From IMG/VR virus record IMGVR_UViG_3300032282_004415, positions 1-24,165 of that record: a DNA stretch of 24,165 nt; one strand, given 5' to 3'. This DNA comes from a virus. A program made the translations under genes and the position numbers. Within the stretch, counting starts at the first letter, position 1. Every line of letters begins with the position of its first letter. The notes under the pieces were generated by a model. That model was not told the DNA's origin, ran no database searches, and saw only the letters and a list, made by a program, of their open reading frames with translations. Below, piece after piece: positions 1-24,165 of the stretch.

Positions 1-265
1 ATAGCTTATCAAGAACAACCTTGAGATCGTCTCTTGATGTTTTGCCTTTGAGCATATTGAGATAACGCTTTTGGTCTGCTGGGACTTCACCTTCACTTTG
101 GCGTGCAAGAAGTTTTAAAACAGCTTCGGCATTTCTGAGATTTGTAGAAGAAATTAGAGAAGCAGCTTGATCACGACGTTGTGTGCTGCGACCTTGTTGT
201 GCTGCTACTTGTTCATTAACTGCTTCACGAATAAGTGATTTAAGTGCGTTGACTGAAATTTTCAT
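1..265 (-). CDS. Hypothetical protein, 3' end outside the window
   Basis: About 88 codons are visible. The ATG at 265-263 follows the TGA of the upstream gene by one base, so it is the last visible member of the minus-strand operon that starts near 4076. The visible part is highly helical and charged, beginning MKISVNALKSLIREAVNEQV and continuing with Gln/Arg-rich and Lys/Leu-rich stretches; no enzyme motif is seen. The first 20 residues resemble the N-terminus of the SOD-like protein at 3075-4076 (MK[IL][ST] followed by an amphipathic helix), which may be a shared targeting or propeptide segment (inference). Function unknown. Confidence 0.75.
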   Translation of the reverse strand, partial: MKISVNALKSLIREAVNEQVAAQQGRSTQRRDQAASLISSTNLRNAEAVLKLLARQSEGEVPADQKRYLNMLKGKTSRDDLKVVLDKL

Positions 266-266
266 A

Positions 267-527
267 TCATTCTTCTGCTTTCTCTTCGCCTGCTGTTTCA
301 GCGGCTGCATTATTTCTATCTGTCCATCTACGTGAGAAGTAGAGAGTTGCGATTGGGGTAAAATAACTCATAGCTTCTGCACCAGAGAATTCTCTGATTT
401 GAATTCCGAATGCTTCTTCTACAATAGAGACAAGAAGCCATAGGGTAACTACGGTAAATGCTATAATCATCATGGTAAATGATGCAGATGGTCTACCGTC
501 TGATTGTTTTAAAAGAGGAACTTTCAT
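267..527 (-). CDS. Small membrane protein, holin-like
   Basis: An 86-residue protein. It starts at ATG 527 behind an AAGGA ribosome site. A long hydrophobic segment at about residues 17-40 and a shorter one at about 54-66 (ending YFSRRW) suggest two membrane passes; the tail is Glu/Ala-rich and charged. It lies directly downstream of two spanin-like genes, so a role in lysis as a holin or accessory membrane protein is plausible. That rests on size, topology and neighbours only. No endolysin gene is visible in the window. It could instead be a small virion membrane protein. Confidence 0.7.
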   Translation of the reverse strand: MKVPLLKQSDGRPSASFTMMIIAFTVVTLWLLVSIVEEAFGIQIREFSGAEAMSYFTPIATLYFSRRWTDRNNAAAETAGEEKAEE

Positions 528-549
528 ATTAATCCTTGCCTATTAAGTA

Positions 550-1125
550 TTAATTAGCGGCAATAAATCCCATGAGGAAGCCGCCAATAACGCCAATAAG
601 TAAACCACCAGCACCAACTAATACAGCTTCCCATGGAAATTCTGAACCACGATTAATAACTCTTTCGTTTAATCTCATTAGTCTGGCAATCTCGTTATCT
701 CTCCCTTGTATAACAAGACGGAAACGAGCACGATCTGAATTGATCTGAAGTCTTAACTCTTCTGTTTCTGTATGTAAGCGCAAACCAAATCCAGTTCTCA
801 TACTTTCCATAGAAGCTGCTACACGTTGCTGATATGCTTCTAGTTCAGCTATAATATAAGCCGCTTGTTCATTTGAAAAGAAAACACCTGGATATGGTGC
901 TCTAAACTCTTGATTTAATGTTAACTCAACTGGAAGTGGAGTAGGAGTAGGACTAGGCTCTACCGCAGGCACTACAACGGCTTCTACAGGGGCTAACTCA
1001 ACAGCAGGCATATCTGGGAAGCCTTGATCATCTACAGCAGTTGTAGAGGCTCCTGGGAGGTTTCCTGTAGTGCAGCCGGTTATTATAGAAACCAATAATA
1101 TTGAAGATATTAGTTTTTTAATCAT
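550..1125 (-). CDS. Lipoprotein with C-terminal membrane segment, candidate spanin
   Basis: A 191-residue protein. The N-terminus is a lipoprotein signal (MIKK, hydrophobic stretch, ITGC) with the lipidated Cys at residue 18. A Pro/Val/Glu-rich linker (about 35-70) follows, then a charged helical region (about 93-160) and a C-terminal hydrophobic Gly-rich segment (about 167-189). A lipobox plus a C-terminal transmembrane segment is the topology known for unimolecular spanins such as phage T1 gp11, which tether the outer to the inner membrane and disrupt the outer membrane at lysis. Its ATG overlaps the stop of the upstream coiled-coil membrane gene (ATGA), so translation is probably coupled. 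The spanin role is inferred from topology and context. Confidence 0.75.
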   Translation of the reverse strand: MIKKLISSILLVSIITGCTTGNLPGASTTAVDDQGFPDMPAVELAPVEAVVVPAVEPSPTPTPLPVELTLNQEFRAPYPGVFFSNEQAAYIIAELEAYQQRVAASMESMRTGFGLRLHTETEELRLQINSDRARFRLVIQGRDNEIARLMRLNERVINRGSEFPWEAVLVGAGGLLIGVIGGFLMGFIAAN

Positions 1126-1541
1126 GGCGTAGCTCTTCTTCCAAATCCAAATGTGCTGTTGTAGCTATTAACCAATTCAGAAGGATTGTTTGCAAGGTCT
1201 GAAGTTCTGTTTGTTCGAGCTCTTCGTATACGGTCTATTTGATCTTGAAGATTGGAACGAACAGTTTCCATACGTTCTTCATAATCACGACGGAGAGCTT
1301 CACGTGCTTCTCTTTCAGCAACAACTGTTTTATTTAGATTATCTATAGTTTCATGATTTTCGTTTATTGAGTTGTTTTGTTCTTGCAACATTTCATTCAT
1401 CTCTGAGGCGTGTTGATTTACCTCAGATATTCTTTGAAAAATGAAAAAACCGGCTACCGCTACTCCTGCAATGAGGAGTAATGATAGCCAGTTGTTAATA
1501 AAAAATGACTTAACGATATTATTTGTGTTTGGTGTTTCCAT
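1122..1541 (-). CDS. N-anchored coiled-coil protein, i-spanin-like
   Basis: A 139-residue protein with one membrane segment at about residues 15-36 after a short polar N-terminus, then a long charged coiled coil (about 37-110, rich in Glu, Asn and Arg) and a polar tail. This is the topology of Rz-type inner-membrane spanins (N-in, C-out, coiled coil in the periplasm). The gene overlaps the lipoprotein gene by 4 nt (ATGA), the order expected of an Rz/Rz1 pair. The site upstream of ATG 1541 has no strong Shine-Dalgarno sequence, so coupling to the gene ending at 1543 is likely. The partner already has a C-terminal membrane segment of its own, so the division of labour is unclear. Confidence 0.75.
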   Translation of the reverse strand: METPNTNNIVKSFFINNWLSLLLIAGVAVAGFFIFQRISEVNQHASEMNEMLQEQNNSINENHETIDNLNKTVVAEREAREALRRDYEERMETVRSNLQDQIDRIRRARTNRTSDLANNPSELVNSYNSTFGFGRRATP

Positions 1542-1542
1542 A

Positions 1543-1899
1543 TCAGTTTAGATATTTCTTTGGTCCCTCGGAATCATTATCATCATCATCTTCATCTTTA
1601 ATATTATTGTCAATCATAGTGACTTTTTGGACAGCCTCAAACACGTGAGCGATTTCCTCTATTGTTGTATGTATTTCTCTAATAGCATCAGATTGGCGGC
1701 GTATAACTTCTGATTGAACTTCTATTTTTTGTGCAAGAAAGCCAATCACCTTTTCTAATGTTTTGATTTGATTTTGCAATGCTTGATTATCAAACTCCCT
1801 TAATCTCTTTGTTAACTCTTCAGAACTATCAGCCACAGTTATAATCTTTGTTTCTGTAGCTTCTTGCTTAACACCCAACAGCTTCTTTAATAGTTTCAT
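1543..1899 (-). CDS. Coiled-coil hypothetical protein
   Basis: A 118-residue protein starting at ATG 1899 behind a GAGGA ribosome site. The N-terminus is basic, residues about 30-95 form a heptad-like helical stretch (repeated Leu/Ile/Val spacing with Gln, Lys and Glu), and the C-terminus is strongly acidic with a run of Asp (DEDDDDND). There is no signal peptide, membrane segment or catalytic motif. It sits between an AT-hook-like gene and the lysis-like pair with 1-8 nt spacing, so it is co-transcribed with them. Function unknown; an oligomerising structural or scaffold role is possible. Confidence 0.7.
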   Translation of the reverse strand: MKLLKKLLGVKQEATETKIITVADSSEELTKRLREFDNQALQNQIKTLEKVIGFLAQKIEVQSEVIRRQSDAIREIHTTIEEIAHVFEAVQKVTMIDNNIKDEDDDDNDSEGPKKYLN

Positions 1900-1906
1900 A
1901 TAGTCC

Positions 1907-2206
1907 TCACTTCTGAAGTTTTTTATTTTCTTCTTCTATCATACGATATAGAGTTTCTGCATCAACGTGTTCTTCTTTGCCCTCCAATATTCTTTGTTTT
2001 TTATAACCAGTTGCTTCTTCTAATATCTCTACTAATCTTTGATCATTCACCGAGATTTGTTGAATGACATAACCCATGAATTGATGGGCGGTTAAACCAT
2101 GACGAAATAAAACCTTTTTAAAGTTTAACATTTCTTCCTTAGTGAACTTTAATTCTAGTAGTTCCTTTGGAAGAACCTTCTTTGGTCTACCCGGTCCTCT
2201 TTTCAT
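1907..2206 (-). CDS. Small protein with AT-hook-like N-terminus
   Basis: A 99-residue protein. It begins MKRGPGRPKKV, which contains the GRP core with flanking basic residues typical of AT-hook minor-groove binding segments. The rest is helical and charged and carries no recognised fold. The start ATG at 2206 lies 8 nt after GGAG. The stop is 3 nt from the gene before it in the operon. DNA binding is suggested only by the AT-hook-like stretch; it could also simply be a basic tail. Confidence 0.7.
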   Translation of the reverse strand: MKRGPGRPKKVLPKELLELKFTKEEMLNFKKVLFRHGLTAHQFMGYVIQQISVNDQRLVEILEEATGYKKQRILEGKEEHVDAETLYRMIEEENKKLQK

Positions 2207-2209
2207 TGA

Positions 2210-3073
2210 TCAATCTCCGCCACCTCCACCAAGTTGTCCACCTTCTCCACCTGCGTTGAAGGAATATGGTGTTGGATACTCGCCGCCTCCTGCTGTAGAA
2301 GTATACTCTGTATTTGTAGGATGTAATCCATAATTTTTTTCCATTATCTGAATAAACATCTTAGCTGTTCTTTCATCGTAATTGCTTCTAATGTATTCTT
2401 CAACACGATTGAGAATGATGGAACGTGGATTTAACAAAGCATCGTAGTTGTTGATTAGACGGGCAACGCTACGAGTAAAATCATTTAGATTAATCTTTGG
2501 AGTATTGACAACTGGTGGTCCTTCTGGTGGTGGACCACCGCCGCCAGCATCATCTCCACCGCCAGCATCTCCTTCATCTGGAGGAGGTTCATCGGCAGGG
2601 GGTTCATCTGGTGGTGCATCTTGCTCAGAAAGCAATGATTGTAACTTGCGTAGTTGACGTTCTTCTAAAGAAGAAGGAGAAGGTTGCTGCGCTAATGTTT
2701 CTGGAGGTGGAGCGGCTGCTGGATTTGCTCCAGGTCCAGGCATACCGGTTTGTGGGATGCTTTCTCTTTCATAACGAACAACATATTTGTCTACTACTTG
2801 ATCTAGAGAAACAATCTTTTGCGGAACAGGAGCAAAATCTGCCATTTGTTGTGGATATTGCGCTTGAACTACTTGTTCTTTTAAAACTAAATCCTTATTA
2901 CGAGCAACATATAGAACGTTATTAATACGAACATATGAATGTTGATTGTCAATAAGACGAACGTGTTCATATAGGGTTCCAGCAGGAACACTTACGGGAC
3001 GATTTGAGCGTGTGGTATAACCAAGCTTACCGCCGTGGCGAACCATTAATGCATTATTTTTTAACTTTTTCAT
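2210..3073 (-). CDS. Hypothetical protein with Pro/Gly/acidic linker
   Basis: A 287-residue protein starting at ATG 3073 behind GAGGA. Residues 1-85 look like a beta-rich domain (alternating hydrophobics with a VRINNVLYVARN stretch). Residues about 110-190 are low complexity, rich in Pro, Asp, Glu and Gly, and clearly a flexible linker. Residues about 190-255 are helical, and the tail is Gly-rich again. It is the second gene of the operon headed by the SOD-like gene. A modular protein with long disordered linkers suits a virion component, but no family is recognised. Reverse-strand readings over the linker are repeat-driven shadows. Confidence 0.75.
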   Translation of the reverse strand: MKKLKNNALMVRHGGKLGYTTRSNRPVSVPAGTLYEHVRLIDNQHSYVRINNVLYVARNKDLVLKEQVVQAQYPQQMADFAPVPQKIVSLDQVVDKYVVRYERESIPQTGMPGPGANPAAAPPPETLAQQPSPSSLEERQLRKLQSLLSEQDAPPDEPPADEPPPDEGDAGGGDDAGGGGPPPEGPPVVNTPKINLNDFTRSVARLINNYDALLNPRSIILNRVEEYIRSNYDERTAKMFIQIMEKNYGLHPTNTEYTSTAGGGEYPTPYSFNAGGEGGQLGGGGGD

Positions 3074-3074
3074 A

Positions 3075-4076
3075 TCATCCTCTTGTTTGAACGCCAGGTG
3101 CTTGTGTAGCTGGAGCTGCTGGTGCCGATGGGGAAAGTGGCGTTGTAGCTTGATTGCCCAATCCAGTTGTTACAGCTTTTTCTGCTGGTGGTTGAACTTG
3201 TGTAATTGGCACAGTTCCTGCTCTTTCAGCGGCGGCAGTAAGCATTGCATCTGGTCTTGGATTTGTAAGCGGCTCGATCTTGTAAATGAGATCAAGATTT
3301 GATTTCTCACATACAGCAATACGTGCCTCAATAACGTCCCAATTCAATTCTTTCATCATTGCGAAAAGATAAGCCTTTTTATCTAAGCTATAATCTTTAA
3401 AATAAGCGTGTTCCCACATATCCATAACAATTACTGGAACGCAACCAACTGGAATATCTTTGTCATGGCTATCAACTGTTACGTTCATGAATACATTACG
3501 ATAAGGTTCCCAGACTGTGATGCCCCAGCCATTACGGGATGCCATGCAAGCTGCCATGAAATCTTCTTGCCAAGCTTCAAAGGTGCCCCAATCTCTTGCT
3601 AGTCTCATATATGGAAGACTATCAACACGGATTTCACTATCAACATCTGAAATGTTTGCAAAATATAGTTCATGAAGCTTTACGCCATTGAAGTTATATG
3701 TTTCATCAACCTTTAATGAACGATATGAACTAGCGGTAGCTTTAACATCGCCTCTATCAGCAGCTATTAAACCGGTGGCTACCTTATTGAAGGCTTCTAC
3801 ATAACCCTTATAAAGCTTATCATGCGCTGTCTTTGCTGAATCAGAAAGCTTCTCAGTCTTCATCATGTGAGACTTTGGAATAAGAGTAAAACCTTCTTTA
3901 AGGGTTTTAACTGCATTTTTTGCTGCACTAGTAAGCAATTGTGCTACAGAAGACTTGGATGCTTCTGTTAGTTTTTTAGGTTGTTCTGGAGATAATCCTT
4001 TAGCTTCAAGAGTCTCTTTTACTGCTCTCTTAACTTCACCGTTTAAAAGGGCTTCTATTTCTTTTGTAAGTTTCAT
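3075..4076 (-). CDS. Fe/Mn superoxide dismutase-like protein
   Basis: A 333-residue protein. ATG 4076 is preferred over an upstream TTG (4094) because it has GAAGG nine bases upstream. Residues about 80-255 read as an Fe/Mn-SOD domain: LHELYFANI (135-141), a tryptophan-rich NGWGI (182-186), and the family signature VIVMDMWEHAYFKDY (215-229). By alignment to known SODs, His135, Asp219 and His223 match three of the four metal ligands. The first ligand, in the usual HHxKHH helix, appears replaced: residues 84-92 read AHDKLYKGY, with Ala84 at the ligand position and Leu88 at the gateway-His position. An N-terminal helical extension (1-75) and a Pro/Ala-rich tail (295-333) are absent from ordinary SODs of about 200 residues. 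The fold call is fairly firm; activity is doubtful. Confidence 0.8.
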   Translation of the reverse strand: MKLTKEIEALLNGEVKRAVKETLEAKGLSPEQPKKLTEASKSSVAQLLTSAAKNAVKTLKEGFTLIPKSHMMKTEKLSDSAKTAHDKLYKGYVEAFNKVATGLIAADRGDVKATASSYRSLKVDETYNFNGVKLHELYFANISDVDSEIRVDSLPYMRLARDWGTFEAWQEDFMAACMASRNGWGITVWEPYRNVFMNVTVDSHDKDIPVGCVPVIVMDMWEHAYFKDYSLDKKAYLFAMMKELNWDVIEARIAVCEKSNLDLIYKIEPLTNPRPDAMLTAAAERAGTVPITQVQPPAEKAVTTGLGNQATTPLSPSAPAAPATQAPGVQTRG

Positions 4077-4114
4077 GAATTCATACCTTCGCAATAATGT
4101 ATTCTTAATTAGAT

Positions 4115-4143
4115 AAGGCTGGAAAGATTACCCTTCCAGCCTT
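4115..4143 (-). terminator. Hairpin, possible terminator of the polymerase operon
   Basis: AAGGCTGGAA and TTCCAGCCTT form a 10-bp stem with a short loop in the gap between the 105-residue gene and the SOD-like gene. The T-tract on the minus strand is poor (TTATCTAATT), so termination may be partial. Confidence 0.5.
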
Positions 4144-4152
4144 AATTCTTTG

Positions 4153-4470
4153 TTATTCTTCTATTTTTGTTTCTATTGGCAAGAAATATTTTTCCCACTT
4201 ATCATTTGATATTGCTACCGTTCTGTCTCCATATAAACATATATGATATTCAGACGTTTTATCACTATCCCAATTAATAGACACAAATGGAGTTGTAAGC
4301 CGAGCCATTTCTAATTTTAATACCACTCCATCTGTCATTAGTTTCGTAACTGGGTCTGTATTAAAGTTTCTGAACCATTTACCTTCTTCGTTCTTTTCTA
4401 CATAATGAACTAAAACGCCTCTGCTGGAACTACCACTTATAGCTGTATAAGCACAGCGATATAATGTCAT
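4153..4470 (-). CDS. Hypothetical 105-residue protein
   Basis: It starts at ATG 4470, overlapping the stop of the polymerase C-terminal half (ATGA), so it is translationally coupled to it. The sequence is a mixed, probably beta-rich small domain with several aromatic residues (WFRNF, INWD, WEKYF) and no catalytic signature. It resembles other small soluble proteins of this window in size and composition. A hairpin follows it at 4115-4143. Function unknown; the coupling suggests only co-expression with replication genes. Confidence 0.65.
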   Translation of the reverse strand: MTLYRCAYTAISGSSSRGVLVHYVEKNEEGKWFRNFNTDPVTKLMTDGVVLKLEMARLTTPFVSINWDSDKTSEYHICLYGDRTVAISNDKWEKYFLPIETKIEE

Positions 4471-6710
4471 TTGCTAATAATCTCCAGGGTTCCAAAGAAT
4501 GTAGACAAGCCGAAATCACTCTTCTTGAACCTTCCAAGAATAAGACTGTTCTCGGGAATAATCTTATCTTTACCAGCCTTGAAGTTCCATACGAAGACCT
4601 CCATATCGGTGCAGGAAGCCCCGTAAATCTTCATTCGCATATATGCCTTACCTGTCTTCGTCTTGGCTTCTCGGGCGTTTTTAACAATGCACCAGACCCA
4701 TTGCTCGTCATCTTCCCAATCGTCAATAGAAGTAATGCCACTTGAACGGAAATATTCTGCAATCTCGGGCGTAACAATAAGATCAATATCTACAGTTCCA
4801 GATAGAGCACGACTGAACTCTACCTTTTCCTTCAAATCCCAATCTGGTAGCTCCTGTGCCTCCGCAATAATACGAGCAAGATCCTCCTTATGAGTCTTCT
4901 TCTTCTTACTTACTGCACGCTTAAGTTCGTCGCCCTTATCTACCAATACATGGTGAAGCTGACGATAGTTCTTAAACATCTTGCCTTCTCCTACAAATCC
5001 CAAGCTTTCAAATGCTTCAAGCTTGATTAGAGTAGACATTGCACGCTTATTAAACTTGGAATGACGCCATGTGTCATTAGGATTAAACAACAAATCCTCA
5101 AGACTGTTATAAGGGCGGAAATCATTAATCTCATTAAGAACCGTCATACCAACGTGCTTAAGAGAAGCGAATGAGGGAATAAGCTTTCCATCACGAATGG
5201 TATATTCCTTCTGAGATAGATTTACATCGGGCTTACCGATAGAGAAACCAAGTGCCTTAGCCTCAGATAGAGCAATAGCCTTTGGATCTTCCTTACCAGC
5301 TTGCTTGCCCTTCTCTGTGGCACAGTAATCAATATATGTGGTAATCCATTCCTCTGGATAGTAGGTTAGGAACCATGCACATTGATATGAAGTAATAGCG
5401 TAAGCAACAGCGTGGCTCTTATTGAATGAATAGGCTACGAACTTTTCCATTTCATCAAAGATGCTGTAGCTGATTTCCTTATCAATGTTATTTGTAGCAA
5501 GGCAGCGATTAGCAAAATCTTCACGCATTGCCTCACGTTCCTTTGCAGCCTTTTCCTTATTGGATAGATCCTTCTTGGTGAATGCCTTACGGACAGCATC
5601 GGTATCTTCAAGAGGAACACCAGCAAGCTTATGGTAGATTAGCTGTAGCTGCTCTTGGAAGACGATTAGACCTGACGTATCTGCCAATACCTCCTCCAAC
5701 AAAGGATGCTTATAAACAATCTTCTTGGGGTTCTTACGGTTATTCAAATATAGCTTGTCAGCACCGATACCAAGAGGACCGGGACGGAAAATAGAAGTAG
5801 CAATAGCAATATCTGTAATGCTATTAGGCTTCATTTCTGCCATGAACTTCTGAACGTTCTGCTGAACGAACTGGAAGATACCAGCATAACGGCTATCCCA
5901 ATAAACGTTCTTATATACCTTCATATCATCAAGAGCATTAACGTCTGGATGAAGATTATCATCAAACCACTTCTTGATCATATCAAAGGTAATATACTTG
6001 CGTAGAGGGTTAGTCTTACGAAGGATTTTACGGATACACTCCTCAAACATTCGGAGGGTTCCAAGACCGAGGATATCAAACTTAAGAAGCCCGAAATCTT
6101 CAAGGTGGCGTGCGTTAAGACCTTCTGGCCATGGAGTTTGAAGAACATCGCCGCTCTTAATGATTGGCATATTATCTCGTGGATTGCTGGTAATGATTAC
6201 ACCGCCAGCGTGGCGAGATACGTTTCGCATCTGCTTGAATAGAACACGAACTGTCTTTTCAAACTCTGGATACTTCTCCATCAACTCACGGAATGAAGGA
6301 GAGTTATTCTCAGCTTCTTCATAGGTAAGAACCCAGCCAGCACGATCAAATCCTGGCGTCTTCTTAGCCTCTGCAAGAGCTTCATTCTCAATCTTGCCGG
6401 TATACTTGTTAACTTCATCAAATGATAGACCAGCAAGACGAGCAACGTCCTTAATCAAACTGCGTAGCTGTAGCTGATTAAAGTTAGAAACTGAGATAAC
6501 GTTCTCTGTCCCGAAGTAATCGCCAATAAGCTTAACAGCCTTTTCACGATCACCGAAATCGCTATCAATATCCGGAAAGGAATTATGGGTCAATACATAA
6601 GTTCCATCAAGCTTATCACTAACAAAAAACGTATGATCTTGTTCAACTCCAATATCAATCAATTGGATTGATTGATCAAGAATTCTTTTGTTGATGCTTT
6701 TGATCTTCAT
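4467..6710 (-). CDS. dnaE: DNA polymerase III alpha, C-terminal half, with C-intein
   Basis: A 747-residue protein. Residues 1-43 are a C-terminal split-intein half: block F-like IDIGVEQDHTFFVS, block G ending YVLTHN, then the +1 residue Ser44. The extein starts SFPDIDSDF, which holds the first two catalytic aspartates (Asp47, Asp49). The palm/finger motifs GIFQF, SITDIAIA (third Asp) and FRPGPLG follow, then GLIVFQEQ, the SFNKSHAVAYA region, a helix-hairpin-helix-like stretch and a C-terminal OB-fold-like region. The known cyanobacterial split-DnaE intein site (before the SFNKSH equivalent) is uninterrupted here. The ATG at 6710 lies inside the nuclease gene and has no clear Shine-Dalgarno sequence. 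Activity requires trans-splicing with the protein of 7577-9430; the joined product would be about 1229 residues, near the usual DnaE length. Confidence 0.93.
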   Translation of the reverse strand: MKIKSINKRILDQSIQLIDIGVEQDHTFFVSDKLDGTYVLTHNSFPDIDSDFGDREKAVKLIGDYFGTENVISVSNFNQLQLRSLIKDVARLAGLSFDEVNKYTGKIENEALAEAKKTPGFDRAGWVLTYEEAENNSPSFRELMEKYPEFEKTVRVLFKQMRNVSRHAGGVIITSNPRDNMPIIKSGDVLQTPWPEGLNARHLEDFGLLKFDILGLGTLRMFEECIRKILRKTNPLRKYITFDMIKKWFDDNLHPDVNALDDMKVYKNVYWDSRYAGIFQFVQQNVQKFMAEMKPNSITDIAIATSIFRPGPLGIGADKLYLNNRKNPKKIVYKHPLLEEVLADTSGLIVFQEQLQLIYHKLAGVPLEDTDAVRKAFTKKDLSNKEKAAKEREAMREDFANRCLATNNIDKEISYSIFDEMEKFVAYSFNKSHAVAYAITSYQCAWFLTYYPEEWITTYIDYCATEKGKQAGKEDPKAIALSEAKALGFSIGKPDVNLSQKEYTIRDGKLIPSFASLKHVGMTVLNEINDFRPYNSLEDLLFNPNDTWRHSKFNKRAMSTLIKLEAFESLGFVGEGKMFKNYRQLHHVLVDKGDELKRAVSKKKKTHKEDLARIIAEAQELPDWDLKEKVEFSRALSGTVDIDLIVTPEIAEYFRSSGITSIDDWEDDEQWVWCIVKNAREAKTKTGKAYMRMKIYGASCTDMEVFVWNFKAGKDKIIPENSLILGRFKKSDFGLSTFFGTLEIISK
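6582..6710 (-). other. C-terminal split-intein half (43 codons)
   Basis: It encodes residues 1-43 of the polymerase C-terminal gene. The last residues are His-Asn followed by Ser as the first extein residue, as required for Asn cyclisation and ester exchange. Lysines here are a mix of AAA and AAG, and the stretch is more AT-rich than the extein that follows at 6581. Confidence 0.9.
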
Positions 6711-7617
6711 ATGTGATTATTAACTCTTTAGTTTTTTTATTTCGGTAATTTCTTTGTTCAAGATTTGGAATAGCTAACCAAAGATTAGCATATTTTAATG
6801 CATTTATAAACATTTTTTGAGTTATGACGAATATGTTTATATGTTGCAACATTGATGCTTTATCAAGATTTTTTGTCATTATTTTTGAAAAAGCAGAATT
6901 ATTTTTTTCTACTCCTTTTAGTTCCACATACGTATCAAATTCAGGTATATAAAAATCCGGAGTATATGCACCCTTATCTGTTATAAAGGTCTTTTTTTCA
7001 TATAGATATGAATATCCAATGTGCAATACAAATCTTGCAAAATCAGCCTCTAAAGCACTTTTGAAATAATCTTGAAGATTAATATCTTTACGATAACCTG
7101 TTCTGCCATTTAAATGGATTTTTATTTTTCCATTTGATTGATCAATATATTGACATTCACGACTACAACGTTGTAAATGATTATCTGATTTTTTTATTTC
7201 AAATGGTTTTGAACAAGTAATGCATATTTTTGTAATTCTTCCTGCTTTGTGAAAGCATTTTCTGGAACAGTAATGATCATTTAAATCACTTGGTTTGCCT
7301 TCAAATGCATTTCCGCAGTATTCGCATATACGTTTAAAGATTGAAACTTTTTTGCTTTCATTCTGACATTTTTTTGAACAATAAGAACGTTGTTGCGATG
7401 GATAACTAACAAAAACGTTTTCACATACCTTACAACAACGGTCTATTTTTCCCTCTTTCTTTTTTCTGCCAAATTCATTTTTACATTTATCATTACAATA
7501 TATACGTCTTAAAGTTCCAGTTGATCCGCTACCATTTTTTTCTGGAATTGGTATGAGGAATTCTGAACCGCAATTTTTACAGCATTTTGATAAGTTCATC
7601 TGTTTCTTGGATTGCAT
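6676..7617 (-). CDS. Zinc-finger PD-(D/E)XK homing-type endonuclease
   Basis: A 313-residue protein encoded between the two polymerase halves, overlapping the N-half by 41 nt and the C-half by 35 nt. The N-terminal half has four repeated zinc-binding modules, each C-x2-C then C-x3-C: Cys13/16/41/45, 62/65/80/84, 98/101/117/121 and 132/135/151/155. The C-terminal half has a PD-(D/E)XK nuclease signature: Glu190 in LEADFARF, Asp221 in YTPDFYIPE, and Glu232-x-Lys234 in YVELKG. Such a gene between split-intein halves is the 'fractured gene' layout, in which the nuclease spreads the element. It has AT-rich, AAA-rich codon use unlike the exteins. The start (ATG 7617 or 7599) is uncertain, as neither has a good ribosome site. 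It is not LAGLIDADG, HNH or GIY-YIG. Confidence 0.85.
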   Translation of the reverse strand: MQSKKQMNLSKCCKNCGSEFLIPIPEKNGSGSTGTLRRIYCNDKCKNEFGRKKKEGKIDRCCKVCENVFVSYPSQQRSYCSKKCQNESKKVSIFKRICEYCGNAFEGKPSDLNDHYCSRKCFHKAGRITKICITCSKPFEIKKSDNHLQRCSRECQYIDQSNGKIKIHLNGRTGYRKDINLQDYFKSALEADFARFVLHIGYSYLYEKKTFITDKGAYTPDFYIPEFDTYVELKGVEKNNSAFSKIMTKNLDKASMLQHINIFVITQKMFINALKYANLWLAIPNLEQRNYRNKKTKELIITYEDQKHQQKNS

Positions 7618-9430
7618 CTGCTCTTACTTCAACTTCCTGACCATTTCTGCTAACAATCCAAAGATGATTGGGACTGCACGTAATCACGGTTCCATCTTCT
7701 GCTTCAATATCCAGTAATTCTTTATGAGCAGAATATTCTTTTGTCATTACAGGCTTATATTCATTATTGTGAGTTAATACCAGATCCCCAATTGCAATGT
7801 CTTTAAGCATTTTTGAACCAACATCGGTCATAACATAAGTATGTGGAGCCAGACACTTTTTCTTCCTTACCAAGAAACGTTCAAACAACAATCCAAATCT
7901 TACTGGATCTACCTGGGTAATACCAAGCGAATATGATAGAAGACTGCCACCAGCAGAACCACGTGCGTTACCAATCATCATCTGCTTTGAAGCAATATCC
8001 ATGATCTTGGCGTAAGTAAGGAAATACTTTGCAAACTTAAGTTCCTTGATTACTCCAAGTTCGTAGACAAGGCGATCAATATATTCACCATCCTTATCAC
8101 GCTTACGGGTCTTAAGCCCAATCTTAGCAAGACGCTTCAACTCTTCAAAAGCAAGAACGTCCTCGTCTGCACCTTCACCAAGCTTTTCAATAGCATCTTC
8201 AAGGTGGGTCTTTGGAACAAGCTTCTCAATAACAGGAAGCTTAACAGAACGATCAAAATCAACCGTTCCAATCTGATTGTGAGCAATATCCCAGGTGCGC
8301 TCAATAGCATCACGGACTACATCATCATTATAACAATCAAATCCAGCGGTATAATGCTTGTAGCTGTCCCAAATCTGCTGAACGTTCTTTGGATATAGTT
8401 CACACTTAAGTTCCTCTACCTTCTGAGGAAGCTTAGATGCATCTACACCATCCTTGGACTTTGAAGCCCAAGCCATAGCCTTATAGAGTTCACGTTCACG
8501 CCAATGATCCGGATTAGAATAGTGGCTATCGCAAGTCACAACGAGATTTGTATTCGTGCGCTTTGCGGCTTCCATGATATGAAAGTTCTTTAGATGCTGG
8601 GCACCAAGACGGTTAAACTGCATTTCAAGGTAATAGTTCTCTTCCCCAAGAGCATCCTTGAAAGCGTAAATCATATCCTTTAGTTCACTCTGAATAAGCT
8701 CAAAGTTAACATCGTTTGGACCCCAAGTAGAGTAATCCGCATTAGTCTGGTGAGAAGCGATGATATGCATATCTGCACCGGCAACGCAAGCAGAAAGAGC
8801 AATGATATTGCCCTTTGCTTCACGCTTAAGCATATCCAAATCAATGCGGGGATACTTGTAGAACCCATCAATATATGAGTTAGATACAAGACGGAATAGG
8901 GTCTTTAGTCCCGCTGTATTCTTTGGAAGCAGGACAAGATGATTGCGTCGCTGAATAGGATCACGATACTTATTGGACTTACTATCGTCCTCGTTTTCTA
9001 CCGTTGTCCCCGCAAGTTCATCTTCATCAACGGGCTTAACTGCGCCAGCCATTTCTTCAAGTTCAGCCTTGGCAGAAGCAAGTTCATCACCGATATTGTC
9101 TGGATTAGCTGCAAGCCGCTTTGCTTCCTTCTCAGCAGCCTTAGCTTCATCCTGTGCATTCTTTAGCTTACGCCATTCTGCGAGGGATGGGATATAATAA
9201 GCTTCAAGTCCTGGCAATGCCTTAAACTTAAGTCCTTTACTTTTAAGCTTTTGAGCATGAAGATATTGCCATGAAAAACTATTCATATTCCCATGATCAG
9301 TTAGGGCAAGGGCATCAGAACCATTTGAAATGGCAAAATCCATATGATCTCCCGGCGTGCCGATTGCATCACCTGGGCTACCAATAGTTGAATGACCGTG
9401 AAGGTTTACGAAATGCTTAGGTGTAGTCAT
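7577..9430 (-). CDS. dnaE: DNA polymerase III alpha, N-terminal half, with N-intein
   Basis: A 617-residue protein. Residues 1-525 are the N-extein. It has a PHP domain (His11/His13 in NLHGHST, Asp45-His46-Gly-Asn, a GLEAY strand and a CDSHY motif), an inserted Ala/Glu/Lys-rich helical stretch at about 87-158 that ordinary DnaE lacks, and the start of the palm up to FERFLVRKKK. Residue 526 is Cys1 of a 92-residue split-intein N-half; block B reads GTVITCSPNHLW. The stop is internal to what would be one intein. The gene has its own promoter (9437-9465) with the -10 box six bases before the ATG. The catalytic Asp pair is missing from this half and is supplied by the C-half after trans-splicing. 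Confidence 0.93.
   Translation of the reverse strand: MTTPKHFVNLHGHSTIGSPGDAIGTPGDHMDFAISNGSDALALTDHGNMNSFSWQYLHAQKLKSKGLKFKALPGLEAYYIPSLAEWRKLKNAQDEAKAAEKEAKRLAANPDNIGDELASAKAELEEMAGAVKPVDEDELAGTTVENEDDSKSNKYRDPIQRRNHLVLLPKNTAGLKTLFRLVSNSYIDGFYKYPRIDLDMLKREAKGNIIALSACVAGADMHIIASHQTNADYSTWGPNDVNFELIQSELKDMIYAFKDALGEENYYLEMQFNRLGAQHLKNFHIMEAAKRTNTNLVVTCDSHYSNPDHWRERELYKAMAWASKSKDGVDASKLPQKVEELKCELYPKNVQQIWDSYKHYTAGFDCYNDDVVRDAIERTWDIAHNQIGTVDFDRSVKLPVIEKLVPKTHLEDAIEKLGEGADEDVLAFEELKRLAKIGLKTRKRDKDGEYIDRLVYELGVIKELKFAKYFLTYAKIMDIASKQMMIGNARGSAGGSLLSYSLGITQVDPVRFGLLFERFLVRKKKCLAPHTYVMTDVGSKMLKDIAIGDLVLTHNNEYKPVMTKEYSAHKELLDIEAEDGTVITCSPNHLWIVSRNGQEVEVRADAIQETDELIKML
7580..7855 (-). other. N-terminal split-intein half (92 codons)
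   Basis: It encodes residues 526-617 of the polymerase N-half: Cys1 (codon 7855-7853), the IAIGDLVLTHN strand, and block B TCSPNH with the conserved Thr and His. The 92/43-residue sizes are close to those of gp41-1-type split inteins (about 88/37). Codon style becomes more AT-rich here than in the extein. Confidence 0.9.
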
Positions 9431-9436
9431 AGCACC

Positions 9437-9465
9437 ATCCTAACACAAATAATTTATAATGTAAA
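9437..9465 (-). promoter_or_regulatory. Promoter of the polymerase N-half gene
   Basis: TTTACA (9465-9460), a 17-bp spacer and TAGGAT (9442-9437). The ATG begins 6 nt after the -10 box, so the transcript should start at or within a base or two of the start codon. The -10 box also reads as a weak Shine-Dalgarno sequence (AGGATGG). Confidence 0.6.
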
Positions 9466-9481
9466 CCAGATTGAATAAAAG

Positions 9482-9508
9482 AAAAAAGCCGCCTATTTCT
9501 AAGCGGCT
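9482..9508 (-). terminator. Intrinsic terminator
   Basis: An AGCCGC/GCGGCT stem followed on the minus strand by TTTTTT. It lies just after the stop of the 105-residue gene at 9513-9830 and just before the polymerase promoter. Confidence 0.8.
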
Positions 9509-9512
9509 ATAA

Positions 9513-9830
9513 TCAGTATCTAGAGTTGAAATAATCTTGGTCAAAATCAATATAAAGAAGATTATCCTTCTCCCAATATTCGTTTAGAACAACATGAAGA
9601 TTTGTAATGCCATTATGTTCTGTAACATATAATAGGTCAAACTGATATGACCATTCTTTAACTTGTGGCTCCAAACGATATCTTTCAACTATAACTCTCT
9701 TAAGAGCATCTTCTGCTCTATAGCGATTAGAAATCATGCCAAAATCTGCATTTGGCAAAAGTCTATATATGTCTTCCGTTAATAAACTGCAAACCTTTAA
9801 TGAGGTTTTCTTATATGCACGTATCTTCAT
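9513..9830 (-). CDS. Hypothetical 105-residue protein
   Basis: It starts at ATG 9830, with GGAG 6 nt upstream. The ribosome site directly abuts the T-tract of the upstream gene's terminator, so no separate promoter fits between them; expression probably depends on read-through. The protein is basic at its N-terminus (MKIRAYKKTSLK), then mixed, ending in an aromatic/acidic LLYIDFDQDYF stretch. A terminator follows. No family is recognised. Confidence 0.65.
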   Translation of the reverse strand: MKIRAYKKTSLKVCSLLTEDIYRLLPNADFGMISNRYRAEDALKRVIVERYRLEPQVKEWSYQFDLLYVTEHNGITNLHVVLNEYWEKDNLLYIDFDQDYFNSRY

Positions 9831-9840
9831 TATTCACTCC

Positions 9841-9872
9841 AAAAGAAAAAAGCTGGGAATAAATCCCAGCTT
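9841..9872 (-). terminator. Intrinsic terminator
   Basis: A 9-bp AAGCTGGGA/TCCCAGCTT stem with a TTTAT loop and a following TTTTTTCTTTT tract on the minus strand. It ends the transcript of the 9901-10305 gene and runs straight into the ribosome site of the next gene. Confidence 0.8.
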
Positions 9873-9900
9873 CTATTTTAGATCAAGTTTTTAGATTTGC

Positions 9901-10305
9901 TCAGATAACGCTATGTCTCGTCGTAGCAGCAACCTCAACCTTGAAAATATCTCCAAAGCTCTTATCTCCCGCTCCATGCTGCCCATAATCATAGTATAGA
10001 ACACCCTCCGGAGCAATAAACTCAAGAAACATCTTGCCGGTCCAATGATCCCAAAAGGCACCTACATATAGACAGTTATCCTCTGCGTGAAAATCCTTAA
10101 ACTCCGTTTCCGTGCTCTCACGGTCTGCTGGGATCGGATCCTTTTCAATACGGGTTCTACCCTGTACAGGACGTGTTACATGAACCACGGTTCCCTTAGT
10201 AATCCCATACTTCGCCTTAAGTTCAAAGGCAATGTCAAGCTTCTGCTTCTGGATCATTGCCGAAGTGACCTTAGCCTTGTTCTTACCTTCTGTGATTGTT
10301 TCCAT
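9901..10305 (-). CDS. Hypothetical 134-residue protein, probable leaderless mRNA
   Basis: ATG 10305 is chosen over a TTG at 10326. A promoter (TTTATA-17-TACAAT) ends 6 nt before this ATG and overlaps the TTG, which would be upstream of the transcript start. No Shine-Dalgarno sequence precedes the ATG. The protein has a helical N-terminus, then a beta-rich domain with the pattern KGTVVHVTRP, CLYVGAFWD, and VLYYDYGQ. The same order (G-x-[LV]-V, LY-[ILV]-G, a late Tyr/Asp strand) appears in the proteins at 10342-10689 and 20693-21058, suggesting a small paralogous family. Function unknown. Confidence 0.7.
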   Translation of the reverse strand: METITEGKNKAKVTSAMIQKQKLDIAFELKAKYGITKGTVVHVTRPVQGRTRIEKDPIPADRESTETEFKDFHAEDNCLYVGAFWDHWTGKMFLEFIAPEGVLYYDYGQHGAGDKSFGDIFKVEVAATTRHSVI

Positions 10306-10311
10306 AACTTT

Positions 10312-10340
10312 ATTGTAGCAGCCCAAGAGGGAAATATAAA
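10312..10340 (-). promoter_or_regulatory. Promoter, leaderless geometry
   Basis: TTTATA (10340-10335), a 17-bp spacer ending TGC and TACAAT (10317-10312), followed by AAAGTT and the ATG. The TGC before the -10 box gives an extended -10. Confidence 0.65.
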
Positions 10341-10341
10341 C

Positions 10342-10689
10342 TCATATTAATAGTTCCAAATAACATTCTGGATCCCACAAATCATAATGATCATCATAGA
10401 AGATATAGATTTTTTTATCATTATGCAGAAAGACGGCGGCTAAGAACTTTTTGTAGTAATCGTCTATATCCAGATATTCTTCTTGATTGTATAACTCCCA
10501 ATGAGTTACCATCAACGTTTCATCGCCAATATATAGCAGGGTAGATTCTCTATCAAGGAAGGATATATTATCAAAGATATACCAGCGAATATCTCCATCT
10601 ATTCTATTAACAGAAGTAAGAGTTGCCGCTACCAAACCAGGCGATATAACAGTCACTAAAGTTCCTGATTTTGGACCACGGGTAGTCAT
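10342..10689 (-). CDS. Hypothetical 115-residue beta-rich protein
   Basis: ATG 10689 overlaps the stop of the upstream gene (ATGA). The protein has GTLVTVISPGL near the N-terminus, STLLYIGDETLMV in the middle and KIYIFYDDHYDLW near the end. This order matches the pattern in the 9901-10305 and 20693-21058 products, and more loosely the 10686-10955 product. A small beta-barrel-like domain is likely; no catalytic residues are evident. It is probably the last gene of a short operon. Confidence 0.65.
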   Translation of the reverse strand: MTTRGPKSGTLVTVISPGLVAATLTSVNRIDGDIRWYIFDNISFLDRESTLLYIGDETLMVTHWELYNQEEYLDIDDYYKKFLAAVFLHNDKKIYIFYDDHYDLWDPECYLELLI

Positions 10690-10955
10690 TCTACAACTCT
10701 TACTTCATTATAATCGCAAAACACATAATATATCTGTTCTTTCCATAAAATCTTGAGGCTATAACAGAACTCTTCATTAAAACCTTTGACTTCAAGACAA
10801 AGGAATATTTCTCCTATAGGAATTCTTCTGGAGAACAACTTATCTTCGTGGTAAATGCGTCTTGCCCCAGAAAGAAAATCAGCGGATATAGAAAGAGCAA
10901 ATAGTCCTTCTGGTTTAACGGTCGCTAATAACTGTCCCGCTTTAATGTCTAACAC
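10686..10955 (-). CDS. Hypothetical 89-residue protein
   Basis: The start is uncertain: GTG 10955 has GGTGG/TTGGG-type purine-rich sequence just upstream, while TTG 10961 lies within that sequence. The protein reads as a small beta-rich domain (GQLLATVKPEG, GEIFLCLEVKGF, IYYVFCDY), similar in layout to the neighbouring 115-residue protein, to which it is coupled by ATGA. Function unknown. Confidence 0.6.
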   Translation of the reverse strand: MLDIKAGQLLATVKPEGLFALSISADFLSGARRIYHEDKLFSRRIPIGEIFLCLEVKGFNEEFCYSLKILWKEQIYYVFCDYNEVRVVE

Positions 10956-10984
10956 GCCCAACCACCCACATATAAATATGGGTA

Positions 10985-11305
10985 TTAACGACGCTTTTTC
11001 TTCTTAAGAGCTATACCAATTGATACTGGTTCTCCAACTGGTTGATTATTGACCGGTTGTTGGATATCAGAGGCAATATTTTCTTCGCCAAACACTTCTT
11101 CTTCTAATGGAAGATCAAGTAACCTTTCTTCCTTTGGGACACGATATGTAACTTCTTGATAAGCAATCTTTTCTTCTTCTTTGACAGCTTGTACAGATGG
11201 TTCAACTACAGGAGTTGAAGCCGATTCCGGAATAGGCGTTACATTAACTTCTTCTTTTGCTCTATTCTGTCTTGCTCTTGCTTTTCCTCTTACTAAGAAT
11301 GGCAT
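10985..11305 (-). CDS. Hypothetical disordered protein with basic ends
   Basis: A 106-residue protein. ATG 11305 is preferred over TTG 11311 because AAAGGA sits 6 nt before it. The N-terminus is basic (VRGKARARQNRAK), the middle is Pro/Glu/Val-rich and probably disordered, and the C-terminus ends KKKKRR. It follows the region-4-like gene by 2 nt and is probably in the same operon as the sigma factor. Basic ends around an acidic middle could mean nucleic-acid or RNA-polymerase contact, but this is speculative. Confidence 0.65.
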   Translation of the reverse strand: MPFLVRGKARARQNRAKEEVNVTPIPESASTPVVEPSVQAVKEEEKIAYQEVTYRVPKEERLLDLPLEEEVFGEENIASDIQQPVNNQPVGEPVSIGIALKKKKRR

Positions 11306-11307
11306 AT

Positions 11308-11595
11308 TCAATCCTTTTTTATTTCCTGATAAGCACGATGTAATACGTCAGCCAATGCATTGTGAATATCCTGAGAATTCATCATTTCCTCAATCTTATC
11401 ACGATCCGGCTTAACCTCTGTTTGCTTAACTATATTTGTAAGAAGCTTTTGCAATGCTGACATTAGTTGATTGCGGGCTGTAGCATGGTTCATCTTATAC
11501 CCAGCCTTTGTCATAATATCCGCTATAGCACGGAAATCAATTCCTTCAATCGTTATATAACGTTTTTTTTCACAATTTTCATCATTATTTTTCAT
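11308..11595 (-). CDS. HTH protein, sigma region-4-like, with replaced 5' end
   Basis: A 95-residue protein. Residues about 17-55 (GIDFRAIADIMTKAG, MNHATARN, LMSALQKLL) read as a helix-turn-helix of the sigma region 4.2 kind: 'TL-EI-x-M' helix, turn, recognition helix, then AL-KL. The C-terminal part is helical. The upstream sigma gene ends just before where its region 4.2 should start, so this protein probably supplies that domain in trans, like T4 gp33 beside gp55. Its first codons overlap the GIY-YIG gene stop (ATGA) and use a GGAG site inside that gene. An older start for the same gene survives at 12347 (KKEYITLDEGID versus KKRYITIEGID here), so residues 1-20 came with the insertion. Confidence 0.8.
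   Translation of the reverse strand: MKNNDENCEKKRYITIEGIDFRAIADIMTKAGYKMNHATARNQLMSALQKLLTNIVKQTEVKPDRDKIEEMMNSQDIHNALADVLHRAYQEIKKD
11535..11548 (-). repeat. 14-bp direct repeat, downstream copy at GIY-YIG insertion
   Basis: TGAAGGAATTGATT (minus strand) inside the HTH gene, identical to 12308-12321. It marks the point where the rebuilt coding sequence rejoins the original. Confidence 0.85.
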
Positions 11596-12284
11596 TTATA
11601 TCTCCATATAAATCCGCCAGCAGTTTTACTTCTATTTTTTAGACATTGAACTATGGCGGTTCTATTAATTCCAGTTATTTTACTTGCTTCTGCTGCACAA
11701 CTATACTCTTTAATAATCTTTTCATTACTTTTGTCAAACTGTAATATAATTTTTTTACGACTTTCAGACAGATTAATCAATGCCCGTTTTTGATTTTCAT
11801 TTATTATACGACCTTTTAACGTTTTCTTTATTTTTTCTATAGTTTCTTTGTTCGGACCTCTTCCTTTTAAGGAAGCAGCTATTTTTCTTTTTGTTTCTTC
11901 AGATAACGTTACACCTTTTCTCGAACTTGTTTGCCCAATATGAGATGCAGAAAGTTTCTTTTTTGTATCTTCTGAAAAGAAGATGCCGGTATTTCTATCA
12001 GCTATTTTTCGGATATTATAACATTGTTTTTGTTGATCCCAAAATTTATCAAGCCAATATTGTTCTCTTTCAATTATAAACTGTTCTTCTACATATTCTA
12101 ATATTTCATATGTAAAAGCCTTTTCTCCACATTTTCTCCAGTCCGCCTGAAGATATGGATTATCATGTTTGCCAATTTTTAATTTGGACCAATGACAACT
12201 TTTTCTCTTTGAAAGACATTTTGTGGAGCCAACATATATTCTGCCATTTAAATGATTTTTTATTGAATAAATTCCGGAATTCAT
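11592..12284 (-). CDS. GIY-YIG homing endonuclease
   Basis: A 230-residue protein. The GIY-YIG nuclease domain occupies residues about 1-95, with GIY at 4-6, YVG at 17-19, a conserved Arg-rich helix and a catalytic-type Glu in the IEREQYWLDKF segment. Three NUMOD3-like repeats follow (FSEDTKKKLSASHIG, LSEETKRKIAASLKG, KETIEKIKKTLKG), and the C-terminus is a NUMOD1-like HTH (AAEASKITGI..., ending GGFIWRYK). It cuts DNA site-specifically and promotes its own spread. It sits inside the 5' end of the HTH gene, between 14-bp direct repeats, with no intron features. There is no good ribosome site. It is AT-rich, like the other endonuclease genes. Confidence 0.92.
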   Translation of the reverse strand: MNSGIYSIKNHLNGRIYVGSTKCLSKRKSCHWSKLKIGKHDNPYLQADWRKCGEKAFTYEILEYVEEQFIIEREQYWLDKFWDQQKQCYNIRKIADRNTGIFFSEDTKKKLSASHIGQTSSRKGVTLSEETKRKIAASLKGRGPNKETIEKIKKTLKGRIINENQKRALINLSESRKKIILQFDKSNEKIIKEYSCAAEASKITGINRTAIVQCLKNRSKTAGGFIWRYK

Positions 12285-12305
12285 ATATATAACTATGAAT
12301 GAAGG

Positions 12306-12347
12306 CTAATCAATTCCTTCATCAAGGGTAATATATTCTTTTTTCAT
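12306..12347 (-). pseudogene. Orphaned original start of the HTH gene
   Basis: ATG at 12347 behind a strong AGGAG site, overlapping the sigma stop (ATGA). It encodes MKKEYITLDEGID and then TAG. The peptide matches residues 10-20 of the 95-residue HTH protein (KKRYITIEGID). This is the original 5' end, cut off by the GIY-YIG insertion. A hairpin (ATGAAGG, 10-nt loop, CCTTCAT) spans the junction. Confidence 0.8.
12308..12321 (-). repeat. 14-bp direct repeat, upstream copy at GIY-YIG insertion
   Basis: TGAAGGAATTGATT, identical to 11535-11548 and 773 bp away. It ends the severed original reading frame just before the TAG. Confidence 0.85.
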
Positions 12348-13072
12348 GGGATCTCCTTTATAACGTCAAAACGTAGTAGGAGAATATATCTCTCCTTCTC
12401 AGACAAACTCTTCAATGCATTCTTTACAAGAAGAAGAAACTCTAAATTGCCGTATCTTGTTTCTATATTTTCATCTGAAACCAATAGGTCTTTTAGAGTA
12501 TTGTTATTCTCTCCATTACCGGCTTTAATCTGTTCATCCATAGAACATACATTCTTTGAACGATTTGCCATTGTTATGGATTGAAGCATTTTGTCACTAC
12601 AACCATCTTCTTTTTTTTCCTTAGAATCAGCGTTATTGATATAGTCCTGTAAAACTATATTCTCTTCACGAAGCTTCTTCTGGATCTTATTATTTGCCGT
12701 TCTTACATGAGAAGGAACGTGAATGATAGGCTCTACATTTAGAAGATAATTGTTAATGGCTTGGCGGATCCACCATGTTGCGTAGGTAGAGAAACGATAT
12801 CCGAGTTCTGGTTTATATCCCTCAATAGCTGACAGAAGACCTATAACACCTTCTTGCATCATATCTTCTTTAAGAAGAGAGTACTCTTTCTTGTTATTAT
12901 AATACTTGTTGATTATATACGTTACGAGAGCTTGGTTCTTTTTAACAATCTGATTACGAGTATTAAGGCTTTTCGTAGAGACATATTCAAAATAGATTTG
13001 GTCAATCTTATTAACTGTCTTCTCTAATACCGGCTCCTCTTCCATCGGTTCCATTTTTATTGCTTCCATCAT
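12344..13072 (-). CDS. Sigma-70 family factor lacking region 4.2
   Basis: A 242-residue protein. Region 2 is clear (MQEGVIGLLSAIEGYKP, then FSTYATWWIRQAINNYL, covering the core-binding and -10 recognition helices). It is followed by a region-3-like VPSHV helix, a Lys/Asp-rich linker, and the start of region 4 (SLSEKERYILLLRF). The reading frame then ends at VIKEIP, before the -35-binding HTH. The next gene begins with an ATGA overlap and carries an HTH of that kind, so the pair looks like a split sigma factor. The start is ambiguous: ATG 13072 (ATGATG) or ATG 13054 (GGAAG upstream), both inside the preceding gene. It presumably directs host RNA polymerase to phage promoters. Confidence 0.88.
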   Translation of the reverse strand: MMEAIKMEPMEEEPVLEKTVNKIDQIYFEYVSTKSLNTRNQIVKKNQALVTYIINKYYNNKKEYSLLKEDMMQEGVIGLLSAIEGYKPELGYRFSTYATWWIRQAINNYLLNVEPIIHVPSHVRTANNKIQKKLREENIVLQDYINNADSKEKKEDGCSDKMLQSITMANRSKNVCSMDEQIKAGNGENNNTLKDLLVSDENIETRYGNLEFLLLVKNALKSLSEKERYILLLRFDVIKEIP

Positions 13073-13532
13073 TTTGTTCTTTCTTGATCTTTCGGTCAAC
13101 TGCCCACATAAGGTAGGTGGTAACGCAGCGTGACTTCACTTGTTCAAATCTACGCCGGTTCACATAAAGTTTCAACCGTTTAGACAACTTAAATCCTGTT
13201 TTCCATGCGTCAAGCTCTTCCTCAACTCTTTTTACTTTATGAGTAATGCTAGCACTTCCAAAGCTTTCAAAAACAGCATTATAACGTTCTTCATACATAC
13301 GATTGTTCTGACATAGCATCATATGTCCAATCTCATGCAGCAAGACATAGAACGTTAGTTCGGTTGTCCGATCTTTTTTTATTACCCACTTATTTTTATG
13401 AATGATTGCGCTATCGGCATTAGGATCCTTACGGGAAACATATTCTACTTCCCAACCCTTGCCAGCGCAATATTCTTCTAATATCCGGATCTGAGACTTC
13501 CAGAGCCCACGAGATAGATTGATCTTACCCAT
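13011..13532 (-). CDS. Putative zinc metallopeptidase (HExxH)
   Basis: A 173-residue protein starting at ATG 13532 behind GAGG. Residues 62-72 read YVLLHEIGHMM, with the HExxH zinc site at 66-70. A downstream acidic helix (VEEELDAWKTGF, about 103-114) could supply the third ligand, as in ImmA/IrrE-like and related gluzincins. The C-terminal 60 residues are basic and extend over the sigma gene start, overlapping it by about 60 nt. Co-transcription with the sigma factor is from the promoter at 13551-13579. A role in cleaving a host regulator or in phage development is conjecture. Confidence 0.75.
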   Translation of the reverse strand: MGKINLSRGLWKSQIRILEEYCAGKGWEVEYVSRKDPNADSAIIHKNKWVIKKDRTTELTFYVLLHEIGHMMLCQNNRMYEERYNAVFESFGSASITHKVKRVEEELDAWKTGFKLSKRLKLYVNRRRFEQVKSRCVTTYLMWAVDRKIKKEQNDGSNKNGTDGRGAGIREDS

Positions 13533-13550
13533 TGGAACACCTCACAATCC

Positions 13551-13579
13551 ATCCTATCACAACACAAATAAAGGATAAA
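13551..13579 (-). promoter_or_regulatory. Promoter of the peptidase-sigma operon
   Basis: TTTATC (13579-13574), 17 bp ending TGTTGTGA and TAGGAT (13556-13551). It resembles the polymerase promoter, including ATTTGTGTT in the spacer, but here a normal leader with GAGGTG precedes the ATG. Confidence 0.65.
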
Positions 13580-13589
13580 TCAGAGATAA

Positions 13590-13844
13590 TTAGTCATTTC
13601 CAACAAATATCATTAACCGGACCCCATTATAATATTCCGGTAAAGTTTCCCTGGCGTCCTCATTTCGGGTATAAACGTGGAGCGCCCAATCTACGTAATC
13701 CCTTTTCTCTGAATGCCGTGGCTTACCATATTCATTATATTCAGTAGGACCAGCTCCAACAGCTAATGCCCATATCCCATGCTTACCATGGTATTCATCT
13801 ATGAAAGGCTGAAGAATTAATTGTACTTGTTCTTTTGTATTCAT
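13590..13844 (-). CDS. Hypothetical 84-residue protein
   Basis: ATG 13844 overlaps the stop of the restriction-enzyme-like gene (ATGA), so it is translated with it. The protein has a helical N-terminus, an ALAVGAGPTEYNEYGKPRHS loop and a WALHVYTRNED strand, and is rich in aromatic residues. No family is recognised. Its position as third gene of a methyltransferase operon could mean an accessory to that system, but nothing in its sequence shows this. Confidence 0.65.
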   Translation of the reverse strand: MNTKEQVQLILQPFIDEYHGKHGIWALAVGAGPTEYNEYGKPRHSEKRDYVDWALHVYTRNEDARETLPEYYNGVRLMIFVGND

Positions 13845-14335
13845 ATTGTGTTTATTAGTATTTGCAATTGCTCTTTTGTTGTTATTTCATGAATATGTGG
13901 CAATATAGTTACTTTATCTACCCAATTTCCCTGTAAACCTTGTGGTGTCATGTGTTGAATTACTGTTTCTTTTTTAGCTAACCAACACCGAATTTGATTA
14001 AAGTCTACCAAGGAAAACAAGATATATTCATAGTCATGATTTTTTTCAATATGTTGCCATTTGCAGTTATCTTGTCCAGCCCAATACCTAGCTGCCTTGA
14101 TTTCTATTTTTTTATCTTCTAAACGAGCATCGTGTTGGGTATTAACTCTTTTTTCTAAACAATAATGTTCAATGATAATTTTTTCAATTGCAGAACCAAA
14201 AGCTTTACTATCCATTTTTACAAGTTTAATAATTTCTGGAGCAGCTTCTTTGCTCTCATAATAAGAAACTTGAGTTATATTATTTGCAATGTTTTTGAAA
14301 GCTTTTGTTTCTCTTATTGTTTCGGCTAATATCAT
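13841..14335 (-). CDS. Putative type II restriction endonuclease (PD-(D/E)XK)
   Basis: A 164-residue protein. Residues 45-82 carry an N-terminal helix with Glu51, then Asp69 in TQHDARL and Glu78-x-Lys80 in KKIEIKAAR, the arrangement of a PD-(D/E)XK active site. The strands after it (YEYILFSLVDF, RCWLAKK) fit the rest of that fold. It begins 18 nt after a DNA methyltransferase gene in the same direction. That pairing is what makes restriction its most likely role; other PD-(D/E)XK nucleases are possible. The site upstream of ATG 14335 has no clear Shine-Dalgarno sequence, so it may be translated at low level. Confidence 0.7.
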   Translation of the reverse strand: MILAETIRETKAFKNIANNITQVSYYESKEAAPEIIKLVKMDSKAFGSAIEKIIIEHYCLEKRVNTQHDARLEDKKIEIKAARYWAGQDNCKWQHIEKNHDYEYILFSLVDFNQIRCWLAKKETVIQHMTPQGLQGNWVDKVTILPHIHEITTKEQLQILINTI

Positions 14336-14353
14336 AATGATATAGTTTAAACA

Positions 14354-15133
14354 TCAAATCTGTTTTAGTCTTTCATTTATAATATCAACATATTCGGCGT
14401 TTAGTTCTATGCCAATATAAGGCATACCCAGTTTTTTAGCGGCGACACATTCACTACCACTACCAGCAAAAGGAATCAGAACATATCCGTCATCTTGTTT
14501 ACAAGAAAGCAAAAGCCTTTCACAAAGAGCTAGAGGCTTTTGAGTAGGGTGATCTACACGTTCCTTCATCCCAGCACCACCTGCCAATGCAGGAATCTTT
14601 ATAACGTCTCGGGGTAGTGCTCCACGTGGATTTGCGGTATACGTGGTTTCCTTCTTTCCTTTACTAAATCTTCCTTGACTACTTGCCCTAGTTTTTCCAG
14701 CAGCACCGTTCAAAAAACCTTCCGTATATGGTTCTCTTATTTCGTCCCGGTTAAATACCTTATCATCTTTCCAAAGAACCAAGATGCTTTCATGCGAACG
14801 TTGCCAGAAATTTAAAGTAGGAACGTTCTTATTTGTATAATGCCACACAAGCCAACGACGATTAACGTTTGTAGGAACTCGTGAAAGAATTAAAGCCAAG
14901 TTTTCTGAGAAGCCATATATGAACATCGTTCCATTTGGCTTAAGGACTCTTAGACACTCAGCAATCCACTTATCACACCATTCCAAGTAATCAGTCAATT
15001 TCTGTTTGTCGCTATTGTTTCCGAAATCTTTACCTATGTTATATGGCGGATCTGCTAAAACAATTTGTGCTGAATTTGCATTCAAGGTCGGAATTATTTG
15101 AAGTGTGTCGCCGTTTATAATTTTGCTTTCCAT
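14354..15133 (-). CDS. DNA adenine/cytosine-N4 methyltransferase, beta class
   Basis: A 259-residue protein. Motif IV ADPPYN at residues 27-32 comes first, a variable target-recognition stretch follows (about 95-190), then HPTQKP (195-200) and the AdoMet-binding motif I FAGSGSE (222-228) with IGIELN after it. This motif order defines the beta class of N6-adenine/N4-cytosine methyltransferases. The target sequence cannot be read from it. The promoter TTTATA-17-TAGGTT ends 6 nt before the ATG. With the following nuclease gene it looks like a complete small restriction-modification pair. Alternatively it is an orphan methylase protecting phage DNA from the host. Confidence 0.92.
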   Translation of the reverse strand: MESKIINGDTLQIIPTLNANSAQIVLADPPYNIGKDFGNNSDKQKLTDYLEWCDKWIAECLRVLKPNGTMFIYGFSENLALILSRVPTNVNRRWLVWHYTNKNVPTLNFWQRSHESILVLWKDDKVFNRDEIREPYTEGFLNGAAGKTRASSQGRFSKGKKETTYTANPRGALPRDVIKIPALAGGAGMKERVDHPTQKPLALCERLLLSCKQDDGYVLIPFAGSGSECVAAKKLGMPYIGIELNAEYVDIINERLKQI

Positions 15134-15139
15134 TTTTTA

Positions 15140-15168
15140 AACCTATCAGATACCTATTCACATATAAA
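15140..15168 (-). promoter_or_regulatory. Methyltransferase promoter, leaderless geometry
   Basis: TTTATA (15168-15163), 17 bp ending TGA and TAGGTT (15145-15140), then TAAAAA and the ATG. An extended -10 (TGA) is present. Confidence 0.6.
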
Positions 15169-15183
15169 CTTGGAACAAATAAA

Positions 15184-15215
15184 AAAGACGACCTCAAACT
15201 AATGAAGTCGTCTTT
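15184..15215 (-). terminator. Terminator after tRNA-Leu
   Basis: A 9-bp AAAGACGAC/GTCGTCTTT stem followed by TTT on the minus strand, directly 3' of tRNA-Leu(UAA). Confidence 0.8.
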
Positions 15216-15216
15216 A

Positions 15217-15299
15217 TGGGATCACCCGGACTTGAACCGGGACGCCTTTTGGGCAGCAGATTTTAAGTCTGCGGTGTCTGCCTATTCCACCATGGTCCC
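15217..15299 (-). tRNA. tRNA-Leu (anticodon UAA)
   Basis: An 83-nt class II tRNA. Acceptor GGGACCA pairs with TGATCCC with one C-A mismatch, the T-arm is CCCGG-TTCAAGT-CCGGG, the anticodon loop is CTTAAAA, and the long variable arm (TGCTGCCC...) is typical of leucine. The discriminator is A and no CCA is encoded. It reads UUA/UUG codons, common in the AT-rich phage genes. Confidence 0.92.
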
Positions 15300-15311
15300 A
15301 TCTACATTTCT

Positions 15312-15340
15312 AATCTATCACATCATCTTAAAGTTGTAAA
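15312..15340 (-). promoter_or_regulatory. Promoter of tRNA-Leu(UAA)
   Basis: TTTACA (15340-15335), 17 bp ending TGTGA and TAGATT (15317-15312), lying between the two leucine tRNA genes. Confidence 0.6.
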
Positions 15341-15350
15341 CTCTTTTTTA

Positions 15351-15432
15351 TACCAGCGGTCAGACTTGAACTGACAAGAGCATTGCTCGGCGGAGTTTGA
15401 AGCCGCTGCGGTTGCCTTTTCGCCACGCTGGC
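15351..15432 (-). tRNA. tRNA-Leu (anticodon CAA)
   Basis: An 82-nt class II tRNA. Acceptor GCCAGCG/CGCTGGT pairs fully with a G-U at the end, the D-stem is GCG/CGC, the T-arm is GTCAG-TTCAAGT-CTGAC, and the variable arm is GAGC-AAT-GCTC. The anticodon arm is GCGGC-TTCAAAC-TCCGC, giving CAA with a C-U mismatch at the last stem pair. A one-base shift would give UCA (opal suppressor/Sec-like) but breaks two stem pairs. It starts 5 nt after the stop of the preceding protein gene, so it is probably processed from that transcript. No CCA is encoded. Confidence 0.85.
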
Positions 15433-15437
15433 GTTTA

Positions 15438-15701
15438 TCACGTGCCCGAAGGCAGCTTTTCAATCTGATTGAGATAGTTGTCTACGTCAATCGGAGTAAG
15501 ATAGCCCAAAACATCAGACGTAATGGGCGTATCATAACAAAGATTGAAATCATCAATAGATGAACCCTTGAACTTAACAACAGCCATTTCTGAACCGTAT
15601 GAAAAACTATGCTTTACAATACTGGCACCATAACCGTTATCAAAACGGTAAATCGTCTGAGTGCCATTATGCGTTGAACGTGTAATCTTTTCCGTTGCCA
15701 T
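15438..15701 (-). CDS. Hypothetical 87-residue protein
   Basis: It lies between two tRNA genes and is co-transcribed with them. ATG 15701 has no strong Shine-Dalgarno sequence. The protein reads as a small mixed domain (TIYRFDNGYGASIVKH, MAVVKFKGSSIDDF, YLTPIDVDNYL) with no catalytic motif or membrane segment. Function unknown. Confidence 0.7.
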   Translation of the reverse strand: MATEKITRSTHNGTQTIYRFDNGYGASIVKHSFSYGSEMAVVKFKGSSIDDFNLCYDTPITSDVLGYLTPIDVDNYLNQIEKLPSGT

Positions 15702-15731
15702 TTGTTTCTATTGTGTTAAAGGGTTATCCGA

Positions 15732-15806
15732 TAGGGCATAAAGGAGTTGAACCTTTCTCCAAACCGCTTATAAGACGGCTTCTGACCACCACGCCAGCCA
15801 CGCCCC
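15732..15806 (-). tRNA. tRNA-Ile (anticodon UAU), irregular anticodon arm
   Basis: A 75-nt tRNA. Acceptor GGGGCGT/ATGCCCT pairs with two G-U pairs, the T-arm is AAAGG-TTCAACT-CCTTT, and the D-arm is CTGG/TCAG. The anticodon loop CTTATAA gives UAU, which reads AUA. The anticodon stem pairs over six positions (AGCCGT/GCGGTT) instead of five, one base longer on each side than the canonical form. No CCA is encoded. The fold is good enough to call; function should be treated with some caution. Confidence 0.8.
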
Positions 15807-15824
15807 GTGTCTCTCTATACCTTT

Positions 15825-15852
15825 ACTATATCACATTTTTTTCTTTTGTAAA
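15825..15852 (-). promoter_or_regulatory. Promoter of the tRNA-Ile / 87-residue gene / tRNA-Leu unit
   Basis: TTTACA (15852-15847), 16 bp ending TGTGA and TATAGT (15830-15825); this is the best extended -10 in the window. Confidence 0.7.
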
Positions 15853-15876
15853 CTCTTTTCGCATTTTTTTATTTTC

Positions 15877-15902
15877 TTGAACTATACTTATAGTAGGTTC
15901 AA
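15877..15902 (+). promoter_or_regulatory. Inverted repeat upstream of the HNH gene
   Basis: TTGAAC and GTTCAA flank TATACTTATAGTAG. The inner TATACT and TATAGT resemble -10 boxes, so this may be an operator over the promoter of the HNH gene. An AAGAGG ribosome site follows. Confidence 0.45.
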
Positions 15903-15911
15903 GAGGTTCAC

Positions 15912-16463
15912 ATGACAATTAAAGAACATACTAAAGAAACGTTGATAGAGCAGTTAAATCGTTTGACAGCCGAAAATAAAAGAATGCCAAACACGCACGA
16001 AACAAAACTTAGACTTATTAAGTTGGGAATATTTCAAAATATTTGTTCAATATGTTCTATTGCTGATTGGAATGGCAAGGTTTTAAGCTTGCATTTAGAC
16101 CATATTGATGGTAATCCAAAAAACAATTTGATATCAAACTTACGTTTACTATGTCCAAACTGTCATTCTCAAACTGAGACTTATTGCGGAAAAAACGTTA
16201 ACAAACAGAAGAAAACAAATTATTGCTTGGGTTGTAATAAGATGTTGTCTTCAAGCTGGACTAGTCGCTGTTCTGATTGCTTTTTAAAGCTAAAATATCG
16301 TCAAACCAAAATAATATGGCCTGAAAAGGAACAGCTCGTAAGAATGATAATGAACCAAAAGATGGAGCACATAGCAAAAGAGCTAGGTGTCTCAAGTAAT
16401 GCCATCAAAAAGCATTGTAAAAAAATAGGAATAGATTATCAGGCTGTTAAATATTTCGTCTAA
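15912..16463 (+). CDS. HNH endonuclease with C-terminal HTH
   Basis: A 183-residue protein. The HNH nuclease core is CSIC (45-48), LHLDHIDGNPKNN (60-72) and NLRLLCPNCHSQT (76-88), with zinc cysteines and the catalytic His pair in place. A second Cys pair set (C105/C108, C120/C123) suggests another zinc site. The C-terminus (about 145-175, HIAKELGVSSNAIKKHCKKIGI) is an HTH. This is typical of free-standing phage homing endonucleases. It is the only plus-strand gene before 19.2 kb and converges on the 16460-16720 gene with a 3- to 4-nt stop overlap. It is AT-rich, like the other two endonuclease genes, and so probably acquired. Confidence 0.9.
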   Translation: MTIKEHTKETLIEQLNRLTAENKRMPNTHETKLRLIKLGIFQNICSICSIADWNGKVLSLHLDHIDGNPKNNLISNLRLLCPNCHSQTETYCGKNVNKQKKTNYCLGCNKMLSSSWTSRCSDCFLKLKYRQTKIIWPEKEQLVRMIMNQKMEHIAKELGVSSNAIKKHCKKIGIDYQAVKYFV

Positions 16464-16720
16464 ACTTTCCATCCATCCGATTTTAACAGGGTTTTTATTT
16501 CGTCGGCGTTTAATTCAACGGAATTATCCTGTTCGGATTTCTCCATATCTTTAACCATGTTTCGGTAATAAGATACGTCAGCAGTCACAACTAATATTTT
16601 CAATAGAACATTTGGATCTAATGATACACAACTTGCCACTACTAATGTAGCTAAATCAGGATCTAAGCCTTTAAGAATTCTACGGACATATTCTGCATTT
16701 AGATTATCTGATTTGCTCAT
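16460..16720 (-). CDS. Hypothetical 86-residue helical protein
   Basis: ATG 16720 directly adjoins an ACCAA/TTGGT inverted repeat and has no Shine-Dalgarno sequence. The protein is helical (NAEYVRRILKGLDPDLATLVVASCVSL..., then charged, ending TLLKSDGWKV). There is a moderately hydrophobic middle but no clear membrane segment. It is preceded by a 240-nt structured spacer. Function unknown. Confidence 0.65.
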   Translation of the reverse strand: MSKSDNLNAEYVRRILKGLDPDLATLVVASCVSLDPNVLLKILVVTADVSYYRNMVKDMEKSEQDNSVELNADEIKTLLKSDGWKV

Positions 16721-16739
16721 ACCAATAAATATTTGGTAT
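16719..16739 (-). promoter_or_regulatory. Perfect inverted repeat at the start codon
   Basis: ATACCAA-N7-TTGGTAT; the final ATG is the start codon of the 86-residue gene. An ACCAA-N7-TTGGT element of the same spacing lies at 21391-21407 before the first fibre gene. It may be a translational or transcriptional operator. Confidence 0.5.
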
Positions 16740-16755
16740 TCTGAAATAAGCTCGC

Positions 16756-16951
16756 AGCCGACTCAACATTTCACCCGTCCAAGGCTACTGTCAAATCGGC
16801 TACTTCCCTATAAACAAATTCATCAGTATCAATAAGGGCGTCCCCAAAAATCCAATTACGGGGTTTGATACCAACTATTAGCCCTTTAAACTCCTAGAGT
16901 ATTCACAATCGAAGGGCTAAAAAGGGACAATTGAGAATAGGACATTCTCAA
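16756..16951 (-). ncRNA. Spacer with four successive hairpins, candidate structured RNA
   Basis: No gene is seen between 16721 and 16961. The spacer holds stems AGCCGA/TCGGCT (16756-16801), GTATCAA/TTGATAC with inner CCCC/GGGG (16826-16871), AGCCCTT/AAGGGCT with inner ACTC/GAGT (16880-16918) and TTGAGAAT/ATTCTCAA (16931-16951). The minus strand is assumed from the neighbours. It matches no RNA family I recognise. It could be a leader or regulatory RNA for the 86-residue gene, or simply several terminators. Confidence 0.4.
16919..16951 (-). terminator. Possible terminator after the 131-residue gene
   Basis: An 8-bp TTGAGAAT/ATTCTCAA stem, then TTGTCCCTTTTT on the minus strand. The T-run is 7 nt from the stem, so efficiency is doubtful. 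Confidence 0.4.
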
Positions 16952-16961
16952 GGAGACTATA

Positions 16962-17357
16962 TCAGGTCAGCGAACTCAAATTTGCCACAACCTGATCAAG
17001 ATCATCGGCAATAGAAACACCCTCGTTTACAAGCCAATCCTGGGCAATCTTACGAACAATACGGGGAGTATTCTCAGCAATAGCAATATCTCGCATTACA
17101 GAGCGAAGCACCATACGTTCACCCTCGGGCTTAACCTTTACAGGCTTTGTAAGCAAGCGCCCACTAGCGATGGTTCGTCCAATATCCTTACGGAACTGAT
17201 CTGCGTCTGGACGGCATAGAGCATAACCATAATGAATCTTATTACCATTCCGACCCCAACGACGAGCAATCGTTAGAACACGATCTGCATTATCCGCATC
17301 ACGGACATATGCAAACTTAATAATGCGATTATCTGTATTGGAAGAATTTTCTGACAT
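16962..17357 (-). CDS. Hypothetical 131-residue basic protein
   Basis: ATG 17357 with AGG about 10 nt upstream and its own promoter at 17408-17436. The protein is basic, with FAYVRDADNADRVLTIARRWGRNGNKIHYGYALCRP in the N-terminal part and a helical, acidic C-terminus (SIADDLDQVVANL). No recognised family; nucleic-acid binding is possible from the Arg-rich stretch, but unproven. Confidence 0.75.
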   Translation of the reverse strand: MSENSSNTDNRIIKFAYVRDADNADRVLTIARRWGRNGNKIHYGYALCRPDADQFRKDIGRTIASGRLLTKPVKVKPEGERMVLRSVMRDIAIAENTPRIVRKIAQDWLVNEGVSIADDLDQVVANLSSLT

Positions 17358-17407
17358 TTGTTCTTTACCTGTATACTTATGGTTAGAGTTGTTTACCTGA
17401 TATCTTC

Positions 17408-17436
17408 ATACTATCATCCCTTAAAAAAAAGATAAA
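17408..17436 (-). promoter_or_regulatory. Promoter of the 131-residue gene
   Basis: TTTATC (17436-17431), 17 bp ending GATGA and TAGTAT (17413-17408). The -35 box overlaps the 3' arm of the terminator just upstream. Confidence 0.65.
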
Positions 17437-17461
17437 CCCAGTTCTGAAAAGAGCCGGGTTT
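17423..17461 (-). terminator. Second terminator after the MoxR gene
   Basis: An AAACCC/GGGTTT stem with interrupted pairing, followed on the minus strand by ATC and T8. It backs up the stronger terminator at 17477-17508. Confidence 0.6.
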
Positions 17462-17476
17462 ATTTATTTGTTCGCC

Positions 17477-17508
17477 AAAAACAAAAAACCCTGGTTTTCA
17501 CCAGGGTT
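17477..17508 (-). terminator. Strong intrinsic terminator
   Basis: A 9-bp AACCCTGGT/ACCAGGGTT stem closed by a GAAA tetraloop (minus strand), followed by TTTTTTGTTTTT. It ends the AAA+ ATPase transcript. Confidence 0.88.
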
Positions 17509-17514
17509 AGTTGC

Positions 17515-17592
17515 GGCTGAGAATTTCCAGCCCTATTTTCTCCCGCTATCTCCGCTTTTAGCTACTCACACTCCCAACAAAGAGCGGGAGAA
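17515..17592 (-). other. Structured 3' UTR of the AAA+ ATPase gene
   Basis: Between the stop at 17601 and the terminator lie a 10-bp stem TTCTCCCGCT/AGCGGGAGAA (17592-17583 with 17547-17538) enclosing 35 nt, and a second hairpin GGCTG/CAGCC (17532-17515). With the terminator this makes a three-hairpin tail. It may be a stability element or a 3'-derived small RNA. Confidence 0.45.
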
Positions 17593-17600
17593 GAGTGCTA

Positions 17601-18872
17601 TCAGCGACGAGCGCCACGCTTACGGGGCGCAGGGGCAGCCGTAGGAGGCGTATTTGCACCAGCGGCAGGAGCCGTTGCAGCCTTCGCAGTCTTAGCCGGA
17701 ACCTTGAGATCCGACGTATCCTGACCCGTGGTGCGACGGACCATTAGCTGCTCAACGTGAGGATGAACCTTCGTAAGATTCTTGATATTCTTCTGGAGAG
17801 TCATCCACATAGCCATCATAGGCTCCGGAGGCGCATCGTGCATGAAGCGGGCAAGTTCAAGAGCCTGATCCCCGTTAAGGTCATGCTTCTTAAGCCAATC
17901 GCCCATCTTGCTCACGAGCTCAACATACATTTCGTTGCTGAGACGACCCAGCTTGCGCTTTGCAGCCTCCCAATCCTCTAGCATTTCCTCACACGACACC
18001 TGACGGTCACGCTCGGCGCAGAACTTCTTGAATGCACCGGCAACCTCAATGCCGCAGAAAGCACCCGTGAGGACGTAGAACATATGATCCTCGGGGTTAT
18101 CGTAAAGCCCAAGGCGACCAAGCTCACCATCAAGCTTCATCCAGCTACGGCGATCCGGATACTTCTTGTTAGGCTCAAAAGCCCCATCGTGCTCGATAAA
18201 CCGCTGATTCTGGCGAAGGAAATCAACCAGCGCACTATCGCAACGGGTCGCAGCGTAATCAAGGAACTCTTCCTTGGTAGGATCAAGGTGGACGGTTGCT
18301 GCACGGCTGATCTCAGCAGGGTCCGACTGATTAACCGTGTAAGCGTCACCGATATTCTCAGCGATCACGATGATCGTCTCAGGGTGAAGACGGTGCCCGT
18401 AGAAAGCCTTGCTATCCGCAAGCTGGAAGACAGCCTGCTTGACACCCTCTAGAGCACGGTTACGCTCGTCAAGGAAGAGAACGACCGGGAACTCGCAAGC
18501 CTGGATTAGCCAATCGCAGGGACGGAAGGTGGTGCTGTTACCCTCAAGGATAGGCAGACCGATGATATCGCCCTCAGTCATTTGCGAAAGACGACGCTCG
18601 ATGATAGGCATACCAAGGTCATAGCGCCACTCGCTCACCTTGTTAGCGGCACGTCCATGCGAGAGGACACCGGCACCAAGAACCTCAACGGCACGGCGAC
18701 AGTTGGCTGCATCACGATAGAAATCCGAGAAACGAAGCGAAGCGGACTGATAGACGCCTTCCGACTTGCCCTTGGCGTGCCCACCACGGACACAAACCGT
18801 GATATCGGGCGAAACCGAGGCAACCATACGCTGAAACGACTTCATGGAAACGGGTAGAGCGAGATTCGACAT
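17601..18872 (-). CDS. MoxR-type AAA+ ATPase
   Basis: A 423-residue protein. Walker A is GGHAKGKS (30-37), Walker B is VVLFLDERNRA (130-140), and a sensor-1-like IVIAENIGD follows. A helical lid region comes next, and the last 40 residues are Ala/Pro-rich with a basic GARR end. MoxR-family ATPases work as chaperone-like partners of VWA-domain proteins, and just such a gene is divergently transcribed at 19240. The leader of about 65 nt has no strong Shine-Dalgarno sequence. The gene is clearly richer in GC and C/G-ending codons than its AT-rich neighbours, suggesting a different origin or translational selection. Confidence 0.85.
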   Translation of the reverse strand: MSNLALPVSMKSFQRMVASVSPDITVCVRGGHAKGKSEGVYQSASLRFSDFYRDAANCRRAVEVLGAGVLSHGRAANKVSEWRYDLGMPIIERRLSQMTEGDIIGLPILEGNSTTFRPCDWLIQACEFPVVLFLDERNRALEGVKQAVFQLADSKAFYGHRLHPETIIVIAENIGDAYTVNQSDPAEISRAATVHLDPTKEEFLDYAATRCDSALVDFLRQNQRFIEHDGAFEPNKKYPDRRSWMKLDGELGRLGLYDNPEDHMFYVLTGAFCGIEVAGAFKKFCAERDRQVSCEEMLEDWEAAKRKLGRLSNEMYVELVSKMGDWLKKHDLNGDQALELARFMHDAPPEPMMAMWMTLQKNIKNLTKVHPHVEQLMVRRTTGQDTSDLKVPAKTAKAATAPAAGANTPPTAAPAPRKRGARR

Positions 18873-18933
18873 AACTTATTTGCTTTCTGTTCTGTGTGTT
18901 GGAGTGTTAGCTGTTTGAGTAGCTTATATATCC

Positions 18934-18962
18934 AATATATCACCCTCTATCCAAGATTTCAA
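18934..18962 (-). promoter_or_regulatory. Promoter of the AAA+ ATPase gene
   Basis: TTGAAA (18962-18957), 17 bp ending GGTGA and TATATT (18939-18934), an extended -10. This is the closest to the sigma-70 consensus in the window. Confidence 0.65.
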
Positions 18963-19095
18963 CCAATTTAATTCTCCTGTAATTTCAATGGTTTACAACA
19001 ATCACCACAAACACCACGATATTAATTAGGAGTTTCATCACGAATTAAATCCTATCCCTTCTAATTGGTAGGGTTCCACTACCTCTAATTCCCTT

Positions 19096-19154
19096 ACGTG
19101 TACGCACGTGATCAATTAAGAGGAACGGGCGCACGTATACGCACGTAATTACGT
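19096..19154. repeat. ACGT-palindrome cluster in the divergent spacer
   Basis: The 367-bp spacer 18873-19239 has no gene. Besides the two promoters it holds ACGTGTACGCACGT (19096-19109, itself a near-perfect palindrome), ACGTATACGCACGT (19133-19146) and the perfect palindrome ACGTAATTACGT (19143-19154). CCTCTAATT and AATTAAGAGG flank the first copy. These are candidate binding sites for a regulator of both divergent genes, or iterons. Confidence 0.6.
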
Positions 19155-19204
19155 ATATGGGTATTATGCAAGAATCCCCCTTGAAAATAAGGATGATTAA
19201 ATGG

Positions 19205-19233
19205 TTTAAATATTCGGATTTTCCTGCTATTAT
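19205..19233 (+). promoter_or_regulatory. Promoter of the VWA gene, leaderless geometry
   Basis: TTTAAA (19205-19210), 17 bp ending TGC and TATTAT (19228-19233), then GGATAT and ATGATG. An extended -10 is present. Confidence 0.65.
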
Positions 19234-19239
19234 GGATAT

Positions 19240-20610
19240 ATGATGAATAAACAAAATGTTCTCCGTGCCGGTGGTCTTAACGACGAAAAGCCCGTCAAGC
19301 GTGATGCGGCTTCCGATCCTGATAATCAGCTTCGTCGCCCTGACGAGTTTGATTTTGATTTCCTTGAACTCTATATGCAGGATCCTTTCCTTGGTGGTGT
19401 CTCGCTGGACATTACGAAGGATGCAGATCCTAACTGCCCTACCGCTTACATCGGTGTCCGCAAGAATGGTGGACGCCATGACGTGATCATGGGTTATTCG
19501 CCTAAGTTCATGCGGGAGTTGACCCGTGAGGAGCGTAAGGGCGTTATCTGCCACGAGATTTACCACATGGTTTTCTCGCATATCTTCCATCGTGCGGTTG
19601 CTCAGGGTGCAGATCAGATGCTTTGGAATTGGGCTACCGATCTTGCGATTAACAGCATTATCGGCGCTAACAAGCTTCCTAAGCTTTGTCTTATTCCCGG
19701 TATTCGTCCGTTGGAGCGTCAGGAGGATGGTAGCATGAAGCCCGCCTCTAATCCTTATGCAGATTTCATTGCTAATGCCGAGCCGCTTCAAGCGTCGGAT
19801 TATTACTTTGACGAGCTTAAGAAGATCCGTGACGAGCAGAATGACGGTGAGGGTGATCTACAGGTTGTCTATGATAGCATGGGCACGATGGATGATCACG
19901 GTAGCTGGGGTGACATTGACCCTGAGACTGCCGAGGAACTTCGTGATAAGATGAAGGATCTTATTGACCGTGCAGCCAAGCGTGCGGATCGTAGCAATCA
20001 ATGGGGTTCGGTTCCTGCTCATATTCAGGAAATGATCCGCAAGATGCTTTCTAACGAGGTTGATTGGCGTAGCATCATTCGTAACTTCATTGGGCGTGCC
20101 CGTAGCACGGATCGTCATAGCACGATCAAGCGTATCAACAAGAAGATGCCTTATGTCCATCCCGGCGTTAAGCGTCCTCTTATCGCTAACTTCGCTTGTT
20201 TCATGGATCAGTCGGGTTCTATGGCAGACGATGATATCGCTCTGCTCTTTAGTGAACTCGGCAATCTTGCGAACCTTACGCAGCTTGACGTTTATCACTT
20301 TGACACGGAAATTGACGTTGACTCGCATAAGGTTTGGAAGAAGGGCGATAATACGCCTCAGATGCTTCGGACTCGTTGTGGTGGCACCGATTTTGATGCG
20401 GTTGCTAAGTTTGTCAACGATCCTAAGAATCGTGGTCGCTGGTCGGGCATCATCATTCTTACCGATGGTTATGCTCCGAGCATGAGTGCCGTTAACGGTG
20501 CAAAGGTTCTTTGGGTTGTGACGCCTACGGGCACGATGGATCACGTTCGTCCTGGCGATCTTGCTTGCAAGATGAATTCTGGGGAGGGCGGTAAGTTCAA
20601 GGCTTATTGA
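19240..20610 (+). CDS. VWA-domain protein with metallopeptidase-like N-terminus
   Basis: A 456-residue protein. The N-terminal half has CHEIYHMVFSH, with HExxH at residues 105-109, and DLAINSII after it, as in the VWA-MoxR-associated metallopeptidase family (COG3864-like). The C-terminal third is a von Willebrand A domain with an intact MIDAS: Asp-Gln-Ser-Gly-Ser at 323-327, Thr383-Asp384 in GGTDFD, and TDG at 408-410. It pairs with the MoxR ATPase read in the opposite direction. Such pairs are thought to remodel or insert cofactors into protein complexes; the target in a phage is unknown. It is GC-richer than its flanks. The start is ATG 19240 or 19243. A strong terminator follows. Confidence 0.9.
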   Translation: MMNKQNVLRAGGLNDEKPVKRDAASDPDNQLRRPDEFDFDFLELYMQDPFLGGVSLDITKDADPNCPTAYIGVRKNGGRHDVIMGYSPKFMRELTREERKGVICHEIYHMVFSHIFHRAVAQGADQMLWNWATDLAINSIIGANKLPKLCLIPGIRPLERQEDGSMKPASNPYADFIANAEPLQASDYYFDELKKIRDEQNDGEGDLQVVYDSMGTMDDHGSWGDIDPETAEELRDKMKDLIDRAAKRADRSNQWGSVPAHIQEMIRKMLSNEVDWRSIIRNFIGRARSTDRHSTIKRINKKMPYVHPGVKRPLIANFACFMDQSGSMADDDIALLFSELGNLANLTQLDVYHFDTEIDVDSHKVWKKGDNTPQMLRTRCGGTDFDAVAKFVNDPKNRGRWSGIIILTDGYAPSMSAVNGAKVLWVVTPTGTMDHVRPGDLACKMNSGEGGKFKAY

Positions 20611-20630
20611 GATAATCGGAAATAGCAGAA

Positions 20631-20657
20631 AAGCCCGGTCAATAGCCGGGCTTTTTT
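20631..20657 (+). terminator. Intrinsic terminator after the VWA gene
   Basis: An AAGCCCGG/CCGGGCTT stem with a 7-nt loop, then TTTTTT. Confidence 0.92.
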
Positions 20658-20658
20658 G

Positions 20659-20687
20659 TTTATTATGTGAAAGAACAATGTTAAGGT
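20659..20687 (+). promoter_or_regulatory. Possible promoter of the 121-residue gene
   Basis: TTTATT, 17 bp and TAAGGT, ending 5 nt before the ATG. It fits the window's promoter family, but the -10 box is weak and AAGGTGAG also works as a Shine-Dalgarno sequence, so the two readings conflict. Confidence 0.35.
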
Positions 20688-20692
20688 GAGAT

Positions 20693-21058
20693 ATGGGTAT
20701 TACCAACTCAAGAAAATACGCTTCTGTGCGCCGTTATAGAGAGCGCAATAAGTTATTTGCCGAATATAAGGAAGGCGATTTAGTTGAACTTATAACAGAC
20801 GTAGCAACTGGTAGCAAAATAAAAGTAAGAGCTGTTTCCAGAAATGATGAAGGAAAGTTCTGTTATCGGGATAAAAGGATAAACTGGTATAAAATGCAGG
20901 TTAGTGGTTCTGGCACCTTTTATACCACGTTTTCTGTTGGAAAAATAGGGTTATATCTTGGTAGATATGATGGTGCAGCGGTTGTGCTTCTAGATGAAGG
21001 TTTATACCACGTTCCTATTAGAAACATTAAGAAGGTTACAGGAGAACAAAATGGTTGA
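20693..21058 (+). CDS. Hypothetical 121-residue beta-rich protein
   Basis: ATG 20693 behind AAGG. The N-terminus is basic (RKYASVRRYRERNK). The domain that follows has EGDLVELITDV, VGKIGLYLGRYDG and LYHVPIRNIKKV. This pattern also appears in the minus-strand proteins at 9901-10305 and 10342-10689, so they may be distant paralogs with an SH3-like barrel (inference). Its stop overlaps the next gene by 8 nt. Confidence 0.7.
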   Translation: MGITNSRKYASVRRYRERNKLFAEYKEGDLVELITDVATGSKIKVRAVSRNDEGKFCYRDKRINWYKMQVSGSGTFYTTFSVGKIGLYLGRYDGAAVVLLDEGLYHVPIRNIKKVTGEQNG

Positions 21059-21335
21059 AGGCATTATTAACTTTATTGGGACGTTGTTGTCTCAGATATT
21101 TGTTGGGCTGGTGTTAGGTTTTTGCTGGAATAGCAGCATGACAGAATTGGGATTTAATGCTTTGAGTCCAAAGGCGGCAGTTTCGGCGTGGCTAGGATTC
21201 CTTACGGGGTTCGTATTGCTGACTTATATATTTGTTAATATGTTAAAGAACACAATGGTTAGTGGAATTGTATCGGTAGAGCCGGAAAGTAAGAAAAATA
21301 GCCTACCTCCTGATGATGATCAGTCAGCACAATGA
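21051..21335 (+). CDS. Small membrane protein, two transmembrane segments
   Basis: A 94-residue protein. ATG 21051 is chosen because AGGAG lies 6 nt upstream; a longer reading from 20994 would sit inside the previous gene with no ribosome site. Membrane segments lie at about residues 5-25 and 43-66, with a polar acidic tail (PPDDDQSAQ). A terminator follows at 21346. It could be a holin-like or other membrane accessory protein; nothing more specific is visible. Confidence 0.75.
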   Translation: MVEGIINFIGTLLSQIFVGLVLGFCWNSSMTELGFNALSPKAAVSAWLGFLTGFVLLTYIFVNMLKNTMVSGIVSVEPESKKNSLPPDDDQSAQ

Positions 21336-21345
21336 ATAAGAACGG

Positions 21346-21373
21346 AAAGGGAAGATATAATCTTCCCTTTTTC
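21346..21373 (+). terminator. Intrinsic terminator
   Basis: A 10-bp AAAGGGAAGA/TCTTCCCTTT stem with a 5-nt loop, then TTC. The 3' arm itself ends in TTT. Confidence 0.75.
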
Positions 21374-21383
21374 ATTTTGAGAT

Positions 21384-21414
21384 ATTAATTACCAATAACG
21401 AGTTGGTGATTAAT
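21384..21414 (+). promoter_or_regulatory. Inverted repeat over the ribosome site of the first fibre gene
   Basis: ATTAATTACCAA-N7-TTGGTGATTAAT, 12-bp arms with one T/G wobble, ending one base before ATG 21416. The 3' arm contains GGTGAT, the Shine-Dalgarno sequence, so folding would hide it. The core ACCAA-N7-TTGGT matches the element at 16721-16737. Confidence 0.55.
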
Positions 21415-21415
21415 A

Positions 21416-22234
21416 ATGGCTATAATATACAGAGGTAACGTTGGTGGCAACTACCAATATTGGAACGAAGATCAAACTCCACCCATGGGTGCTACAAATA
21501 TTGTTGTAGTAAATGTTCCAGCATTAACTGCAAGTCACGTTGATCGTTCCGTTTACGCTCCAGATGGCATTTCTGGTTCATTAACCCAGCTTACCGGCAG
21601 CACGTCATATCTTATTGCTGGTGCCAATATGACGATCCTAAGCAACTCTAATGGGTCTATAACGTTATCTTCGACCGGCGGTGGCGGTGGTGGAGATGTT
21701 TACTGGAAATCTGACGTTAACAATGTAATATATACAACTGGTTCAGTAGAGATAACCGGTTCTGTTACTTTGGCAACGGATGGAACTGGTAGAGGTTTAT
21801 TAAACTTTGGCGGTTTAGATATTGGTGTTATAACCGGTTCTGCTATAACAACAACGGCCAGCCCTATGACTTCTCTTGGAGGTAATCTTATAAGTTCCTC
21901 ATATGGTGTTGGTTCCGGAGTTACTGCAACGGTATTATATTACAACTTATATATAACCGGCATATCTCAAGCTGCTGGCAATACTCAAGCAATTGCTGCA
22001 ACATATTTGGTAATGTCAACGATTGACAATGGTCTTGGTATATTGACAGTTAGAGACGTAACTGAACTTTCCAGAAAGACTGTTGGTGGATATGCTTCCG
22101 GTTGGGACATTAACTTTGATCCAGATGGGACCATAGGCGTTACCGGTTCTGTTGATACATATTTCCAAAACGTTTATTGGTATGGACAATTAACAAAAGA
22201 AATGTCTATTGATAGCAACGGCAATCGTAGTTGA
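21416..22234 (+). CDS. Tail fibre / adhesin-like protein 1
   Basis: A 272-residue protein, rich in Gly, Ser and Thr with low charge. It contains a GISGSLTQLTGSTSYLIAGANMTI module (51-73), a Gly6 hinge (88-93), and a C-terminal domain (94-272) starting DVYWKSDVNNVIYTTGS and ending near VYWYGQLTKEMS. The C-terminal domain aligns throughout with residues 292-474 of the next gene product, so the two are paralogs sharing a terminal domain. Such SGSLTxL...YLIAG modules and Gly/Ser/Thr composition are typical of trimeric beta-structured phage fibres. The DNA repeats ACCGGTTCT (Thr-Gly-Ser). Receptor binding is inferred from composition and modularity. Confidence 0.75.
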   Translation: MAIIYRGNVGGNYQYWNEDQTPPMGATNIVVVNVPALTASHVDRSVYAPDGISGSLTQLTGSTSYLIAGANMTILSNSNGSITLSSTGGGGGGDVYWKSDVNNVIYTTGSVEITGSVTLATDGTGRGLLNFGGLDIGVITGSAITTTASPMTSLGGNLISSSYGVGSGVTATVLYYNLYITGISQAAGNTQAIAATYLVMSTIDNGLGILTVRDVTELSRKTVGGYASGWDINFDPDGTIGVTGSVDTYFQNVYWYGQLTKEMSIDSNGNRS

Positions 22235-22336
22235 TTGCATTTTATTTTATTAAGCCGCTTCTGTTATTATATTTATAATCGGGCTTCTGTCATAAGTGGT
22301 TTATGATAGGGCGACTATTATAAACAGGAGAAAATT

Positions 22337-23761
22337 ATGGCTATTAACAAAAGATTTACCCATTTAAACAATAGTGGGTCTAATCACAATTTACTGGATG
22401 CATATACCGGTAAGGTAACAAGCTCTTTTGAAGTCACCGGAGCTGCATATTTTGCAGGTGGCTTAAGCGGTTCATTAACAAAGCTAGTAGACGGTTCTGA
22501 TTACTTGCTAGCAGGACCATACATTACACTTGCGACAAACTCTCTCGGACAGATTGAAGTATCTGGATCACCACCACCATCAGCGGTAAGCTACTGGGAT
22601 TCTGTTGTCAACGGAGTAATCTACACAACAGCTTCCATGGTTGAAATGGCGTATCTTTCTGCTTCAAATGGCGCAGAAGTATCTGGAAGTGCAATATTTG
22701 CTGGTGCGGGCGGCGTAGTCGTTGGTTCCGATACATCATTCTTTGTATCTGGAAACGTAGGCGGATTAATCGCTGGATCTGGCGTTGCAGCATTTGGTGG
22801 TGACGTTTATGTATCTGGTAACATGATTGTAAGCGGCATATTCCCAGGATATGCTCTTGATGTAAAGGGCTGGTCAACTTTTGGCGGTGTTCCAACAGAT
22901 AAGGCTCTTTTCAATGGACAAGTTTCCGCATCATACGGACTTGAAGTAGCAGAAATTACTTCAGCCACAGCAGTCACAATCCTTGCTCCAGTAACAGCTT
23001 CTTACGGCTTGGAATTGTCTGGTAGTTCTACATTTGCTGCGGGTTCAACCTTTACATTTAATGGTAATGGCGTATTCGTTGCTGGTCTTACCGGTTCTCT
23101 TCAAGAGGTATCTGCTGGCGTTCCTTACTTGCTAGCTGGCGACTACATCACAATCGCAACAAACTCTCTTGGTCAAATTGCAATCTCTGCAAGCAATCTT
23201 CCAGGTACTGAAGTTTATTGGACTTCAGATGTTTCTAATAATATCTACACAACAGGATCCGCTGTTATTTCAAGTTCTCTTTCTGTTAATCCAACAGGAA
23301 CAGGACGTGGATTGCTTAAGTTTGGTGGTCTTGATATCGGTCCAATCACAGGATCATTATATATGTCGTATACGGATGGAACTGAAACTGGTATTCTTAA
23401 TGGAAATATTTTGAGTGCTTCTAATGGTGTATGGGACGGAACAAATACAGTTGTTCTACGTCATGAACTTCACGTTCTTGGACTTGGATATGGAGCCTAC
23501 GAAGGCGGTCCAACTCAAATGTTTGCCGCAACATATCTTGTAATGTCTTACATTGATGCTTCTGGTGTTCAAGCGGTTCAAGCAGTTACAGAAGTATCCA
23601 GAGAAACATCTGGTAGTTTGGCTGCTGGCTATGATATTAACTTTGCATCAAATGGAAATATTGAAGCTTCTGCATCGCTTGATTACGCTTACGGTCACGT
23701 CGTATGGTATGCACAACGTGTCAAGGAAATGTCTCTCAACTACGTTGGTGGCAGAACCTGA
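22337..23761 (+). CDS. Tail fibre / adhesin-like protein 2
   Basis: A 474-residue protein. ATG 22337 is behind AGGAG (6 nt). It carries two copies of the GL[ST]GSL...YLLAGxYIT[LI]ATNSLGQI module (about 42-73 and 250-281), each followed by a YWxSxVxNxIYTT stretch. Between them lie repeated short beta motifs (VSGN, VSGS, SASYGLE). The C-terminal domain 292-474 is shared with fibre protein 1, including IAATYLVMS/FAATYLVMS and WY.Q...KEMS. The internal duplication indicates growth by module copying. The 102-bp spacer before it holds AT-rich sequence with a possible weak promoter (TATTAT near 22270) and no gene. Confidence 0.78.
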   Translation: MAINKRFTHLNNSGSNHNLLDAYTGKVTSSFEVTGAAYFAGGLSGSLTKLVDGSDYLLAGPYITLATNSLGQIEVSGSPPPSAVSYWDSVVNGVIYTTASMVEMAYLSASNGAEVSGSAIFAGAGGVVVGSDTSFFVSGNVGGLIAGSGVAAFGGDVYVSGNMIVSGIFPGYALDVKGWSTFGGVPTDKALFNGQVSASYGLEVAEITSATAVTILAPVTASYGLELSGSSTFAAGSTFTFNGNGVFVAGLTGSLQEVSAGVPYLLAGDYITIATNSLGQIAISASNLPGTEVYWTSDVSNNIYTTGSAVISSSLSVNPTGTGRGLLKFGGLDIGPITGSLYMSYTDGTETGILNGNILSASNGVWDGTNTVVLRHELHVLGLGYGAYEGGPTQMFAATYLVMSYIDASGVQAVQAVTEVSRETSGSLAAGYDINFASNGNIEASASLDYAYGHVVWYAQRVKEMSLNYVGGRT

Positions 23762-23787
23762 TATCTTTTTTAGCTAACTGAATGAGA

Positions 23788-23832
23788 AACGTCTCTGTCT
23801 TTCTATTTATAGGGGCAGAGGCGTTTTCTTTT
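23788..23832 (+). terminator. Terminator-like hairpin abutting the next start codon
   Basis: An AACGTCTCTG/CAGAGGCGTT stem (one G-U), then TTCTTTT, which ends immediately before ATG 23833. The 3' arm contains CAGAGG, the likely ribosome site of the next gene, so the hairpin could both stop transcription and mask translation. Confidence 0.7.
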
Positions 23833-24165
23833 ATGGCAAATATCACAGAGAAAAAACCATTATTAATCAGAATCCCAGGTGAGATAACTCCCAATGAACT
23901 TCCTATTACTGCTTCGGCGGTCGGATATGATTTCGTTGAAGGGAACTACATTATATACGCTACTGGTTCTGATAACTGGGTAACTGCTCCACCCAATACT
24001 GCTGGTATCTCACAATATTGGCAATCTGATGCACCTGGAAATATTTTTACAACCGGTTCTATAGCTGTTACCGGTTCTATGACCGGTTCTAATCTCATAT
24101 TAACTGCTCCAACTTCAAGAATATTGGCTCCTAATGGCGCTCTCGTTATAAGTTCATCTGCCGGA
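23833..24165 (+). CDS. Tail fibre / adhesin-like protein 3, partial
   Basis: 111 codons are visible, running off the window. The start is ATG 23833 with GAGG 8 nt upstream. It opens MANITEKKPLLIRIPGEI, then an AVGYDFVEGNYIIYATGS stretch, and ISQYWQSDAPGNIFTTGSIAVTGS, which corresponds to the YWxSDxxxNxIYTTGS stretch of the two preceding proteins. It also repeats ACCGGTTCT three times in a short span. It is the third paralog of the fibre cluster; its C-terminal domain is not visible. Confidence 0.75.
   Translation, partial: MANITEKKPLLIRIPGEITPNELPITASAVGYDFVEGNYIIYATGSDNWVTAPPNTAGISQYWQSDAPGNIFTTGSIAVTGSMTGSNLILTAPTSRILAPNGALVISSSAG

Follow-up and report, generated by a model that had tools for sequence, protein, structure and literature searches.

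In phage T4, the prohead protease gp21 cleaves after L/I-X-E and removes the N-terminal targeting leaders of internal head proteins, which have been described as basic (PMC9026906). These leaders comprise 10–19 residues in the T4 internal proteins (PMC9026906) and from 20 to over 100 residues in related giant phages (PMC10052503, PMC5694885). The chlorovirus PBCV-1 packages a Cu/Zn superoxide dismutase (SOD) in its virion (PMC7019647), and the plastid RNA polymerase subunits PAP4/FSD3 and PAP9/FSD2 are Fe-SODs (PMC8278866).

We noted a gene comparable in some respects to these systems in the window, by which we mean the whole stretch of DNA analysed, a virus fragment of 24,165 bases. It is fairly probable, in our judgement, that its product is a core protein of the head interior of T4-like giant phages, derived from a captured bacterial Fe/Mn SOD, with a cleavable leader and with the metal site mostly kept. 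As in T4 IPI–III and Alt (PMC9026906), there is an N-terminal leader that follows the L/I-X-E rule, and relatives carry a T4-type protease and capsid. However, the phage cargo has an enzyme fold that is not described for the T4 internal proteins, and the leader is longer (21–61 residues in the SOD family). The likeness to the PBCV-1 protein is that of a superoxide dismutase in a virus particle, but that enzyme has an unrelated Cu/Zn fold and belongs to a eukaryotic virus; here we infer packaging from the genes, and likewise infer cleavage, metal binding, activity and delivery. PAP4/FSD3 and PAP9/FSD2 also present the Fe-SOD fold as part of a large assembly, but are non-viral and have no protease-cleaved leader.

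The positions of the features are collected in Table 1. The open reading frame is a real gene, with its length counted from an ATG; an alternative TTG start 18 bases upstream would give 339 residues, and the relatives use ATG. The product matched the Pfam family Sod_Fe_C (E 2.1e-19; 69.9 bits against a curated cut-off of 20.9), with the Sod_Fe_N alpha-hairpin falling below its own cut-off (19.7 versus 27 bits). At E 0.01, Sod_Fe_C was matched by 54/54 family members and Sod_Fe_N by 23/54. The best solved relative was the FeSOD of Aquifex pyrophilus, PDB 1coj (phmmer, E 1.7e-27), a similarity that is far above chance and recurs across 132 distinct phage homologues.

Table 1. Positions in the window of the SOD-like gene, its predicted elements and the two genes beyond it
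Feature	Position	Strand	Basis
Whole gene, SOD-fold protein with N-terminal extension, 333 residues	3075..4076	-	ORF calls, Pfam, phmmer
Predicted propeptide, residues 1–61 (helices 5–25 and 38–57), ending TLKE	3894..4076	-	alignments, pLDDT
Predicted prohead-protease site, L59-K-E61 / G62	3891..3902	-	motif conservation, structure alignment, T4 gp21 rule (PMC9026906)
SOD-fold core, residues 62–258	3303..3893	-	AF2, VIA
His85, probable first metal ligand (human His26)	3822..3824	-	phmmer and profile alignment, co-conservation
Leu88, replacing gateway His (human His30)	3813..3815	-	homologue alignment
His135, metal ligand (human His74)	3672..3674	-	alignment
His204, second-sphere, FeSOD type (human Gln143 position)	3465..3467	-	His in 103/132 homologues
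Asp219, metal ligand (human Asp159)	3420..3422	-	alignment
His223 within WEHAY, metal ligand (human His163)	3408..3410	-	alignment
Pro/Ala-rich C-terminal tail, residues 259–333	3078..3302	-	family tail lengths, pLDDT
Family c3, gene directly after the SOD gene	2210..3073	-	adjacent in 60/77 loci
Family c2, small protein, second gene past the SOD gene	1907..2206	-	at +2 in 65/77 loci

Structure prediction, named by the sequence-only reading as a check on its claims, gave an SOD fold. An AF2 model built from 54 sequences had a pLDDT of about 92–98 over most of the SOD core (in blocks, residues 71 to 260) and was superimposed on 1coj by VIA with a Z score of 26.5 and an rmsd of 1.5 Å over 204 residues, at 32% identity. 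Sequence and model alike thus make the product a protein of the Fe/Mn-SOD fold. The additional N-terminal helices that had been read from the letters were also present in the model, at residues 5–25 (pLDDT 81–92) and 38–57, with a weaker linker at 31–60 (about 60). The Pro/Ala tail noted in the same reading is real, mostly with low pLDDT, but long C-terminal tails (36–75 residues) are confined to the subclade of the window protein, the family median being 7 residues. The phage protein resembles 1coj in its fold, in three certain ligands with a fourth placed by register, and in the His at position 143. It differs in that helix 1 is one residue shorter, the gateway His is Leu and a leader has been added; the phage proteins further differ in an invariant MMKEL segment and, in some members, in the loss of the whole metal site.

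The homologues came from successive scans of IMG/VR, which yielded 16, 166 and 82 matching stretches and, after deduplication, the 132 distinct phage proteins. They sit on contigs as large as 320 kb. Three bacterial SODs were added by a genome scan, along with one contig of a giant phage (L096) that had been binned as Methylococcaceae. Among the GenBank phages, no isolate phage with an SOD-like gene was found, the sole match being a weak one in a 4-kb record. No PHROGs family was found for the SOD-like protein, and a literature search with few subscription journals in its scope gave no description of it.

The case for a cleavable leader is based on family-level conservation and on neighbour controls. 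Among the relatives the N-terminal region, taking the first Met of the ORF as its start, varies from 21 to 61 residues and is barely alignable. Its end is closed by [LIVM]-x-E-[ASGN] in 129/132 phage homologues, with the strict L/I at P3 in 117. The P1 Glu was found in 131/131 aligned rows, with Ala, Ser or Gly at P1′ in 129 of them, and Glu61 is the sole invariant N-terminal column of the 54-row alignment; in the window protein the leader ends LKE/G. At the level of sequence, the motif conforms to the rule by which the T4 prohead protease cuts. In the structure alignment, residue 1 of human MnSOD corresponded to model residue 64 and residue 2 of 1coj to model residue 62; a cut after residue 61 would therefore leave a protein starting where free SODs start. 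The mature domain would be slightly acidic, unlike the basic T4 internal proteins (PMC9026906), a difference that speaks against the head-interior reading.

The frequency of the N-terminal motif was 0.99 for the SOD family, compared to 0.00 for DHH, 0.04 for c10, 0.06 for thymidine kinase and 0.21 for DnaE. The neighbouring epimerase family had it at 0.48, so that a motif this short occurs by chance in some non-virion neighbours. Across the genome of a 254-kb relative, a simple helix regex returned 9 leader-like N-termini against 3.1 ± 1.7 in shuffles, a modest excess on which the argument does not draw. In this relative (L124) a zeta-toxin-like kinase (5912–6793) and a poly(A) polymerase-like protein (11296–12933) both start with leader-like helices ending L-x-E; from their sequences, both may be packaged.

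A protease of the type predicted to act on such a site is encoded by many of the relatives. Of the viral contigs of at least 118 kb that were searched, 12/15 had Peptidase_S77, compared to 0/14 control genomes. The 254-kb relative has terminase, T4-type portal, gp21 protease, gp23 capsid and tail sheath genes in that order. The capsid proteins carry L/I-x-E at about residues 10–12 in 8/8 cases, with a further conserved Glu site near residue 61. The gp23 gene was present in 10/10 SOD-bearing viral contigs over 200 kb and, conversely, contigs of 114 kb or more that were found by the capsid gene alone had exactly one SOD gene in 9/9 cases. No protease or capsid gene was found in the closest relatives of the window, which are fragments of 48–59 kb; the protease link therefore goes via members further removed, among them the contig L023 (320 kb), whose protein belongs to the same supported subclade as the window protein. 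Neither gp21 nor gp23 was found in the Lachnospirales MAG G031, and an SVDxQID motif shared among head proteins was looked for and not found. The T4 late promoter TATAAATA had 0 exact copies 5–80 bases upstream of the called genes in the 254-kb relative, and therefore lends no support to late expression from it.

These data bear on the possibility that the protein is an ordinary auxiliary metabolic SOD, acting unpackaged in the cytoplasm of the infected cell, with an incidental N-terminus. Such a role would fit the complete ligand set of most members and the location of the gene, which is surrounded by genes for DNA polymerase and nucleotide metabolism and not by those of the capsid. However, the extension is variable, yet the Glu and its flanking residues at the domain boundary are nearly invariant; members without any metal site retain the extension; and the gene is a core single-copy gene, whereas auxiliary genes are patchy. 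We regard an auxiliary SOD as unlikely.

The gene order about the SOD gene is conserved among relatives. The window has a split DnaE upstream of it, and small genes and a spanin-like gene downstream. Of the structural-looking and lysis-like neighbours of the sequence-only reading, the spanin-like gene has weak support, and the immediate neighbours are families of unknown function. No Pfam family above cut-off was found for the c3 gene; its product ends in a conserved helical segment at the C-terminal side, and several relatives have leader-like starts and internal L-x-E sites. In 44 loci a neighbour resembling pterin-4a-carbinolamine dehydratase lies downstream of the SOD gene (for example L057:14841–15269), often with a short leader-like N-terminus. 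The gap between the SOD gene and the upstream gene contains an inverted repeat seen by eye (4117–4141, minus strand; ggctggaa...ttccagcc), possibly a terminator.

The DnaE of the window (4467–9430) consists of two genes, the first ending with an N-intein and the second starting with a C-intein (...TYVLTHN/SFPDIDSDF), and an endonuclease-like gene (6676–7617) lies between the halves, an arrangement of the split-intein fractured gene type; in most relatives DnaE is a single ORF. Elsewhere, the window encodes a GIY-YIG endonuclease (11592–12284), a sigma-70 region 2 protein (12344–13099), a DNA methylase (14354–15133), three tRNAs on the minus strand (15216–15806; two Leu, one Ile) and an HNH-like gene on the plus strand (15912–16463). 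GC content climbs from roughly 0.38 to 0.50 around 17–19.5 kb and gene strand flips near 19 kb, the first plus-strand gene past the switch encoding a VWA/metallopeptidase (DUF2201) protein (19240–20610).

The metal site had been read as lacking its first ligand, with Ala in place of the first-helix His and three ligands with the WEHAY signature remaining. Alignment recovered those three (His135, Asp219 and His223), but the substitution by Ala was not upheld. In phmmer, family-profile and MAFFT alignments, His85 was placed against the ligand His of the Aquifex FeSOD, followed by a one-residue deletion; a gap-free profile alignment to SODs with HH at this point puts Ala84 at the ligand position. 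His85 lies at +7 from the helix-start Ser78, the same offset as that of His26 in 1coj and in a pair of bacterial relatives. All 106 His-bearing phage sequences had spacings of 7 and 7 for 78–85 and 85–92, so that the distance from the first-ligand His to the Tyr34 equivalent is 7 and not 8. His85 was also present in 105/106 phage homologues with the other three ligands and in 2/26 of those without them (Fisher p 6e-23, uncorrected for kinship). A paired test on independent branches had three pairs only, with which significance is unreachable. The Ser78-to-His spacing and the co-conservation favour His85 as the first ligand, and the apparent absence of that ligand was probably an error of register. 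The window protein would then have four ligands, three of them certain and His85 placed by register and co-conservation with a gap-free alternative, and it probably binds Fe or Mn. The active-site and second-sphere residues Tyr92 (Tyr34), His204 (position 143), Trp221 and Glu222 are kept.

The change of the gateway His to Leu, claimed from the letters alone, was confirmed at Leu88. His occupies this position in 1/132 phage homologues, with a hydrophobic or other residue in almost all; Tyr92, the partner in the His30–Tyr34 gateway pair, is retained. Animal MnSOD His30 mutants have reduced but retained activity (PMC9208312), so SOD activity of the phage protein is possible, though unproven.

The same shortened helix 1 and Leu gateway were found in a Lachnospirales-order MAG SOD (L097) and in 18 chromosomal relatives (L302–L318 and L320; counted as those with a readable helix 1, L318 breaking off inside the WEHAY segment). 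The Lachnospirales-order SODs (L097, L301–L318 and L320) thus resemble the phage proteins in the shortened helix, the in-register His and the Leu gateway, but differ in beginning at the SOD domain, with no leader and no cleavage motif. As a group in its own right, the chromosomal set L301–L318 and L320, with helix 1 one residue short and a Leu gateway, is apparently uncharacterised. In a tree built without the helix-1 columns, the phage and Lachnospirales proteins shared one side of a branch with a support of 71, which is not decisive; a broader grouping that also took in Aquifex and another two bacterial SODs had a support of 100. Since the helix is common to chromosomal SODs, it is no mark of viral degeneration, and its distribution among these sequences indicates that it is inherited and of non-viral origin.

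On the tree, the state of the metal site (intact or lost) switches 7 times. The entire site disappeared independently four times or more (L017/L202, the L016 group, L158/L184 and the L015/L152 group), and three cases are partial. The ligand-less phage members retain the cleavage motif. These lineages bear on the interpretation of the sequence-only reading, in which the protein is a non-enzymatic structural component with a site already broken in the window member. The absence of the gateway His from nearly all phage homologues would suit it, as would the side lineages that have lost all four ligands and keep fold and leader. Against it, His85 is in ligand register and tracks the other ligands as counted above, and its helix is that of chromosomal bacterial SODs. 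We find a broken site in the window member distinctly improbable. The non-enzyme idea does hold, as judged from their residues, for the side branches lacking all four ligands; its wording 'rather than as an enzyme' is not supported for the window member, given the retained residues and four ligands if His85 counts. The other half of that claim, the SOD fold as a virion part, gained strong though indirect support from evidence outside that reading: the protease-type site where the domain starts, the presence of the protease in relatives and the core single-copy status. That the leader is instead an uncleaved docking segment for another phage complex (tail, neck or polymerase) is very doubtful, as the polymerase subunits PAP4 and PAP9 (PMC8278866) are indeed among the PDB relatives but docking leaves the conservation of L/I-x-E/A/S/G and its position at the domain start unexplained.

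The reading of a head-interior protein can be set out as a proposed sequence of events. A bacterial Fe/Mn SOD would have been captured and become a core head-interior protein across a sizeable group of giant phages resembling T4. The leader, of 61 residues in the window protein, would serve for capsid targeting and carry the protein into the core of the prohead, where the phage T4-type prohead protease would then cut behind Glu61. In the window protein and most relatives, the mature domain would have a complete His3-Asp site with His85 as first ligand on a helix one residue shorter; it is likely to bind Fe or Mn and, with its remodelled gateway, may still dismutate superoxide. In several lineages the metal site has gone as a whole, leaving the leader, the cleavage site and the fold in place, and this retention calls for a second function, either in the head or during cell entry. 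A more specific version, which we offer tentatively and think somewhat less than evenly probable, is that an active Fe/Mn SOD is packed in the heads and delivered with the genome, shielding DNA or early enzymes from superoxide, and that in several lineages it has since become a head protein without metal.

The bacterial SOD subfamily with the altered gateway seems to have no prior characterisation, and the phage family provides a natural series from an intact to a fully lost metal site on one fold. The function of phage internal head proteins is mostly obscure. A core cargo whose fold is recognisably that of a metal enzyme, present in 132 distinct phage homologues, would be a directly testable case of a redox protein carried in the particle of a bacterial virus.
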